Shown here: positions 1 through 64,000 of the stretch, piece by piece
Layout of the letters: each line of letters opens with the position of its first letter
Position numbering within the stretch: position 1 is the stretch's first letter
Assembly (NCBI RefSeq): GCF_017888565.1
Contig: NZ_JAGHFX010000090.1
Coordinates: forward strand, 1 to 64,000
Length of the DNA stretch: 64,000 nucleotides
Direction of reading: 5' to 3'
Source of the DNA: Clostridium sp.
GTDB lineage: Bacteria; Bacillota; Clostridia; Clostridiales; Clostridiaceae
The notes under the pieces: model-generated
Seen by the model: only the letters and a program-made list of their open reading frames with translations
Told to the model about the DNA's origin: nothing
The model's database searches: none
Position numbers and translations under genes: made by a program

Positions 1-142
1 TAATTATATAATTTATAAAATACTAACTATTCATAGTAATTTATAGTAATTTTATTATTTATAATAATTATTATATTTACAATATATAGTAATGACAATA
101 ACTATTTATTAAAATTTACTATATATTGCATAAAAAAAACCC

Positions 143-170
143 TTGATATTTAATTATACTATGTTATACT
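143..170 (+). promoter_or_regulatory. Probable sigma-A promoter of the HesB-like gene
   Basis: A TTGATA hexamer at 143-148 and TATACT at 165-170 are separated by 16 bases. They lie about 40 bases upstream of the start codon at 211. The rest of positions 1-200 is AT-rich with no reading frame. Confidence 0.5.
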
Positions 171-210
171 AGTGATATAAATTATCATTTAATAATAGAA
201 GGTGAATAAT

Positions 211-540
211 ATGGATAAAATAATAATAAGTGAAGAAGCATACAAAGAATTCAAATCATTTTTAGATGAAAATGAAGTTGATAACTACAGTATAAGAATT
301 AACTTAGCTGGATTTGGATGTAGTGGTCCTGCTTTCAATATATCTGTTGATGAAGCAAAAGAAGGAGACATTACTCACAAAGTTAACGACATTACTTTCG
401 TAGTAGAAGAAAAGCTAGTTGATGAATTCGGCGGCTTCAAATTACTTTCAACTGACGAAAATGAAGGAAGAGGATTGTCTCTTAAGCCAGTTATCGAAGT
501 TGAAGGCGGATGTGGATCTTGTGGTGGCGGATGTCACTAA
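211..540 (+). CDS. HesB/IscA-like iron-sulfur protein
   Basis: A 109-residue cytoplasmic protein resembling the clostridial HesB-like branch of the A-type iron-sulfur carrier family. Visible features are a beta-rich domain with GFGCSG near residue 37 and a Cys/Gly-rich tail at about 101-109 (CGSC followed by GGGCH), which offers the C-terminal cysteines expected of an A-type carrier. The frame can be opened from a GTG at 202, but that codon lies inside the ribosome binding site (GAAGGTGA), so ATG 211 is the likely start. It is a single gene with its own promoter and a following hairpin. The fold assignment is fairly secure. A role as an Fe-S carrier is inferred, since the early cysteine does not sit in a typical IscA context. 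Confidence 0.75.
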   Translation: MDKIIISEEAYKEFKSFLDENEVDNYSIRINLAGFGCSGPAFNISVDEAKEGDITHKVNDITFVVEEKLVDEFGGFKLLSTDENEGRGLSLKPVIEVEGGCGSCGGGCH

Positions 541-575
541 TTTAATTTTTAAAATTGTTATGCTTTAACATAAAG

Positions 576-606
576 AAAGCTGTATCATTATTTGATACAG
601 CTTTTT
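576..606 (+). terminator. Intrinsic terminator, probably bidirectional
   Basis: An 11-bp perfect stem (576-586 with 594-604) with a 7-base loop is followed by a T-run. It sits between the convergent HesB-like gene and map and can serve both. Confidence 0.8.
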
Positions 607-617
607 CTATTCCCTTA

Positions 618-1487
618 TTACCAAGCTATTATTTCTGCGCCATCCTCTGTTACTAATACAGTATATTCCCATTGTGCAGAATATCCACCATCCTCTGTTA
701 AAACTGTCCATTCATCATCTTCATCTACAAAAACTTCGTAAGTACCTTCATTTATCATAGGCTCTATTGTAAATATCATTCCTGGTACTAAAACCATTCC
801 TTCTCCTCTTTTGCCATAATGAGCTACAAAAGGCTCTTCATGAAATTCTATGCCTACTCCATGACCACCAAAAGCTCTTACTACTGAAAAACCATTTGCT
901 TCTGCATGTTCTTGTATCACAGCTCCTATATCACCTAGGAATCCCCATGGCTTAACCGCTTCAAACCCCTTATCTAAGCATTCCTTAGTAACTCTAACAA
1001 GCTTTGCATCCTCTTCAGTCACATTACCTATCATATACATCCTAGAGGCATCAGAATAATATCCGTTATAAATAGTCGATACATCTACATTAACTATATC
1101 CCCATCTTTTAAAACAGTATCTTCACTTGGAATACCATGACATACAACATCATTAATAGATATACAAACACTCTTTGGAAATCCCCCATAGTTTAACGGT
1201 GCCGGTATTGCCCCACTATTAACAGTAAGTTCATGAACTATTTTATTTATTTCTTCTGTAGTCATCCCAACCTTGATTTTTTCTTGAACTAAATCTAATA
1301 CTGCATTATTAATTTTAGCACTTTCTTTAATTCCTTCTATTTGTTCTTTATTTTTAATTAAATTTCTAGTTGGGACTTCATAGCCTTTTAATTTTAAACT
1401 TTCTAGTTTTTCATCAAATTCAATATGACACTTCTTGTATTTTTTACCACTTCCGCACCAACATTGATCATTTCTATTTAAATTCAT
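618..1487 (-). CDS. map: Methionine aminopeptidase type I with SEC-C motif
   Basis: Removes the initiator methionine from new proteins in the cytoplasm. The 289-residue protein starts with a SEC-C zinc motif (C9, C11, C20, H21) and continues as a pita-bread aminopeptidase. The five metal ligands are recognisable: D135 (NVDVS), D146 (YSDAS), H209 (GGHGVG), E242 (TIEPM) and E274 (QWEY). H117 in CHGIP is the conserved catalytic histidine. The frame can be extended 15 codons upstream, but AGGAGG lies six bases before the ATG at 1487 and the SEC-C motif begins directly after it, so that start is chosen. It is monocistronic and lies away from the ribosomal-protein operon where clostridia usually have another map, so this may be a second copy. 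Confidence 0.93.
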   Translation of the reverse strand: MNLNRNDQCWCGSGKKYKKCHIEFDEKLESLKLKGYEVPTRNLIKNKEQIEGIKESAKINNAVLDLVQEKIKVGMTTEEINKIVHELTVNSGAIPAPLNYGGFPKSVCISINDVVCHGIPSEDTVLKDGDIVNVDVSTIYNGYYSDASRMYMIGNVTEEDAKLVRVTKECLDKGFEAVKPWGFLGDIGAVIQEHAEANGFSVVRAFGGHGVGIEFHEEPFVAHYGKRGEGMVLVPGMIFTIEPMINEGTYEVFVDEDDEWTVLTEDGGYSAQWEYTVLVTEDGAEIIAW

Positions 1488-1789
1488 ATTAAACCTCCTA
1501 AAAATCGTATAGTCATAATATATGTATTCCATCTTATAATAGTCATTTTATATTATATTTCTACTATAACTAAATGTGGCTTAAATATTAGGAATTTATA
1601 TTAACTAATACTACTTATTATTTCTTATATTATAAATATATCATATATTCTGTATTATAAACTTAAAATTTAGTTAAAATAAGAAATCTTATTAATTTTA
1701 TTATTAATAACTTCACTATAATAAGCAAAAATATTATTTACATTTATTAAATAATTTATTAACTTTTATATCTACTAATCTATTTATTA
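1488..1789. other. Intergenic stretch without recognisable gene
   Basis: About 300 bases of very AT-rich sequence between map and the terminator of the next gene. It should hold the map promoter, but no clear -35/-10 pair, riboswitch or small reading frame with a ribosome binding site stands out. Confidence 0.5.
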
Positions 1790-1818
1790 AAAGAAAAAAA
1801 CACTCTATCTCTAGAGTA
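1790..1818 (-). terminator. Intrinsic terminator of the downstream membrane-protein gene
   Basis: On the minus strand, ACTCTA-gaga-TAGAGT (1802-1817) is followed by a long T-run. It lies 9 bases past the stop codon at 1827. Confidence 0.75.
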
Positions 1819-1826
1819 TTTCAATA

Positions 1827-2483
1827 TTAATTCTTTATAGTAAATTCATAATTTAAATATTGATCCATTATAGAATTTATACCTTCTAAAACATCTATCC
1901 AGTAATTCTTCTTAATTGTAAGTAGCTCTTTATCTTTTTCATCTACATTTTTAAATTTATTTTCGTTAAAATCTTTAAAAAACTCATCTAATTGATTAGT
2001 CATACTACTCATAGCTTTAAAATTATCTAATGTTCCATCTTCTAGAATAACCTTTTCATTACGATTTTTCATTTCAAAATTTAAGTATTCGAATAATAAA
2101 CTTTCAATTCTAAGATAAACTTCATTAGGCATCTCTTTTGATATCTTTGTTTTTTTATTTATAGATATAATTTCTTCTTTTCCATAATCTCTATAGTTTG
2201 CCCATAAATTTGTAAACTCTTCTGATATTGAACTATAACTCTTATATAATGTAAGTAACTCCTCATTATTAATACTACCTGCTTTAATGCATTGATTTAA
2301 AGTATTCAATATACCTTCATTTCTACTTCTTATTTCTTCAACACTTTTATAATTTTCTTTTCCTATTAATATTTTATAACGTGAATTCATTACCGACGTG
2401 TAAACGTTTATGGAAAGACTTATAACCAATACAATTATTATTAAAAGAATACTATTATTTTTACTTATTTTATAAGATTTCAT
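1827..2483 (-). CDS. Unknown protein with one N-terminal membrane segment
   Basis: A 218-residue protein I do not recognise. Residues about 10-32 form one hydrophobic segment (SILLIIIVLVISLSINVY). The rest is charged and probably helical, rich in Lys, Glu and Asn, and would face the outside if the segment acts as a signal anchor. There is no lipobox and no catalytic motif. The frame opens from a TTG at 2498, but a GGGGGTG ribosome binding site lies just before ATG 2483, so the shorter form is used. It stands alone between map and the MoxR/VWA operon, with its own terminator. Confidence 0.6.
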   Translation of the reverse strand: MKSYKISKNNSILLIIIVLVISLSINVYTSVMNSRYKILIGKENYKSVEEIRSRNEGILNTLNQCIKAGSINNEELLTLYKSYSSISEEFTNLWANYRDYGKEEIISINKKTKISKEMPNEVYLRIESLLFEYLNFEMKNRNEKVILEDGTLDNFKAMSSMTNQLDEFFKDFNENKFKNVDEKDKELLTIKKNYWIDVLEGINSIMDQYLNYEFTIKN

Positions 2484-2534
2484 AATGCACCCCCACAATT
2501 TTTTATTATATCATAAATTATCGCCTAATACCAG

Positions 2535-2635
2535 TATTGGGAGTATTTTGCCAAGCAAAATAATGTAAAATGAAAAACTTGAGGAAATCCGTTTTCATTT
2601 TCCACAATTTTTCACTTTACATTTCATTTCTTCAC
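2535..2635. repeat. Degenerate intergenic repeat (GTGAAAAATGAAA-type)
   Basis: A stretch built from imperfect TTTTCACT/TTTCATTT and GAAAAACTTGAGGAAATCC units. It resembles the stretch at 8521-8670 in inverted order, and shorter related pieces occur at 19435-19500 and 59948-60012. Both long copies start near GCAAAATAAT. It also separates two co-oriented genes and can fold back weakly. Confidence 0.4.
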
Positions 2636-3979
2636 TTAAAAGTATCTTCCATGTTCTTGTTGATACTCCTTAATCATTTCTAATCCAGTAGTACCACCTT
2701 CACCTTTTTCTACTTTACCTTCTATTCTTTTTATTTTTCCATAAGGATTTGTTAAAGATAATTCTTCATCTCCTGTTAACACCCAAATTGTGTTTGGATT
2801 TAAGGGCGTGATTTCTAGTTCCTTCTCACCTACTCCATCAGTAAAATATATAAGTACATGATTTCGCAATTTATTATCTCTTATATATTTAAATACCGGT
2901 GAAAATCTAGTTGATCCAATATTAGATACCCTTTTTTTAATCTCATTTTTAGATTTTATTTCATAAACACGTCTAATTTCATTATCACATTCTATTACAG
3001 TAATTTTATTAGTTCTAGTCCTAGTTATTTCTAATATTTCAATCATTATTTTATAAACTTCTTCTTCACTCATAGATGCACTAATATCTATTGCGACTAT
3101 AACCTCTGGAATACTATTAGGAAGTGTTCCTCTTATATCTAATCTTTCTGGTTGTCTTCTATTTCTTCTTGTTATAGTCTTCTTTTCTCCAGCTCTAAGA
3201 GACGGTATCAAGTTTTTTAATAATTGTTGCCATGATATTTCTGCTTTTTCTGTATATGATTTAATAATTGCTTCTATATCTTTCGGCGCTTTACCTCTAA
3301 AAGAGCTTATTGCTACCTTCTTAGTCATATCCTTTATTGAATCGTAATTTAAAGTACTTTCTTCCCAAACATCATGTGCTTTTGAAATATCTATAATTTC
3401 TCCTATAACATCACTTTTTTCACTCTTCATACTTTTAGATAACTTTGACTTTATTGCTTCTTCAATTTTTTCGGCATATACTTCAATTGCATTATCTTCT
3501 TTAAGACTTAAATTATATTCTCTATTCACCGTTTCAATTTTAAAGCTATCTGTCGGTAAATTCTTTATAAATTGATTTATAGAGATATCTAATGCTAAAT
3601 TAACAGCTGTAGTTGTATATTTATTTTTTAGATCTCTTTCTCTTTGATGATGACCATACATTATATGATATATTTCATGTTTAAAAAGAGCCTGCATTTC
3701 CTTTTTATCAAACATCAAAAATAATATTGGATTAAAATACATTTTAAATCCCTGCATCTTTGGAATAGTAGCTAAAGGCCATGTTATATTAAACCTTATA
3801 CTTCTTTCTATTTTTACTAAGAATTGTCCAAAAAAACTATCTTCACCTTCTAACATTCCTATAACAACTGATTCTACTAAAGAAAAAAATTCTCTTTCAA
3901 AATTACTATCTATCCTAGCATTTTCCTTTATATCTAAAGCTTGCTTTAATAAACTATTACGCTTATCTTCAAATAACAT
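2636..3979 (-). CDS. VWA-like metallopeptidase-domain protein (DUF2201 type)
   Basis: A 447-residue cytoplasmic protein with two recognisable parts. The N-terminal half has a zincin-like HEIYH at 101-105 followed by an H-H pair. The C-terminal half is a von Willebrand A-like domain with a MIDAS start, D298-x-S300-x-S302 (AIDISASMS). Proteins of this type are regularly encoded with MoxR-class AAA+ ATPases and are thought to work with them as metal-dependent chaperones or maturation factors. Here the MoxR-like gene is 13 bases upstream in the same operon. The substrate is unknown, and whether the zincin half is an active peptidase cannot be told. The ribosome binding site is AAGGAATGA. Confidence 0.8.
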   Translation of the reverse strand: MLFEDKRNSLLKQALDIKENARIDSNFEREFFSLVESVVIGMLEGEDSFFGQFLVKIERSIRFNITWPLATIPKMQGFKMYFNPILFLMFDKKEMQALFKHEIYHIMYGHHQRERDLKNKYTTTAVNLALDISINQFIKNLPTDSFKIETVNREYNLSLKEDNAIEVYAEKIEEAIKSKLSKSMKSEKSDVIGEIIDISKAHDVWEESTLNYDSIKDMTKKVAISSFRGKAPKDIEAIIKSYTEKAEISWQQLLKNLIPSLRAGEKKTITRRNRRQPERLDIRGTLPNSIPEVIVAIDISASMSEEEVYKIMIEILEITRTRTNKITVIECDNEIRRVYEIKSKNEIKKRVSNIGSTRFSPVFKYIRDNKLRNHVLIYFTDGVGEKELEITPLNPNTIWVLTGDEELSLTNPYGKIKRIEGKVEKGEGGTTGLEMIKEYQQEHGRYF

Positions 3980-3992
3980 ATATCATCATTCC

Positions 3993-5078
3993 TTATTCAA
4001 AAATATTAAAGAATGCATCTAAGAATGTATCTTCATTTAATAAATCATAATATAAAGCTTCACTAGAATCACTCTTAACTTCCTTCATTATACCAAGCCT
4101 TAAATCTCTTGGATAACAAGTTAATAGATTTCCAAAAAGCTTTCTATTATTTTCTGTATTATTTTCTTCTAAGTATCTTAAGGAATTCTTAGCTAAAATA
4201 TATAATCTTGAATGACTTTCTTTTCTTATTTCATCTTTTAATTCTATAGGTAAAATAATGTATGAAAATAAATCTTCTGGTTTAATTAGTGGATTTTTTA
4301 TATTCTTAATGTAATTGATAAAATCTGTTGCAATGCTTATTCCTAAATTACCTTTTACAACATTATAAAATATATCCACTGAGTAGTTATTAACGTTTTT
4401 CACATAAATATTATATGCTTTGGCAACTCTTTCCCAACTTCTTGGAGTTGCTTTTATAGTTTCTTTAGAATTTGGAGTGTTTAAATATTCTGGGAATGTT
4501 GATAAAAACTCAATTATATGATCATGAATGTTCCCATCATCACTCATAGCCCATTTAATCCATTCCTTTATATCAGAGTCTAATTCTATCCATACAAATC
4601 TATCTTCTTGAGCTTTATCCATATCAACAACTTGATAGTCACTGTCTTCAAAACCATCATATTTATTGGAAGGATTCATAGCAGCCACTATCTTAACATT
4701 ATGTTCTAACTTATATCCGTTTATTTCTCTATTTAAAATTAAATTCATAAGCTCTTGTTGAACAGCATGCTCGCATCTATTTAACTCATCTATAAATAAT
4801 AATACCCCATCATAATTTTTATTTTCTATAGCTTCTTCCATTTCAATAAGCTTATAATGAGTTGCATATTTTGTTCTTCCATTTTCAACTACTGGTAATC
4901 CGCCTATTTCACCTTCTTTTAAAAGGTTAGCATCTATATTAACTAAATAATAATTATCACTTTTACATATTCTTTTTACTAATGAAGTTTTACCTATACC
5001 AGCTTCTCCTATTATTAATGGTACACTTCCTGATTCTAAAACTAATTCTATAGTACTTATAGCTTCTGAAAATTTCAT
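3993..5078 (-). CDS. MoxR-like AAA+ ATPase
   Basis: A 361-residue AAA+ ATPase of the MoxR/dynein-related class. Walker A is GEAGIGKT at 24-31 and Walker B is LLFIDE at about 93-98. The segment AAMNPSNKYDGFE fits the sensor-1 region, and RSWERV the sensor-2 region. Such ATPases remodel a partner protein, typically a VWA-domain protein, and the VWA gene follows directly. The start has a good ribosome binding site (AGGTGA, six bases from the ATG). The DUF4116-repeat gene lies 19 bases upstream. The three genes probably form one transcript running from 5871 to 2636. Confidence 0.88.
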   Translation of the reverse strand: MKFSEAISTIELVLESGSVPLIIGEAGIGKTSLVKRICKSDNYYLVNIDANLLKEGEIGGLPVVENGRTKYATHYKLIEMEEAIENKNYDGVLLFIDELNRCEHAVQQELMNLILNREINGYKLEHNVKIVAAMNPSNKYDGFEDSDYQVVDMDKAQEDRFVWIELDSDIKEWIKWAMSDDGNIHDHIIEFLSTFPEYLNTPNSKETIKATPRSWERVAKAYNIYVKNVNNYSVDIFYNVVKGNLGISIATDFINYIKNIKNPLIKPEDLFSYIILPIELKDEIRKESHSRLYILAKNSLRYLEENNTENNRKLFGNLLTCYPRDLRLGIMKEVKSDSSEALYYDLLNEDTFLDAFFNIFE

Positions 5079-5097
5079 ATTATCACCTCTTTTTGCC

Positions 5098-5871
5098 TTA
5101 TCTTGAAAGTTTATAATCTACTAATAAAATTTTAGCCTTTTTGCTTCCATATTCTCTTATGAAATTAACTTTGTCCATTTCTAAAATTTCAAGTTCTAAA
5201 AAGTCTTTTATATACTTTTCATCTATAAGGTCTTCCTTTACTTTATCTATTACAACATTAACTACAAAATCCACATCTATAGAATCATAAACATATTTTA
5301 CAATTTTTATATTATCTCCAATTAATATTCTTAATTCATCTAAATTAAAATCGATATAGTTAATTGCCTCTTCATTTCCTCTAATCGCTTCTCTTCTAGC
5401 TTCTAAACTAGCATTATCTATAAATTTTATTGCTGCCCAATATTTTTTAATTGCTTCAATTTGAACCTTCTCAGAAGGATTTTTTATATATTTTATTGCA
5501 TCATAATCTTTAGATACAGCTTTTATTTGCATTTCCTCACTAGGATCGACTATAAATTGAATAGCCCATCCCTTTGCATTAATCGCCTCAAATTTTACCT
5601 TTTCAGTAGGATTCTTTATATATTTAAGTGAATTCCACAATAATCTAACTGCAAGTATTGCATTTTCCTCACTTAACTCTTCTATATATTCAACTGCAAG
5701 TGGATTATTTTTAATTGCTGCTTCTTTCATTTCATTAGTTGGATTTTCTATATATCTTATTGCTAACCCATTCTTTTTAACAGCTTCAAGTATTAATTCT
5801 ACACTTGGATTTTCTATATATCTTATATATAAAGGGTTATCATATATTTTTTTAAAATCATTATTTTCCAT
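5098..5871 (-). CDS. DUF4116-like repeat protein
   Basis: A 257-residue protein. The first ~170 residues are about seven tandem repeats of some 23 residues with the pattern A-x-x-Y/F-I-x-N-P-[ST]-x-E-x-x-x-x-A-[IV]-K, for example YIENPS, YIENPT, YIKNPT, FIVDPS, YIKNPS. The last third is non-repetitive and charged. Such helical repeats usually form a protein-binding scaffold. No enzymatic motif or membrane segment is visible. As first gene of the MoxR/VWA operon it may be the client or adaptor of that pair, which is inference from position only. The repeats resemble DUF4116, assigned from memory of the pattern. Confidence 0.65.
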   Translation of the reverse strand: MENNDFKKIYDNPLYIRYIENPSVELILEAVKKNGLAIRYIENPTNEMKEAAIKNNPLAVEYIEELSEENAILAVRLLWNSLKYIKNPTEKVKFEAINAKGWAIQFIVDPSEEMQIKAVSKDYDAIKYIKNPSEKVQIEAIKKYWAAIKFIDNASLEARREAIRGNEEAINYIDFNLDELRILIGDNIKIVKYVYDSIDVDFVVNVVIDKVKEDLIDEKYIKDFLELEILEMDKVNFIREYGSKKAKILLVDYKLSR

Positions 5872-6047
5872 GCCTTTTCCTTCCTATCACTTAAAATTAG
5901 TTTATTTAAAAATTAATTTTTCTAATTAATTTGTAATATCTATATTACTTATATTATACTATATTTAACTGATAATTACTATTGCTATTATTTAATAATT
6001 ATTGTTAATTAAATGGTAATAAAACAATTACATCTTAGTTTATAAAT

Positions 6048-6084
6048 AAAAAAGGTAAAAGTATCTTAAAATACCTCTACCTTT
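6048..6084 (-). terminator. Intrinsic terminator of the rhomboid-like operon
   Basis: On the minus strand a 14-bp stem with two mismatches (6071-6084 with 6051-6064) ends in a T-run. It lies just past the stop codon at 6093. Confidence 0.75.
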
Positions 6085-6092
6085 AAACTATT

Positions 6093-6887
6093 TTACTTAT
6101 GCTCGTGATCTCTTATATGGTTTATACAATAACATTGCTTTCCTGAACATTTTGAACAATATCTAAATTCCATATTTGAATCATCTTTTTCAGTTATTCC
6201 ACATACTACACATTTATGAAGAACTTCTCTTTGCTTTACTTGCGATTTAAATTTTTGTTTTCTATGATAATTTATTGTTCCACTTTTCGTTCCAGTTATT
6301 ATATCTTTTCCAAAGAATATTAAGTAATTAATAACTGGAATTAATACTAATATCATACCACTCAATGATCCTGCTGTAATAAAGTTAAAACCTATTATAA
6401 TCCAGTTGAATATCGCCAGATATTTAACTTTTATTGGTATTATATAAAATAGCAATATTTGAAAATTAGGATAAATTCTAGCAAATGCTAAGAATAAAGA
6501 AAGATTAATAAAGGTTCCTGTAGCTTTAAGTCCTGTTAAAAGCGATACTACTATGGTAGCAATCATACCTACTAAATAATATATATTTAGTTTAAATCCG
6601 CCCCACTCATTTTCAAGACCTGTTCCTGCTAAATAATAAAAATATAATGAAAAGAATAAAGAAATTATACTACTTGCTTCTGGAACAAATATAAATGTTA
6701 CAAGTCTCCATACTTCTCCCTGCATGACTCTTTGTGGAATCAATTCAATATTATTAATTAGTGTAGAGTCTCCTCCATTCATCATTGTAAGTGCAAATAC
6801 AAAAGCATTTCCTATTACAATAATAAGCATTAAGTTTCTTATATAAAACTTTCCAAACCTTCGTTCTAATTTATTTAATAAATTCAT
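6093..6887 (-). CDS. Rhomboid-like membrane protein with C-terminal zinc motif
   Basis: A 264-residue protein with about six membrane segments between residues 18 and 195, followed by a cytoplasmic tail. The layout and the WRLVTFIFVP stretch resemble the rhomboid/Der1-like superfamily. The GxSG nucleophile is not present: the matching segment reads INLSLFLAFA. Proteolytic activity is therefore doubtful. The tail has a Cys/His cluster at about 226-262 (CVVCG, then YCSKC, CYC and IRDHEHK), which fits a zinc-binding knot. It is encoded 19 bases downstream of a TetR-type regulator and likely under its control. A non-protease rhomboid homologue with a scaffold or quality-control role is the simplest reading. 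Confidence 0.6.
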   Translation of the reverse strand: MNLLNKLERRFGKFYIRNLMLIIVIGNAFVFALTMMNGGDSTLINNIELIPQRVMQGEVWRLVTFIFVPEASSIISLFFSLYFYYLAGTGLENEWGGFKLNIYYLVGMIATIVVSLLTGLKATGTFINLSLFLAFARIYPNFQILLFYIIPIKVKYLAIFNWIIIGFNFITAGSLSGMILVLIPVINYLIFFGKDIITGTKSGTINYHRKQKFKSQVKQREVLHKCVVCGITEKDDSNMEFRYCSKCSGKQCYCINHIRDHEHK

Positions 6888-6906
6888 AACTTCAAACTTA
6901 CTCCTT

Positions 6907-7467
6907 TTATAATTTATTTGTAACTATGTAAATTAAATCATCTATTGAAAATTCTTTATTTTTCATTGTTATTGTAATCATATTGCTTATTAAGAATGAA
7001 GTTAATTTTCGCGTTTCTAAATCGATAGTTATATCCTTGTTTGCTTTATGCAAATCTATTATTTCATCTACAATTATATACAAAGGATCTAAGACATCAT
7101 ATCTCTTGCACCCATGAGACTTTTCACTTTCTACATGCTTTTCACTTTTGGTCAATTCAAAAAATACTTCTTTATGATATATTAAAAACTTTTCTAGTCC
7201 TAAGTATATTAACTTTAACTTTTCATCAAATGATATTTCTTTTTCTTTTACTTCTTTTAATTCTCCTAATATTTCTATCCATCTATTATTAAATATTTCA
7301 CCAACTAATGACATTTTATTTTCAAAATAATTATAAACTGTCCCTAAAGCTATTCCACTTCTACTAGCTAGTTCTCTCATACTAAATTTACTATATCCTT
7401 GCTCCTTTAAAAGTGAATATGCTTCTCTTAATATTGTTTCTCTTGGATTTTGTAATATTTTTGGCAT
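6907..7467 (-). CDS. TetR/AcrR family transcriptional regulator
   Basis: A 186-residue DNA-binding regulator. The N-terminal helix-turn-helix is clear at about residues 24-50 (FSMRELASRSGIALGTVYNY), followed by FENK, the usual TetR signature. The C-terminal ligand-binding part is not assignable. A ribosome binding site AGGGAGG precedes the ATG. It is the first gene of a two-gene operon with the rhomboid-like protein, so it most likely represses its own operon in response to an unknown membrane-related signal. Confidence 0.88.
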   Translation of the reverse strand: MPKILQNPRETILREAYSLLKEQGYSKFSMRELASRSGIALGTVYNYFENKMSLVGEIFNNRWIEILGELKEVKEKEISFDEKLKLIYLGLEKFLIYHKEVFFELTKSEKHVESEKSHGCKRYDVLDPLYIIVDEIIDLHKANKDITIDLETRKLTSFLISNMITITMKNKEFSIDDLIYIVTNKL

Positions 7468-7588
7468 GAAACTCCCTCCCTTATAATATAGTTTATATTA
7501 ATATTCTTATATTATCAACCAAGTAAACTTCGTTTATTGACTTTCCATTTATTTACAGTTATTATTATGTTAAGTATAATAATATTAT

Positions 7589-7660
7589 ATAAGTTGCTGT
7601 ATAAATCTTATCCAAGAAAAGCTTTTATACTTAATAAAAAATTTATCAAAAGCAACTTAT
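7589..7660. repeat. Nested inverted repeat upstream of the amidase gene
   Basis: A 10-bp perfect inverted repeat (7589-7598 with 7651-7660, ATAAGTTGCT/AGCAACTTAT) encloses a second one (7599-7605 with 7624-7630, GTATAAA/TTTATAC). It lies between the divergent TetR and amidase genes, so it could be an operator region or an RNA hairpin in the amidase leader. Confidence 0.45.
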
Positions 7661-7698
7661 AAAAACAAACTACTATACTTAAATAAGAGGTATGTATT

Positions 7699-8520
7699 AT
7701 GGAAAATCAAAAGTTCAATATCGCATACAAAAGAAAACTTCTCTATAAACGAAAAAGAAAAAGAAAATTAATATTACGTCTTTCCCTTATATTAAGTGCT
7801 TTTTGTATCTTATCATTAATTTTATTATTAAATAGTAAAATTAACAACAATAATAATTATATCAATAAAAAAGTAACAACCTCTTCTTCTACCGAAAATG
7901 AATTTATAGTTTGTATTGATCCAGGACATGGTGATTGGGATGCAGGGACAAAAGGTACTAGCGGAGTTCTTGAAAAAGATATAGTGTTAAATATAGCACT
8001 TAAACTTGGACAATTATTAGAATCTAATGGAGTAAAAGTTGTTTACACAAGAACTAATGACTCACTTCCTTGGCTGGAAACAGCTAATGATAGTTTAAAA
8101 GAAAGAATTAAGATATCTGAAGTATTTGAAGCAGATTTATTTATATCACTACATTGTAATAGTAATTATGATGACTTAGAATCTAAGGGATTGGAATCTT
8201 GGTATAAGCCTTCTAGTGAAGCTAGTAAAAACTTAGCACTAACTATCCAAAATGCTCTATTAAAATTAAGATATACAGATGATAGAGGATTAAAAACTTA
8301 TAAAAATAAAGATGATGCTCTTGCTGTTTTAGAATTAAATTCAAGTGTTCCAGTCTTAATAGAACTTGGATTTTTAAGCAATTACACTGATGAAAGATTT
8401 TTAAAATCTAATCGAGGCCAAGAGTCTTCTGCAAAAGCTATAAATGAAGCAATTTTGAGTTATATTGAAAATAATAAGGAGGACTTGCTAAAAGCTCGAG
8501 AAAATAAGAAAAATCAATGA
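7699..8520 (+). CDS. N-acetylmuramoyl-L-alanine amidase (Amidase_3)
   Basis: A 273-residue zinc amidase that cuts the bond between muramic acid and L-alanine in peptidoglycan. A Lys/Arg-rich start (residues 10-27) precedes one hydrophobic segment at about 28-45, giving a membrane anchor or signal peptide. The catalytic domain begins near residue 69 and shows the zinc ligands H77 (DPGHG), E92 (LEKDI) and H152 (SLHCN), and the catalytic E222 (PVLIELGF). It resembles CwlD/CwlC-type enzymes. There is no cell-wall-binding repeat, so it probably acts close to the membrane. It has its own unit between two convergent or divergent neighbours. Confidence 0.9.
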   Translation: MENQKFNIAYKRKLLYKRKRKRKLILRLSLILSAFCILSLILLLNSKINNNNNYINKKVTTSSSTENEFIVCIDPGHGDWDAGTKGTSGVLEKDIVLNIALKLGQLLESNGVKVVYTRTNDSLPWLETANDSLKERIKISEVFEADLFISLHCNSNYDDLESKGLESWYKPSSEASKNLALTIQNALLKLRYTDDRGLKTYKNKDDALAVLELNSSVPVLIELGFLSNYTDERFLKSNRGQESSAKAINEAILSYIENNKEDLLKARENKKNQ

Positions 8521-8670
8521 ATTGCAAAATAATTTATTAGTGAAAAAATGAAAGAACTGAGGTTGTTTTACTACGCAAAACTTAAAATGTATAAGTTGTA
8601 ATCACTTTCTATTCAAAAATCCTTCAAGGATTTTTTCCTCAACTTTTTCACTCTTTCATTTTTTCGCTAT
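8521..8670. repeat. Palindromic intergenic repeat with terminator hairpin
   Basis: The outer parts GTGAAAAAATGAAAGA (from about 8541) and TCTTTCATTTTTTCGC (to about 8666) are near-perfect inverted copies. It shares GCAAAATAAT and the GAGGAAA/TTTTTCCTC units with 2535-2635. It resembles a small MITE-like or REP-like element. No coding capacity is seen. Confidence 0.4.
8615..8636. terminator. Bidirectional intrinsic terminator
   Basis: AAAAATCC (8615-8622) pairs with GGATTTTT (8628-8635) around a TTCAA loop, with T-rich sequence on both strands. It sits between the convergent amidase and CLC genes. Confidence 0.6.
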
Positions 8671-8682
8671 TCACTTTTCTTT

Positions 8683-10245
8683 CTATACTAAAGTCAAACC
8701 ATTAATTTGTTCTATCACTGAAGCCCGCCTATCTATATTTACTAAGACTACTATATAATCACCACTTATTAGTTTTACGGACCCCCTAGGAATTATCTCT
8801 TTATCCCCTCTTTTTATAGAAACAAGTAAACAATCCTTAGGCCAGTCGACTTCGCTTATAAATTTTCCTTCTACTATACTTTCCATTTCAACTACAAACT
8901 CTAATATAGCCTTCTTATTATCATTTTCTTCTTTGCTTACTCCAAGCCTCTTAAGTAACCTTTCTAATAAGACTTCATATATCGGCTCATTCCTTAATAA
9001 TTCTGAAGTAATAAATGATATTATTACTACAACTGATAATGAAAGTAAATGGCTAAATGAACCTGTCATTTCCATTATAAGAACTATTCCTGTTACTGGA
9101 ACTTTTACTACTGATACAAAGTATCCCGCCATACCTAGTGCTATAAAATTAATTATAAATGAACTATTAACACCTAATAATTCTATTGATAGAACTCCAA
9201 AAACATCTCCTATTATTGCTCCTAGAAGTAGCATAGGCAGAAATATACCTCCTGGTACCCCTGAGCCAAAACAAACTAATAACAAAAGAAATTTTAAAAT
9301 ATATATTATGATTAAAAATAAAATTGACTGCTCTCCTGAGGTTAACTCTAATATAAGTTCATGTCCCCCACCTAATAGCATAGGCGCTATTAATCCTACA
9401 ATAGCTGTTACTACAAAAGGTATCATAACTTTAACTTCTTGAGGCACTTTTTTTAGCTTAGAATAAATATCTTGAAATAAATATATTCCTTTTGAAAATA
9501 AAACACCTAGTATCCCTGTTAAAACTCCTAATATTATCAATATCCAATAATATTTTAAAGGGATTGCATTCATTTCACTAAAATTTAATGCTGGCGCCAT
9601 TCCTAAAAAGTTTTTTGATATAAAATCTGCACTTATTGCAGCAGCCATAGCTGATAATAAAACTAATGGCGAAAAGTTTCTATGAATTTCTTCTAATGCA
9701 AATATTATTCCTGACAAAGGTGAATTGAATGCAGCTGAAAGACCTGCTGATGCCCCTGATGTTATTAAAAACTCTTTTTTAACAGGCATTTTTTTACATG
9801 TTTTCTCTGCAACTCCTTCTCCTATAGAAGCACCAATTTGTACTGATGGACCTTCTCTCCCAAGAGATAAACCAGCTGATAGAGCTAATAATCCACCTAT
9901 AAACTTGTAAATTAATATTCTTAACCAGTTCATTTTAAGCTTATTTATAACTCTACCCTTTACCTGTGGAATACCACTACCTGAAATCATACCTTCTCTC
10001 TTAACCATAAGTCCTACTAGCAATCCTATAAGAGCCAACACTACCATTACTAAAATAGCATTTACTACTCCTTTATTTCCCCAAGCATAAAATCTAATAA
10101 AAACTGAATATAGTTTATTTATTCCTAATCTATTTAATACAATTACTCCACCTGTAATTAACCCTATGATAATTCCTTGAATAATTAATCTAAATTTCAT
10201 ATTCTTTCTTTGAAGTAATATATCTTTTATTTTTTCTCCTTCCAC
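8683..10245 (-). CDS. CLC-type chloride/proton antiporter with TrkA-C domain
   Basis: A 520-residue membrane protein. It shows the CLC selectivity motifs GSGIPQ at 89-94, GREGP at 129-133 with the gating glutamate E131, and GVPGGIFLP further on. E185-E186 (ALEEI) match the inner proton glutamate of exchangers, so an antiporter rather than a channel is favoured. Residues from about 440 to 520 form a soluble RCK-C/TrkA-C-like domain, probably ligand-responsive. The start is GTG at 10245 with AAGGTGA upstream. It begins two bases after the surE stop, so the two genes are co-transcribed. A likely role is pH or ion homeostasis. Confidence 0.9.
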   Translation of the reverse strand: MEGEKIKDILLQRKNMKFRLIIQGIIIGLITGGVIVLNRLGINKLYSVFIRFYAWGNKGVVNAILVMVVLALIGLLVGLMVKREGMISGSGIPQVKGRVINKLKMNWLRILIYKFIGGLLALSAGLSLGREGPSVQIGASIGEGVAEKTCKKMPVKKEFLITSGASAGLSAAFNSPLSGIIFALEEIHRNFSPLVLLSAMAAAISADFISKNFLGMAPALNFSEMNAIPLKYYWILIILGVLTGILGVLFSKGIYLFQDIYSKLKKVPQEVKVMIPFVVTAIVGLIAPMLLGGGHELILELTSGEQSILFLIIIYILKFLLLLVCFGSGVPGGIFLPMLLLGAIIGDVFGVLSIELLGVNSSFIINFIALGMAGYFVSVVKVPVTGIVLIMEMTGSFSHLLSLSVVVIISFITSELLRNEPIYEVLLERLLKRLGVSKEENDNKKAILEFVVEMESIVEGKFISEVDWPKDCLLVSIKRGDKEIIPRGSVKLISGDYIVVLVNIDRRASVIEQINGLTLV

Positions 10246-10247
10246 CC

Positions 10248-11012
10248 TTACATCACCTTATCTTCAAATATATCTTTTACTTCATCTAATATTTTAAAGT
10301 TTGTAAAATCAAAATGTAGTGGTGTTAATGTTACATAACCTTGTGATAAGAAATATAAATCAGAATCATCTTCTAAAATATCATTTCTAGTACCTTTTGT
10401 TATATAAACTTTATCTTCGTTTTCTTCTAATAAAATATAATTTGTTTTGTATGTGGACTTTCCTAATCTGCAAACTTTTAATCCTTTAATATCTTCTTCA
10501 TTTATATTAGGAACATTAACATTTAAAACTACATTATCTTTCAAATAATCTTTTTCTGCTACATCTACTATTTTACTTACCCATTTAGCAGCTTTAGAAT
10601 AATCCTCATCTTCTCTATCCCAATCTACATCCATAGAAATAGCAATTGAAGGTACGCTATATATTGCTCCCTCTACTGCTGCTGATACCGTTCCTGAATA
10701 TAAAATATCAGTTCCACAATTTAATCCTCTATTTATCCCTGAAATAACTAAATCTATATTTTCTCCAAGTAAAGATAAGCCTGCTTGTGTACAGTCAGCT
10801 GGTGTTCCTACTAAGCTATAGGATTTAAAATTTCCAGCTAATTTTTCTTCTCTTATTTTAATAGGATTATGAATTGATATAGAATGACTAGAAGCACTTT
10901 TTTGCTCTCTAGGAGCAACAACTATAATTTCATGTTTTTTTGATATTTCTTTTGCTAAAGCAATTACTCCCTTAGCATTTATTCCATCATCATTAGTAAT
11001 TAATATTCTCAT
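10248..11012 (-). CDS. surE: 5'-nucleotidase SurE
   Basis: A 254-residue metal-dependent nucleoside-5'-phosphate phosphatase of the survival-protein E family. The start MRILITNDDG carries the metal-binding D8-D9 pair. SSHSIS (near residue 43) and ISGINRGLNCG with SGTVSAAVEG are the other family blocks. The length is typical. It is the first gene of a two-gene unit with the CLC antiporter. In clostridia SurE acts in nucleotide pool housekeeping. The assignment is secure, the physiological substrate less so. Confidence 0.95.
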   Translation of the reverse strand: MRILITNDDGINAKGVIALAKEISKKHEIIVVAPREQKSASSHSISIHNPIKIREEKLAGNFKSYSLVGTPADCTQAGLSLLGENIDLVISGINRGLNCGTDILYSGTVSAAVEGAIYSVPSIAISMDVDWDREDEDYSKAAKWVSKIVDVAEKDYLKDNVVLNVNVPNINEEDIKGLKVCRLGKSTYKTNYILLEENEDKVYITKGTRNDILEDDSDLYFLSQGYVTLTPLHFDFTNFKILDEVKDIFEDKVM

Positions 11013-11125
11013 ATAAGTCCTCCTCCAATTAACTTTTCTAATTATTATAAATTTAATAAAAACTATTTATTATATTATTACTTTTTACTTATATATTATA
11101 TACTACCATAAAATTAAAGATGATG

Positions 11126-11172
11126 AAAAAAAGAGTAATATAGCCTAAATAAATTAAACTATATTACTCTTT
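11126..11172 (-). terminator. Intrinsic terminator of the monooxygenase gene
   Basis: A 14-bp perfect stem (11159-11172 with 11130-11143) is followed on the minus strand by a T-run at 11132-11126. Confidence 0.85.
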
Positions 11173-11186
11173 CTATTATTTTTTTA

Positions 11187-12188
11187 TTATTCTTTAAAAG
11201 CCTCTGCGATTAACTTATATGAATTTATCTTAGAATTTAAATCTGTATTTAAAGTTATAAGCATAAACTCATCAGTTTTATATATTTCACTCATATTTAA
11301 TATTTGCTCTTTTATTTTATCTGGTGTTCCTATCAACATTCTTTTTCTATTTCTCTTTACTATTTGCATTTCTGTATCAGAATACTTATAGGATAAAGAT
11401 GTATCTAAAGAAGGTATTCCTTGAGTTCTACCTGTTTCTACAAGAACTAAAGCTAAATCCATAATAGAAGCTTGCCTATTAACCTCTTCTTCATTTTCAG
11501 CACAAATCGCAAAACTACATATTATTGTATTAGGCGAAGAAGAAATTATTGAATTTTTGAAGTTATCTCTATACCAATTAACTGAACTAACTCCCATTCC
11601 ACCTGTAATAAATTGAGCATATGCATATGAAGCTCCTATTTGGGCCGCAAGTCCTGCACTACCTCCACTTGAACCTAAAATATGAATTTCAGGAACTGTA
11701 TCTATAATGGGTGTAACTTTTAAATCTTTAAACATATGATTTTCTGGCATCATATCATAAATATATCCTACTAGATCTAATACCTTATCTGCATAATCAT
11801 CAGAATAAATATTTTTTCCTTGTTGCATAGCCCTACTTACTAAAGGCATTCCTCCTGGTGCTCTACCTAAACCTAAGTCTATTCTATTTGGATATAATGC
11901 TTCCAAAAGCTTGAAGTTTTCTGCAACCTTATATGGACTATAATGTGGTAGCATAACACCACCAGAACCAACTCTAATTTTCTCAGTTTGAGCAGCAATA
12001 CTAGATATAAGAACTTCTGGGCTAGATCCTGCTAAACTCTTTGTATCATGATGTTCTGATACCCAAAATCTATGATATCCTAGCTTCTCTAATTCCTTAG
12101 CTAAGGTTATTGTATTTTTTAATGCTTCACTTGCATTTGAATTTTCTCCAATAGGAGATTGATCTAATGCACTTAATTTTATTTTCAT
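11187..12188 (-). CDS. Luciferase-like (LLM) flavin monooxygenase
   Basis: A 333-residue TIM-barrel protein of the bacterial luciferase-like family, in the subgroup that starts with LSALDQSPIG. Family blocks are FWVSEHH near residue 43, SSPEVLISSIAAQT, GSGGVMLPHYSP, and IDLGLGRAPGG near 105. It is expected to use reduced FMN or F420-like flavin, with FMN usual in this subgroup. The substrate cannot be told from sequence. It is a single gene with its own terminator. In an anaerobe the natural reaction may be something other than oxygenation. Confidence 0.85.
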   Translation of the reverse strand: MKIKLSALDQSPIGENSNASEALKNTITLAKELEKLGYHRFWVSEHHDTKSLAGSSPEVLISSIAAQTEKIRVGSGGVMLPHYSPYKVAENFKLLEALYPNRIDLGLGRAPGGMPLVSRAMQQGKNIYSDDYADKVLDLVGYIYDMMPENHMFKDLKVTPIIDTVPEIHILGSSGGSAGLAAQIGASYAYAQFITGGMGVSSVNWYRDNFKNSIISSSPNTIICSFAICAENEEEVNRQASIMDLALVLVETGRTQGIPSLDTSLSYKYSDTEMQIVKRNRKRMLIGTPDKIKEQILNMSEIYKTDEFMLITLNTDLNSKINSYKLIAEAFKE

Positions 12189-12305
12189 TTAATTTGCCTC
12201 CTATTATTTTAAACTATATTTATCTTTTCCTATAGCTTTACTATAAATACTTTTTAAAAATTTACAAGTAGGCACTTTTAAGAAACTATTAATTAATAAT
12301 AATTA

Positions 12306-14297
12306 TTATATTTTCTGATTTATATTTTTCTTTGCTCCAATATAAGTTGCAATAAAATATCCACCATATATTACCAATAGTACACATAAAGATATTAATA
12401 TATTATTCATCATGCTGCTACTACCAAATACTGTTATTATCTTTTTTGAAAATTCTAAACCAACAATTGAATGTATTAAAGCTAATGATAAAGGCATCAT
12501 AAAGTATATACCTATTTGGCTTAATAAGGATCTATTAATAATATCATCATCTACCCCTATTTTTCTAAGCAAATTATACCTTTCAATATTGTCTGTTGAT
12601 TCTGATAGCTGTTGAAGAGCTAATACTGCTGCTGATGTTATCATAAATATTCCACCAATATAAATTCCTAAATAAGATATTATAGCTCCTAAACTTGATG
12701 TATTAGATAATATCTCTTCTTTAGACATATAATATAAAGTTTTATATTTGCTTTCTATTATAGGGTCTACTTCAGAACTAATTAGATTTTTAATATCATT
12801 ATTTCCATCTTTATAGTTTAAATTTAGAAATGAACTTTTTGGTTCTAAGTTATTTATAAGGCTATCAGCAACTACAATAGTACATATATTATTTTTCATC
12901 ATATTATCATAAGCCACCACTTCTATAACCTTATCTCTGCCTGGCTTAAGGATAGTTCCATTTGTATTTATATCCTTATTACCACTTAGAACTTTATCTA
13001 ATACTTTTACTGAATCATTTATATCTGTAAATATTGCATATTCACTCTCTTTTAAACTTATACTTTCTCTATTTGCCATATTCATAATTTCATTAAACTT
13101 TGATAACCCTATTATCTGAACTGGTTGATTTACAGAAACAGGATAGTAATTTTTAAGATCTTCTCTTTCCTCTTCTGATAAAATATCATTATATTTAAGA
13201 TCACCAGTATAATTTATATAACTAACATACTTATCAGAATATTTACTTAAATCTACTCCACTTTCTTCCAACGCCTTTTCTATATCCATCCCTTTTAAAT
13301 TCCAGAAGGTTAAATCATATTGTGTTAAATCCTTTATATCTTCATTCATTGCACTACTAATTCCAAGACCACCTGAAAGCATACAGATTCCAACAAACAG
13401 CATTAAGCAAATAAAGGACATTGATATAAATACTGTATTTATCTTACTATTTATTTGCCTTAATACAAACATATTTAAATCTTTTAAATAGTATTTTTTA
13501 TTAGCTTGAACAAGCTTTAATAAAAAACCAGATAATGAAAAGAAAAATAAGAATGTTCCTACAGAACCTAATAATATACTTAACCCATTAATACTCATTT
13601 CTAAAGTTGCTACTCCACCAGTAAGAACAGTATGATAAGCATATCCTAGCATAATACAACTTATAATAAATATTATTACTGAAACCCAAACATTCCTTAC
13701 TCTTATATTTTCATTTTTTCTTGATGATGTTAATAAATCAATAAGGCTAATTTTTCTTATTGATATAGAGTTAAACATTAGTACACCTAAATAAATAGCT
13801 CCAAAGCAGACTATAGTTTTTATCATTGCATTATACGAAAATATAAACTTAAATTTAATAAGATTAACTTGGAACATTTTAGCTGTTAATACTGACAGTC
13901 CTTGTGATAATAGTATTCCTAAACCTAGTCCAATAGCTAAAGATATTATTCCTACTAATAAGGTTTCTATAAAAATTATTTTTGATAAATTTCCCTTTTC
14001 CATTCCTAAAGTCATGTATATTCCAAACTCTTTTTTTCTTCTTTTTATTAAATAATTGTTTGCATATATTATTAAAAATGCTAATATGAAAGATACAAAT
14101 ATTGAAGCATACCCCATTATATTTTCTACTTGTTCAAAGGCAGATGCCTGCATATCATTTAATTCCATCATAATACTTTGAGATTGTATTGAATTAAAAA
14201 TATAAAATATACATACTCCAAATACTAATGTTAGAAAATAAATAGTATAATCTTTAAAGCTTCTTTTTAAATTCCTAAACGCTAACTTAGAATACAT
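12306..14297 (-). CDS. Bce-type ABC transporter permease (module 1)
   Basis: A 663-residue FtsX-domain permease of the BceB type. About ten membrane segments are visible, with a large extracytoplasmic domain between roughly residues 305 and 515 that binds the peptide antibiotic or its lipid-bound form in characterised relatives. The permease also acts as the real sensor, signalling through the partner kinase. The frame opens from a TTG at 14315, but that codon is part of the ribosome binding site (GGAGGTGA), eight bases before ATG 14297. It overlaps the ATPase gene by 11 bases, showing translational coupling. The natural substrate is unknown: bacitracin, lantibiotics and similar peptides are typical. 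Confidence 0.88.
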   Translation of the reverse strand: MYSKLAFRNLKRSFKDYTIYFLTLVFGVCIFYIFNSIQSQSIMMELNDMQASAFEQVENIMGYASIFVSFILAFLIIYANNYLIKRRKKEFGIYMTLGMEKGNLSKIIFIETLLVGIISLAIGLGLGILLSQGLSVLTAKMFQVNLIKFKFIFSYNAMIKTIVCFGAIYLGVLMFNSISIRKISLIDLLTSSRKNENIRVRNVWVSVIIFIISCIMLGYAYHTVLTGGVATLEMSINGLSILLGSVGTFLFFFSLSGFLLKLVQANKKYYLKDLNMFVLRQINSKINTVFISMSFICLMLFVGICMLSGGLGISSAMNEDIKDLTQYDLTFWNLKGMDIEKALEESGVDLSKYSDKYVSYINYTGDLKYNDILSEEEREDLKNYYPVSVNQPVQIIGLSKFNEIMNMANRESISLKESEYAIFTDINDSVKVLDKVLSGNKDINTNGTILKPGRDKVIEVVAYDNMMKNNICTIVVADSLINNLEPKSSFLNLNYKDGNNDIKNLISSEVDPIIESKYKTLYYMSKEEILSNTSSLGAIISYLGIYIGGIFMITSAAVLALQQLSESTDNIERYNLLRKIGVDDDIINRSLLSQIGIYFMMPLSLALIHSIVGLEFSKKIITVFGSSSMMNNILISLCVLLVIYGGYFIATYIGAKKNINQKI

Positions 14298-15057
14298 TAT
14301 TTTGGTCACCTCCAAGAAGTGTTATAACTTCAATTATCTTTTCAAAGAACTCTTTTCTTGAATCATTTCCACGAACTAACTCATTAAATATCTTGCCATC
14401 TTTAATAAACAAAATTCTCCTTGCATAGCTTGCAGAAAAAGCATCATGTGTAACCATCATAATAGTTGCATTTAGATTTTTATTTAAATCTTCCATACTC
14501 TCTAATAGCATTTTAGCTGATTTAGAATCTAATGCTCCTGTTGGCTCATCTGCTAATATCAACGAAGGATTTGTTATTATTGCTCTAGCAGATGCAACTC
14601 TTTGTTTTTGACCTCCTGACATCTCGTATGGATATTTATTTAAAATTTCTTCTATATTTAATTTTTTTGCTATTTCCTTAACTCTTTTATCTATTTCTTT
14701 ATGATTTATCTTTAATATAGTCAAAGCCAATGCTATATTTTCATAAGCAGTTAAAGTATCTAGAAGATTAAAGTCTTGAAAAATAAATCCTAATTCTTCT
14801 CTTCTAAACTTTGCTACCTTTTTTGAATTTAATTTAGTAATATCATTTCCTGATATATGAATATGCCCACTAGTTACTTTGTCTATAGTTGATATACAAT
14901 TTAATAGTGTAGTCTTACCGCTTCCAGAGGCCCCCATCACACCAACAAATTCTCCTTCTTCTACTGAAAAACTGATATTATTAATAGCTTTAGTTATATT
15001 CCCTTTTCTTCCATAATATTTTTCTATATTACTTACTCTTAACACTTCTTTTCTCAT
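14287..15057 (-). CDS. Bce-type ABC transporter ATPase (module 1)
   Basis: A 256-residue ATPase with Walker A GASGSGKTT near residue 42, Q-loop in FIFQDFNLLD, signature MSGGQKQR, Walker B LILADEP and H-loop VTHD. It is the MacB/LolD-like type always paired with BceB-like permeases. It powers removal of antimicrobial peptides or release of their lipid targets. A BceR-like site lies about 85 bases upstream (15141-15154). The kinase and regulator genes lie upstream as a separate unit, so induction is expected to be by the neighbouring response regulator. Confidence 0.92.
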   Translation of the reverse strand: MRKEVLRVSNIEKYYGRKGNITKAINNISFSVEEGEFVGVMGASGSGKTTLLNCISTIDKVTSGHIHISGNDITKLNSKKVAKFRREELGFIFQDFNLLDTLTAYENIALALTILKINHKEIDKRVKEIAKKLNIEEILNKYPYEMSGGQKQRVASARAIITNPSLILADEPTGALDSKSAKMLLESMEDLNKNLNATIMMVTHDAFSASYARRILFIKDGKIFNELVRGNDSRKEFFEKIIEVITLLGGDQNNVF

Positions 15058-15140
15058 ATTATTATTCCTCCTATTTGATACTATAGGATAATTTTAAGAT
15101 TTAATCATTATATAATCCATTGAAGAACATAACAGAAAAC

Positions 15141-15154
15141 TTACACTTTTGTAA
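15141..15154. promoter_or_regulatory. BceR-like operator (module 1)
   Basis: Perfect inverted repeat TTACA-CTTT-TGTAA, matching the TnACA-n4-TGTAA pattern known for BceR-type regulators. It lies 84 bases before the ATPase start at 15057. A TATAAT-like -10 follows nearer the gene. Confidence 0.65.
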
Positions 15155-15171
15155 TATAATAATATTTAAAA

Positions 15172-16188
15172 TTAATTTTCAAAAATCATCATTTTATTTA
15201 TAGGAAATGTTATTGATACTTTAGTACCAATTCTAAATTCTGAGTTTAAACTTATTCCAATCCCAAGTTTAGATGCTAGCTTTTTGCATAAATATAGCCC
15301 TATCCCTGTTGATTTTCCAAATTTGCGTCCATTTTCTCCTGTATATCCTTTATCAAAAGCTTTAATTACATCACTTTCATTCATTCCAATTCCAGTATCT
15401 TCAATATGTAAAACAATATTATCACCTAATTTTTTTGTATAAAATTTTATTTTACACTCACCACTTCCAATATACTTTATAGAATTAGATACTATTTGAT
15501 TAATAATAAACTCAATCCACTTACTATCTGAGTATACAAATACATCTAAATCACTAGCTTCGATTTTTATTTTTCTTTCTATTAGGGTATTAGCATTTCT
15601 TTTTATGACTTTGTTTACAGAACTTTTTAAATTTAATTCTTTTATTATATAATCCTTTTCTAAAGCATTACTTCTTGTATAAAAAAGTGCTTGCTCAATA
15701 TAGTTTTCAACTTTATCTATTTCCTCATCTATACTTTTAGTTAATTCAGATTTATTATTTTCTATAAGTAATTTACAACTTGAAATTGGAGTTTTTATTT
15801 CATGAACCCAGAGCTCTATATACTCTCTGTATTCATTATTGTTTATTTTTAAAGAAGCTATTTCATCGTTCATTGATTTTGCAGCTTCTTTAAGTGCATA
15901 ATATAAAATTTTGCTATCTAAAAAACTTCCTTCTTCTAAAATTTCTGAAATTAAATATTTTTTATCTATCGTATCTAAATTAGAAATTAATTCATCATAA
16001 TACTTTTTTTTATTAAAATAATCATATAAGTGAAATATTAATATTCCTATAGAGTTAAGAATGAATATAAATACAATGGCATATAAATCTACACTCAAAG
16101 CCCTAAGTAATATTGAACTAAAAGCTAATATTACTATACCTATTATAATAAATAACATTCTTTCCTTGATGAAATCAATTAATCGCAT
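15172..16188 (-). CDS. Intramembrane-sensing histidine kinase BceS-like (module 1)
   Basis: A 338-residue kinase with two membrane segments (about 11-29 and 33-54) and almost no extracellular loop, typical of BceS kinases that take their signal from the permease. The phospho-acceptor is H129 in WVHEIKTPIS. The ATP-binding part shows the N box (FIINQIVSNSIKYI), DTGIGM, and the G2 box STGIGLYLCKKL. It overlaps the response regulator gene by 10 bases and is followed by the transporter genes. Confidence 0.92.
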   Translation of the reverse strand: MRLIDFIKERMLFIIIGIVILAFSSILLRALSVDLYAIVFIFILNSIGILIFHLYDYFNKKKYYDELISNLDTIDKKYLISEILEEGSFLDSKILYYALKEAAKSMNDEIASLKINNNEYREYIELWVHEIKTPISSCKLLIENNKSELTKSIDEEIDKVENYIEQALFYTRSNALEKDYIIKELNLKSSVNKVIKRNANTLIERKIKIEASDLDVFVYSDSKWIEFIINQIVSNSIKYIGSGECKIKFYTKKLGDNIVLHIEDTGIGMNESDVIKAFDKGYTGENGRKFGKSTGIGLYLCKKLASKLGIGISLNSEFRIGTKVSITFPINKMMIFEN

Positions 16189-16859
16189 ATCAATATATAT
16201 CCTTGTCCTCTCTTAGTCTTTAAATAATCTATTGCACCTATTTCTTCTAGTTTTTTTCTTAATCGATTTATATTCACTGTTAATGTATTATCATCAACAA
16301 ACTCATCAGATTGCCATAAAGATTCAATTATTTCATTTCTTGATACTATCTTTTCTTTATTTTTAATTAAAACATATAATATTCTACTTTCATTTTTACT
16401 TAATTCTATTCTTTTATTGTCATATTCAGCTTCACTTGTAGATAAATTATGTAATAAACCTCTATACTCTAATATTTCCGAATCATAGCTATTATAAGTT
16501 CTTCTTATTATTGAAGAAATCCTAGCTAGAAGTATTTGAGTATTATATGGTTTTGTTATAAAATCATCTGCACCCAAATTCATACTCATAAGTTCATCTA
16601 CTTCACTATCTCTACTAGTAACAACTATTATTGGTACAGAGCTTCTTCTTCTAATTTCTCTACATATGTAATATCCATCATAATAAGGTAAATTAATATC
16701 TAATAAAACTAAATGATATTTTTCTTTCATGAATTCTTCTACTATATTTTCAAAATTTAAAGAATAACTAGTTTCATATCCATATCTATTTAAAAATGTA
16801 CATAATTCATTTCTTATTTTTTCCTCATCTTCTATTATAAAAATTTTCTTTATATCCAT
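16179..16859 (-). CDS. OmpR-family response regulator BceR-like (module 1)
   Basis: A 226-residue regulator. The receiver domain has the acidic pair E10/D11, phospho-acceptor D54 (LVLLDINLPYYDG) and the conserved T/K positions (VVTSRDS, ITKPYN). The C-terminal winged helix ends in TKRGQGYIL. The frame could open at 16910, but GGAGG lies four bases before ATG 16859 and the receiver fold starts there. It is first in the regulator-kinase unit. It probably binds the TTACA-n4-TGTAA site at 15141. Confidence 0.92.
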   Translation of the reverse strand: MDIKKIFIIEDEEKIRNELCTFLNRYGYETSYSLNFENIVEEFMKEKYHLVLLDINLPYYDGYYICREIRRRSSVPIIVVTSRDSEVDELMSMNLGADDFITKPYNTQILLARISSIIRRTYNSYDSEILEYRGLLHNLSTSEAEYDNKRIELSKNESRILYVLIKNKEKIVSRNEIIESLWQSDEFVDDNTLTVNINRLRKKLEEIGAIDYLKTKRGQGYILICD

Positions 16860-17178
16860 ATTTCCTCCAAAATCAAAATCTATTTTTTTCTTATTTTGTA
16901 CTACATTCAATTATATATCAAATTTATATATTTATTGCAATTAATTATTCACATAATTTTTATTGGTATTACTTTAAAGAGTTAAGAAAATCATTTAATT
17001 AAAATAAGAAATTAAATTTATGCAAACTATCTAGTTTTAATAAAAATTGATTGATTTATAAATACTATTGAATTTAAATAGTTCGAGAAAGACATTTTAT
17101 TATTATAAATTATAAAATAATATTTTCTATTAATAAGGGAATTCTATTATTGATAATAATAATTTAGGAGGACTTAAA
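16860..17178. other. Divergent intergenic stretch
   Basis: About 320 AT-rich bases between the divergent module 1 regulator and the 43-codon gene. It must hold promoters in both directions, but I could not pick out a convincing pair, and no repeat or RNA fold stands out. Confidence 0.5.
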
Positions 17179-17310
17179 ATGAAAAACAAAAATTCTAACG
17201 ATGTTACTAACCCATCATCATCTAATTATGATAAGAGAATCAAAAATAAAGCTAATGAAAAAACTCCATATGGTGAAAATGAACCATCTACTCATACAAC
17301 ATATAAATAA
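17179..17310 (+). CDS. Small hydrophilic hypothetical protein (43 aa)
   Basis: A 43-codon frame not explained by any larger gene. AGGAGG at 17166-17171 lies seven bases before the ATG, and an intrinsic terminator follows the stop directly, so this is a complete transcription unit. The product is soluble and polar, rich in Asn, Lys, Ser and Thr, with no cysteine and no hydrophobic segment. It begins MKNKNSNDVTN and ends EPSTHTTYK. It could be a small spore- or stress-related protein. I do not recognise a family. Confidence 0.65.
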   Translation: MKNKNSNDVTNPSSSNYDKRIKNKANEKTPYGENEPSTHTTYK

Positions 17311-17323
17311 ATTTTAATAAATA

Positions 17324-17353
17324 AATACCGTTTATAAAATAAACGGTATTTCT
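17324..17353 (+). terminator. Intrinsic terminator of the 43-codon gene
   Basis: AATACCGTTTA (17324-17334) pairs perfectly with TAAACGGTATT (17340-17350), with a short T-rich tail. It may also serve the convergent gene at 17396. Confidence 0.75.
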
Positions 17354-17395
17354 CATTAATTAACTATATACATATTTCTAACATTTATTATTTTT

Positions 17396-18160
17396 CTATC
17401 CTAATAATCTATTCACTATATCACTTGCATCCTGTGCTATTGGTATTATATTTTTAACAAAGGAAATAGTCGTATTAATACTTGTAAGCAAGCTTAAAAC
17501 CTTTTTAATATTTTCTTTAAACCTTTGATTTTTAGATGCCTCTTCACAAATATTTTTATTAAGCATTATGCTTCCAAGTCCTTGCTCTATAGATGTTTTC
17601 AATCCATCTATTCCGTATATTTTATATTCTTCTATTTTATAATATAAATCACTAAGTACATTATTTAAAAATGACTTTAGTTCCTCATTTACCTCTAATT
17701 CTTCTAACTCCTCTAATAAAACTTGTATCTTTTCTTTAAATTTCATTAAATTCTCTTCTTCAATATTTTTATATTGATTACATACATCTAAAGCTAAAGC
17801 TAAACCATTTATAGATATCAATATTTCCTTTGTAATTATAATATCTAACTTGTGTATATCATCATCTAATCCTATAGCCATAATTTTCTTTTCAAAATTA
17901 GTAAGAGATTTTACTAATTCATCTTTTGAATTACTTTCAATCTTATTAGTCAGTTTTTTAATATTTTCTATCATTCCAATAATTTGTATGATAGATTTAA
18001 ATATTTTCTCATCATCGTTTATATCTAAATCGAAAACCTGAGCAAGAACTGATTCTACCGTTCTAAATCTACTTTGTTTGTTAGCATTGCTACTACAAAA
18101 CTCTTTTGATTTACTTAAGATCTCGTATAGTCTAACTGCCGGATTAGTTGATAATACCAT
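17396..18160 (-). CDS. Unknown alpha-helical protein
   Basis: A 254-residue protein with no recognised family. Almost the whole length is predicted helical by composition: heptad-like Leu/Ile/Glu/Lys stretches at about 60-110 and 135-175. The C-terminal ~25 residues are more hydrophobic (ISFVKNIIPIAQDASDIV) and could be amphipathic or membrane-associated. It has four cysteines but no metal motif. It stands alone. A surface-attached or coiled-coil scaffold is possible, but no function is proposed. Confidence 0.55.
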   Translation of the reverse strand: MVLSTNPAVRLYEILSKSKEFCSSNANKQSRFRTVESVLAQVFDLDINDDEKIFKSIIQIIGMIENIKKLTNKIESNSKDELVKSLTNFEKKIMAIGLDDDIHKLDIIITKEILISINGLALALDVCNQYKNIEEENLMKFKEKIQVLLEELEELEVNEELKSFLNNVLSDLYYKIEEYKIYGIDGLKTSIEQGLGSIMLNKNICEEASKNQRFKENIKKVLSLLTSINTTISFVKNIIPIAQDASDIVNRLLG

Positions 18161-18336
18161 ACTACCCCCTCCATAAAATTTGATACAGTTACTATTTCTA
18201 TACTCTACTACCGTTCTCCTCTTTTTTTCTTTAATCTTAATAGTTTTTTAAGTATTAAATATTATTAAATTATAATTGATATTTAAATTCATCTTACTAT
18301 ATATAATGCTTTAAATGCATATTATATGTATGTTTT

Positions 18337-18786
18337 TCAATTATTTATATTTATTTTTTCTATTTGTACTTCCCCATTTATAATATTCATAATAGCCATA
18401 GTCAAAGGTAATGAAAATCTCTTTCTTCCACAACTTCCTGGATTAAGATATATAATATTCTCGCTTATATCTAAACTATATTTATGTGAATGCCCATATA
18501 TTATAATATCAATCTCTAGTAAATTAACATTTATGTTATTTTTATCATGGACAATATAGTTTCTTACCATCTATTTCTAATAGCTCTTCTTTATTTAATA
18601 TATCTTCAAAATTTTTATTATCATTATTGCCTTTCACAGCAACTGTTTTGCAATATTATTAAGTTTTAATAATATCTCCTTACTACAAATATCTCCTGCA
18701 TGTATTATTAGGTCACAGTTATATAAGTATCCTACTACCTCTTCTCGTAACAAATTATGTGTATCTGAAATAATTCCAATTTTCAT
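18337..18786 (-). pseudogene. Broken YfcE/MJ0936-like metallophosphoesterase
   Basis: Reading from ATG 18786, the frame gives MKIGIISDTHNLL, then HAGDIC, which are the first metal-binding blocks of the family. It runs into a stop near 18640. Shifting by one base near 18645-18650 restores TVAVKGNND, and a second shift near 18552-18562 restores IVHDKN, YGHSHKY and LNPGSCG to the stop at 18337. All family motifs are present in order, across three frames. This is a recent pseudogene, or the two single-base errors are sequencing faults. The intact product would be a phosphodiesterase of about 150 residues. Confidence 0.75.
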
Positions 18787-18900
18787 ATCTTACCAGCACC
18801 TTTTCTTATTTTTAATGATACTATATAATTAAACATAACTATAATTTTAATGGAGGATTTTATATTGCTAAAAAAATTTAATATTAAAGGAGTTGCTAAT

Positions 18901-19314
18901 ATGTGGGTTATTTATGCATTACTATCAGCTTTATTTGCCGCGCTTACATCTATTTTAGCTAAAATAGGAATAGAAAACATAAATTCAAATTTAGCTACTG
19001 CAATACGTACAGTTGTAGTCTTAGTTATGGCTTGGGGAATAGTTTTTATAAACGGTAGCTTAAATCAAATTAATAACATAAGCCAAAAAAGCTGGATTTT
19101 TTTAGTTTTATCAGGTATAGCCACAGGTCTATCATGGCTATTCTACTATAAAGCTCTTCAAATTGGAGAAGCTTCAAAAGTAGTTCCAATAGATAAATTC
19201 AGTGTTGTAATAACCATGATCTTAGCTTTTGTAATTTTAAAAGAAGCCCTTACAGTTAAAACAGTTGTAGGAGGAATATTCATTACAATTGGAACTTTTA
19301 TAATGATCTTGTAA
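18901..19314 (+). CDS. EamA-family small transporter
   Basis: A 137-residue membrane protein consisting of one EamA (DMT superfamily) unit with five membrane segments: about 2-20, 33-50, 65-84, 95-112 and 118-136. Blocks typical of the family are SWLFYYKALQIGEASKVVPID and LKEALT. Longer members have two such units, so this one should work as a dimer. The frame opens earlier at 18850, but AAAGGAG lies eight bases before ATG 18901. The substrate is unknown. Confidence 0.85.
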   Translation: MWVIYALLSALFAALTSILAKIGIENINSNLATAIRTVVVLVMAWGIVFINGSLNQINNISQKSWIFLVLSGIATGLSWLFYYKALQIGEASKVVPIDKFSVVITMILAFVILKEALTVKTVVGGIFITIGTFIMIL

Positions 19315-19406
19315 AAATTAATAAGAAATATTATCCGAAAACTAAATATAGCTAAATCTATTTAAAAATCTAAAGCTAATCTTCAAAAATTTCAAATATT
19401 AATTTT

Positions 19407-19432
19407 AAAAACTCAGCTTTGGCTGAGTTTTC
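19407..19432 (+). terminator. Intrinsic terminator of the EamA gene
   Basis: A 9-10 bp stem AAACTCAGC/GCTGAGTTT (19409-19417 with 19422-19430) with a TTTG loop and a T-rich tail. Confidence 0.8.
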
Positions 19433-19434
19433 TC

Positions 19435-19612
19435 ATTAACTTTTCACTATTTCATTTTTTAATTACTAATTGTACTTATCCATTTTTAATTATCAATTGC
19501 ATCTCGTCCTTCTATATTCTTTATATAAAAAGTCCTTTGCCTTGGGCAATAATCAACCATAGTTTGTTTTTTTATTGATAAACTATGTTTAAATATATTT
19601 CACATAGTATTA
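19435..19612. other. Intergenic remainder with repeat fragments
   Basis: Starts with TTTTCACTATTTCATTTTTT, related to the intergenic repeats at 2535 and 8521. It also holds an inverted pair CATAGTTT/AAACTATG (about 19557-19586) with a T-run in the loop. No gene was found. Confidence 0.4.
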
Positions 19613-19615
19613 ATA

Positions 19616-19834
19616 CTACTTATAATTTTCAACTACATCTTTTATAATATCTTTAATTTCACTTACTGATAAATCTAATGTTTCAATTCCACCAATATCA
19701 CATTGTGACGTAGTTTTTATACTGTTGAATATCCTTGCATATAATTGCTTTTTGTTATCAAATTTCTCATTATCTTGTAATATATAGCTATAAACTAACT
19801 TAGTTTCTTTTTCTATATAATCTCTATCATCCAT
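19616..19834 (-). CDS. Small hypothetical protein downstream of a kinase gene
   Basis: A 72-residue acidic protein without membrane segment or known motif. It starts MDDRDYIEKETKLVYSY. It lies 31 bases downstream of the histidine kinase gene in the same orientation, so it is probably the third gene of that operon. The gap contains a plausible ribosome binding site (AGGAGAAAAG) close to the ATG. Function is unknown. A role tied to the two-component system is only positional inference. Confidence 0.55.
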   Translation of the reverse strand: MDDRDYIEKETKLVYSYILQDNEKFDNKKQLYARIFNSIKTTSQCDIGGIETLDLSVSEIKDIIKDVVENYK

Positions 19835-19865
19835 AATATCTTTTCTCCTATTTTAATTATAAATT

Positions 19866-21074
19866 TTACTTTTCACTATTTAGCTCTATTGTAAATGTAG
19901 TATCTTTACCAAGATTACTTTCAGCATATATTTTTCCATTATGTCTTTCAACTATAGATTTAGCTATTGATAATCCTAATCCATATCCACCGGTTTCTCT
20001 TGCTCTTGAAGTATCTACTCTATAAAATCTTTCAAATACTTTATTTAAATCTTCTTTTTTTATACCTTCACCTGTATTTCTAACTTTTAGTCTTATTTTA
20101 TTTTTATCTAAATTTAGATCCACATATATTTTCCCATCTTTATTAGTGTACTTTATTGCATTGTCCAATAATATTATGCATACTTTTTTTATGCTTTCTT
20201 TATCTCCTTTTAAAAGCACATCATTTAAAATATTGGTTTCTAGTTCAATTTTATTTTCAAATATAACTGCTTCAAATGTTAATAATATATTATTTAACAA
20301 TTTACTTAAATCAAATGTTGAAAATTCTATAAGCTCTTTACCTGTATCAAGTTTAGCTAAAGATAGCATTTCATCTATTAATTTTGTCATTCTTTCTGTT
20401 TGATTATTTATATAATTTATCCATTTAATTTGATTACTTACAGTATCGTCTTTATTAGATAAAACTACAGATGTATTCGTTCTTATAATTGCAAGAGGTG
20501 TTTTAAGCTCATGTGAAGCATCTGCAATAAATTGTTTTTGCTTTTCAAAGCTATCTTTTATAGGTTTTATAGTTCTATTAGTTAAATAAATACTTATAAA
20601 AAATAGTCCTACCAAGCTTATACTCCCAATAGTTAAATATGAACTTAAAAGACTTGATAAAGCATTTATTTGAGGTTCCCTACTCATAAGTACTATCTTC
20701 ATACCTTTATTGGTAGCTTCTTTCATATATACATAACTATTTCCATCTAGTTTTACTTTATCAAACTTTTTATCACTTTTTATTATTTTATATACAGTAT
20801 CTTCTAATATCTCATTATCAACTTCCATAAAGGTTAATACATTTGCTATATTATTATCAGTATCTAAATCAATAATTATGCTACCCGCCATCATTGGAGA
20901 ATCTGGTCCTGCTCCCTTACGAGGAGTAAACATAGCACCTTTTAATTGATGCTCTAAATCTCTATTCATATTAATAGCAGTATTAATATATATCGTCCCA
21001 AAAATCAATATAAATACTAAGGTTAATAGTGACATATTTATTAATATAAATTTTTTCTTTAATTTGTCAAACAA
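19866..21074 (-). CDS. Sensor histidine kinase
   Basis: A 402-residue membrane kinase. Membrane segments at about 9-29 and 143-166 flank a ~115-residue extracytoplasmic sensor domain of unknown ligand. The H box ASHELKTPLA places the phospho-acceptor at H188. N box (ILLDNAIKYTNKDG), G1 (RNTGEGI), F box (FERFYRVD) and G2 (GYGLGLSIAK) are all intact. It starts two bases after the stop of the cognate regulator gene. Confidence 0.92.
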   Translation of the reverse strand: MFDKLKKKFILINMSLLTLVFILIFGTIYINTAINMNRDLEHQLKGAMFTPRKGAGPDSPMMAGSIIIDLDTDNNIANVLTFMEVDNEILEDTVYKIIKSDKKFDKVKLDGNSYVYMKEATNKGMKIVLMSREPQINALSSLLSSYLTIGSISLVGLFFISIYLTNRTIKPIKDSFEKQKQFIADASHELKTPLAIIRTNTSVVLSNKDDTVSNQIKWINYINNQTERMTKLIDEMLSLAKLDTGKELIEFSTFDLSKLLNNILLTFEAVIFENKIELETNILNDVLLKGDKESIKKVCIILLDNAIKYTNKDGKIYVDLNLDKNKIRLKVRNTGEGIKKEDLNKVFERFYRVDTSRARETGGYGLGLSIAKSIVERHNGKIYAESNLGKDTTFTIELNSEK

Positions 21075-21076
21075 CT

Positions 21077-21748
21077 CTACTCCTCCATCCTGTATCCTAC
21101 TCCCCTTATAGTTACAATACTTACATTTGATTTTAAATAAGATAATTTTTTTCTTATAAATGAAATATATACCTCTATATTGTTATATTCAACATCTGAG
21201 TCAAAGCCCCAGAGTTTTGTTATTATATCATCTTTACTAACAACACATTTAGGCCTTTCCATAAAATATTTAATTATCTCGAATTCTTTTAAAGTTAATC
21301 TTATACTTTCATTATTTACATCTAAATCATAAGTATCTAAATTTAAACTTATATCTCCATATGTTAATATATTGTCATTTACAACAGCCCCTTTTCTTCT
21401 AGTTATAGATCTTAAGCGAGCTAGTAACTCTTCTGTAGCAAAAGGTTTTGTTAAATAATCATCTGCACCTAAATCCAGGCCTAAAACTCTATCCTCAATT
21501 TGACTTTTAGCTGTAAGCATAATAACTGGTGTAGAAATTCCTGATTTTCTTAACTGCTTTAATAAGCTTAACCCATTTAATTTTGGTAGCATAATGTCTA
21601 AAACTATGACATCATATATTCCTGTTAAAGCATAATCTAAACCATCTTCTCCATCATAAACTGAATCAACTGAGTACTTATTATTTGTTAGTATTTGAAA
21701 CAAGGCTTCTGAAAGTTCTCTTTCATCCTCCACTAGTAACAACTTCAT
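21077..21748 (-). CDS. OmpR-family response regulator
   Basis: A 223-residue regulator with acidic pair E7/D8, phospho-acceptor D51 (IVLDIMLPKLNG), the conserved Thr (MLTAK) and Lys (LTKPF), and a C-terminal winged helix ending VTIRGVGYRMEE. First gene of a regulator-kinase-small protein operon. A 23-bp-spaced direct repeat about 110-150 bases upstream may be its own binding region. Confidence 0.93.
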   Translation of the reverse strand: MKLLLVEDERELSEALFQILTNNKYSVDSVYDGEDGLDYALTGIYDVIVLDIMLPKLNGLSLLKQLRKSGISTPVIMLTAKSQIEDRVLGLDLGADDYLTKPFATEELLARLRSITRRKGAVVNDNILTYGDISLNLDTYDLDVNNESIRLTLKEFEIIKYFMERPKCVVSKDDIITKLWGFDSDVEYNNIEVYISFIRKKLSYLKSNVSIVTIRGVGYRMEE

Positions 21749-21857
21749 ATTATTAACCCCCTTATTTGTATTAAAATTTAAATTCCATCTATTTTTAAAT
21801 TCTTAAAAGTTCTCTTTTTCCTAAATTCATTCCTATTTTTTATTCTTTACTTGTATT

Positions 21858-21900
21858 ATTGTCAATTCCAATAAAATGATATTGTCAATCCCAATAAAAT
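21858..21900. promoter_or_regulatory. Direct repeat upstream of a response regulator gene
   Basis: Two 20-base copies, 21858-21877 and 21881-21900, differ at one position. Each contains TTGACA on the minus strand. They lie 110-152 bases upstream of the regulator start. Either an operator pair or a duplicated -35 region. The rest of 21749-22160 shows no gene. Confidence 0.45.
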
Positions 21901-22159
21901 TTTATCATAGAAACCTTAAAATTAAATTAAATTCCAAATTAAATTAATTTCTACTTAGCAATATTTTTCATTATTTCTAGACCCAACGAAAATATTACAT
22001 ATTATCACATTTTACTTCTAAGTAAATATATTATTATCATGGTTATTTATAGGAGATTACTACGATAATAACACCTTAAATAAAATATTTAGATATAAAG
22101 ATGCATTTAATCATTTTACTTCAATTAATCCCTCTTATAGCCCTTGGTGAATAATAGTG

Positions 22160-22226
22160 AATAATAAAAGCCTAATTAGTTTTAAAACATCCTTATCAAA
22201 GAGTATTTTAAAGTAATTAGGCTTTT
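22160..22226 (-). terminator. Intrinsic terminator of the ABC importer operon
   Basis: A 13-bp perfect stem (22214-22226 with 22166-22178) closes a longer imperfectly paired arm. A T-rich tail follows on the minus strand. It starts two bases past the permease stop. Confidence 0.75.
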
Positions 22227-22227
22227 G

Positions 22228-22974
22228 TTAATTCCATGGACATATTTTCTTTTCTAATAAATCTATAATTTTAAATATAATAAGAGACATTATACTAAGA
22301 GCTAATACTCCAGCAAACATTCCTTTATAATCTACCATTGACCATGAATTCATTATATAATATCCTATTCCATATTTAGTTGCATAATTTTCACTAAAAA
22401 ATAAAGCTGAAATTGCTATCCCTATACTTACTCTTAAAGCCGAAAATATTTTGGGTGCTATTGAAGGCATTACTACTTTTAATATAGTATCCACTTTACT
22501 AAATTTCATAACTTTTGCAGATATTAACACATCTTTGTCAATTTCCTTAACTGCATCTCTTGTAACAATTAAAATTTGAAAAATAATTATAGTTACCATG
22601 AGTATTATTTTAGATTTATCTCCTATTCCAAACATAACCATAAATATAGGTAAGAAAGCTATTTTAGGTATAGGATATAATAAATATACTACTGGTGATA
22701 TTATTTTATCTATTAAATTACTAAGTCCAAGAGCAATTCCAACTGGAATACCTATAATTAAAGATATTGCTATTGCTCCTAATATCCTATACATACTATA
22801 TAGAATATGATATATAAAATCATTTTGTAATAATCTTATTAACTCATATATAGTAGTTTTAGGGGATGGTACCATATTAGAACCTATTAATATACTTAGT
22901 AAATACCATAAAGCAACTACAATTATTACTCCATAAAGTCCTTTTATCATTTTTAATAGTAGCTCTTTAATCAT
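22228..22974 (-). CDS. ABC importer permease (SsuC/TauC type)
   Basis: A 248-residue permease with about six membrane segments and the EAA-like loop (SAKVMKFSKVDTILKVVMPSIAPKIFSALRV) that docks to the ATPase. It belongs to the nitrate/sulfonate/taurine/thiamine-precursor group. It is the last gene of a three-gene operon and overlaps the ATPase gene by 8 bases. It has the usual family length. Confidence 0.88.
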   Translation of the reverse strand: MIKELLLKMIKGLYGVIIVVALWYLLSILIGSNMVPSPKTTIYELIRLLQNDFIYHILYSMYRILGAIAISLIIGIPVGIALGLSNLIDKIISPVVYLLYPIPKIAFLPIFMVMFGIGDKSKIILMVTIIIFQILIVTRDAVKEIDKDVLISAKVMKFSKVDTILKVVMPSIAPKIFSALRVSIGIAISALFFSENYATKYGIGYYIMNSWSMVDYKGMFAGVLALSIMSLIIFKIIDLLEKKICPWN

Positions 22975-23665
22975 ATAGTTTACCTCTTACCTCATTACAT
23001 ATTTCTATATACTCTTGCTTTCTTCTTATATCTTTATCACCAAAATATCTATTATTAATTATGCTATGTATTTTACCTTCTTTCATAACAACTATATACT
23101 CACCTAAAAAAACAGCTTCTTCAATACTATGTGTAACTAAAATCATAGTATTATTTCTTTTATCTTTTATATCTAAAAGTAAATCCTGAATTTTTTCCTT
23201 ATTTATTGAATCTAGTGCAGAAGTAGCTTCATCCAATAGTAGTGTTTCTGGATTGCTTATTATTGTTCTTGCTATAGCTACCCTTTGCTTTTGACCTCCG
23301 CTTAGCTCCTTTGGATATTTATACTTCAAAGCTACTAAATCTAATTCTTTTAATACATCGTTAACTAATTTTTCTTTTTCTTTTTTTGCAAATTTATATT
23401 TATTTAATCCAAGCTCTATATTTTTATATACTGTAAACCAATTAAATAACCCTAAATTTTGTAGTATTAAAGAGGTTTCTCCTTCTATTTCTAATTTCCC
23501 TTCATAATTAGAAATAAGCCCTGCTATAGTATATAGCAGGGTTGTTTTTCCACATCCCGATTTACCTATAATTGCATAAGTTTTTCCTTTTTCTATAGAT
23601 AAACTTAAATTATCTATAGCCTTTTCATTCTTATACTTTACAGTTAAATCACTCATTTTTATCAT
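22967..23665 (-). CDS. ABC importer ATPase (SsuB/TauB type)
   Basis: A 232-residue ATPase with Walker A GKSGCGKTT near residue 33, signature LSGGQKQRVAIA, Walker B LLLDEATSALD and H-loop VTHSIEEA. The last feature is common in nitrate/taurine/sulfonate importers. It starts one base after the stop of the binding-protein gene and overlaps the permease gene. Confidence 0.92.
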   Translation of the reverse strand: MIKMSDLTVKYKNEKAIDNLSLSIEKGKTYAIIGKSGCGKTTLLYTIAGLISNYEGKLEIEGETSLILQNLGLFNWFTVYKNIELGLNKYKFAKKEKEKLVNDVLKELDLVALKYKYPKELSGGQKQRVAIARTIISNPETLLLDEATSALDSINKEKIQDLLLDIKDKRNNTMILVTHSIEEAVFLGEYIVVMKEGKIHSIINNRYFGDKDIRRKQEYIEICNEVRGKLYD

Positions 23666-23666
23666 A

Positions 23667-24596
23667 CTACTTTACAAATTTTCCTTCTAATAAATCAGCT
23701 GGCTTTACTGATAAATCTTTATTTAAAGTTTTTTCAGTCCAGTCTATTATACTTTGTAAATACTCATCACTTGGAAGGGCTGCTTTTTTATATGTAGGTA
23801 ATACCATAATATCTTTTACAGCAGGATTTGTATTTGGTATTTTTTCAATTAATATATCTTTTGCGATTTCAGGATTTTTGTTTATTTCTTCTACAGCTTT
23901 ATTATATGCTTCATGGAAAGCCTTAATTGTATTTGGCTTTTCAGATATAGATTTTCCAGTGAAAACTAAACAATCTGGTGAAAACTCATCATCCATCCCA
24001 TAAATATTTTTCTTTAATCCTTGTAATTCTCCATTTGAAGCTACTGGCTCTGGGAATAAACTCATATCAACTTCACCACTTTTTAAAGCTGCAAGTCTTG
24101 CTGGTATTTCATTAATAAATACCTTTTCTACATTATATTTATCTCCAAGCCACTTATCTATTAAGTAATTAGAAACACTTACTTCCATCATACCTACTTT
24201 TATGTCTTTTTTATCCGTTGCTCCTTCAGTAGCTAATACAGGAAACATCCCGTCTGTCATTGTTGTTGCTTTTATATCAAATCCACCATCTACATTAGTA
24301 GCAACAGCTATAAAGTCAGTCATTGCCCCATCTATAGCATTACTTTGAAGAGCACTTTGCCTATTTTGAGCATTATTATAAATTTCTATTTCTACATCTA
24401 TACCTGCATCTTTAAAATATCCATTTTTTTCTGCAATAAGTATTGGTGCTGTATCAACGGCAGGCATTAAACCAATTTTTAATGTTGTATCTTCTACAGA
24501 AGCTTCTTCATTTTTTTCATTCGATCCACATCCAATTAAAATAACTGAGAACATTGATATCAAAATAAGTGATAACAATTTTTTAAAATTTCTCAT
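23667..24596 (-). CDS. Solute-binding lipoprotein (NMT1/SsuA type)
   Basis: A 309-residue lipoprotein. The signal peptide ends in LIGC (lipobox, lipid-attached Cys near residue 23). The mature part starts the typical NMT1-like fold: LKIGLMPAVDTAPILIAEKN, then FKDAGIDVEIE. It captures a small solute and delivers it to the adjacent permease. Candidate ligands are sulfonates, nitrate or a thiamine-pyrimidine precursor. I looked for a thiamine, SAM or other riboswitch upstream and saw none, so the substrate stays open. It is the first gene of the operon and has a clear promoter. Confidence 0.87.
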   Translation of the reverse strand: MRNFKKLLSLILISMFSVILIGCGSNEKNEEASVEDTTLKIGLMPAVDTAPILIAEKNGYFKDAGIDVEIEIYNNAQNRQSALQSNAIDGAMTDFIAVATNVDGGFDIKATTMTDGMFPVLATEGATDKKDIKVGMMEVSVSNYLIDKWLGDKYNVEKVFINEIPARLAALKSGEVDMSLFPEPVASNGELQGLKKNIYGMDDEFSPDCLVFTGKSISEKPNTIKAFHEAYNKAVEEINKNPEIAKDILIEKIPNTNPAVKDIMVLPTYKKAALPSDEYLQSIIDWTEKTLNKDLSVKPADLLEGKFVK

Positions 24597-24631
24597 TTGT
24601 TAATCCTCCTACAATCTTTTAATCCATATTT

Positions 24632-24660
24632 ATTATAGTTAAACGGACAAACTATTTCAA
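24632..24660 (-). promoter_or_regulatory. Sigma-A promoter of the ABC importer operon
   Basis: Minus-strand TTGAAA (24660-24655) and a consensus TATAAT (24637-24632) with exactly 17 bases between. It lies about 35 bases before the binding-protein start. The leader is too short to hold a riboswitch. Confidence 0.75.
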
Positions 24661-24683
24661 TATCTTTAGGAACATTCTTCTAA

Positions 24684-24727
24684 AATTATAAAAAATCACT
24701 AATATCATATAGACATTAGTGATTTTT
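24684..24727 (-). terminator. Intrinsic terminator of the kinase gene at 24732
   Basis: AAAAATCACTAATATC-type stem closing with GACATTAGTGATTTTT, and a T-run on the minus strand directly after the kinase stop codon. Confidence 0.8.
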
Positions 24728-24731
24728 TTAA

Positions 24732-26906
24732 CTACTTCTTAAATTTTAATATTACTTTAAATAAATCTCCATCTATTTCTATATCTAATGTTCCACCTTG
24801 TAATTCAACAAAACTCTTAGCTATTGCTAAGCCAAGTCCCGACCCTTCTGTATTTCTAGACTTATCTCCTCTTGCAAATCTTTCTACTATTTCTTCAGCC
24901 GTAAAATCTATTTCATTTGAAGACATATTTTTTAATGTTACATAAACTTCATCATTTCCATCTATTATATCTATAAATACTCTTGAGTTTGGCATTGAGT
25001 ATTTTACTATATTAATTAGTAAATTTTCAAATACTCTAAAGGTCTTTTGACTATCTAAAGGAACTATAACTTTATTTTCTGGGAAGTTCCACTTGAACTT
25101 TAATGATGATTCTTCAATTTTATCACTTAATTCAAATTGTGTTTGTTTCATAAGTGAAACTATATCTACATTAACTACATTTAACTGAACATTTTTACTT
25201 GTTGCCTTACTTACTTCGAATAAATCCTCTATCAAGTTCTTAAGCCTTTGAGATTTTCTATCCAATGTATCTAAATATAACTTTCTATTTTCTTCACTTA
25301 TATTTTCATCTTTTAATAAATCTATATAAGTAATTATTGATGTTAAAGGTGTTTTTAAATCATGAGAAACATTAGAAATAAGCTCTGTTTTCATCCTTTG
25401 ACTTTTTACCTCTTCATTAACTGCATTTTTAAATCCTTTTTGTATTTTTTGAAGTTCATCTTTTAATGGCTCGAAAACTCCAAGTTCTTCTTCTATAGTA
25501 ACATCTAAATTACCTTCTGCAATTTTATTGGTAGCTTCTAATAATATTTGATACTTATTCCTTATATCATTAAAATACTTTCTTAAAATAAAATATAAAA
25601 ATATTGTATATATTATAGCTGCACCTACTCCAAAAAACCATATGATACTCATAAAAGCAAGAGCTATAAAGTTAACTGCTAATATCTTTATTATTATTTT
25701 ATTAGATTTATCATTTAAATCTATATTTGTAACTTCATCATATATTTTTGTCCATATTCTTTTTATTAGCCTAAATATTTTATATATTATTGTATTTTCT
25801 TTTATATAGCTTTTTAACCCTTTATTAAATATATATTTAATTAACACTACTGCTGTAAAAGCTGTTATTAATAGTACAAACCAATAAGCAATATTACCTA
25901 TCATTAATATTGAATTTGTAAACTCAAATGGTATTCCAACTCTTACTAGAGATTCCTTAACCCATTCATTATTTACAGTCCAATATGATATATTAGGTGA
26001 TAATGCAACTAAAGTTGTTACTAACGTAATTATAATTGCATTTATCTCAAAAGGAATCTTGATAATTCTTTTAACTCCTATAATATCTTTTGATTTTCTA
26101 AATGGAATAATTAATGATATAAATATTATAGCTATATAAGCTATTAATATATAGACTAGTATTATATCTCCATATGCATAGCTATCTGCCCTATCAATAT
26201 AATTGCTTATTCTATCAACATATTTAAGATCATTTGGTACTCCATAAACAATAGTTATATTTTTAGGATTTGATAAAACAAAATTACTATCTCCATTAAT
26301 TAAATTTCTCCACTGAAAATCTAAGAATGTACCTATTACATCTTCATTTGCACCTTTTAATTTATTTACGCTAATTTCTCCATACTCATTATAATCAATA
26401 ACCATATAATAAGCATAATAATTATCTAAATCATTTAAAACTTCTTTATTACCTTCATTTAAAATTAAATCACTTAATTTTTTTTCTGAATTTGAAGATG
26501 AAGTATTAGTTTTTTTATCAACTATATAATAATCTAAATTCTTTAATTCTCTTTTTAATACTTTATTCCAAATTCCTATTTCATAATTAATATTTCTCTT
26601 TATATAACCATAATCATCTATATTGTCTCCATTATAACCTCTATAATCTTTAAAAAATATCTCATCAGCAGAAATATCTTTATTTTGCTCCTTTTCTAAT
26701 AAATCTTTATACAATACAAAACTTCCTTTATATAGATCCATCTGAAAATTATAATCTTCAAAATATGGAGGCTTTTCTTTTTCATTTGCAAGTTTTGCTA
26801 TTCTAGGGTAAGATGCTACTAAACCTATTGATGTCATAATCACTAATATATATACTATTACACTAAAAAAATAATTATTTTTACTGCTTTTCAATTTTAT
26901 ATCCAA
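24732..26906 (-). CDS. Large multi-pass sensor histidine kinase
   Basis: A 724-residue kinase. One membrane segment at about 13-31 is followed by a ~215-residue extracytoplasmic domain, then about five more segments between 247 and 443 in two groups. A HAMP-like linker (ATNKIAEGNLDVTI, about 458-471) leads to the H box NVSHDLKTPLT with H515. The ATP-binding domain ends with GSGLGLAIAK. It overlaps the regulator gene by 26 bases. The domain order differs from simple two-segment kinases. Nearby lipid genes and shared promoter boxes suggest it senses membrane or envelope state. Confidence 0.9.
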   Translation of the reverse strand: MDIKLKSSKNNYFFSVIVYILVIMTSIGLVASYPRIAKLANEKEKPPYFEDYNFQMDLYKGSFVLYKDLLEKEQNKDISADEIFFKDYRGYNGDNIDDYGYIKRNINYEIGIWNKVLKRELKNLDYYIVDKKTNTSSSNSEKKLSDLILNEGNKEVLNDLDNYYAYYMVIDYNEYGEISVNKLKGANEDVIGTFLDFQWRNLINGDSNFVLSNPKNITIVYGVPNDLKYVDRISNYIDRADSYAYGDIILVYILIAYIAIIFISLIIPFRKSKDIIGVKRIIKIPFEINAIIITLVTTLVALSPNISYWTVNNEWVKESLVRVGIPFEFTNSILMIGNIAYWFVLLITAFTAVVLIKYIFNKGLKSYIKENTIIYKIFRLIKRIWTKIYDEVTNIDLNDKSNKIIIKILAVNFIALAFMSIIWFFGVGAAIIYTIFLYFILRKYFNDIRNKYQILLEATNKIAEGNLDVTIEEELGVFEPLKDELQKIQKGFKNAVNEEVKSQRMKTELISNVSHDLKTPLTSIITYIDLLKDENISEENRKLYLDTLDRKSQRLKNLIEDLFEVSKATSKNVQLNVVNVDIVSLMKQTQFELSDKIEESSLKFKWNFPENKVIVPLDSQKTFRVFENLLINIVKYSMPNSRVFIDIIDGNDEVYVTLKNMSSNEIDFTAEEIVERFARGDKSRNTEGSGLGLAIAKSFVELQGGTLDIEIDGDLFKVILKFKK

Positions 26907-27585
26907 CTCCCCACACCACCTTTAAATATTTCGGATTTTTAGGATTAATTTCAATTTTTTCTCTTATATTTCTTACATGAACCATTATTGTATCAGTATT
27001 AATTGCTTGCTCGTTCCATACTCTTTCATATATTTCTTCCGGAGAAAATACTCTTCCTGGATTTTGCATAAGCAAATGAAGTATTTTAAATTCAATTGGA
27101 GTTATTTTTACTAGATTCCCATCAACAGTTAATTCAACTGTATCAACATTTAATTCAAGTCCTCCAATTACAAAGCTATTAGATTTTTCTTTTTCTACAC
27201 CTACTAAACTTAGATATTTTGAATATCTTCTTAACTGAGAATTTACCCTAGCTAGTAATTCTAAAGGCGTAAAAGGCTTAGTAACATAATCGTCTGCACC
27301 TATATTTAATCCCATTATTTTATCAACTTCTTCAGATTTTGCTGAAAGCATAATAACTGGAAAATCATATTTTTCTCTAAGCTTCATTGTCATAGCTATT
27401 CCATCCATTTTTGGCATCATTATATCAACTATAGCTAAATGAATTTCTTCTTTATTTATAATTTCTAAACCATCTACACCATTATATCCTTTAAACACAT
27501 TATACCCTTGATTTTTTAAGTATATTTCTATAGCATCTGCTATTTCCTTTTCATCTTCTACAACTAAAACATTATATGCCTTCAT
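26881..27585 (-). CDS. OmpR-family response regulator (lipid-cluster neighbour)
   Basis: A 234-residue regulator with phospho-acceptor D54 (AIVDIMMPKMDG), conserved Ser/Thr (MLSAKS) and Lys (VTKPFTPLELL), and a winged helix ending LKVVWGVGYKIEK, a VanR/WalR-like type. The ATG follows a GAGGGAG site. A direct-repeat box (27699-27715) lies about 115 bases upstream, and related boxes occur before the DedA and TVP38 genes, so it probably controls itself and the lipid cluster. Confidence 0.92.
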   Translation of the reverse strand: MKAYNVLVVEDEKEIADAIEIYLKNQGYNVFKGYNGVDGLEIINKEEIHLAIVDIMMPKMDGIAMTMKLREKYDFPVIMLSAKSEEVDKIMGLNIGADDYVTKPFTPLELLARVNSQLRRYSKYLSLVGVEKEKSNSFVIGGLELNVDTVELTVDGNLVKITPIEFKILHLLMQNPGRVFSPEEIYERVWNEQAINTDTIMVHVRNIREKIEINPKNPKYLKVVWGVGYKIEKQ

Positions 27586-27653
27586 AATTTAACTCCCTCT
27601 TTTTCTGTAATAATATAAATATTATACAATAAAAACCTTAAATTAATCTCATT

Positions 27654-27695
27654 AACTAAAGTATATCTTCTAATCCTAAAGATATACTTTAGTTA
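27654..27695. terminator. Strong hairpin between lipid cluster and two-component genes
   Basis: A ~16-bp near-perfect stem (27654-27669 with 27678-27694, built on AACTAAAGTATATC). It sits just past the LPLAT-like gene. T-runs are weak, so it may be a terminator with poor tail or part of the regulator promoter region. Confidence 0.5.
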
Positions 27696-27698
27696 ATT

Positions 27699-27715
27699 CT
27701 AAAGATTTTCTAAAG
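27699..27715 (-). promoter_or_regulatory. Direct-repeat box TTTAGA-n5-TTTAGA (site 1)
   Basis: Minus-strand CTTTAG repeated with an 11-base period, the spacing expected of OmpR/PhoB-type regulators. It overlaps the stop codon of the LPLAT-like gene and lies about 115 bases before the regulator gene start at 27585. Compare 30152-30167 and 31409-31425. Confidence 0.5.
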
Positions 27716-28324
27716 AGCTTCTTTAATTTTTTCACTATACCATTTAAAATTCTTAAGATTATCTGATGTAACAATTCCAAAGTCATTAATATTTATTTTT
27801 ATAGTTGTAAATGGTAGTGGAATTATATATTTATCCCACCTACTTTTTAAACTTATCTTTCTTGAGTAATCTAATTTAACTCCAATAAATTTTTTATTAG
27901 TTTCTCTTGATAAAGAAAACCCTAATTTTTTAGGAGTATGATATGGTCCTAATGGTCCATCTAATGCTATTGCCACTGCTTCATTTTCTTTTTTACTCAC
28001 TAACCTTAATTCCCTTAAAAATGATTTCATCTTAATTCCATCTGGCATTCTCAAAGCTTTAACTTTATATTTTTTCAGGACATTTTCTATATAATTTCCT
28101 CTCGTATCCGCTGTAACAATTACATTTAAACTAAATTTCTCACTAATTAACTTCTTTATAACTAAATTCATTGAATAACTATCTCCATGCCAAAACCCAA
28201 TGATACTATTATTTATATCAAAATTAAATTCATTTAAAACTATATCACTTGTTTTGAAAACTAACTCTAGATATCCTATAAATAATTTACTTATTATAGT
28301 TTCATTAATTCGCCTTAAGTTCAT
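27710..28324 (-). CDS. LPLAT-like acyltransferase (DUF374 type)
   Basis: A 204-residue protein of the lysophospholipid acyltransferase superfamily, DUF374 branch. The key blocks are IIGFWHGDSYSM (H-x-D like acceptor, near residues 42-53) and ALDGPLGPYHTPKKLGF (near 120-136). The branch is related to lipid A acyltransferase-like enzymes but occurs in Gram-positives, where the substrate is not established. It overlaps the GT4 gene by 20 bases and is the last gene of a DedA-GT4-LPLAT operon, suggesting a job in membrane glycolipid synthesis. Confidence 0.78.
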   Translation of the reverse strand: MNLRRINETIISKLFIGYLELVFKTSDIVLNEFNFDINNSIIGFWHGDSYSMNLVIKKLISEKFSLNVIVTADTRGNYIENVLKKYKVKALRMPDGIKMKSFLRELRLVSKKENEAVAIALDGPLGPYHTPKKLGFSLSRETNKKFIGVKLDYSRKISLKSRWDKYIIPLPFTTIKININDFGIVTSDNLKNFKWYSEKIKEAL

Positions 28325-29555
28325 ATTTAAATCCTCTATTATAATATTCTTTTATAGTGTACTCATAATGATATTCAGCTTTTTTAGCTATATTAGAATT
28401 TAGATATTTTAAAGCTTCATTATATGCTCCATATTTAAGTTCATTCATTTTATCACAGCTACTTACAATATCTTTCACTTTTTCTGACCACTCATCTATA
28501 TTTTCAACTGTCATATACCCATTTTTATCATTTATTACAACATCAACTACTCCACTTGCTTTAACTGCAACTACTGGAAGTTTTGCTGCCATAGCCTTAA
28601 GTAATACAATCCCTTGAGTTTCAGATTTAGACGCAAAAAGGAATAAATCACAAGCTTTATAATAATTTCCAATTTCCTTATTATCAATTTTATTTAAAAA
28701 TGTTATATTATCTTCTAAATTTAATTCTTTAACCTTTTTAATTAAATACTCTTTTTCTGGTCCTTCTCCAATTATTAAAGTATTAAATGAGTTTCCAATC
28801 TTATCTTTCAATAATTTAATTCCCTCTATAATAAATTCAATATTCTTTTCTTTACTTAATCTTGATACTGTGCAAAAAAGATACTTTTTATCACCTTTAT
28901 ATTTTTTTCTTATTTCTTTCACAATTTCATTTTCTTCTTCAAAATAACTTTCATTTAATCCAGTTGGCATAACTTCAATTCTTGTTTTAGTATTATTATC
29001 TATTAAATACTCCTTCATCATATTTGTTGGTGCAAATACTAAATCACACTTATTTGTAAAATACTTCACAAGTCCAGGAACTAATTTTTCTTTAGTAAAA
29101 TCTAATATTAAATCTTCAAACTCTCCAAAGTAATTTTCTTCATTCTTTTTAGCATTTTCTTCCAATGCTCTATAAGTTTTTATATAATGTAAGTATTGTT
29201 CATATCTTGTATGGTATGTATAAGCCACTGGAATATTATATTTTTTACCTAAATGTAAAGCTGTTTGTCCCATAAGAACTGGGTGATGAACATGTATTAT
29301 ATCAATTTTTAATGATTTAAACTTTTCTTCTATTTCTTTATCAAACATATTTGGAATTACTATTCCACCTGAAAATTTATAATTAGCTGACTTATATCTT
29401 ATAACATAATCTTCTTCTACTTGATTTTCATAAGTTGGAGCAAATATATAAACTTCATGCCCAAGTTCTCTAAGCCCATTAGATAATCTTTCTATAGATA
29501 TGGGTACTCCCCCAACAAACGGTTTATAATTATTAGTTAACATTGCTATTTTCAT
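28305..29555 (-). CDS. GT4 glycosyltransferase, probably diacylglycerol glucosyltransferase-like
   Basis: A 416-residue GT-B glycosyltransferase. The N-terminal domain starts MLTNNYKPFVGGVPISIERL, with HVHHPVLMGQ near residue 92. The C-terminal domain has VSRLSKEKNIEF, IIGEGPE and FLFASKSETQGIV. The overall pattern resembles clostridial 1,2-diacylglycerol 3-glucosyltransferases that make membrane glucolipids. Oddity: the EX7E motif has Lys at the second Glu position (E-TQGIVLL-K). A longer insert around residues 120-165 is charged. It starts 11 bases after the DedA stop. Confidence 0.82.
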   Translation of the reverse strand: MKIAMLTNNYKPFVGGVPISIERLSNGLRELGHEVYIFAPTYENQVEEDYVIRYKSANYKFSGGIVIPNMFDKEIEEKFKSLKIDIIHVHHPVLMGQTALHLGKKYNIPVAYTYHTRYEQYLHYIKTYRALEENAKKNEENYFGEFEDLILDFTKEKLVPGLVKYFTNKCDLVFAPTNMMKEYLIDNNTKTRIEVMPTGLNESYFEEENEIVKEIRKKYKGDKKYLFCTVSRLSKEKNIEFIIEGIKLLKDKIGNSFNTLIIGEGPEKEYLIKKVKELNLEDNITFLNKIDNKEIGNYYKACDLFLFASKSETQGIVLLKAMAAKLPVVAVKASGVVDVVINDKNGYMTVENIDEWSEKVKDIVSSCDKMNELKYGAYNEALKYLNSNIAKKAEYHYEYTIKEYYNRGFKYELKAN

Positions 29556-29566
29556 TTATATCCCCC

Positions 29567-30082
29567 TTATAAAAAAGCTAATTTTTGAAATACTGCTTCT
29601 CCAAATACATATCCAGCGCCGATAAATACAAAGTTCCATATAAATATTCCAAGTATTGAACTTACTGTATATTTAACAAAGTCTAATTTTAAAACTCCTG
29701 CTGGAATTGAAATTAATGTTCTTGCCATTGGTAAAAGCTTACTTATAAATACTCCCATAGACCCCTTTTCTCTTAAAACTTTAAAATTTTTATTGATAGC
29801 TACTTCATGCTTAGGAAATTTTTTCAAATACTTTTCTAGTATAAATTCTCCAAAAAATCTACCTAGAAAATATAATGCCCAACTTCCTAAAAGTCCTGCT
29901 AAAACAGAAAGTGCTATTACTAAAATAATATTTACTCCACCTTTCGAAGCCCATACTCCAGCAAGTGGCATTATTATTCCTGCCGGAAAACCAGGTAAAT
30001 TTAAATATTCTAAAAATACAATTATAAAAACAACTATTATTCCATATTGTGAAAAATATTGATTTAAAACTCCTATATCCAT
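29567..30082 (-). CDS. DedA-family membrane protein
   Basis: A 171-residue membrane protein of the DedA branch of the SNARE-associated/VTT superfamily. Visible blocks are FLEYLNLPGFPAGIIMPLAG near residue 25 and the amphipathic GRFFGEFILEKYLKKFPKHE, then SKLLPMARTLISIPAGVLKL, whose arginine is typical of the family. Members are linked to undecaprenyl-phosphate or lipid flipping and to envelope stress resistance. It is the first gene of the DedA-GT4-LPLAT operon, downstream of a promoter shared in sequence with TVP38. Confidence 0.9.
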   Translation of the reverse strand: MDIGVLNQYFSQYGIIVVFIIVFLEYLNLPGFPAGIIMPLAGVWASKGGVNIILVIALSVLAGLLGSWALYFLGRFFGEFILEKYLKKFPKHEVAINKNFKVLREKGSMGVFISKLLPMARTLISIPAGVLKLDFVKYTVSSILGIFIWNFVFIGAGYVFGEAVFQKLAFL

Positions 30083-30124
30083 TTCTCTATCTCCTTTTCT
30101 CTTATTAATTTTAGTTTAAGCTTA

Positions 30125-30220
30125 AAATCTTAATATATTTTTGATATAAATCTAAAGACTTTCTAAATATAACTTAAAAAAAATCTATACTCATTAATTT
30201 GAATACAGATTTTTTTATTT
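30125..30220. repeat. Duplicated intergenic segment, copy 1 (DedA side)
   Basis: Aligns over its full length with 31382-31475: the same order of AAAATCTTAATATATTTT, the TTTAGA box, and an AAAAAATCT-TACAGATTTTTT hairpin (30178-30217). The duplication continues into the plus-strand promoter and RNA hairpin at 30302-30414. The stretch holds the DedA promoter on the minus strand. Confidence 0.7.
30152..30167 (-). promoter_or_regulatory. Direct-repeat box TTTAGA-n5-TTTAGA (site 2, DedA)
   Basis: Minus-strand TTTAGAAAGTCTTTAGA, an 11-base-period repeat, 70-85 bases upstream of the DedA start. A TATATT hexamer follows 13 bases after the second half on the minus strand. Confidence 0.5.
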
Positions 30221-30301
30221 ATAATATTTTATTTAATTCTTTAATTACTAACTTGATATTATAGATATTGATTAAATCAATAAATAAATTAAAACTTTTT
30301 G

Positions 30302-30330
30302 TTGACTATTTATCTATTTAATGTTATTCT
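30302..30330 (+). promoter_or_regulatory. Promoter of an apparent orphan small RNA
   Basis: TTGACT (30302-30307) and TATTCT (30325-30330) with a 17-base spacer. The same spacing and surrounding bases recur before the DEAD-box leader (31543-31571). Confidence 0.55.
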
Positions 30331-30335
30331 TATTG

Positions 30336-30414
30336 AGCAGTTGGTACGTAAGTGCTAATTACTTGAGGAGCTTGGGTTGTCTTTCGCCGGATACCAAGCT
30401 CCTCTTTATTTTTA
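30336..30414 (+). ncRNA. Candidate small RNA with hairpin shared with the DEAD-box leader
   Basis: From a promoter at 30302-30330 the transcript would run about 75 bases and end in a 9-bp perfect stem GGAGCTTGG/CCAAGCTCC (30367-30375 with 30394-30402) followed by TCTTTATTTTT. An inner TGTC/GATA stem closes a TTTCGCCG loop. The hairpin and loop recur at 31603-31636 with one loop change (G to A). No reading frame follows on this strand, so the RNA seems to be the product. Family not recognised. Confidence 0.5.
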
Positions 30415-30488
30415 TGAATTTCAAATTATTAAACTTGACTAATAACATGTATTAAATAATATAAAATTAAAATTAATTAAAAACTATA

Positions 30489-30573
30489 ATAGGAGTTGTA
30501 TTATTGAAGTGACCTAAAATGTTAGGCATAAAACATCTAACATTGAGATTCAAATCATTGTAACAACTCCTAT
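30489..30573. repeat. Nested palindrome, likely terminator of the TVP38 gene
   Basis: Outer inverted repeat 30489-30498 with 30564-30573 (ATAGGAGTTG/CAACTCCTAT) and inner AATGTTAG/CTAACATT (30518-30525 with 30537-30544). It starts just past the TVP38 stop and is followed by TTTTTAAT on the minus strand. It could also be a small mobile palindrome. Confidence 0.5.
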
Positions 30574-30575
30574 AT

Positions 30576-31259
30576 TTATATTGATTTTATTAATCTAGTT
30601 AATTTTTCTTCTATTTTACTACTATTAATTACTATAATTGCAGATATTAATAGTACTCCTCCCCATCCCCATAAAGGTATTGATATACTTGCTGAACCTA
30701 ATGCGCTTGCTATTAAAACTTCCCAAGGCCTTGTAAGTATTAATATAATAAAATATCTTTTAAAGCTAATACTACTAATCCCAACTAGAAAATTTATTAT
30801 ATCATCAGGGAAAAATGGAAGTAATAACATTAAAAAGATTATTATTTCTCCCTTTGGAGAATTTATTACTTCTTTGTATTTTTGTAAAACTTTTGTACTC
30901 ACAAACCTTTCTACAAATGCCCTTCCACATATTCTTGATAAGTAAAATATTATTGCTGACCCACTAATTATAGCTAAAGTAGTTACTATAAAAGACTCCC
31001 ACATTCCAAATACCATTGCACCTGCCACAGCACTTACATTACTAGGTATAGGAGCAATAATAATGGATGCCAATTGTAATAAGAAAAATACAATGTAAGC
31101 TTTATTTCCAAACCCTTCAATATAGCCTTTAAAATCTTCTAATGATGTCATATAGCCTAAAATACCACTTGACCTAAAATAAATTATTATAGAAATAAGT
31201 GATACTATTGCTATCAATAAATATATCCACTGTTTCGTCTGTATCTTACTTTTACTCAT
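30576..31259 (-). CDS. TVP38/TMEM64-family membrane protein
   Basis: A 227-residue membrane protein of the TVP38/TMEM64 branch, which shares the SNARE-associated/VTT domain with DedA. About six membrane segments are visible. Family blocks are IAPIPSNVSAVAGAMVFG near residue 67, GSAIIFYLSRICGRAFVERF near 100, LLLPFFPDDIINFLVG near 143 and TRPWEVLIASALG near 176. It probably takes part in lipid scrambling or envelope maintenance. It is monocistronic, with a promoter region duplicated from or to that of DedA, so both are expected to be co-regulated. Confidence 0.9.
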   Translation of the reverse strand: MSKSKIQTKQWIYLLIAIVSLISIIIYFRSSGILGYMTSLEDFKGYIEGFGNKAYIVFFLLQLASIIIAPIPSNVSAVAGAMVFGMWESFIVTTLAIISGSAIIFYLSRICGRAFVERFVSTKVLQKYKEVINSPKGEIIIFLMLLLPFFPDDIINFLVGISSISFKRYFIILILTRPWEVLIASALGSASISIPLWGWGGVLLISAIIVINSSKIEEKLTRLIKSI

Positions 31260-31381
31260 TAATTTTCTCCTTTTATAAATTAATCTATATAATTTAAATA
31301 AGCATCTATAAAAATACTAGTCTTAAATTACTCAGTACCTTTTATCTACTGCATATTTTTTATTAACTTCAGTATAATTTT

Positions 31382-31475
31382 AAAATCTTAATATATTTTC
31401 ATATAAAGCTTAAGATTTCCTAAATATAAAGTAAAAAAAATCTGTACATATAATTTAAATACAGATTTTTTGTTT
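31382..31475. repeat. Duplicated intergenic segment, copy 2 (TVP38 side)
   Basis: Counterpart of 30125-30220. Contains the TTTAGG-n5-TTAAGC box and a bidirectional AAAAATCTGTA/TACAGATTTTT hairpin (about 31433-31470). Between it and the TVP38 start lie about 120 further AT-rich bases absent from copy 1. Confidence 0.7.
31409..31425 (-). promoter_or_regulatory. Direct-repeat box (site 3, TVP38)
   Basis: Minus-strand TTTAGGAAATCTTAAG, a slightly degenerate form of the box at 30152-30167, with the same following ATATATTAAGATTTTA stretch. About 150 bases before the TVP38 start. Confidence 0.4.
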
Positions 31476-31542
31476 AATAATATTTTCAATTAATGATATA
31501 ACTAAATAATTCATTCAATTTTAAATGAATTATAACTTTATA

Positions 31543-31571
31543 TTGATTATTAATATATTAAATGTTATTAT
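31543..31571 (+). promoter_or_regulatory. Promoter of the DEAD-box helicase gene
   Basis: TTGATT (31543-31548) and TATTAT (31566-31571) with a 17-base spacer, homologous to 30302-30330. Predicted leader of about 100 bases. Confidence 0.6.
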
Positions 31572-31602
31572 TAAGCCATTAATAGATAAGTAATATAATT
31601 GT

Positions 31603-31636
31603 GGAGCTTGGATGTCTTTCACCGGATACCAAGCTC
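31603..31636 (+). ncRNA. Structured leader hairpin of the DEAD-box mRNA
   Basis: GGAGCTTGG (31603-31611) pairs with CCAAGCTC (31629-31636). TGTC/GATA extends the stem and leaves a TTTCACCG loop. Unlike copy 1 there is no T-run after the stem, so read-through into the helicase gene is expected. Conservation of the loop between the copies suggests it binds something, perhaps the helicase itself. Confidence 0.5.
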
Positions 31637-31675
31637 TAATTTACTTTATATGACCTCTAAAGAAAGGAATTAATT

Positions 31676-32788
31676 ATGAATTTTAAAGATTTAAAAATAA
31701 ATACAAAATTAGTTGATGAATTAAAGAAAAATGGTATTACAACACCTACCAAAGTTCAAATTAATGTTATACCTGAAATAATCAATAAAAATGATGTAAT
31801 AGGAAAATCCAAAACTGGCTCTGGAAAAACACTAGCCTTTTTATTACCTATACTTCAAAGAATAGATAGTAATTCTAAAAATACTGAAGTGCTAATTTTA
31901 TCTCCAACTAGAGAACTAGCAATACAAATAACTGAAGAGGCTAATAAATTTAATATAAATAATATAGGAATATTAGCTGCTTATGGTGGAAAAGACGTTG
32001 GATCTCAATTAAAGAAACTTAATAAAGGTATTAATTTAATAATTGCAACTCCTGGAAGATTACTTGATCATTTAGAAAGAAATAGTATAAACTTAAGTAA
32101 GTTAAATACTGTTGTTATAGATGAAGCTGATCAAATGCTTTTAATGGGATTTAAAAATGAAATTGAAAAAATAATGTCTTATGCTCCTAAAAAGCTTCAA
32201 ACTCTTTGTTTTTCTGCAACTATAGATTCTAAAGTAAAAAAACTAGCTTATAGATATATGAATAACCCAACTATAATTGATATTACAGAAAATGAAGAAT
32301 CTGAAATTCCTAATATTAAACAAGAAGTAGTTAAAACTACAGATAGATGGAAAGTTGATGCTTTAGTTAAGGTTTTAGAAGAAGATAATCCATTTATGTC
32401 TATTATCTTTTGTAGAACTAAAAGAAGAGCTGATGAGTTAGAGATAAAACTTGCTACTAAAGGTATAAAAGCTGCTAAAATACATAGTGATGTTCCTCAA
32501 AATAAAAGAGAAAAGATAATGAAATCTTTTAAAGATTGTGAAATTCAATATTTAATAGCAACCGATGTTGCTTCAAGGGGAATAGATGTTACTGGGGTTA
32601 CTCATATATATAATTATGATGCACCAGAAAGTGTTGAAAGCTATATTCACAGAATAGGAAGAACAGCTCGTGCTGGAGATAGCGGCTATGCATGCCTTAT
32701 TACAGATCCTAAAAACTACAATATATTAGAGGAAATTGAAAGTTACTTACAATGTAAAATTCCTGAACGTGAAGTTAACTTCAGATAA
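31676..32788 (+). CDS. DEAD-box RNA helicase
   Basis: A 370-residue ATP-dependent RNA helicase core. Motifs in order: Q motif near 19-26, motif I SKTGSGKT (near 44-51), PTRELA, GGK, TPGRLLDHL, DEAD (VIDEAD), SAT, then in the second domain FCRTKRRADEL, TDVASRGID and HRIGRTARAG. It ends about 25 residues after motif VI and lacks the basic C-terminal RNA-binding extension of CsdA/DbpA types. Likely role is ribosome assembly or cold adaptation. The leader RNA hairpin suggests autoregulation. AAAGGA precedes the ATG. Confidence 0.94.
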   Translation: MNFKDLKINTKLVDELKKNGITTPTKVQINVIPEIINKNDVIGKSKTGSGKTLAFLLPILQRIDSNSKNTEVLILSPTRELAIQITEEANKFNINNIGILAAYGGKDVGSQLKKLNKGINLIIATPGRLLDHLERNSINLSKLNTVVIDEADQMLLMGFKNEIEKIMSYAPKKLQTLCFSATIDSKVKKLAYRYMNNPTIIDITENEESEIPNIKQEVVKTTDRWKVDALVKVLEEDNPFMSIIFCRTKRRADELEIKLATKGIKAAKIHSDVPQNKREKIMKSFKDCEIQYLIATDVASRGIDVTGVTHIYNYDAPESVESYIHRIGRTARAGDSGYACLITDPKNYNILEEIESYLQCKIPEREVNFR

Positions 32789-32840
32789 AAAATAGACAAT
32801 AAATAAACATATTATTTTAATAAATAAAAAGTTAATAGAA

Positions 32841-32881
32841 AAATTTCAAGGACGTCGCGTTTCGCGACGCCCTTGAAATTT
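32841..32881 (+). terminator. GC-rich hairpin after the DEAD-box gene
   Basis: AAATTTCAAGG pairs with CCTTGAAATTT and, after one mismatch, CGTCGCG with CGCGACG around a TTT loop. Stem of 18 pairs in total. It is strikingly GC-rich for this genome and has only a weak T-tail (TTAATTAG). Confidence 0.6.
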
Positions 32882-32914
32882 AATTAGTAATAATTCTTTT
32901 CATAATTAATTACA

Positions 32915-32958
32915 GAAAAACAGTAGATAGATTTGTTTTATACAAACCTATCTACTGC
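32915..32958 (-). terminator. Intrinsic terminator of glgP
   Basis: A 16-bp stem with one mismatch (32921-32936 with 32943-32958) followed by TTTTTCTG on the minus strand. Confidence 0.85.
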
Positions 32959-32988
32959 CTCTTTGTAGTTGTAATTTATAATGATCTT

Positions 32989-35250
32989 CTACTTTAATTT
33001 CCAGATTTCCTTATTGTATTGTTCAATAGTTCTATCTGATGAGAAGAATCCCGCTTTACTAATATTAACTAAAACTTTTCTATTCCAAGTTTCTCTATCT
33101 TCATAATCCTTAAATACTATTTCTTTAGTTTTAATATACTCTTCAAGATCTAGTAATGTCATGAACCAATCCTTATTGATTAATTCTTTATGAAGTCTTG
33201 TTAAGTTTTCTTCATCTCCAACTGCTATCATTTCATCACTAACTATAAAATCAACTAATTCCTTTATTGCAGGTTTTTCATAATATTTTTTAGAAACATA
33301 ATCTGCTTTTTTATAGTGTTCAATAACAGTTTCACTTGCTTCCCCAAAGATATAAATATTGTCATCTCCAACTAATTCATGTATTTCAACATTCGCTCCA
33401 TCTTCTGTACCTAAAGTTAATGCTCCATTTAACATAAACTTCATATTACCTGTTCCAGAAGCTTCTTTAGATGCTAAAGAAATTTGCTCTGAAACATCAC
33501 AAGCAGGGATTAATTTTGATGCTTTTGTTACATTATAGTTTTCTACCATAACAACTTTTAAATACTTATTAACTGCAGAATCATTATTTATAATTTCTTG
33601 TAGACATAAGATAGTATGGATTATATCTTGAGCTATTATATAAGCTGGTGCTGCCTTTGCTCCAAATATCATTGTTATTGGAGTTTCTGGGATATTTCCA
33701 TTTTTGATATCTAAATACTTATGGATTATATAAAGAACATTCATTTGTTGTCTCTTATATTCATGAAGTCTCTTAATTTGAATATCAAATATTGAGTTTT
33801 CATCTATTTCAACACCTTGAGTTTCTTTTAGATAATTCTTAAGAGCAATTTTATTATTCTTCTTAATTTCTCCTAATTTTTTTAAAACCTCTTTATTATC
33901 TATATATTTTAATAAGTTTTCTAATTTAGTAGCATCCTTCTTATAATCATCTCCAATTAGCTCACTTATATACTTTGCAAGTTCATTATTGCAATGAATT
34001 AACCATCTTCTAAATGTTATCCCATTTGTCTTATTATTAAACTTCTCTGGATAAATATTGTAAAATGGTTTTAACTCTTCTTCTTTTAATATATCTGTAT
34101 GAAGTGCAGCAACTCCATTTACACTAAATCCATAATGAATATCCATATGAGCCATATGAACTCTATTATCTTTATCTATAATATATACTTTTTCATCATC
34201 ATACTTAGCTTTTACTTTATTATCTAATTCTCTTATAATTGGCATTAATTGTGGAACAACCTTATCTAAATATTCTATTGGCCACTTTTCTAATGCTTCT
34301 GCTAATATTGTATGATTTGTATATGCACAAGTCTTTGTAACTATTTCAATAGCCTCTTCCATTCCTATTCCTCTTTCTCCTAAAAGACGAATTAATTCAG
34401 GAATAACCATTGATGGATGTGTATCATTTATTTGAATAACTACATAATCATATAATTTATGCAAATCATATCCATTTTCTTCAACTTCTAATAAAATTAA
34501 TTGAGCTGCATTACTTACCATAAAGTATTGTTGATATATTCTTAATAAGTGCCCTGCTTTGTCACTATCATCAGGATATAAGAATAAAGTTAAGTTTTTC
34601 TTTATTTCCTCCTTATTAAAGTTTATACCATCCTCTACTAGTGTTTCATCTATTGTATCTATATCAAATAAACGAAGCTTATTACAAGACTTATCATAAC
34701 CTGTAATATCTATATCATAAAGACTTGATATAACTTTAAATCCTCCAAATAATACTTCAAATTTTATATCTGATTTATTTAACCAGCTTTCACTAGTTAT
34801 CCATGGATTTTTTACTGCCTTTTGTTTATTATTTTCAAATACTTGCTGGAATAATCCAAAATGATAGTTTAACCCTACCCCATCCCCATTTAATCCTAAA
34901 GTTGCAATTGAATCTAAGAAACATGCAGCTAACCTTCCAAGTCCACCATTACCTAATGATGGTTCTAGTTCTATTTCTTCTATTTCAGTTAATTTTTTAC
35001 CATTTACAGCTAATACTTCTTTAACTTCTTCATAAAGTCCTAGATTAATTAAGTTATTTGATAATAACTTTCCTATTAAAAACTCAGCTGAAATATAGTA
35101 AAGTTTTTTATCTCCTTTATTAGTTCCCTTTTTATTAATTGTTCCTTTTGTTAATTCTAATAAAGCTAAATAGATTTCTTCGTTACTTGCTTCCTTTATT
35201 GTCTTGTCAAATCTCTTTTCTAGAATTTTTGTTAAGTTTTCTTGTACCAT
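32989..35250 (-). CDS. glgP: Glycogen/starch phosphorylase
   Basis: A 753-residue PLP-dependent enzyme that releases glucose-1-phosphate from glycogen. Family blocks: [19 protein letters not shown] near residue 96, [17 protein letters not shown], and the PLP-lysine region [14 protein letters not shown] followed by [10 protein letters not shown]. It is somewhat shorter than the ~800-residue norm, mainly at the N-terminus, as is common in clostridia. It is a single gene with its own terminator and not next to glgBCDA. Glycogen use matters before sporulation in this group, which is general knowledge rather than seen here. Confidence 0.95.
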
Positions 35251-35524
35251 TATTCTATCCCACCCTTAAATAATTATTTTAATTTTTAATAATCTTATTT
35301 ATATTCATTTCTGTTTCACAGGTTTATCAAACCCTTTACAATTACTATAATATCAACTTTAGATATATTAATTTGTAAATTCATTCTTTTATTTGTATAT
35401 TATTTATATAACTTTATAAAAATTTATTTTTCTATCTTTTTAAATACTAACATAATAAGAAATTACACTTATTCAATCAATTAACTAAAGATCACATATT
35501 TTTTTTAATTTTCTAGTGTAAATT
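35251..35524. other. Upstream region of glgP
   Basis: AT-rich, no reading frame with a ribosome binding site, no repeat or riboswitch fold seen. It should hold the glgP promoter, which I could not place with confidence. Confidence 0.45.
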
Positions 35525-35554
35525 AAAAGGAGATGCCCCAATACATCTCCTTTT
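35525..35554 (-). terminator. Intrinsic terminator of the nitroreductase gene
   Basis: AAAAGGAGATG/CATCTCCTTTT perfect 11-bp stem (35525-35535 with 35544-35554), 7 bases past the stop codon. Confidence 0.8.
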
Positions 35555-35561
35555 AAAACAT

Positions 35562-36374
35562 CTAATTATCTCTTACCCAAGAAATAACATATGCATATTT
35601 ACTTTTAATAACTGGATTTATGAATTTAAATTCCCCATTAATCCCTTTTTCTTTCATATATAAATCAAAATGACAAAGTGCTATACCTATATCTATTTTA
35701 TTCATGGTAATATTACCACTATTATATATATGAATATCATCCTTTACCTTAACTATTCTCCATGGTTGCTTGTTCATTGATGATGGTGCTAATCGTACCA
35801 TTTCAAGTGCTTCTCCATACTCCTTTGCTTCTTCCTTTGAAATCGGAGTATCAAAATTTTCATTAAAGAATAATTCTGAATAATCTTTTCTTATATTTTT
35901 ATGGTCTTTCATAAAAGAAGCAAGAAATGATTTCCTTCCCCCTTCATATCCAACTGGTGATACTACTGGTAATATTTCATTACTTTTCAAATTAATAGTC
36001 TTTCCAAAATCACCTTTACTAAATGTTCCTCCAAGCCAAACTGTACCTAGCCCCAGCGAAGTACAATATAATATTAATTTTTCAAATGTATATCCTAAGG
36101 CTTCTAATGCAAAATCTTTATTTTCACATGCACCTACTAAATAATAGTTTGCTCCTTTTATAACTCCATAAGTGCCTAGTCTAATTACATCTTTATAAGT
36201 CTCCTTCTTAATTAGATTTATTCTCACTTTTATTTTAAAAGGATTATCTAATTTACTTATATAATTCTCTATTTTTTCTATTAATTCCTGAGATAAAGTC
36301 TTGTCTTCATAATTCCTAACAGAATATCTAGCTCTTATTACTTCTTCTAATGGTTTATTAAATATCAACTCCAT
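35562..36374 (-). CDS. Nitroreductase-family protein
   Basis: A 270-residue flavin enzyme of the putative TM-nitroreductase branch. Two half-motifs are visible: RARYSVRNYEDKTLS near residue 14 (phosphate-binding start), YTFEKLILYCTSLGLGTVWLGGTF near 95-118, and RLAPSSMNKQPWRI near 192 (flavin contact). The fold is an internally duplicated nitroreductase half-domain. NAD(P)H-dependent reduction of a nitro or quinone compound is inferred. It is monocistronic. Confidence 0.85.
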   Translation of the reverse strand: MELIFNKPLEEVIRARYSVRNYEDKTLSQELIEKIENYISKLDNPFKIKVRINLIKKETYKDVIRLGTYGVIKGANYYLVGACENKDFALEALGYTFEKLILYCTSLGLGTVWLGGTFSKGDFGKTINLKSNEILPVVSPVGYEGGRKSFLASFMKDHKNIRKDYSELFFNENFDTPISKEEAKEYGEALEMVRLAPSSMNKQPWRIVKVKDDIHIYNSGNITMNKIDIGIALCHFDLYMKEKGINGEFKFINPVIKSKYAYVISWVRDN

Positions 36375-36665
36375 ATAAATTATCTACCCCTCTTTTATAG
36401 CATACTAAATATACATTATATCTTTTATAATACCCCTTGCAATTATTTACAATATATTATATCATCTAATTTTTTTTATATCTATTGTAAGAATACCAGA
36501 ATTTATTTTAAATAATTTATGGTAAATATTAAATAATATATTTAATGTAATATTATTTGATATATATGAAATAAAAAAAAGATAAATAATATCTACCTTC
36601 TTTTTACATAAACAATATAAATTATTCTTGCAATCGCAATATGTATACATAATAATACATCATTT
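36375..36665. other. AT-rich gap between nitroreductase and Crp/Fnr genes
   Basis: An open frame of 62 codons exists here on the minus strand, but it has no ribosome binding site and a composition that follows the AT-rich background, so it is not called. No terminator is obvious after the Crp/Fnr gene. Confidence 0.45.
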
Positions 36666-37379
36666 TTAAAATATTGATTCTTCTAATAAGCTTAAATTAT
36701 TAATTATTATTTTCTTCGTACCTAAAGCTTTAATAATATCTTCATTTTCTAATAAAGTTAGTTTCCTACTTAATGTTTCTCTTGCTATGCCACAATAATT
36801 AGCCATTCCTTCTCTATTTAAAGGCAAATCTATTTCTATCTTTCCATTTATATCTTTTCCATATTTCTCTGAGAACTCTAAAAGCATACAACATATTCTT
36901 GCTTCTGGATTATTATTAGATAAATTTTTCGAAAGATTTTCTACTTCTATTAATCTTTTATTTAATTCTGAAAGAAGTTTCAAACAAATGGAAGGATTAG
37001 AATATAATATATCTTTTAGATCCTCCCTTGAAATAGTACATAATTCAGTATTTTTTACTGCTACTGCTGATACATTACTTTCCTTAGTATCACCTAGTAT
37101 ATTACTTTCTCCAAGGAAATCTCCAACAGTTAATATATTTATAATTTGTTCCTTTCCAGTTGCAGTACTTTTACTTATTTTTATAATTCCTTCACTTATT
37201 ATAAATAGCTTCGAAATTTTATCTCCTTCTAAAAATAGGCTTTCTCCTTTTTTTAAAACCATATGCTTTCTTACTGAAATTATCCTATCTAATTCCTCTT
37301 CAGAAAGTGATTCAAATATAGGTACTTCTTGTGCATATAATCTACTTGCACATTTTTCACAACAACAATCACAATTCAA
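36666..37379 (-). CDS. Crp/Fnr-family regulator with N-terminal cysteine cluster
   Basis: A 237-residue regulator. The N-terminus has cysteines 3, 5, 6, 7 and 10 (MNCDCCCEKC), suited to an iron-sulfur cluster as in Fnr. A cyclic-nucleotide-type sensor domain follows (GESLFLEGDKISKLFIISEG). The C-terminal helix-turn-helix is LNREGMANYCGIARETLSRK. It lies beside DUF438-hemerythrin, ric and hcp genes, so it very likely controls nitric-oxide or hydroxylamine response, as HcpR/Fnr-type regulators do. A near-perfect Fnr box lies upstream of ric. Confidence 0.88.
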   Translation of the reverse strand: MNCDCCCEKCASRLYAQEVPIFESLSEEELDRIISVRKHMVLKKGESLFLEGDKISKLFIISEGIIKISKSTATGKEQIINILTVGDFLGESNILGDTKESNVSAVAVKNTELCTISREDLKDILYSNPSICLKLLSELNKRLIEVENLSKNLSNNNPEARICCMLLEFSEKYGKDINGKIEIDLPLNREGMANYCGIARETLSRKLTLLENEDIIKALGTKKIIINNLSLLEESIF

Positions 37380-37548
37380 AATAAAATACCTCCTAACCTA
37401 AATCATATAACTCAATTTAATTATACTATAAAATTCACATTTATAATTAAATTATATAATTTACAAGAAGGTATTTAATTAATTTATATATTAATTTTAA
37501 AAATTCACTTAATTTCAATTTACATTTAGCTTATTAAAGATAAGATTA

Positions 37549-38355
37549 TTACTTACAATCTTCAGGTGTAAATGTACAATAACCTATATTATCACATTCT
37601 TTTTTCATATTATCCCACTTAATATCGCCTTCTATACTTTCTAATGCTGTAGGATATAATATATAATTTTCCTTGAATATATGATCTTTTAATTCAAAGC
37701 AAATAGCATTTGAAAGTTTCTTTAATTCGATTTTATATTCATTAAAATCTAAGTCTGCAACTGACTCACTTAATTCCTTTAATGCTTTTTTCTTTTTTCT
37801 TAAATCTTCATGCTCAAGTCTCATTATTCTAGTTGGACCAGTTATCCCCCTTATTTCAAGCTCTGGGAATAAAACATCTTCTTCTCTTTTATGATGTGGT
37901 TCAGCATCTAATATACTAATAATTAATTCAGTCACTCTTGTAAATTCTTTTCTGTTATTATCATAACTTTCCATTTCTAGTATTACATTTGTTGCTTCTT
38001 CTAACTCCTTTAAAAAGCTTAAAATCAATGCATGTTCTTCAACTAATGTATATAAGACATGTCCCTTAGATATATTACTTTGTAATTTTTCAAGTTCACC
38101 TTGTAAAATCATCATATGAATTTCACATAAATGTCTTAATTCACTTGGGTCCATTCCTTCTTCTACTAAGCTTTGCTCTGCCATAGAAAGTTCCAGCGGA
38201 CTTATTGATTTAACAAGTTTTAATCCTTTTCCCTTTAAATCTTCTGTTAATCCCTTTTCATTCAGATTTCTTAAAAGTACTGTTAATTCCTTTATTTTTT
38301 CTTCATTAACTGCTCTATTTACACCATTATCTAAAATAAATCTTTTCTTTTCCAA
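37549..38355 (-). CDS. DUF438/hemerythrin-domain protein
   Basis: A 268-residue protein. Residues about 20-85 match DUF438 (SISPLELSMAEQSLVEEGMDP, then LRHLCEIHMMIL). The rest is a four-helix hemerythrin domain with the expected histidines and glutamates (EEHALIL, AEPHHKREEDVLFPELE, RLEHEDL, LKDHIFKENYILYP), able to hold a di-iron site. The longer frame starts at 38457 inside ric. A GAGGTGA site points to a TTG start at 38355, chosen here. It lies 31 bases after ric, so it is co-transcribed. A role in NO or oxygen sensing or iron supply for repair is inferred. Confidence 0.82.
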   Translation of the reverse strand: MEKKRFILDNGVNRAVNEEKIKELTVLLRNLNEKGLTEDLKGKGLKLVKSISPLELSMAEQSLVEEGMDPSELRHLCEIHMMILQGELEKLQSNISKGHVLYTLVEEHALILSFLKELEEATNVILEMESYDNNRKEFTRVTELIISILDAEPHHKREEDVLFPELEIRGITGPTRIMRLEHEDLRKKKKALKELSESVADLDFNEYKIELKKLSNAICFELKDHIFKENYILYPTALESIEGDIKWDNMKKECDNIGYCTFTPEDCK

Positions 38356-38386
38356 ATTAATCACCTCTATATTTTTAATCAAACTT

Positions 38387-39088
38387 CTATTGATATCTCT
38401 TAAATAAAATATTATTTTCTTTATGAATATGAACAAATAAGTCTTTTTCAAGATCATGCATCTTCATATATAATAATTTAAAGCTTGTACACGCCCACTC
38501 TGGAGCATTATAATCATCAGTAATATCCGCTAATTCTTTAAGTATATCTCCTGCTGCTTCATGTTCTCCTATAAAGCTTTCGATTTCTTCTTTTAAAATA
38601 TCCTTCTTTGCCTCATCACTAGTAGCCTCAAATTCAATTATCTTTGGAAATAATATTTTTTCCTCTTTTATTAAATGTTCTTCTAACTCAGATTTTAATG
38701 CTCCAAAAAGTTTATGAACTCTTGTTAAAACTTCTGGTAAATGAGTATAATGAACTTTAAATACCTTAACTAGTAATGGGTCTATATCTCTTAGTAATTC
38801 AAAAGTTTTAGCATGATGAGTATTTATTATATGGTGAATTAATTCTTCTGAATTTCTTTCATTCCAATTTATATATGATGAATTATCAAATATAAATTCT
38901 TTAAGATCTTTATTTATATCTTCAATAAATTTATCTACATCAATATTTTTTTCTTTTAATGCAATTTCTAAATTTTTATTTCCACCACAGCAATAGTCTA
39001 ATTGCATATCATTAAATTTTTCAACAATAGCAGGATAAATAATAACACATTCACCTAAACTTAGATTTTTATTTATATTATTTTTCAT
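38387..39088 (-). CDS. ric: Iron-sulfur cluster repair di-iron protein (Ric/ScdA/YtfE)
   Basis: A 233-residue protein. The N-terminal ScdA_N domain has the D-Y-C-C-G-G signature (C33-C34). The C-terminal hemerythrin-like domain carries the di-iron ligands (HHIINTHH, HYTHLPEV, LEEHLIKEEKILFPKI, EHEAAG, HIHKENNILF). Ric restores Fe-S clusters damaged by nitric oxide and oxidants. The frame opens at a TTG at 39103, but GGAGGG lies before ATG 39088. An Fnr-type box is 68-81 bases upstream. It is the first gene of a pair with the DUF438-hemerythrin gene. Confidence 0.93.
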   Translation of the reverse strand: MKNNINKNLSLGECVIIYPAIVEKFNDMQLDYCCGGNKNLEIALKEKNIDVDKFIEDINKDLKEFIFDNSSYINWNERNSEELIHHIINTHHAKTFELLRDIDPLLVKVFKVHYTHLPEVLTRVHKLFGALKSELEEHLIKEEKILFPKIIEFEATSDEAKKDILKEEIESFIGEHEAAGDILKELADITDDYNAPEWACTSFKLLYMKMHDLEKDLFVHIHKENNILFKRYQ

Positions 39089-39155
39089 AATCAATCCCTC
39101 CAACCTTGTTTTCTTATCTATGAGTAAATTATAAGAAAATTTTTAAAATAAAAAT

Positions 39156-39169
39156 GTGATTCAAATCAA
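39156..39169. promoter_or_regulatory. Fnr-type operator upstream of ric
   Basis: Minus-strand TTGAT-TTGA-ATCAC, one mismatch from the TTGAT-n4-ATCAA consensus. It lies about 70 bases before the ric start, a normal activator position. The Crp/Fnr gene nearby is the obvious candidate regulator. Confidence 0.6.
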
Positions 39170-39304
39170 ATTTTGAAAAATTATAATCTTACATTAAAAA
39201 ATGCATATATAACATCATAAAATCAGTTTAATCTTTAATCATTAAAATAATAAAAACTTTATATCATAACCTTTTTTTAACTTCAAAGTATAATAAGAAT
39301 CAAA

Positions 39305-39338
39305 AAAATAAGAAGATATAGCATAACTACATCTCCTA
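39305..39338 (-). terminator. Intrinsic terminator of hcp
   Basis: On the minus strand, AGATGTAG and CTATATCT pair around a short loop and lead into a T-run, 12 bases past the hcp stop. Confidence 0.65.
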
Positions 39339-39349
39339 AAATATTTATA

Positions 39350-41002
39350 TTATACTATTTGTTGAAGACATGTCTTTAAATCTTCTTCTGGTGTACTAAT
39401 AGGTTTAAGATCAAATGTATCTACTAGATATTGCAATACATTTGGTGATATAAATGCTGGCAATGATGGTCCTAAGAACATTCCTTTTATTCCAAGAGAT
39501 AATAATGCTAATAAGTCTGCAACAGCTTTTTGTTCATACCATGATAAAATTATAGATAATGGTAATGCATTTACATCTGTATCAAAAGCATCTGCTAAAG
39601 ATGTTGCAATTTTCACAGCAGAATAAACATCATTACATTGACCTACATCTAAAAGCCTAGGCAATCCATTTACTTCTCCAAATTCTAACTTATTAAATCT
39701 ATATTTTCCGCAAGCAAGGGTTAAAATAATACAATCCATTGGAACTTGCTCAGCAAACTCTGTATAATAATTTCTTCCTGGTCTTGCTCCATCGCATCCT
39801 CCAATTACAAAGAAATGTCTTAGCTTACCTTCTTTAACTGATTCTACTATCTTATCTGCATGACTTAAAGTTGATTTATGAGCAAATCCTACTAGTATCT
39901 CATGTTCTTCTTCATCTTCTTCAAATCCACCTAACTCAAGTGCTTTATCTATTATTTCTGAAAAATCCTTATATCCATTTTCATCTCGTCCTATGTGCAC
40001 TATTCCATCCCATCCGACAACACTAGTAGTATAAATTCTATCTTTATAACTTTCTCTTGGCTTCATTAAGCAATTAGTTGTCATAAGAATACATCCTGGT
40101 ATATTATCAAATTCCTTTTGTTGATTTTGCCATGCAGATCCAAAATTTCCTACTAAATGCTTATATTTTTTAAGTCCATCATACCCATGAGATGGTAACA
40201 TTTCTCCATGTGTATATATATTTATTCCTTTTCCCTCACTTTGCTCTAATAACATTTCTAAATCTCTTAAGTCATGGCCTGAAACAACTATAAATGGTCC
40301 TTTTTTAATATTTACATTTACTTTATGAGGTGTTGGATTTTTGTATCTAGTTGTGTTTGCATCATCTAAAACTCTCATAACCTCTACAGCTATTTCTCCA
40401 GTTCTCATTACCCAACGTATTAATTCTTCTACTTCGACACTATCATTTGTTATAATTTCTAATGCTCTAAAATAAAATTGATCCACTTGATCGCTATAAA
40501 AATCAATAAACCTTGATTGATGACCATAAGCAGATATTCCCTTTAATCCATAAAGAATAGTTGATCTTAATGATCTTATATCTGCATCTAATTCTTGATC
40601 ATACATTATTCCCGCTTTAACTGCATCCTTTAGCATTTCCTGTTTAGTAGCACTTAAGTTATATGTAGCAGGATCAGGATAATCCCCCTTTGGTGCTTTG
40701 CTTCGTAATAACTCTTTTATTTTTTGAGAATCTTTAAGCATTTGTATATGTACTTCTACATCAAAGTTAACATTAGTTAAGGTTGTAAAAAGTCCATTTT
40801 CTACAAACTCAACTATTGTTTTATCTATAAGCTCCCCTTTGTCTATTAATGGTCTAGCATAACATGATATTCCTTTTAGCTGATAAATCAATAAATCCTG
40901 AAGATTTGCAACTTCTGGTGTTTTACCGCAAACCCCCATCTTAGTACACCCCTTGCCCCCCATAGTTTGCTCACATTGATAACAAAACATTGCATTATCC
41001 AT
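39350..41002 (-). CDS. hcp: Hydroxylamine reductase / hybrid-cluster protein
   Basis: A 550-residue protein carrying a cubane and a hybrid Fe-S-O cluster. The N-terminal cubane motif is C7-x2-C10-x8-C19-x5-C25, the spacing of class I enzymes from anaerobes. Hybrid-cluster blocks are GHDLRDLEMLLE, NIPGCILMTTNC, GGCDGARPGRNYYTEFA and LACGKYRFNKLEFG, then DVGQCND. It reduces hydroxylamine and NO, and in E. coli also serves in protein nitrosylation. It is a single gene with a 20-bp tandem repeat just upstream of its ribosome binding site. Confidence 0.96.
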   Translation of the reverse strand: MDNAMFCYQCEQTMGGKGCTKMGVCGKTPEVANLQDLLIYQLKGISCYARPLIDKGELIDKTIVEFVENGLFTTLTNVNFDVEVHIQMLKDSQKIKELLRSKAPKGDYPDPATYNLSATKQEMLKDAVKAGIMYDQELDADIRSLRSTILYGLKGISAYGHQSRFIDFYSDQVDQFYFRALEIITNDSVEVEELIRWVMRTGEIAVEVMRVLDDANTTRYKNPTPHKVNVNIKKGPFIVVSGHDLRDLEMLLEQSEGKGINIYTHGEMLPSHGYDGLKKYKHLVGNFGSAWQNQQKEFDNIPGCILMTTNCLMKPRESYKDRIYTTSVVGWDGIVHIGRDENGYKDFSEIIDKALELGGFEEDEEEHEILVGFAHKSTLSHADKIVESVKEGKLRHFFVIGGCDGARPGRNYYTEFAEQVPMDCIILTLACGKYRFNKLEFGEVNGLPRLLDVGQCNDVYSAVKIATSLADAFDTDVNALPLSIILSWYEQKAVADLLALLSLGIKGMFLGPSLPAFISPNVLQYLVDTFDLKPISTPEEDLKTCLQQIV

Positions 41003-41018
41003 ATTCTTATCTCCTTTC

Positions 41019-41067
41019 TATATAAACCTATTCTTAGTTATATAACCCTATTATCAGTTATATAAAC
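41019..41067 (-). promoter_or_regulatory. 20-bp tandem repeat in the hcp promoter region
   Basis: Two copies of a 20-base unit (41019-41038 and 41039-41058) and a partial third. Each contains the palindrome GTTATATAAC or a close form. They begin 17 bases upstream of the hcp start codon. Probably an operator array or part of the 5' leader. Confidence 0.5.
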
Positions 41068-41104
41068 TTTTTTTATTCATATATAATACTCTGTTGAAAA
41101 ACAA

Positions 41105-41138
41105 AAAATTCACGATTACCTCAAACAATCGTGAATTT
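41105..41138 (-). terminator. Intrinsic terminator of Bce module 2
   Basis: AAATTCACGATT pairs with AATCGTGAATTT around an 8-base loop, with a T-run on the minus strand, 8 bases past the permease stop. Confidence 0.85.
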
Positions 41139-41145
41139 TATATGT

Positions 41146-43044
41146 TTAATTTTTCTTTATTCCTATTATTTTTTTAAATCCTATTATTGAAATAATACAA
41201 TTAACTATAAATATAACTATGCAAATTACTAAGCTAAGTAAATATACAAAATTCAAATTTTCTTTCATAAAATCAGCTAATGCATTAATTGCAAAATAAC
41301 TATGAATTGCACCAACTGCTAATGGAATGAAATAAAATAATGCAACCTCTCTACTTATAGATTTACTTATATCTTTCTTTGAAGCTCCTATGCTTAGAAG
41401 AGTTTTATATTTTTGCTTATCTTCATTTGCATCACTATAAATTTTTATATAAATAATACTAGCTTCCGCTAATACCATTACTAAAAATAAGAATCCTCCA
41501 ATTGCATAAACAAACTTTACCCATTCTATTGTTTTAAGCTCAAATTGCCCGTAAAATCCCTGAGTGGTTTCTAAATTTAGATTTTTTCCTATTTCATCTA
41601 TTATATTAATTATATTTTCTTCATTTTCTATTTTAATGCCATAGAAGTTTATTTCAGTTGCTGTTTCTTTAAGCTTTTCATATTCATCATTATTAACAAC
41701 TATAGTAGAATAATTTAATGCTTCACCAAAAACTCTGATTCTAGTGCTTTCACTTACATTAAACTTAACATCATTTAATGTAATGTCTTTAATATTTGAT
41801 ATAAAACTCATAAGCGTACCTGGTCTTTCAATGTATATAACATTATTACCTTCTACCATTTCCTCATTAAACTTATCTAAGTCTTTCTCATCACCATTTG
41901 CTTTTAATATATTGGATAAATTATCATAAGATACTACTATATATTCATTATTTTGATATTTAGGAACATCTCTTAATGTACTATTAACCTTTAGTACTTT
42001 AGTATTTAAGGAATATTTTTCTTCTCCAACTTCTTTTAATTTATGCGCTATTTCTTCTGAATTAAACTCATCTGTAGATGAAATTGCTAAAGAGTATAAA
42101 GTAATATTCCTTTGACTATTTTCATATGTTGTCTTCATTGAAAAGGCTGTTCCAAGAACTGTAGTAGTTGTTGCTGTTAGTATAGCTATAGTAGCATAAA
42201 CAGTATAGTTTTTCTTAAATCTATAAGCTAAATTATTTATAGTTACAATATTTGATCCTTTGTACAATATAGATTTTCTATTAATTAAGAAATTAAATAC
42301 TACTTCAAAAACAGCTCCAAATAATCCATATGTTCCTATACAGACTAATAATAAAGTCTTAAGAGCATTCATTGCTTCTTCATTTACTAAATAATATCCA
42401 TATCCAATTAAAACCAATGAAATTATAGCAATTATATATATAAGAAAATTAACTTTAGGCATCTTTTCTTGCTTTTTACTTGCATTTAAAAGATCTACAA
42501 TTTTACTCCTAACTATACTTATAAAACCTTTTATACTCATAAATAAAAAGATACACATAAAAATTGCTACAGGATAAATTATAGAATTAAAACTTATATT
42601 AAATGTAACATCTATATTAAAGTCTGCAATTTTAAAAACTATTATTTGAAAAAATTTTGATAAGCCAATTCCTATAATTGTTCCAATTATTATTGCGCTT
42701 ACTCCAATTAACATCATTTCAATAAAATATATTTTTCCTATTACAGATGAATCAAGGCCCATAAATGCATAAATACCAATTTCTTTTTTTCTATTTCTCA
42801 AGAATATATTTGATGCATACCAAATAAAGAAAATCATAAATATAATTAAAATAATAGTTATAACTTTTAAAATAAGTTTGCTATATTCTTCATTCATGTC
42901 ACCAAGGACTTTCATTGCATCACTATCCATCATAATTGAAAAATTACTTAAAACCACTACAGAAAATATCATTGAAATAAAGAACATAGTATAAACTTTT
43001 ATATTATTTTTGAAATTATTATAAGCTATATTGAATACGCTCAT
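41146..43044 (-). CDS. Bce-type ABC transporter permease (module 2)
   Basis: A 632-residue FtsX-domain permease with about ten membrane segments and a large extracytoplasmic domain at roughly residues 305-495. Its start codon overlaps the ATPase stop as TAATG. It is divergent in sequence from the module 1 permease, so the two modules probably respond to different peptides. In known systems the permease both removes the peptide from its target and signals to the kinase. Confidence 0.87.
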   Translation of the reverse strand: MSVFNIAYNNFKNNIKVYTMFFISMIFSVVVLSNFSIMMDSDAMKVLGDMNEEYSKLILKVITIILIIFMIFFIWYASNIFLRNRKKEIGIYAFMGLDSSVIGKIYFIEMMLIGVSAIIIGTIIGIGLSKFFQIIVFKIADFNIDVTFNISFNSIIYPVAIFMCIFLFMSIKGFISIVRSKIVDLLNASKKQEKMPKVNFLIYIIAIISLVLIGYGYYLVNEEAMNALKTLLLVCIGTYGLFGAVFEVVFNFLINRKSILYKGSNIVTINNLAYRFKKNYTVYATIAILTATTTTVLGTAFSMKTTYENSQRNITLYSLAISSTDEFNSEEIAHKLKEVGEEKYSLNTKVLKVNSTLRDVPKYQNNEYIVVSYDNLSNILKANGDEKDLDKFNEEMVEGNNVIYIERPGTLMSFISNIKDITLNDVKFNVSESTRIRVFGEALNYSTIVVNNDEYEKLKETATEINFYGIKIENEENIINIIDEIGKNLNLETTQGFYGQFELKTIEWVKFVYAIGGFLFLVMVLAEASIIYIKIYSDANEDKQKYKTLLSIGASKKDISKSISREVALFYFIPLAVGAIHSYFAINALADFMKENLNFVYLLSLVICIVIFIVNCIISIIGFKKIIGIKKN

Positions 43045-43796
43045 TATTTAGCACCTCCTAAAGATGCTAACATATCAATTATCTTACTATAAAACTCTTT
43101 TCTATTATCTCCTTTATTTAATTGACACTTTATTTCTCCATCACTTAATATATAAACTTTATTAGAATAGCTTGCTGTAAGAGCATCGTGAGTAACCATA
43201 ACAATAGTAGCATTTTCTTCTTTATTTGCTCTACTTAAAGATTCCAATAAATCTGATGATGATCGTGAATCTAATGCACCAGTAGGCTCATCTGCAAAAA
43301 TTACTTTAGGTTCAGTTATTAAAGCTCTAGCTGCTGCCCCCCTTTGCTTTTGTCCCCCAGATAATTCATATGGATACTTCCTTAAATGCTCCTTAAGGCC
43401 GAATATCTCTGCAATATTAATTACTTTGTTTTCTATATCTTTAGTTTTCTTTTTTCCTAATGCTAATGGCAATGCTATGTTATCCATTAAATTCATATTA
43501 TCTAACAAATTATAATCTTGAAATATAAATCCTATTTTATCTCTTCTTAAATTAGATAATTCCTTATTCTTAATCTTTGTTATATCTTTTCCATCAAGAA
43601 TTATTTCACCTTTTGTTGGTTTATCTAAGCTTGAAATTAAATTAAGCAAAGTAGTTTTTCCTGCTCCTGATGGTCCCATTATTGAAATAAAGTCACCTTC
43701 ACTTACAGTAAAATTTATATTATTTAAAACCCTTGTTCTAAACCCTCTAACTCCATACTCCTTAGATACATCTTTTAACTTTAAAATTTCTTTCAT
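43044..43796 (-). CDS. Bce-type ABC transporter ATPase (module 2)
   Basis: A 250-residue ATPase with Walker A GPSGAGKTT, Q-loop FIFQDYNLLD, signature LSGGQKQRGAAARA (a glycine replaces the more usual valine), Walker B VIFADEP and H-loop VTHD. The frame opens at a TTG at 43811 that is part of the ribosome binding site GGAGG, so ATG 43796 is used. A BceR-like box overlaps the kinase stop codon about 97 bases upstream. Confidence 0.91.
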   Translation of the reverse strand: MKEILKLKDVSKEYGVRGFRTRVLNNINFTVSEGDFISIMGPSGAGKTTLLNLISSLDKPTKGEIILDGKDITKIKNKELSNLRRDKIGFIFQDYNLLDNMNLMDNIALPLALGKKKTKDIENKVINIAEIFGLKEHLRKYPYELSGGQKQRGAAARALITEPKVIFADEPTGALDSRSSSDLLESLSRANKEENATIVMVTHDALTASYSNKVYILSDGEIKCQLNKGDNRKEFYSKIIDMLASLGGAK

Positions 43797-43892
43797 AACT
43801 AATTCCTCCAAAATTAACTTTAACTTTAATTTTATTTTAATAGTTTTTTAATTTGGATTCCTTCACTTAACCTTACCTTTTTAATTCTAATG

Positions 43893-43906
43893 TTACATTT
43901 TAGTAA
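43893..43906. promoter_or_regulatory. BceR-like operator (module 2)
   Basis: TTACA-TTTT-AGTAA, one mismatch from a perfect inverted repeat. It overlaps the stop codon of the kinase gene and precedes the ATPase start by 97 bases. Confidence 0.5.
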
Positions 43907-44918
43907 CCTTTAAGTAATCTGATATCTTATAAAAATATATATTAAACAAAGTATATTCACCCTTATTTGATTCCACAGAAATTTCATGCTCTAATTTGTT
44001 TAATACTTTTTTAGTAAAATAAAGCCCCATGCCAGTAGATTTATATACTTTATTTCTACCGTTACTTCCTGTAAAACCCTTATTAAATATCCTATCAATA
44101 TCTTCTTTCTCTATACCAATACCGTTATCCTTAATGCATAGTTTTATGTATTCTCTATTATCCTCTGCATAAAATTCTATCTTACCATTTTCTTTTGAAT
44201 ATTTAATAGCATTATTAATTAATTGATCTATAACATAAATAATCCATTTTCCATCGCTATAAATATTATAATTTAAATTACTTGTAACAACTTCTATCTT
44301 ATTTTTTATTAAGAAAAATGAATTGTTTCTTATAGATTTTTTGACTACATTTCCTAAATTTTCTTCCTTAATAAATATATCCTCTGAAGCTACTGTAGCT
44401 CTACTTCCATAAATAACTGAATTAACTAAAAAATTAATTTTTTCTGTTTCATTTTTTATGCTACTTGCTACATCATAATCCTCTATATCTTCTGAAATTA
44501 TATTTAATGCTGTTATTGGTAATTTTATTTCATGAACCCATTTAGAAATATATTCTTCCATATCTCTTAATTTTTCTTCATATTCCTTAGTTTTAAAATC
44601 ATACTTTCTATCTTTATTGTCTATAAGCTTAAAAATAATTTCCTCTTCTAAAGAATTTTCTTTAACATCTTCTAGAGAAATATCATTTTCATTTAAAATA
44701 GATTTATATAAATCGTAATATTTCTTTTTCCAATTAAAATAAGTCGTTGCTAGCCATATTAAATATATAGTAATCATAATAAAATCCAGGTAAATTAAAT
44801 CACTAGTTCTACCGTTGAATGAATTTATTGAAATTAAATATATGTTTATTACTAATAATAAAGCTATTGAAAATATTATATTTATACTCTTTTCTTTCAT
44901 AAATCTTATTAAGCCCAT
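43893..44918 (-). CDS. Intramembrane-sensing histidine kinase BceS-like (module 2)
   Basis: A 341-residue kinase with two membrane segments (about 12-31 and 42-60) joined by a short loop. H129 lies in WVHEIKLPIT, where Leu replaces the usual Thr before the proline. N box (VIDQLINNAIKYSK), DNGIGI and STGMGLYFTKKV are intact. Start and regulator stop overlap as TAATG. The signal is expected to come from the module 2 permease. Confidence 0.9.
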   Translation of the reverse strand: MGLIRFMKEKSINIIFSIALLLVINIYLISINSFNGRTSDLIYLDFIMITIYLIWLATTYFNWKKKYYDLYKSILNENDISLEDVKENSLEEEIIFKLIDNKDRKYDFKTKEYEEKLRDMEEYISKWVHEIKLPITALNIISEDIEDYDVASSIKNETEKINFLVNSVIYGSRATVASEDIFIKEENLGNVVKKSIRNNSFFLIKNKIEVVTSNLNYNIYSDGKWIIYVIDQLINNAIKYSKENGKIEFYAEDNREYIKLCIKDNGIGIEKEDIDRIFNKGFTGSNGRNKVYKSTGMGLYFTKKVLNKLEHEISVESNKGEYTLFNIYFYKISDYLKVTKM

Positions 44919-45589
44919 TAAACCGTATACCCTATCCCTTTCTTGGTCTTTATAAAATCATTTAATCCTAATTCATCTTTAAGTCTTCCTCTTAGCCTAG
45001 TTACATTTACAGTTAATGTATTATCGCTTACAAACTCATCATCATTCCATAAGCTCATCATAATTCTATCTCTTGATACTACTTTTCCTTTATTTTTAAT
45101 AAGTATTGATAATATCTTCATTTCATTTTTAGTTAATTCAATAATATTATCTTCATATTTAAATGTACATTTTTCCATATCTAAGATAGTATCTTTATAA
45201 TAAATAACAGAATCTGAAAAAGTATAATCATAGCTTCTTCTTAATAGCGCATTTATCTTAGTTATTAAAACTTCTATGGAAAAAGGCTTTGTTATATAAT
45301 CATCACCACCATTATTTATTCCCATAATTAAATCCATATTTGAATCTCTTGAGGATAAAAATATTATTGGCACCTTAGATATTTCTCTAATTTTTTCACA
45401 CCAATAAAACCCATCATAATATGGTAAATTAACATCCATTATTATTAAACTCGGTTTCTTTTCAGTAAAATCTTTTACTATATTGCTAAAATCATCTATA
45501 AGCTCTATGCTAAATCCCCATTTTTCTAAAGATAAAGAAAGTTGCTTTGATAAATCTAAATCATCTTCTACTAATAATATTTTTCTCAT
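44918..45589 (-). CDS. OmpR-family response regulator BceR-like (module 2)
   Basis: A 223-residue regulator with acidic pair E8/D9, phospho-acceptor D52 (IIMDVNLPYYDGFYWC), Ser/Lys positions in LSSRDS and ITKPFS, and a winged helix ending FIKTKKGIGYTV. First gene of the module. Closest in motif wording to the module 1 and 3 regulators, so the three modules are paralogues. Confidence 0.92.
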   Translation of the reverse strand: MRKILLVEDDLDLSKQLSLSLEKWGFSIELIDDFSNIVKDFTEKKPSLIIMDVNLPYYDGFYWCEKIREISKVPIIFLSSRDSNMDLIMGINNGGDDYITKPFSIEVLITKINALLRRSYDYTFSDSVIYYKDTILDMEKCTFKYEDNIIELTKNEMKILSILIKNKGKVVSRDRIMMSLWNDDEFVSDNTLTVNVTRLRGRLKDELGLNDFIKTKKGIGYTV

Positions 45590-45722
45590 GATTGTTACCT
45601 CTCAATTATTTTTATGTAAATTATAACATTACTTACATATATATAAAACCTTATGATTTGTAAATAAACCAATCTTAAAATATTGTATATGTATTTCACT
45701 TTACTCATCTTAAAACTAAAAT

Positions 45723-45778
45723 AAAAAAAGTAAATTAGTAAATATCATAGAACAGATATTAGCTAATTTACTTTTTTA
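45723..45778 (-). terminator. Intrinsic terminator of the sigma/anti-sigma operon
   Basis: A 14-bp perfect stem (45725-45738 with 45763-45776), extended by AATATC/GATATT inside, with a T-run on the minus strand. Confidence 0.85.
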
Positions 45779-45811
45779 TTATATTTATCTTCACATATTA
45801 TATTCACATAC

Positions 45812-47152
45812 TTACTTTAAATCAGATAAATTTACTCTTATAATTTGGCTATCTAATAGTTCTAATAGCTTAGGATGATATAATCTTATATATATTCCAC
45901 TTTCTTTATCTAGCTTTGGAAATATATAAGATGCCTTCATATCTAAATCACCGTACACTTCTTTGTTTGTTATTTCAGAAGCTATATAGTTCTCATCCCC
46001 ATTAATAACTGGTAAATTATCAGCTGAAATATATCCTGTAGTTCTCATTGTAATTATAGTTTTATCATCCTTATTAACTATACTTTCTACTTCAATCTTT
46101 CCTAAGTTTCCTAAATCTAATTGAATTCCTTCATCTAATTTATAAGTAACCTTTCTATCTTCGCCATTTCCTATTTCACCTGTTTCACTAACAAAAGATA
46201 TTATTGATAATTCTCCATCTTCACTAGGATTTTCGTATTCTTCTCTTATTATTATCCCATTATCATCAGTATCATTAGTTTTGCCTTTAAAATCTAAAAT
46301 TCCCTTTTTACTGTCCCATAAGTAAGTAAGAAAATATACTCCACTACCTTGATTCAAAGTATTATTATTTAAAATTTCCATACTTATTCCTGTTGGATAT
46401 TTTGTTAACTTAGTGATTTCACTTTCTACAACGTTATAAGAGATAGATTTACCAATCAAAAGCTCTTTACTCCTTATATTCCTACTATCCAAATTAATCT
46501 TAAGTGGTTCTTTGTTAATTTGTATAGTTTCTACATAATTAGATTTATTATATATGTCTATACTATTAATAGTAATAGTTCCATCTAATATCTCTGGCCA
46601 TGTTTCACTACTATTTGAATTTATTCCGTAGCTAATCATAGCATAATAGGTATAATCATCAATAAATTCCTTTTTCTCCAATCCTCCAGTAGCATCAATA
46701 TCAGCATTGACCTTTAAAGTAGTATTTAAATAGTAAATATTTGATTTATCAAGAACTTCAGTGCTTTTTATTTTATAAAAAAACTCTAACTTCGCACCAT
46801 CAAAATATAGATCTTCAATATCTACAGTATATTTATCTTCACTTGCTGAATAGTTTTCTGTAACTGTATTACCTTCATATCCTGTATCTATTTTATTGTT
46901 TTTTGTAAAATACTCTAAAACCTTGCTTATTATAGGAATTTCTTGAGCATAAGCATTTATGAATATTCCAAATGATGTTGTGAACAATATTAACAGGCTT
47001 ACAGCAATTACAAGTTTCTTATATTTTGCTAATTTATTCGTTCTATTTGCACTTTTATATGCATTTCTAGCTAATTCTTTTATATCCCAAGGTTCTTTAA
47101 CACTAGATTTTTGAGCCATTTCTTTTAACTTTTTATCAAAATTATCATCCAT
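45812..47152 (-). CDS. DUF4179-type membrane protein, probable anti-sigma factor
   Basis: A 446-residue protein with a ~44-residue cytoplasmic N-terminus, one membrane segment at about 46-66, and a large extracytoplasmic part. The segment after the membrane (NAYAQEIPIISKVLEYF) is typical of DUF4179 proteins, which are encoded with ECF sigma factors and act as their membrane-bound anti-sigma partner or sensor. The sigma gene lies 4 bases upstream. The extracytoplasmic part is beta-rich with no catalytic motif seen. Confidence 0.82.
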   Translation of the reverse strand: MDDNFDKKLKEMAQKSSVKEPWDIKELARNAYKSANRTNKLAKYKKLVIAVSLLILFTTSFGIFINAYAQEIPIISKVLEYFTKNNKIDTGYEGNTVTENYSASEDKYTVDIEDLYFDGAKLEFFYKIKSTEVLDKSNIYYLNTTLKVNADIDATGGLEKKEFIDDYTYYAMISYGINSNSSETWPEILDGTITINSIDIYNKSNYVETIQINKEPLKINLDSRNIRSKELLIGKSISYNVVESEITKLTKYPTGISMEILNNNTLNQGSGVYFLTYLWDSKKGILDFKGKTNDTDDNGIIIREEYENPSEDGELSIISFVSETGEIGNGEDRKVTYKLDEGIQLDLGNLGKIEVESIVNKDDKTIITMRTTGYISADNLPVINGDENYIASEITNKEVYGDLDMKASYIFPKLDKESGIYIRLYHPKLLELLDSQIIRVNLSDLK

Positions 47153-47156
47153 ATTG

Positions 47157-47696
47157 CTAATCCTCCTTTAAAATTTCATATAACTTTTCTTTCGCTCTAA
47201 AAACTCTAGATTTTACAGTTCCTTCAGGAATTGATAAAATTTTAGATATTTCTTTATATGACAAGTCATCGAAGTAAAATAATATGGTAGGGATTCTTAG
47301 CTCCTTTGATAATATTGAAATTGCATTGTAAAGATCTATTTTATTATCTGAATCAATTATATGTGATAAAATATTTTCAACGTTTTCTAAGTTAACAACT
47401 TTTTTATTTGAATTATAAATTTTATTGCATTCATTAATCAAAATTCTAATAGACCAAGTTTTAAATAAACTTATATTTTTTAATGTATATAATTTATTGT
47501 ATATAATTATTAATGTATTTTGAATTGCGTCCTTAACATCTTCTTCAGATGATAAAATTCCTTTTGCTATTCTATAATAAGCAGTTGCATTAGGTTCTAT
47601 CAAAGATATAAAAGTATCTTCTTCACAATTATTACTTAGAAATTTTATGTGTTCAAAGTGATTTAATCTTTTATCAGAATAACTTATAGTTTTCAA
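47157..47696 (-). CDS. ECF-type RNA polymerase sigma factor
   Basis: A 179-residue sigma factor. Region 2 is around residues 35-80 (AYYRIAKGILSSEEDVKDAIQNTLIIIY, split in the usual way), and region 4 is at about 125-172 (LPFD-like FYFDDLSYKEISKILSIPEGTVKSRVFRAKEKL). The frame can be opened at 47747, but AAGGAGGGAT lies directly before a TTG at 47696, which gives a normal family length. It is expected to be held by the DUF4179 membrane protein encoded next to it. The regulon is unknown; envelope stress is likely. Confidence 0.9.
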   Translation of the reverse strand: MKTISYSDKRLNHFEHIKFLSNNCEEDTFISLIEPNATAYYRIAKGILSSEEDVKDAIQNTLIIIYNKLYTLKNISLFKTWSIRILINECNKIYNSNKKVVNLENVENILSHIIDSDNKIDLYNAISILSKELRIPTILFYFDDLSYKEISKILSIPEGTVKSRVFRAKEKLYEILKED

Positions 47697-47926
47697 AATA
47701 TCCCTCCTTCTAATAATTAGATATATAATTTTTATAAATAGTTCCATATACTTGTATTATTTTTTTAATATATCTCTAGCTTCTACTATAATCTTATATT
47801 AAGAGTTAATAAACTCCATTTCACAAATTCTCTTAAGTGATATATTCTCAATATTACTACTTTAGAAAAGCAGAATATTTGAATAATACATGTAGATATA
47901 AATTTTCTTATTTTAATAAATAATAA

Positions 47927-48100
47927 GAAAAAGAAGGGTATGTTACTGCTAATAGAAATTTTTATGCAATAGTTATACAAAACGGCTTATCTACATACTT
48001 CTACGAAATTGACTCATTATTATTTAGTGAAGTTTCTGCACTTTAACTTCCTATAGCAAATAAATTTAAATGGATTTTTGATGAAATATTTGAAAAATAG
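47927..48100 (+). pseudogene. Possible gene remnant
   Basis: One plus-strand frame gives 39 codons (reading GYVTANRNFYAIV, then QNGLSTYFYEID), a TAA at 48044, then 17 more in-frame codons (IANKFKWIFDEIFEK) to a TAG. The amino-acid composition looks protein-like rather than random AT translation. There is no start codon or ribosome binding site. It could be the decayed 3' end of an unknown gene. The surrounding stretch 47750-48400 has no intact gene. Confidence 0.3.
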
Positions 48101-48409
48101 AAATTAAATATTACTAGCTTTAGTGATATTATCTTATTAAAGTTTATTTATTTGTACAAAATGCTATTTATCTAAAGTTTGGAGATGATTAGTTTATAAA
48201 TTTAAGAAATATTAGAATTTCTTTTTTATATATTATTAACTTAATTGAGCTTATTTTAATAATTTCTTTTTTAGTTAGTTGAATTATCTTTTCTCTATTT
48301 ATATTTTGCATTATAATCTCTTTTTCAAGTTTAATATATTAAATTAAATATATGTATTTAGTTTTTAAAGCTTATAAAATTTATAATCCTAAAGATTATA
48401 TTATTAAAT
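48101..48409. other. AT-rich stretch, no intact gene
   Basis: One plus-strand frame around 48185-48340 reads as hydrophobic segments with an internal stop, but that is expected from T-rich sequence. No ribosome binding site with an open start was seen. Confidence 0.35.
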
Positions 48410-48453
48410 GGACATTAGTTAGTTTTATTTTTACACAAAATCAACTAATGTCC
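48410..48453. terminator. Hairpin near the end of Bce module 3
   Basis: GGACATTAGTT (48410-48420) pairs perfectly with AACTAATGTCC (48443-48453). It lies 75 bases past the module 3 permease stop. T-tails are weak on both strands. Confidence 0.45.
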
Positions 48454-48527
48454 CATAAAATCAAACTAATTACTATCTTCTTTTTATCTAAATGCATTTG
48501 ATTTTACTATCTTTGCAATATTTTTCA

Positions 48528-50381
48528 TTAATACAAATTTCTTTTTATTTCTATTAAGTATTTATTTCTTATAATAATGAAATACATTATTTGAATAATA
48601 AAAAAACTTCCCATAACTGTAATTGCTGATATACTTATTTCCATTCCGAAAGCATTATTAAGTGCTAATAATGCAAATAGAGAATGTATTACTGCAACTA
48701 TATATGGAAGCAAGAATAATACTCCAATTTCAATAGTTGATATTTTTTTAATTTCTTTAAAAGTTAAACCTATTTTATTTAGTTTACTGTATCTTACCTT
48801 ATCTTCTTCTATATCCATATAATATTTGTTGTATAAGAAGCTTGCTGTAGTTACAAAGAAAATTATACCTATAAATATTGATAAGAACATAAATATCCCA
48901 TAGCCTAATTTAATTGATTCTAATAAATTAGCTTTTATTAGTAAAACTCTTTCTTTACTATAGTTTTCTTCACCAAATCTTTCTAAGTAACTTCTTGATA
49001 TATCTAATATATCTTTATAATTATCTACATTAATACTATAAAATGAAAATTCTAAAGCTTTAACTTGATCGTAGATATCATCATCTAAAATATATAAGCT
49101 TTCATATAAAGCTGGAAGAATATTATCTTCTATTTTTGAAATAATTTTAATATTTATATCATCAATTTCTATACTAGTAACATTTCTTGATACTGATGAA
49201 ACTAATACCCCTTCATTGTTATTAAGGTTTACTTCCCCTTTACCAAATGAGTTAGCTAATTGATTATACACACCTTCGCTTATTATATTTATCTCATTAT
49301 CATTATACTTTAACGATTTTATTTTTCCTTGAACTTTCTTATAGTCATAATTACTTTTATTTAATGCTACCTCTAAAAATGCTATTTTTTCATCAACATC
49401 TAAACTTTCTTCATTAAAAGCATAAAAAAATTCCTGTGGAAAACTATAATTAACTTCAGATTCTTTATTAAGCCAAAAAGAATATACTCCTCCAATAGAT
49501 GTAAATGCCACTGCCGAAGTTATTGTTATAAGAAAAAACATCCTTGTATTATCTTTTATTCTATATAAAAGATCTGAAACCCATAACAATTTTGTCTTGT
49601 TCATATAAAATACTTTATTATTTCTTAGTTTATTTATTATAAAAACACTAAATTGTGAAAATAACAGATAAGTTCCAACTACAACAATAATCGTTACTGG
49701 TATAATCCTATAAATTATATTTTCCATAGTTGAAGTAATGGAAAAATAATATCCTAAAACAATTAATATAATACATATTAATGTAAGAATCTTTGATGAT
49801 TTTGGTTCATTCTTTGGCTTTTTAGTTGCTTTAAGTAATGTTAATACTCTATCTTCTTTTATTATGCTAGTAGTAAAAATAGAAATTATCCCTCCCATCA
49901 AGATAAATCCTATTACTGTAATCATAATTGCCTTAATTGGTAAATAAAATTCTAAAATATTATATCCTAATAACTTTCCACTAGCTAACAAAAATATTTT
50001 TGAAAAAACTAAACCTAAAATAATTCCTATTAAGCCCGATAAAGAACTAATTAATATATTTTCTATTATTATCATTCTCTTTACTTGCTTATTTGAAGCT
50101 CCTATTATATAAAGAACTCCTATTTCCTTGTATCTACTTTTTAAAAATACGCTTACTGAATAAAAGATAAAGAAACATAAAAATAAATATGCTATACTCA
50201 TAGTTAACTTAAAGCTAGCCTGCAAGTAATTACGAAAGCTACTTATATCTATATCGGGATGCAATATTAACATAGTAAAAGAAAATAATAATGCTGCCGA
50301 AATGCTACTGCTTAAGAAATATCCAAAATATGCTCTTATGTTTCTTATTACATTCCTAGTTGCAAATTCAATAAATTTCAT
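48528..50381 (-). CDS. Bce-type ABC transporter permease (module 3)
   Basis: A 617-residue FtsX-domain permease with about ten membrane segments and an extracytoplasmic domain at about residues 305-470, smaller than in modules 1 and 2. It overlaps the ATPase gene by 14 bases. Expected role is detoxification and sensing of membrane-active peptides. Confidence 0.86.
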   Translation of the reverse strand: MKFIEFATRNVIRNIRAYFGYFLSSSISAALLFSFTMLILHPDIDISSFRNYLQASFKLTMSIAYLFLCFFIFYSVSVFLKSRYKEIGVLYIIGASNKQVKRMIIIENILISSLSGLIGIILGLVFSKIFLLASGKLLGYNILEFYLPIKAIMITVIGFILMGGIISIFTTSIIKEDRVLTLLKATKKPKNEPKSSKILTLICIILIVLGYYFSITSTMENIIYRIIPVTIIVVVGTYLLFSQFSVFIINKLRNNKVFYMNKTKLLWVSDLLYRIKDNTRMFFLITITSAVAFTSIGGVYSFWLNKESEVNYSFPQEFFYAFNEESLDVDEKIAFLEVALNKSNYDYKKVQGKIKSLKYNDNEINIISEGVYNQLANSFGKGEVNLNNNEGVLVSSVSRNVTSIEIDDINIKIISKIEDNILPALYESLYILDDDIYDQVKALEFSFYSINVDNYKDILDISRSYLERFGEENYSKERVLLIKANLLESIKLGYGIFMFLSIFIGIIFFVTTASFLYNKYYMDIEEDKVRYSKLNKIGLTFKEIKKISTIEIGVLFLLPYIVAVIHSLFALLALNNAFGMEISISAITVMGSFFIIQIMYFIIIRNKYLIEIKRNLY

Positions 50382-51126
50382 TATCTTTTCCTCCTAGTAA
50401 TGCAAGAACATCTAATATATTTTGATAAAACCGTTGTCTACTATCCTCTCTATAAATTTCATTATATATAGCTCCATCTTTTATAAATAGAATCCTATTG
50501 CAGTAACTAGCCGCTACTGGATCATGTGTAACCATCATTGTAGTAACATTTTCCTCTTTATTAATCTTTTCAAATAACTCCATTACTATTTTTGATGATT
50601 TTGAATCTAAATTTCCAGTTGGCTCATCAGCTAAAAGAATTGATGGGTCGTGAATTAATGCTCTTGCAACTGCTGTTCTTTGAGCTTCCCCTCCTGATAC
50701 TTCAAAAGTTCTCTTATTTAATATTTTTTCAATTCCTAGAATCTTTGCTACCCTTTCTAGCTTTTTATTTTGTTCATTTACTGATACTTCATCTAATGTT
50801 AGTGGTAGTAATATATTTTCACCAATAGTAAGTGTGTCTAGTAAATTAAAATCTTGAAATACAAAACCTAATTCTCGTCTTCTAAATAATGCTAATTCAT
50901 CTCCTTTTAATAATAGGGGTTTATTTTCATTTATCCTTATTTCTCCTGAAGTTGGCTTATCTATTGTAGAAATTACATTTAACAATGTTGTTTTTCCACT
51001 TCCTGAAGGCCCCATTACCCCTACAAATTCTCCCTCTTCTACAGTGAAGCTAATATTACTTAGCGCAGTAAATACAATCTTACTTCCATATATCTTTTTT
51101 AAGTTTTTAACTTCTAAAATCTCCAT
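50368..51126 (-). CDS. Bce-type ABC transporter ATPase (module 3)
   Basis: A 252-residue ATPase with Walker A GPSGSGKTT, Q-loop FVFQDFNLLD, signature VSGGEAQRTAVARA, Walker B LLADEP and H-loop VTHD. The frame extends to 51216, but GAGGAGA lies just before ATG 51126 and the family start is there. A 20-codon peptide frame ends 64 bases upstream in the same orientation. Confidence 0.91.
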   Translation of the reverse strand: MEILEVKNLKKIYGSKIVFTALSNISFTVEEGEFVGVMGPSGSGKTTLLNVISTIDKPTSGEIRINENKPLLLKGDELALFRRRELGFVFQDFNLLDTLTIGENILLPLTLDEVSVNEQNKKLERVAKILGIEKILNKRTFEVSGGEAQRTAVARALIHDPSILLADEPTGNLDSKSSKIVMELFEKINKEENVTTMMVTHDPVAASYCNRILFIKDGAIYNEIYREDSRQRFYQNILDVLALLGGKDNEIY

Positions 51127-51190
51127 AATATTCTCCTCTTGTATATTTAAAATTATTATCTTTTTTAATACTAATACTGTAAGTGAAAAT

Positions 51191-51253
51191 TTATTTAAAA
51201 CCTTCAACAATAGCAATTACAATAGACTTTAATATAAATATTATATCAATCAT
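51191..51253 (-). CDS. 20-residue hydrophobic peptide heading Bce module 3
   Basis: ATG 51253 has AGGAGG nine bases upstream and the frame closes with TAA at 51191. The peptide starts MIDIIFILKS and ends IAIVEGFK: alternating hydrophobic and few charged residues (D3, K9, E17, K20), able to form an amphipathic helix. Size and character recall phenol-soluble modulins, type I toxins or regulatory leader peptides, and nothing more specific can be claimed. The BceR-like box at 51337-51350 is 84 bases upstream of this start, the same distance as in module 1. A nearer ATG at 51258 gives only two codons. Confidence 0.5.
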   Translation of the reverse strand: MIDIIFILKSIVIAIVEGFK

Positions 51254-51336
51254 TCCATTTATCCTCCTTTAAACTTTATATACTTAGTTTAATGGAGACT
51301 CAATTCTATGTACTATCTTTAAACCTTACACAATTA

Positions 51337-51350
51337 TTACATGTATGTCA
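51337..51350. promoter_or_regulatory. BceR-like operator (module 3)
   Basis: TTACA-TGTA-TGTCA, one mismatch from TTACA-n4-TGTAA. It lies 84 bases upstream of the 20-codon frame and 211 bases upstream of the ATPase start. Confidence 0.4.
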
Positions 51351-51565
51351 CTTTTACTTTTATAGATATAAAAATAAGGCAAATCATATCAAATATAACT
51401 CACCATTATCTTATTACTTATACATTATTCAGTTAATAATATCTATAATCAAAATCATTAATATATTTAATTAAGTATATAATCGGAATTAAAAGTATTA
51501 ATTATGTAAGCTAATAATATAATAACTTTATTTATATATTTTAAGCTTCGTATCATTTAATTAAA

Positions 51566-51593
51566 TGTAAAGTTTTTATTGTAACTTTACACT
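51566..51593 (-). terminator. Hairpin after the module 3 kinase gene
   Basis: TGTAAAGTT and AACTTTACA pair around a short loop, 15 bases past the kinase stop. The tail is T/A-mixed. The remainder of 51351-51565 shows no gene. Confidence 0.55.
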
Positions 51594-51607
51594 ATTAATT
51601 AGAGATA

Positions 51608-52588
51608 TTACTTCTTGAACTTTACTATAACAGTTGTTCCAAATCCTATATTAGAATCTATTGATACAATATGCCCTAAATTATCACAGACCTTTTTTAC
51701 AATGTATAAACCCATTCCTGTTGATTCCCCAAATTTACGTCCATTTTCTCCTGTAAAAAAAGGATCAAATACTCTTTTTATATCTTTTTTATTTATACCT
51801 ATACCTTTATCTATTACCTTTAATATAACATATTCAAAATTTTCTTCTGCTTTTATTATTAATTCATTTCCTACATCTTTTGAGTACTTTATTCCATTAA
51901 CAATAAGTTGCTCTAATATAAATTTAATCCACTTTTTGTCACTATATATTTCTATATTTTTTTCTATTTCAACTACCGGTTTTATTCTATTTTTAATAAA
52001 TATAGTTTTTTCTTCATTTATTTTATTCACAACTAATTCATATAAAGAAACCTTCTCTATTACAAAGTCTTTTTGAAATGAATCTAACCTTGCAAAATAC
52101 ATTGCAATATTTAATCCTTTATTTAGCTTATATATTTCTTCTCTTATACCTCTAATAGGCCCTTCGCCTTCATTTTCTTGCATTTTTAGCTGTGCTATTG
52201 AAAGTGGTGTTTTCATTTGATGAACCCATTGATTTATAAACATTAAATGTTCTTCATGATTTTTATTTTTATCTACTAACTCGCTGCTATATAAATTATT
52301 CATTTGATTTAAAATATTTGATATTCCTTCACCTAAAACTGAATTTCCTAGGTCTAATACTGTTTCATTTAAATCATTTAAATTCTTATCTAATAAGTTA
52401 TATATTTCTCTATTTTTATAATATCTAACTCCTAAAAAGATAAACAAAATAAATGTATTAAATAATAATATATAAAAAAACTCGTTTACATCTAAACTTC
52501 CTAGAAGGCTTATATAACTTATTGTAATTAAAAGACTTAAGAAATACATAATTATATATCCTCTATTATCCTTTAAAAATAATTTCAT
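51608..52588 (-). CDS. Intramembrane-sensing histidine kinase BceS-like (module 3)
   Basis: A 326-residue kinase with two membrane segments (about 11-30 and 37-54) and hardly any extracellular loop. The phospho-acceptor is H123 in WVHQMKTPLS, with Gln-Met in place of the Glu-Ile of the other two modules. The ATPase blocks LEQLIVNGIKYSK, DKGIGI and STGMGLYIVKKV are intact. It lies 9 bases after its regulator gene. Confidence 0.9.
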   Translation of the reverse strand: MKLFLKDNRGYIIMYFLSLLITISYISLLGSLDVNEFFYILLFNTFILFIFLGVRYYKNREIYNLLDKNLNDLNETVLDLGNSVLGEGISNILNQMNNLYSSELVDKNKNHEEHLMFINQWVHQMKTPLSIAQLKMQENEGEGPIRGIREEIYKLNKGLNIAMYFARLDSFQKDFVIEKVSLYELVVNKINEEKTIFIKNRIKPVVEIEKNIEIYSDKKWIKFILEQLIVNGIKYSKDVGNELIIKAEENFEYVILKVIDKGIGINKKDIKRVFDPFFTGENGRKFGESTGMGLYIVKKVCDNLGHIVSIDSNIGFGTTVIVKFKK

Positions 52589-52597
52589 ACTATTCCC

Positions 52598-53290
52598 CTA
52601 CCAAGTTTTATTTAATCTATATCCGACTGTTCTAACAGTTTCTACTCCATTATATATTCCAATATCCTGAAGCCTTTTTCTTATTCTACTTATATTAACA
52701 TTTAATGTATTTTCCTCAACAAACTCAATATCATCCCATATCTTCTCCAAAAGAAAATCTCGATCTACAACTTTAGGATACTTTTTAATTAAATACTCTA
52801 ATAAAATTCCTTCCTTTTTAGTTATAATCAACTTCTTATTATTAAACTCTATTTCAGATCTTTCTGGGTAAAATATTAACCCATCAAGCTCAACTATTCT
52901 TTCTTTCATTTGCATTGCATAATCTCCAAAAGCCCTTCTTAAATGGCTTTTTATTTTTGCCATAACAACCTCGTAATAAAAAGGCTTAGTTATATAATCA
53001 TCTCCACCATTTTCAAGTGCCATAACTTGATCCATTCCACTATCTCTTGCTGATATAAATATAATTGGAATTTTTGACTCTTGTCTTATCTTTCTGCACC
53101 AATAAAATCCATCGAACTTAGGTAAATTTACATCTAAAAGTACTAAATCAGGATTAAATTCATTAAACTCACTAATTATATTTTCAAAATCTTTAACAAC
53201 CTTAACATCGAATTGATATTTAGAAATATAATCTTTTAATAAACGACTTAATGATGCATCATCCTCTATTATATATATCTTATAGTTCAT
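52598..53290 (-). CDS. OmpR-family response regulator BceR-like (module 3)
   Basis: A 230-residue regulator with acidic pair E9/D10, phospho-acceptor D53 (LVLLDVNLPKFDGFYWC), Ser/Lys positions in ISARDS and ITKPFY, and a winged helix ending VETVRTVGYRLNK. First gene of module 3. Confidence 0.92.
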   Translation of the reverse strand: MNYKIYIIEDDASLSRLLKDYISKYQFDVKVVKDFENIISEFNEFNPDLVLLDVNLPKFDGFYWCRKIRQESKIPIIFISARDSGMDQVMALENGGDDYITKPFYYEVVMAKIKSHLRRAFGDYAMQMKERIVELDGLIFYPERSEIEFNNKKLIITKKEGILLEYLIKKYPKVVDRDFLLEKIWDDIEFVEENTLNVNISRIRKRLQDIGIYNGVETVRTVGYRLNKTW

Positions 53291-53400
53291 ACTATCTACT
53301 CCTTAATAATTAGAAATCACATTAATTATACAATTAATTTCCATACATTTGTATTACAATTTAGTAATGTTTAAATTAATTATATTCCTTTATTAAATAT

Positions 53401-53441
53401 AAAAAAGCTATAACTATTATTAATATAGTCATAGCCTTAAT
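53401..53441 (-). terminator. Intrinsic terminator of the ROK/HAD operon
   Basis: On the minus strand GGCTATGACTA pairs with TAGTTATAGC and runs into TTTTTTAT. It lies about 70-110 bases past the ROK stop. Confidence 0.7.
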
Positions 53442-53511
53442 TTTATTTAAAAGTAATTTGGTTACGCTAGCTAAAGCTATAACGCCCTCTATACTAATAA
53501 TAACATTATAT

Positions 53512-54534
53512 TTAATTTCTAATTAACTTAACTTCTTTATTTATTAACCTTAATGTTTCTTCTTTTATTCCTTCTAATGAATAATTACAATTTTTTTCTT
53601 GTATTAATATTTTCGTTTTTATATTAAATTCTTTAATATATCTATCAATTATTTTATTTTTAATATGGTATTTAAAATTGCTTCCACCTAAAACAACTAC
53701 ACTAGGGTTAATTATTGCTGATATCGTCTTTATAGTGTTTATAATTACATGTATATAATCATCGTTATTTAAATTGCTCATCATCATAGTATTTAAATAC
53801 ATATTTCCTACAGGAATAAATCCAATTTCTCCAGCATAACCATTGTCACCTTTCAAAATACTTCCATTGATTATTATTCCAGATCCTACCCCTAAAGAAG
53901 TAAAACTTATATACACAAGACTAATAGGTTCACATTTATTCTTTTCTATATAATCATTATAAAAAGCTAAAGATGCAGAATTAATATCATTTTCCAGCAG
54001 TATAGGAACATTAAATTTTTCTTTAAGATATTTTTTTATTTTTATTTCTTTCCAATCTTCCATTCTAATTCCAGATAAATATCCATCATTAGTAACAACT
54101 CCTGGAACACTAATTCCAATACCTTCTATATTATGATAAACTTCGTATAAGTCTTCTACTGTATTTGCAATTGTTTCAATATCTTCTAAACTACTTATCA
54201 CTTTAATTTTTTCTTCTAAAACTTCTCCTAAAGAATTTACTATTCTATAAGCTGTTTTATCTTCTTCTATTGATATCGCTATTATATATCTTTTATTAGA
54301 ATTCATCTTATATCTTTCAGCTCGTCTTCCACCACTAGATTCATCTAATCCTACAGATATTATTTCATTTATTTCCATTAACTCATTTAGAATAACTCTT
54401 ACTGTTGTATGACTTAAACCTGTATCCTTAGTAATTTCCGCTCTAGTTGCATTACCTCTAGTCCTTATTGAATTCATTATTAATGAAGTGTTTACATTTT
54501 TAAGTTCTGTTGGTTTTCCTGCAATTTTTTTCAT
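53512..54534 (-). CDS. ROK-family transcriptional regulator
   Basis: A 340-residue NagC/XylR-like protein. The N-terminal winged helix (GNATRAEITKDTGLSHTTVRVILNEL) is followed by a ROK sugar-kinase-like domain with GIGISVPGVV, LENDINSASLA and NPSVVVLGGSN. The cysteine zinc motif of many ROK members is not evident. ATG overlaps the stop of the HAD gene as TTATG/TAATG-type coupling. It probably controls a sugar-related gene set in response to a sugar, perhaps its own operon. Confidence 0.87.
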   Translation of the reverse strand: MKKIAGKPTELKNVNTSLIMNSIRTRGNATRAEITKDTGLSHTTVRVILNELMEINEIISVGLDESSGGRRAERYKMNSNKRYIIAISIEEDKTAYRIVNSLGEVLEEKIKVISSLEDIETIANTVEDLYEVYHNIEGIGISVPGVVTNDGYLSGIRMEDWKEIKIKKYLKEKFNVPILLENDINSASLAFYNDYIEKNKCEPISLVYISFTSLGVGSGIIINGSILKGDNGYAGEIGFIPVGNMYLNTMMMSNLNNDDYIHVIINTIKTISAIINPSVVVLGGSNFKYHIKNKIIDRYIKEFNIKTKILIQEKNCNYSLEGIKEETLRLINKEVKLIRN

Positions 54535-55178
54535 TATAAAAGATTTAACTCCTTTAAAATGTCCCTCGGACTTTTGAAATTATAATCGGCTTCTATTCCT
54601 TCTAAATTATCAGCACCCCATACAGCCAGTCCAAAATCCATCCCTGCAGCTTTAGTTGCTTTGAAATCAAATATTGTATCACCAATATACATACAATAAC
54701 TTGGACTTATATCTAATATTTCAGTCACTTTCAATAATGGATCAGGATATGGTTTATGTCTTTTTGTATCATCTGCTAAAACTTCACACTGAATATATTT
54801 TTTTAATCCAGTAGGTCCAAAATCTATTTCATACTGGTCTTTCATTTTAGAACTTGCTATAGCACATATGATTCCTTTTGAATTTAGTGTTTTCATAACT
54901 TCATCAAAACCCTCATATAATACAGCACCTTCCTCAAAATCATTTACATACTTTACCCACTTCTCATAGGATTTTTCTATGTCCTTAAAACCCAACTCTT
55001 CTAAAGTTCTCTTTCCAGCATATGCTTTATATTTAATCAAATCTTCATAAGAAATGACTTCGCCTAGCTCTTCTTTTATTAACCTTTGAAGTGGAATTAA
55101 ATTCATTCTCTCTGTATTTAAAATTGTTCCATCTAAATCAAAAATAATACATTTATACTCTCTCATATTTATAACCAT
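54534..55178 (-). CDS. HAD-superfamily phosphatase (beta-phosphoglucomutase-like)
   Basis: A 214-residue HAD hydrolase. Motif I is FDLDGTILNTE (nucleophile Asp near residue 13), motif II AIASSK, motif III lysine in DTKRHKPYPDP, and motif IV YIGDTIFDFKATKAAG. The cap domain lies between motifs I and II (helical). It resembles phosphoglycolate phosphatase or beta-phosphoglucomutase-like enzymes. Substrate is probably a small sugar phosphate. The start is uncertain between 55178 and the ATG four codons later. It is coupled to the ROK regulator. Confidence 0.85.
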   Translation of the reverse strand: MVINMREYKCIIFDLDGTILNTERMNLIPLQRLIKEELGEVISYEDLIKYKAYAGKRTLEELGFKDIEKSYEKWVKYVNDFEEGAVLYEGFDEVMKTLNSKGIICAIASSKMKDQYEIDFGPTGLKKYIQCEVLADDTKRHKPYPDPLLKVTEILDISPSYCMYIGDTIFDFKATKAAGMDFGLAVWGADNLEGIEADYNFKSPRDILKELNLL

Positions 55179-55262
55179 ACCCCTACTTTATACTTTTGAA
55201 AGTTTATTTCAAAAGTATAATAACATAAATTAATAAACTAATCAACATAATTATTTAAACTT

Positions 55263-55301
55263 AAAATAGACCAAGCCACAATAATTGGCTTGGTCTATTC
55301 T
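55263..55301. terminator. Intrinsic terminator of mgtA
   Basis: A 14-bp perfect stem (55265-55278 with 55286-55299, AATAGACCAAGCCA/TGGCTTGGTCTATT) lies 20 bases past the mgtA stop, with a T-rich tail on the minus strand. Confidence 0.8.
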
Positions 55302-55320
55302 TGATTATTTTAAAAATATA

Positions 55321-58011
55321 CTATAATAATTCACCATATCTCTTTATAAAAACTTTTTTTAATATCGTTGCTAATATCATATAAAGTATTATTATTACAA
55401 TTAAACAAGGAAAATAAATTGCTGGCATAGCAACCATATCCAAAGCTTTTCCAAAAGCTGTATAAGGAATTATAGTTCCTACTAATATTCCTAATGTTGT
55501 TAATGTTGTAAGTTGCCATGATGCTCTACTTTGAATAAATGGAATGTCTGGTGTTCTAATCATATGAATTACAAGAGTTTGAGACCATAATGATTCAACA
55601 AACCATCCTGCATGAAATAATCCCATAAATCCTAGTTGTTGTACTTCATTTAATGTGTGATATTGTCCTCCAAATACAAGCGGACAAATAAAGAAATACA
55701 TTAAAATATAAGTTGCAATATCAAAAACTGAACTTGTTGGTCCAATCCAAAACATAAATTTACTTATTGAACTCGCATCCCATTTACGAGGTAATCTTAG
55801 ATAATCTTCATCAACGTTATCCCAAGGAATAGTTATACAAGAAATATCATAAATTAAATTTAACATTAGTAATTGTATTGGTAACATAGGCAAGAATGGT
55901 AAAAATATACTTGCTATTAATACAGAAAACATATTTCCAAAATTTGAACTTGCTGTCATCTTTATATATTTAATAATATTAGCATATATCTTCCTGCCTT
56001 CTACTACTCCATCTTCTAATACCATTAAGTCTTTTTCTAATAGAATTATATTTGCTGATTCTTTTGCTATATCAACTGCTGTATCAACTGAAATTCCAAC
56101 ATCAGCTTCTGTCATAGCTGCTGCATCATTTATTCCATCCCCCATAAAGCCAACAGTATGTCCATTTTTTCTTAATGCAGCAACAACTCTTGTCTTTTGA
56201 TTAGGAGAAAGTTTAGCAAATACATTTGTTTCTTCCACAACTTCACTTAATAATTCATCATCCATTTCTTCAATATCTGATCCAAGTAATAAATTATTTA
56301 CCTTTATTCCAACTTGCTTACAAACAGAAGATGTTACTGCATCATTATCTCCAGTAAGAATTTTAACATTAACTCCAAAGTCTTCAAGAGCTCTTATTGC
56401 ATTAGCTGTACTTTCCTTTGGTGGATCTAAAAATGCTAGATATCCTATTAATACCATATCTGATTCATCTTTTACTGAAAGCTCACCTACCATTGATGGA
56501 TTATTCTTTTGAGCAATTCCTAATATACGCATTCCTTGATTATTGTGGTTAGAAACCGTATCTAAAATTTCTTTTTTAATTTCTTCTGTAATAGTTTCAA
56601 TTTTACCCTTATATTCTACATGAGAGCAAACTGATAGCATTTCTTCAATAGCACCTTTAGTTATTAATTGAGTTTTTCCAGCTTTATCTTCAACTACTAC
56701 GCTCATACGACGACGACTAAAATCAAATGGTATTTCATCTACTTTTTTATAATCATTCCATAATTCAATCATATCTTTTTCATTTGCATGATTTACTATA
56801 GCTATATCCATTAAATTCTTTAGTCCTGTTTGGTGATAGCTATTTAGAAAGGCATGACGTAACACTCTGTTATCTTCTTTTCCATGGATATCAAGAGAGT
56901 ATTCTAAAACTACCTCATCTTGAGTAAGTGTACCAGTTTTATCTGTACAAAGAACATTCATCGCCCCCAAATTTTGTATAGCATTTAAATCTTTTACTAT
57001 TACTTTCTTTTTTGACATAGAAACTGCACCCTTTGCAAGGTTTGCTGAAACTATCATAGGTAACATTTCTGGAGTAAGACCTACAGCTACTGAAATCGAA
57101 AATAAAAATGCTTCCATCCAATCGCCCTTAGTAAATCCATTCATAAATAATACAAATGGAACCATTACTAACATAAATCTAATTAATACCCATGATACTG
57201 AGTTTACACCTTTTTCAAAATTTGTAGTTACTTTTTTTCCTACTAGTTGTTTTGCCATTGATCCAAATATTGTATCATCACCAACATTAATTACTATTGC
57301 TATTGCTGACCCACTAATAACATTACTTCCCATAAAAGCTAAGTTATTTAATTCTATAGGATTTTTACTATCACAAGTAAAAGTTGTATCTACTTTTTCA
57401 ATTGGTTCACTTTCACCTGTCAAAGATGATTGACTAACAAATAAATCTTTTGCCTTTAATATTCTAACATCTGCTGGAATCATATCTCCAGCTGCAAGAT
57501 GAATTATATCTCCAACTACAATTTCATTAATAGGAATTTCTTTTGCTCCTACTCCTTTACGCTCAACACTTATAGTTGTTTTAACCATTTCACTTAATTT
57601 TTCAGCAGCTTTATTTGATTTTGTTTCTTGAACAAAACGAAGAATACCACTTACTAAAACCATTGAAGTAACTATAATAACTGATGTTGCATCCTTCTCA
57701 CTTGGCTCAACAATTACTATATCTGTAATGAATGATATAATCGCTAAAGCTAACAAAATTATAGTAAATGGATTAATAAATGCCTCTACTAGTCTTTTTA
57801 ATAAAGAATCTCCTTTTTGATGAGTAATTTCATTTTTTCCATATTCCTCTCTCATCAATTCAACTTTACTTTCCTCATAGCCACTATAACTTGTGTTATA
57901 CTTCTTTAAAATGTCCATTTCATCTTGCCTTGAAGATAAAATTAGTCTATTAACTCCTGAATTTACCTTTACTTCATCTGTAATTATTTTTCTAAATATC
58001 TTCTTTTTCAT
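55321..58011 (-). CDS. mgtA: Magnesium-importing P-type ATPase MgtA
   Basis: An 896-residue P3B-type ATPase that drives Mg2+ into the cell. Motifs in order: a cytoplasmic N-terminus, SLTGESEP in the actuator domain, the phosphorylation motif [12 protein letters not shown] (Asp near residue 356), KGAIEEML in the nucleotide domain, ILTGDND, and [11 protein letters not shown]. Membrane segments cluster near residues 88-130, 275-330 and the last 200 residues. AGGAGG lies eight bases before the ATG. It stands alone behind a ~520-base leader with an M-box riboswitch, which fits Mg2+-repressed expression. Confidence 0.96.
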
Positions 58012-58049
58012 CGTCCTATCCTCCTAAAAAATTTTAAATATTTTTAGAG

Positions 58050-58193
58050 GTAAGACATAGATCCAAAAGAAATATTATCTTTCAATTATTCAATTTTAAA
58101 TTGTAAGAGGAATGAATGATGTATAAGCCACTACATCATAGTTCCTCAAATTAATCAAATTCATATCTTTCCCTAGTGGATCTATGCACTTAC
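58050..58193 (-). promoter_or_regulatory. Nested leader stems around the mgtA upstream frame
   Basis: Outer stem: 58050-58064 pairs with 58178-58193 (CTTAC and ATAGATCC-type arms, one bulge). Inner hairpin: 58107-58112 with 58142-58147 and 58116-58123 with 58132-58139, loop of 8. The segment 58107-58119 can instead pair 12 of 13 bases with 58202-58214, which covers the start codon of the 37-codon frame. The two folds exclude each other, as in attenuators and translation-controlled switches. Confidence 0.55.
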
Positions 58194-58209
58194 TACTCTC
58201 TTCATCCAT
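58096..58209 (-). CDS. 37-residue upstream peptide between M-box and mgtA
   Basis: ATG 58209 follows AGGAGG with an 8-base gap, as good a site as that of mgtA itself, and the frame ends at TAA 58096. The peptide begins MDEESSKCIDP and ends FIPLTI. The N-terminus is acidic with a following proline, the kind of sequence reported to destabilise translating ribosomes at low Mg2+ in the E. coli mgtA leader peptide MgtL. There is no membrane segment. It lies 84 bases before mgtA, inside a set of alternative hairpins. No homologue is recognised; translation is inferred from the ribosome binding site and placement. Confidence 0.6.
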   Translation of the reverse strand: MDEESSKCIDPLGKDMNLINLRNYDVVAYTSFIPLTI

Positions 58210-58268
58210 TCCTCTCACCTCCTAAAATTCAAAATATCTATATAAACATAAAAATGGATTTAAACAAT

Positions 58269-58302
58269 AAAAAAACCCTTACCATAAATATAATGGTAAG
58301 GG
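58269..58302 (-). terminator. Riboswitch-controlled intrinsic terminator upstream of mgtA
   Basis: CCCTTACCAT/ATGGTAAGGG perfect 10-bp stem (58293-58302 with 58276-58285) and a T-run of seven on the minus strand. It lies between the M-box and the 37-codon frame, with no gene ending just before it, so it is an attenuator. Confidence 0.85.
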
Positions 58303-58367
58303 AAATAAACTTACAAGCTTAATACAATCGAATAAAAGATTGCACAAAAAACATAAAACAGAAAACT

Positions 58368-58517
58368 GCTTCATCATCGTTCAAGCTTCAGCTTCACAAG
58401 GCGATGAAATTGCATTAGTCTATGCCTTGGCTTCGACATAGACTGCTAACCTTCTCATAGTGTCTCCACTATTTTGCGGCAACAACCCTTATCCTTGTGG
58501 TAACCTCACCTACCGAA
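58368..58517 (-). ncRNA. M-box magnesium riboswitch
   Basis: The minus strand shows the M-box landmarks in order: TAGGTGAGG, CCACAAGGATAAGG, TTGCCGCAAAA, TGGAGACACTATGAG, a variable stem (about 58410-58443, TAGTCTATGCC with GGCATAGAC), and the closing GATGATGAAGCA. M-box RNAs bind Mg2+ and promote termination when Mg2+ is plentiful. The attenuator at 58269-58302 and mgtA follow, which is the expected context. Confidence 0.88.
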
Positions 58518-58541
58518 ATATTAAATTCTTAATACTCTTTC

Positions 58542-58570
58542 ATAATATGCAATGATTCTAAAATTGTCAA
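58542..58570 (-). promoter_or_regulatory. Sigma-A promoter of the mgtA leader
   Basis: Consensus TTGACA (58570-58565) and TATTAT (58547-58542) with a 17-base spacer. Start of transcription would be near 58535, some 15-20 bases before the M-box. Confidence 0.75.
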
Positions 58571-58758
58571 TACTTTTCATAAAATTAAAATAATATCATA
58601 ATTTTTCTCTATTTCATTATATATAATTGTAACTAAACTATTAACCTTTTTTTCAATTATTATAAATTTATTGTTATATTTATTTAGAAATGTTAAAATA
58701 ACGCTTAAATAATAATTAAAATTACAAATGAAAGAATGAAAAAATTAAGGAGATAACT

Positions 58759-59709
58759 ATGAAAAAGAAAAAAATCGCATTACTTTCAACTAGTATTTTA
58801 GGTGCACTATCTATTGGAGCGTTAGGTTTTGTTGGCAACTATTTTTATAATCTAGCACTTAACCCAGATACTCCTAAAGATGCTATCTTTGGTACACCTG
58901 AAGAAGCAAAATCTACAAGTGGGCAAGTTGTTGATTCTGATATAAATTGGCTATTTAATCAATCTAAGTTTTCTCACGAATATATAAATTCCTTTGATAA
59001 CTTAAAATTACATAGCTATAAAATATTGAATGAAGTACCAAATAGTAAATGGGTAATATCTGTACATGGATATACTAGTGAAGGATCTAACATGAGTAGC
59101 TATGCAAAAAGGTTTTATGATAGTGGCTACAATGTTTTAATTCCAGATTTAAGAGGGCACGGAAGTAGTGAGGGTAACTATATTGGGATGGGATGGGATG
59201 ATCGTCTTGATATCATAAGCTGGATAAATTTAATACTTGAAGATGATCCTAATGCAGAAATTATACTCCATGGAGTATCTATGGGAGCTGCTACTGTTTC
59301 CATGACTTCTGGTGAAAATCTTCCAAGTAACGTAAAAGCTATTATAGCAGACTGTGGTTATACTTCTGTTTGGGAACAATTTTCTTATCAATTAAATTTA
59401 TTATTTTCATTACCAGATTTTCCTGTAATGAATGCCTCATCAGTTGTCACAAAAGTTAAAGCTGGTTATACGCTAAAAGAAGCGTCTGCACTAAAGCAAG
59501 TAGCAAAATCTAAAACTCCAATACTATTTATTCACGGAGATAAAGATGATTTCGTTCCTTATTCAATGATGGATGAACTTTATAATGCTACAAGTTCTGA
59601 AAAAGAAAAATTAACAGTTGAAGGTGCTGGACATGCTAAAGCTTCAGAAGTAAATCCTGAACTTTATTGGTCTACAATTGAGAAATTTATAAATAGATAT
59701 GTTAATTAA
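58759..59709 (+). CDS. Secreted or membrane-anchored alpha/beta hydrolase
   Basis: A 316-residue serine hydrolase. Residues about 6-30 form a signal peptide or anchor. The catalytic nucleophile is in HGVSMGAAT (Ser near residue 175), the acid in HGDKDDFVP and the histidine in GAGHAKA. The oxyanion block is WVISVHGYTSEG and the fold continues with LIPDLRGHGSSEG. It resembles Ndr/YqkD-type Bacillus and Clostridium hydrolases. The substrate is unknown. AAGGAGA precedes the ATG. Monocistronic and divergent from mgtA. Confidence 0.88.
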   Translation: MKKKKIALLSTSILGALSIGALGFVGNYFYNLALNPDTPKDAIFGTPEEAKSTSGQVVDSDINWLFNQSKFSHEYINSFDNLKLHSYKILNEVPNSKWVISVHGYTSEGSNMSSYAKRFYDSGYNVLIPDLRGHGSSEGNYIGMGWDDRLDIISWINLILEDDPNAEIILHGVSMGAATVSMTSGENLPSNVKAIIADCGYTSVWEQFSYQLNLLFSLPDFPVMNASSVVTKVKAGYTLKEASALKQVAKSKTPILFIHGDKDDFVPYSMMDELYNATSSEKEKLTVEGAGHAKASEVNPELYWSTIEKFINRYVN

Positions 59710-59765
59710 CGAGAATATAAAGGCTATGATAACTAAGTATGCTCCATAAGCTAAATAGCTGCACA

Positions 59766-59861
59766 AAGAAGTACTAGGCTTGGAAAAACTACTATGCAAA
59801 GAGTTTTGATTAAACTCGCTGTTCTCAAGCAATTAAGCAGCACTAAGACCTAGTAGTTCTT
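59766..59861. repeat. Inverted-repeat element after the hydrolase gene
   Basis: AAGAAGTACTAGGCT (59766-59780) and AGACCTAGTAGTTCTT (59846-59861) pair with few mismatches, and GAGTTT/AAACTC (59801-59806 with 59812-59817) forms an inner stem. It lies in the 323-base convergent gap 59710-60032, which also contains a GTGAAAAAGAGGAAAATGAAAA stretch of the dispersed repeat type (59948-60012). No gene was found. Confidence 0.4.
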
Positions 59862-60032
59862 CCTTCGCCAAATACTTCTAATTGTTCTCTATATGCTTAT
59901 TCCACATATTATATTTATCTTGGCCAACTTATACTCCTTATAAAATTTAATAGTGAAAAAGAGGAAAATGAAAAGCTAATAAAAGAATGAAGTGTTTTTA
60001 TTAACAATTCACTAAATAGATTACTGAATAAT

Positions 60033-60596
60033 TTATTTATTATATCCATTAACTATTAAGTCTAATTTCCCAGTTTCAGGATCTATAGCAAGTCCATGAA
60101 TGGATATGCCTTCTGGCATTAATGGATGATTTTTTATTAAATTAACACTATCCTTTATAGATTCTTCAACTGAATCAAATCCATGCAACCATTTCTTAAT
60201 GTCTATTCCTGCATTACAAAGTGTATCTAAAGATTCTTTTGAAATACCTCTATCAATAGCTTTTTGTAATAATTTATCTGTGTCTAAATTACACATTCCA
60301 CAACCATGATGTCCAATTACAAAAATTTCATCTATATTAAATTCATATATTCCAACAATTATACTTCTAATTACACTTCCAAAAGGATGCATAATTGCTG
60401 CTCCAGCATTTTTTACAATTTTAGCATCACCATTTTTTAAATTTAATGCTTTAGGTAATAAATCTGTAAGCCTTGTATCCATACAAGATAAAATAAGTAT
60501 TTTCTTCTTTGGATTTTTTGAAGTTATGTAATCCTCATAATACTTATTTTCTACAAAGTCCTTGTTAAATTCTATTATTTCATTTAATTTATTCAT
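60033..60596 (-). CDS. Beta-class carbonic anhydrase
   Basis: A 187-residue zinc enzyme interconverting CO2 and bicarbonate. Zinc ligands are C38 (LSCMDTRL), H96 and C99 (GHHGCGM), and the catalytic dyad is D40-R42. KNAGAAIMHPFGSVIRSI is the second family block. The length is normal for the short clostridial/archaeal clade. It is a single gene. The ATG is preceded by a GGGGAGCC-type site. Confidence 0.92.
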   Translation of the reverse strand: MNKLNEIIEFNKDFVENKYYEDYITSKNPKKKILILSCMDTRLTDLLPKALNLKNGDAKIVKNAGAAIMHPFGSVIRSIIVGIYEFNIDEIFVIGHHGCGMCNLDTDKLLQKAIDRGISKESLDTLCNAGIDIKKWLHGFDSVEESIKDSVNLIKNHPLMPEGISIHGLAIDPETGKLDLIVNGYNK

Positions 60597-60673
60597 AGGC
60601 TCCCCTTTTATGTTTTTTAGTCTTTTGTTTATTTTATACTAACCTTACAATTTTTCATATAGTTTTTTATATA

Positions 60674-62320
60674 TTATTGTTGTACATTTTTTATTTTATA
60701 TAATAAATTTTTATATTCTAAATCTAATTCTTCTTTTTTAACTTCGTTTGATTCTAAAGATAATAGTGAAATAATTTCTGTTAATCTATTTTTTAAAACT
60801 AGCAATTCTTCTTCACACTTCTTTTTATTAATATCAACTCTACCTTTATTTTTATGATCTAAATAGAAACTATAACCCCCATCAAATTCATGCAATTTAT
60901 TTTCTTTAATTTCAATAATATAATTACATATATTTGAAACAAATCTTATGTCATGAGATACTAAGATGACGGTCTTATCAGTATTTACTAAAGCCTCTTC
61001 TAATGCTTCTATAGATTTAATATCTAAATAATTGGTAGGTTCATCTAATATTAGTATGTTATTATCTGATAAAATCACTTTGCATAACCCTACTTTTACC
61101 CTTTCTCCTCCACTTAAATAAACTACTTTTTTATATACACTTTTATCTTTAAATCCAAATTCACTTAAATTAATTCTTATAAAAGTTTCATCATAAGATG
61201 AATCTTCCTTTATATTTTCTAAAATACTTTTATTATCTTCTAAAATGTTTTGTCCTTGATCAAAGTACCCTATTTTCACATTACTCGAAATTTTAACTTT
61301 ATCACTATTTTCATTAATTATATATTTTAATAAAGTTGTTTTACCACAACCATTTTCCCCTATCAAAGCAATTTTTCTTCCTTGTTTTATTTTTAAATTA
61401 ACATCATTTATTAATAACTTATCTTTTACATAAATTTTTGTGTCCTCTATTTCAATAGGGATCTTAGAGTTTAATTTCATGCTTGGTACAATATTAATTA
61501 TAATTTTTTTTGTATCCTTTGGTTTTTCTTTAACATCTAAATGATCTATCCTAGTTTTAATTGACTTTATGCTATTATCTATATTCTTCTTTCCTCTTTG
61601 ATCTCCCATTTTTATAGTTTTAGCTTCTGATGGTCCCATTCCTTTGGGAGCTTTTTTAATTCTATCTCTTAATACTTCCTTTTCTGATATGACTTTTTCT
61701 AATCTAGATTTTTCATGAATATATTTATTATATTCTCTTTCATTAACTTTTCTATTTTCTTCTTTTTGATTAAGATAATCACTATAATTTCCACTATATA
61801 TAGTCAGCTTTCCATCTTCAATTTCAACAATCTTATTGCATAAATCATCTAAAAAATTTCTATCATGAGAAATAATAAGTAATGTTCCTTTATACTTCTT
61901 AAACATTTTATTTAAAAGCTTCACACTTTCAACATCTAAATTAGAAGTAGGTTCATCTGCTGTTATAAGACTACTATTTTCTTCAAAAGCCTTGACTATC
62001 CTCATTTTAACCTTTTCCCCTCCAGATAAGTAATCATCATATTCATCTGGAACATGAAGCATACCTTTTAATTTCCCCTCCCCGTCAATTTTACACCACT
62101 CTTCTCTTTGACTAATATAAGAATAACTATCTGTAATATAAATATTTCCTTCATCAGCTTTTGTTTCACCTATTAATATTTTTATTAAAGTGGATTTTCC
62201 TACTCCATTTTCCCCTACTATTCCTATTCTATCTCCTTCCATTATTTCAAATTTATCTATATCAAGTAATAATCTATCACCATAATACTTCTTTAAATTA
62301 TTAATACTTCCAAGTTTCAT
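60674..62320 (-). CDS. ABC-F ATPase, probable antibiotic-resistance (Vga/VmlR/CplR-like) type
   Basis: A 548-residue soluble protein with two ATPase halves: Walker A GENGVGKST (near 36-44) and GENGCGKTT (near 327), signatures LSGGEKVKM and LSGGERVKVG. The interdomain linker (about 205-290) is long and charged and includes APKGMGPSEAKTIKMGD, similar to the linkers of target-protecting Vga, Lsa and VmlR proteins that reach the ribosomal peptidyl-transferase centre. There is no membrane domain. A terminator-like hairpin 35-65 bases upstream suggests induction by attenuation. Protection against lincosamides, streptogramins A or pleuromutilins is inference. Confidence 0.85.
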   Translation of the reverse strand: MKLGSINNLKKYYGDRLLLDIDKFEIMEGDRIGIVGENGVGKSTLIKILIGETKADEGNIYITDSYSYISQREEWCKIDGEGKLKGMLHVPDEYDDYLSGGEKVKMRIVKAFEENSSLITADEPTSNLDVESVKLLNKMFKKYKGTLLIISHDRNFLDDLCNKIVEIEDGKLTIYSGNYSDYLNQKEENRKVNEREYNKYIHEKSRLEKVISEKEVLRDRIKKAPKGMGPSEAKTIKMGDQRGKKNIDNSIKSIKTRIDHLDVKEKPKDTKKIIINIVPSMKLNSKIPIEIEDTKIYVKDKLLINDVNLKIKQGRKIALIGENGCGKTTLLKYIINENSDKVKISSNVKIGYFDQGQNILEDNKSILENIKEDSSYDETFIRINLSEFGFKDKSVYKKVVYLSGGERVKVGLCKVILSDNNILILDEPTNYLDIKSIEALEEALVNTDKTVILVSHDIRFVSNICNYIIEIKENKLHEFDGGYSFYLDHKNKGRVDINKKKCEEELLVLKNRLTEIISLLSLESNEVKKEELDLEYKNLLYKIKNVQQ

Positions 62321-62334
62321 ATTAAAGCCTCCAT

Positions 62335-62386
62335 CAATAAAAATATAAAAGAAGGATGTTGCAAAAATTATACTTTACAACTATCC
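62335..62386 (-). promoter_or_regulatory. Attenuator-like hairpin in the ABC-F leader
   Basis: On the minus strand GGAT-A-GTTG pairs with CAAC-ATCC (62383-62386/62378-62381 with 62354-62361), followed by TTCTTTTATATTTTTATT before the ribosome binding site. It looks like a leader terminator. No ATG-started leader frame was found upstream, so the controlling event is unclear. Confidence 0.5.
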
Positions 62387-62549
62387 CTCTTAAATTAATC
62401 TTTTATAATATTATTTGATTTATCAATTAAATGTATTCTACTATAATTATTTAATTTTATTCTTTAAATAAAATTATTTAATAATATTACTAGCTTTTGG
62501 ACAAGATATATATTATTATTATAAAAAATACTAATTTGAGGTGGTAACT

Positions 62550-62870
62550 ATGACAGTTTATGCAATAACATTTTATTTAAGTGAAGATTCTCATTCATGT
62601 GGTTGTGATTCTCACGATCACAATCATGATCACGAACATCATCACCATCATCGTGATGACTATGATATAATTGCAACAATAAAATCACTTGGAGCTTGGG
62701 CTAATTTTATGCCTGATAGCTATTTACTTAAAACTGATGTTTCAGCTAATGAAATTTCAGAAAAGATTAAAGCATTCTTACAACCTAATGATTTGCTTTT
62801 TGTAACTAAGGTTGACAAGGATGATGTTGCATCACTAACTCCTGGTGTTGTAGATTGGATAAAAGCTTAA
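62550..62870 (+). CDS. Cas2-fold/SinR-like small protein with His-rich insert
   Basis: A 106-residue protein. The start MTVYAITFYL and the later block YDIIATIKSLGAW with YLLKTDVSANEI and DLLFVTKVDKDD match, from memory, a family of stand-alone Cas2/VapD-fold proteins annotated as SinR-like in some genomes. Residues 15-34 form an insert with two cysteines (CGC) and about eleven histidines (HDHNHDHEHHHHH), unusual for the family and suited to zinc or nickel binding. GTG 62541 lies in the ribosome binding site GAGGTGG, so ATG 62550 is the start. There are no cas genes or CRISPR repeats nearby. Confidence 0.6.
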   Translation: MTVYAITFYLSEDSHSCGCDSHDHNHDHEHHHHHRDDYDIIATIKSLGAWANFMPDSYLLKTDVSANEISEKIKAFLQPNDLLFVTKVDKDDVASLTPGVVDWIKA

Positions 62871-62882
62871 TAATATAAATTC

Positions 62883-62918
62883 AAATGGCTAGATTTATTT
62901 TAAATCTAGCCATTTTTA
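62883..62918 (+). terminator. Intrinsic terminator of the His-rich protein gene
   Basis: A 15-bp perfect stem AAATGGCTAGATTTA/TAAATCTAGCCATTT (62883-62897 with 62901-62915) and a T-run. Confidence 0.9.
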
Positions 62919-63051
62919 CCTTTTAATATATTCCTATTAAGAGTATCAGTCCATTAATCATAACTCTTTAATATTTTATAAAATACGCTACCCAAATTTT
63001 TAAAAAATGAATCTTAAATTAGATAACTTTAATTAAAATATAACTTTACAA

Positions 63052-63999
63052 TTAATATATCGGATCTGTAATAACACCAAATGATGTTGCTTTTATTAAA
63101 GGATTATTTATAAGTTCAATCAATTCTTCCTTTGTCCCATGAACTACTACTCCTAAAATTTTTGCATCTTCAGATGAAGTTTTTCCTCTTTCCATTATTT
63201 CATTATATAAAGTTTTATGCCCTATCATAGGACTTTTACCTAATTTTTCCATCACTTCATCATATTTCTCATTATAATCTCTAAAACTAAAATTAACGCT
63301 ATTATAACATTCTATTCCAATAGCATCATTTTCTTCAACTCCATTAGCATTACTATCATAATTTTCAATTTCATATTTATACTCATCCATTTTTTCCTTT
63401 GTAAATTCATCTAACCATATCCATGTTATTTTAGCTGGTTTTAACTTTTCTTGAATAAAAAATATATCATCTACCCTATAAGGCTTATCAAAAGAAATTG
63501 CCATTTCAATAACTTTACCATCGGGAACTTTTTCTATAATACTTAAATCATTTTGGTACTCTTTATATTGAAGCTCTGGGTGAAAAAATCTTAATCTTTT
63601 ATATCCATACTTCCATGTGGATACAGGCCATTTACTTTCTGACTCATTAGGCCCACCTCCATTTGTTCTATCATATCTATCTGTATGTTCACTTTTTTCT
63701 TCACCATTTAAGCCGAATTTAGTAACTGAGTCATTTATAATTACATTTTTTCCTCCAATACTTTTTGATATTTTCATGAATCTTGTCCCACCTAGTATTC
63801 CAAAAAAGTCACTAGACTCGCTTATATACCCATTTGGTATACTCAATTTAACCACTGCCTCATCTTTTTCATATGCCATTAAGCTATACTTTAAACATAA
63901 TTTGCTATTAATAAAACTTCCTATTATAAAAACTATAATTGATGTTACTATTATTTTAAAAGTTAATTTAATCTTAGCTATTCTAATAGCTTTCTTCAT
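63052..63999 (-). CDS. Sigma-regulator-domain membrane protein, possibly cut by the window edge
   Basis: At least 315 residues. One membrane segment at about 12-30 is followed by an extracytoplasmic part with the blocks FHPELQYKEYQNDLSIIEKVPDGKVIEMAISFD (split here by family pattern) and KPAKITWIWLDEF, which match the Sigma_reg_N/Sigma_reg_C proteins encoded with ECF sigma factors. These act as membrane anti-sigma or sensor proteins. Relatives usually have a longer cytoplasmic start before the segment MKKAIRIAKIK, so the true start probably lies beyond the window, next to the expected sigma gene. Confidence 0.75.
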   Translation of the reverse strand: MKKAIRIAKIKLTFKIIVTSIIVFIIGSFINSKLCLKYSLMAYEKDEAVVKLSIPNGYISESSDFFGILGGTRFMKISKSIGGKNVIINDSVTKFGLNGEEKSEHTDRYDRTNGGGPNESESKWPVSTWKYGYKRLRFFHPELQYKEYQNDLSIIEKVPDGKVIEMAISFDKPYRVDDIFFIQEKLKPAKITWIWLDEFTKEKMDEYKYEIENYDSNANGVEENDAIGIECYNSVNFSFRDYNEKYDEVMEKLGKSPMIGHKTLYNEIMERGKTSSEDAKILGVVVHGTKEELIELINNPLIKATSFGVITDPIY

Positions 64000-64000
64000 T

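Follow-up and report, generated by a model that had tools for sequence, protein, structure and literature searches.

Comparative sequence analysis identifies the 37-codon reading frame between the M-box riboswitch and the mgtA gene of a Clostridium sp. contig (assembly GCF_017888565.1, contig NZ_JAGHFX010000090.1; the 64,000-nucleotide stretch analysed is called the window) as a real, conserved leader peptide, the codons of which take part in a covarying helix. In our judgement the leader peptide is probably a translated, ribosome-operated attenuator of mgtA that acts downstream of the M-box; its translation, ribosome drop-off on it and its response to Mg2+ are what we infer, and as the best reading of the data it would serve as a second Mg2+ sensor.

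All elements of the locus lie on the minus strand, in the order promoter-like site, M-box, terminator, Shine-Dalgarno (SD) sequence, 37-codon frame and mgtA (Table 1). The frame coordinates, the AGGAGG motif and the 8-base gap had been given in an earlier note made from the sequence alone, and all are correct when checked on the sequence; the placement of the frame between an M-box with its terminator and mgtA is confirmed by the RF00380 match, the terminator stem and the TIGR01524 match. The M-box terminator is the sole terminator detected across positions 58000–58750 (shuffle mean 0.0), and the promoter-like site is a consensus match only, in a region that holds 10 such sites vs 5.2 in shuffled sequences. 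The closest named relative of the window mgtA is that of Clostridium tertium (97% identity), which places the window near that species, and the 37-residue peptide matches no NCBIfam family at E 0.001.

Table 1 Features of the mgtA leader region in the window (position 1 is the first letter of the window).
Feature	Positions	Strand	Description
Promoter-like site	58542..58570	-	TTGACA-17-TATTAT, upstream of the M-box; 11/12 consensus matches
M-box Mg2+ riboswitch aptamer, RF00380	58366..58524	-	104.2 bits (gathering score 44); model positions 1-169 of 169
Intrinsic M-box terminator	58266..58302	-	10-pair stem 58302-58276, then T tract TTTTTTTATT
SD of leader ORF, AGGAGG	58218..58223	-	8-base gap to the start codon ATG at 58209; seen in the sequence
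Leader ORF	58096..58209	-	37 codons and stop; acidic N-terminus MDEESS; peptide MDEESSKCIDPLGKDMNLINLRNYDVVAYTSFIPLTI
Segment 1, leader SD tail and start codons	58202..58218	-	pairs with segment 3; 17 pairs, -24.7 kcal/mol
Segment 2, leader codons 6-11, GUAAGUGCAUAGAUCCA	58177..58193	-	pairs with segment 4; 16 pairs, -20.0 kcal/mol
Segment 3, last leader codons	58103..58119	-	partner of segment 1
Segment 4, switch segment just before the mgtA SD, UGGAUCUAUGUCUUACCUCU	58046..58065	-	pairs with segment 2 or, as predicted, with segment 5
Segment 5, mgtA SD region, UAGGAGGAUAGGACG	58012..58026	-	predicted masking by segment 4, -14.1 kcal/mol
mgtA, Mg2+-translocating P-type ATPase, 896 aa	55321..58011	-	TIGR01524, 1182.9 bits (cut-off 610.75); NF011702 above cut-off

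Three further genes of the window lie beyond the M-box. A divergent gene at 58759–59709 (plus strand) resembles alpha/beta hydrolases, with NCBIfam matches below the cut-offs; the gene at 60033–60596 (minus strand) has no NCBIfam match and resembles a beta-carbonic anhydrase in its motifs; and 60674–62320 (minus strand), about 2.5 kb from the leader peptide, encodes a CplR-family ribosome protection protein of the ABC-F type (NF043038 at 895.4 bits, against a cut-off of 780).

A search with the peptide in 98 related genomes gave matches in 39 at E values up to 10, three of them strong (the window's own, G006 and G014), and the homologues in the two near relatives share 92% and 78% identity with it (E 9.7e-19 and 6.2e-14). 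Three weak matches (G058, G015 and G052; E 0.11, 0.64 and 0.84 as a set) sit directly behind an M-box and are judged real for that reason; the remaining 33 weak matches were left out. Because the peptide is short, homologues were also gathered by gene context. The 68 genomes of the genus hold 27 mgtA genes in 25 genomes, and 25 of the 27 leaders carry an SD-led small ORF that begins with M, V or L followed by D or E, 24 of these behind an M-box match. All 24 mgtA genes with an M-box match have an ORF of this kind, and the two loci that have none (L055 and L057) have no M-box match upstream. Conservation of the frame among clostridial mgtA leaders, the absence of which the earlier note had named as grounds for giving up the leader peptide, is thus observed throughout the M-box-linked mgtA genes of the genus.

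Further mgtA loci were taken from named genomes (31 loci, some genomes repeated) and from 398 genomes of the phylum, 33 of which have mgtA. A single rule was applied, by which the ORF of 12–90 residues with the best match to the SD consensus is chosen between the end of the M-box and the start of the gene. For 46 M-box/mgtA loci (a count that leaves out the partial loci L115 and L117 and five mgtA matches without a locus, i.e., second copies in G142 and G177 and those in G174, G178 and G479), the rule found an ORF in all 46, with Asp or Glu at residue 2 in 42 and within residues 2–4 in 44. Dereplication on the first ten residues leaves 39 distinct sequences, of which 35 have an acid at residue 2. 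Later, two additional M-box/mgtA pairs came to light: L341 (in G437) has the acidic leader MDAGSSYDIG, and L259 (in G174), where the M-box lies 745 bases from mgtA, has no ORF by the rule, which brings the totals to an SD-led ORF at 47 of 48 loci and an acidic residue 2 at 43 of 48. Residue 2 is not acidic in L062 (where two frames tie and the alternative one reads MDIERSNN), L076 (MQETTDAIDDDD), L099 (MAMIMREDADDADG) and L104 (MIQIDDHPEPH). Leaders of this type are present in the named genomes of Lactococcus petauri (MDPESISSPDPIR) and Acidaminococcus (MDGASGGSHPH) and, less clearly, of Erysipelothrix. The mgtA start chosen by rule was wrong, lying too late, at L033, L034, L106, L110 and some others; the duplex-energy tests described below used other starts, and the rule's own only for L089, L091, L096 and L100.

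At the 32 mgtA loci without an M-box match, among which the M-box of L069 is truncated at the end of the locus and several (including L084 and L086) lay outside the Rfam-model scan, an ORF was found in 19, acidic at residue 2 in 5 and within residues 2–4 in 13. Six of these loci keep an acidic leader with no M-box even at E 0.05, i.e., L053 (MEEGSSK), L091 (MEDGSSH), L105 (MLEDGSSR), L106 (MSEDGNGSSK), L108 (MDTDGPSSR) and L111 (MVDDGSSS).

M-boxes in front of genes other than mgtA had been expected to provide a negative control, yet they carry acidic leaders as well and are no such control. Behind 148 of them with a recognisable next gene (149 less L259, which was first counted here; L120 and L125, both mgtA, L170, without a next gene, and three loci without a next gene were left out), an SD-led ORF was found in 88 cases, 74 of them with Asp or Glu at residue 2, and no such ORF in 60. 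A further 11 gave eight ORFs, seven of them acidic; these come from a late batch of 16 M-box rows, from which L336 and L337 were removed as contig edges and two of the other 14 had no next gene, so that 12 yielded nine ORFs, eight acidic, one of which is L341. The next genes, named by eye, look mostly like mgtE, with corA and other transporters besides, and typical leaders start with MDSGP, MDGDP, MDPDP, MDTDP or MDDPD.

The same rule seldom returns such frames elsewhere. On the reverse strand it found three ORFs (one acidic) in the 46 mgtA regions and 12 (none acidic) in 97 non-mgtA M-box regions, and behind 30 TPP riboswitches two (one acidic), these three controls being modest in size; among 143 SD-led ORFs of at least 150 residues in mgtA loci, 13 are acidic at residue 2. 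A Mn2+ riboswitch control was set aside, as a match exceeded the cut-off in only 3 of 119 genomes. The conservation of the frame together with the reverse-strand, TPP and long-gene controls rules out a chance ORF, and the high rate of acidic leaders behind non-mgtA M-boxes, compared with the low rate in the controls, makes the acidic leader a frequent companion of M-boxes in the phylum. A feature specific to mgtA or to Clostridium is rejected on the same grounds, since acidic leaders stand behind the M-boxes of many other genes. The earlier reading of the frame as a possible Mg2+ leader peptide is supported in part, the frame being conserved and its codons contributing, as described below, to a covarying helix of the sort known from enterobacterial Mg2+ leaders, and has to be widened in its scope: tied to mgtA it was too narrow, as the leader follows many non-mgtA M-boxes and also stands before mgtA at some loci without an M-box.

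Two observations concern the M-boxes themselves. Those before mgtA in the genus score 94–109 bits and 28 of the 34 other rows 125–154 bits, which resembles a division into subtypes; across the phylum at large the split breaks down, the M-box of the mgtA-linked L120 reaching 160 bits. At G022:C8:63966-64395 (L348 and L349), two M-box matches stand in tandem, separated by about 100 bases; the first scores 100 bits and the second 42, under the cut-off, and an acidic leader, MDAYPAQNYYKN, follows them.

Five segments of the leader transcript can form alternative helices (Table 1), referred to here by the segments that they join. The helix between leader codons and the switch segment (2:4) covaries in two clades. 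Among nine sequences of the window clade (A3), 85.4% of the cells are paired vs 82.3% in shuffles, with 0 of 500 shuffles as high and slid versions of the helix at or below 49.3%; the covariation score of 0.167 is reached by 0 of 500 shuffles, slid versions scoring 0.125 at most, and only two pairs have changed on both sides, a number that 162 of 500 shuffles reach. In the second clade (A4, 15 sequences), 88.1% of the cells are paired, a share that 0 of 500 shuffles attain and that in slid versions is 51.9% at most, six pairs have changed on both sides (0 of 500), and the covariation score is 0.312 (0 of 500 as high; slid versions at or below 0.114). Covariation between segments 4 and 5 is not above shuffles in the window clade, in which 411 of 500 shuffles pair at least as well, and is weak in the second clade, in which the scores of two slid versions equal or surpass it, so that the helix masking the mgtA SD is predicted and not proven. 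The 1:3 helix between leader start and leader end is likewise predicted, from folding energies.

Duplex energies were expressed as z values at 47 loci picked by hand from the leaders found, leaving out L049 (a near twin of L048), L066, L067, L076, L079, L086, L094, L099, L101, L104, L110 and L114 as well as the named duplicates L058–L061, L063 and L080. The median z is -2.13 for 2:4 (24 loci below -2 and 23 above), -2.11 for 1:3 (25 below -2) and -0.93 for 4:5 (12 below -2). Similar helices of different sequence occur in other loci, for example CUGAGAAUAGACAA with UUGUCUAUUCUCAG in L051. In L044, an insertion at the leader stop, made up of a tandemly repeated block of about 76 bases, sets leader and segment 4 about 140 bases further apart, yet segments 2 and 4 are both intact. 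By eye, the last leader codons (UGGAGGGGUGCUAA) of L258, which precedes a non-mgtA gene, copy that gene's own SD region, both matching one anti-SD. Also by eye, a second hairpin resembling a terminator lies between leader and mgtA in L037–L043 and L056, as if these relatives attenuated transcription too. The 5' arm of this hairpin can in some loci pair with leader codons, e.g., GAUGGGCAC:GUGCCUGUC in L042.

The effect of a ribosome on these helices was modelled by folding each leader with one ribosome footprint masked at a time, at the 104 loci of up to 330 bases (42 mgtA and 62 other). For the window, the mean openness of the mgtA start region is 0.20 in the naked leader, 0.48 with the ribosome at codon 3, 0.20 at codons 6–27 and 0.74 at codons 30–36; in the model, a ribosome at the start or the end of the leader would thus open mgtA, and a naked leader or a ribosome in mid-leader would close it. 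Relative to codon 3, a later codon lowers openness by more than 0.15 at 16 of 42 mgtA and 22 of 62 other loci and raises it by more than 0.15 at 10 of 42 and 20 of 62; as gains and losses are mixed, the model has no shuffled control, and the pseudoknot of 1:3 with 2:4 lies outside it, these numbers give the polarity of the switch only tentatively.

The most open state of the window mgtA start, with the ribosome at codons 30–36, and the loci that gain openness at later codons are what a different kind of switch would predict, in which a ribosome stalled near the leader end or stop codon under some signal blocks segment 3, frees segment 2 and opens mgtA, and in which the signal need not be a Mg2+-dependent drop-off at the N-terminus. 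Against this stands the conservation of the N-terminus of the leaders: the C-terminal half is poorly conserved, leader length varies between 21 and 83 residues across 47 loci, and the acidic residues are concentrated at the start, where they make up a share of 0.51 of residues 2–4 in the mgtA and the non-mgtA sets alike. We therefore consider stalling at the leader end unlikely.

Codon usage bears on whether it is the peptide or the RNA that has been conserved. Of 44 dereplicated mgtA leaders, 27 begin with ATG, 14 with GTG and 3 with TTG, and 40 have GAN as codon 2, with a free third base (entropy 0.36, 0.53 and 1.45 for the three positions), the pattern expected from selection on Asp or Glu. 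A start codon and an open frame were demanded by the rule in this set and in the set of 65 dereplicated non-mgtA leaders, for which an acid at residue 2 was in addition the entry condition, so that finding a start codon and a frame cannot by itself count as independent evidence. A pair of acidic residues, adjacent or separated by one position, lies within residues 2–13 in 28 of 44 mgtA and 37 of 65 non-mgtA leaders; closely spaced acidic residues are a kind of motif reported in PMC11282234 to stall or drop E. coli ribosomes. Other positions are kept at the codon level. Serine stands at residue 5 in 27 and at residue 6 in 29 of the 44 mgtA leaders, and 51 of these 56 serines are written AGT, a codon that makes up 958 of the 4,564 serine codons across mgtA at 78 loci; L108 and L111 use AGT-AGT though AGT makes up 3 of 54 and 3 of 56 Ser codons of their mgtA. 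Proline stands at residue 5 in 33 of the 65 non-mgtA acidic leaders, written CCT in 25 of 33, and CCT accounts for 586 of 2,330 Pro codons in mgtA genes. The peptide model alone does not account for this conservation of AGT and CCT, which goes beyond amino-acid need and may reflect an effect of the codons or of the RNA that adds to that of the peptide.

Taken to its limit, this would make the conserved letters an RNA element, with the ORF incidental or serving only to set the folding, a purely RNA switch to which the position of leader codons within the 2:4 helix would also be suited. Such a switch does not explain why three kinds of start codon stand behind an SD or why the third base of codon 2 is free, nor why the rule so seldom yields an ORF in the reverse-strand and TPP controls, and the acidic codons 2–4 of the window leader lie outside the 2:4 helix; we regard it as decidedly unlikely. 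The same Ser and Pro residues could instead point to a leader that senses another cue, such as proline or serine supply or translation stress, leaving Mg2+ to the M-box. The window leader has no run of codons for one amino acid, and across gene classes the motif shifts between Pro and Ser as the acid at residue 2 stays, which makes another cue very improbable.

MgtS of E. coli is a small protein that acts on a transporter, and the conserved N-terminus could in principle belong to a protein of that kind rather than to a regulatory leader. The authors of the study on mycobacterial M-box ORFs favour such a role for uORF2 (PMC12810186). Inspected by eye, the Bacillota peptides share no hydrophobic segment and no fixed length, the C-terminus is not conserved, and the codons are embedded in a covarying helix; of the alternatives weighed here, a small protein acting on the transporter is the one to which we give the least credence. 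An attenuator of the amino-acid biosynthesis type is rejected, as the 37 codons contain no single-amino-acid codon run, and an antisense gene is ruled out by the position of the frame on the mgtA strand and behind the M-box of mgtA.

In the ribosome-operated attenuator that we favour, the M-box would act first, controlling transcription through its own terminator, and the leader second, controlling translation and in some relatives perhaps also transcription via the second terminator-like hairpin. At normal Mg2+, ribosomes would finish the leader, 1:3 and 4:5 would re-form, and the mgtA SD would be masked. When Mg2+ is low, the early Asp and Glu residues would destabilise the ribosomes, which would abort within the first codons and be replaced by new ones re-initiating on segment 1, so that 1:3 could not form; segment 2 would stay free, 2:4 would form, and the mgtA SD would be exposed and mgtA translated. 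We infer drop-off on MDEESS by analogy with mgtQ and mgtL.

For Salmonella mgtQ, a small ORF between mgtC and mgtB, the available parts of PMC8092293 describe, with support from mutants, how Asp2 and Glu5 hold the ribosome on the first region and favour a helix that frees the mgtB SD, and how finishing the leader lets the closed form return; its authors state that ribosome destabilisation itself was not demonstrated in their work. The window leader resembles mgtQ in being a short ORF with its own SD directly before a Mg2+ transporter gene, in its acidic residues within the first few codons (D2, E3 and E4), in alternative helices that involve leader codons, with a competing helix predicted to mask the transporter SD, and in the proposed translational control, in which a ribosome held at the start would favour the ON state. 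Unlike the Gram-negative mgtQ system, for which the available parts of PMC8092293 mention no M-box, the start of the window ORF can also pair with its end. As in mgtL, the leader before mgtA of E. coli and Salmonella, the acids lie near the start; in mgtL, E2 and D4 cause drop-off, countered by EttA, and drop-off at low Mg2+ turns the gene on (PMC11282234, in part). The M-box leaders that start with MDPDP, MEPES or MDPES resemble the EPDP of mgtL described there, a likeness of EPDP to DPDP that is a lead only, as the peptides are too short for a test of descent. Unlike mgtL, which according to the same source works through Rho-dependent termination, the window has the intrinsic terminator of its M-box, and its leader faces a predicted SD-masking helix. 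With the ordinary M-box (ykoK leader, RF00380) the window shares aptamer and terminator; the leader ORF and the second switch lie beyond it, outside the Rfam match.

The earlier note knew of no leader peptide described behind a Gram-positive M-box, a statement that is not wholly correct and requires an exception for a published, conserved mycobacterial uORF. In that 2026 study (PMC12810186), the M-box of Mycobacterium tuberculosis is followed by the small ORFs uORF1 and uORF2 (Rv1805A). The authors propose that the M-box controls uORF2, which is conserved; uORF1 shows little conservation and holds an anti-SD, and loss of the uORF1 start raised uORF2 about 1.3-fold. The window locus resembles this arrangement in having a small ORF between an M-box and a Mg2+-related gene or operon and in its SD/anti-SD elements. 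The uORF2 peptide is reported there as mycobacteria-specific and without known role. An acidic M-box leader family in Bacillota was not found described in the literature covered, which had subscription papers and preprints outside its scope and, for broader surveys, comprised the best-ranked papers only, and a word search of PMC8632094, PMC11109978, PMC2965389 and PMC12121620 found no mention of an M-box leader ORF.

A more general proposal, for and against which we see the balance as even, is that acidic, ribosome-destabilising leaders form a common second stage behind Bacillota M-boxes (of mgtA, mgtE-like and corA-like genes) and act alone before some mgtA genes without an M-box. Mg2+ would then be read twice on one mRNA, as free Mg2+ by the aptamer and as ribosome stability by a leader whose codons pair with the transporter anti-SD and, in at least one locus (L258, by eye), copy the SD with which that anti-SD also pairs.

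The M-box is a textbook riboswitch, and in Gram-positive bacteria Mg2+ sensing for the genes behind it is usually assigned to it. Should many Bacillota loci have a ribosome-based sensor as a further stage, results of reporters with M-box leaders would need to be reread. Destabilisation of the ribosome by acidic nascent chains would, if the proposal is true, be a regulatory principle not confined to enterobacteria, and the mycobacterial M-box uORF, as yet unexplained, would gain a candidate role.
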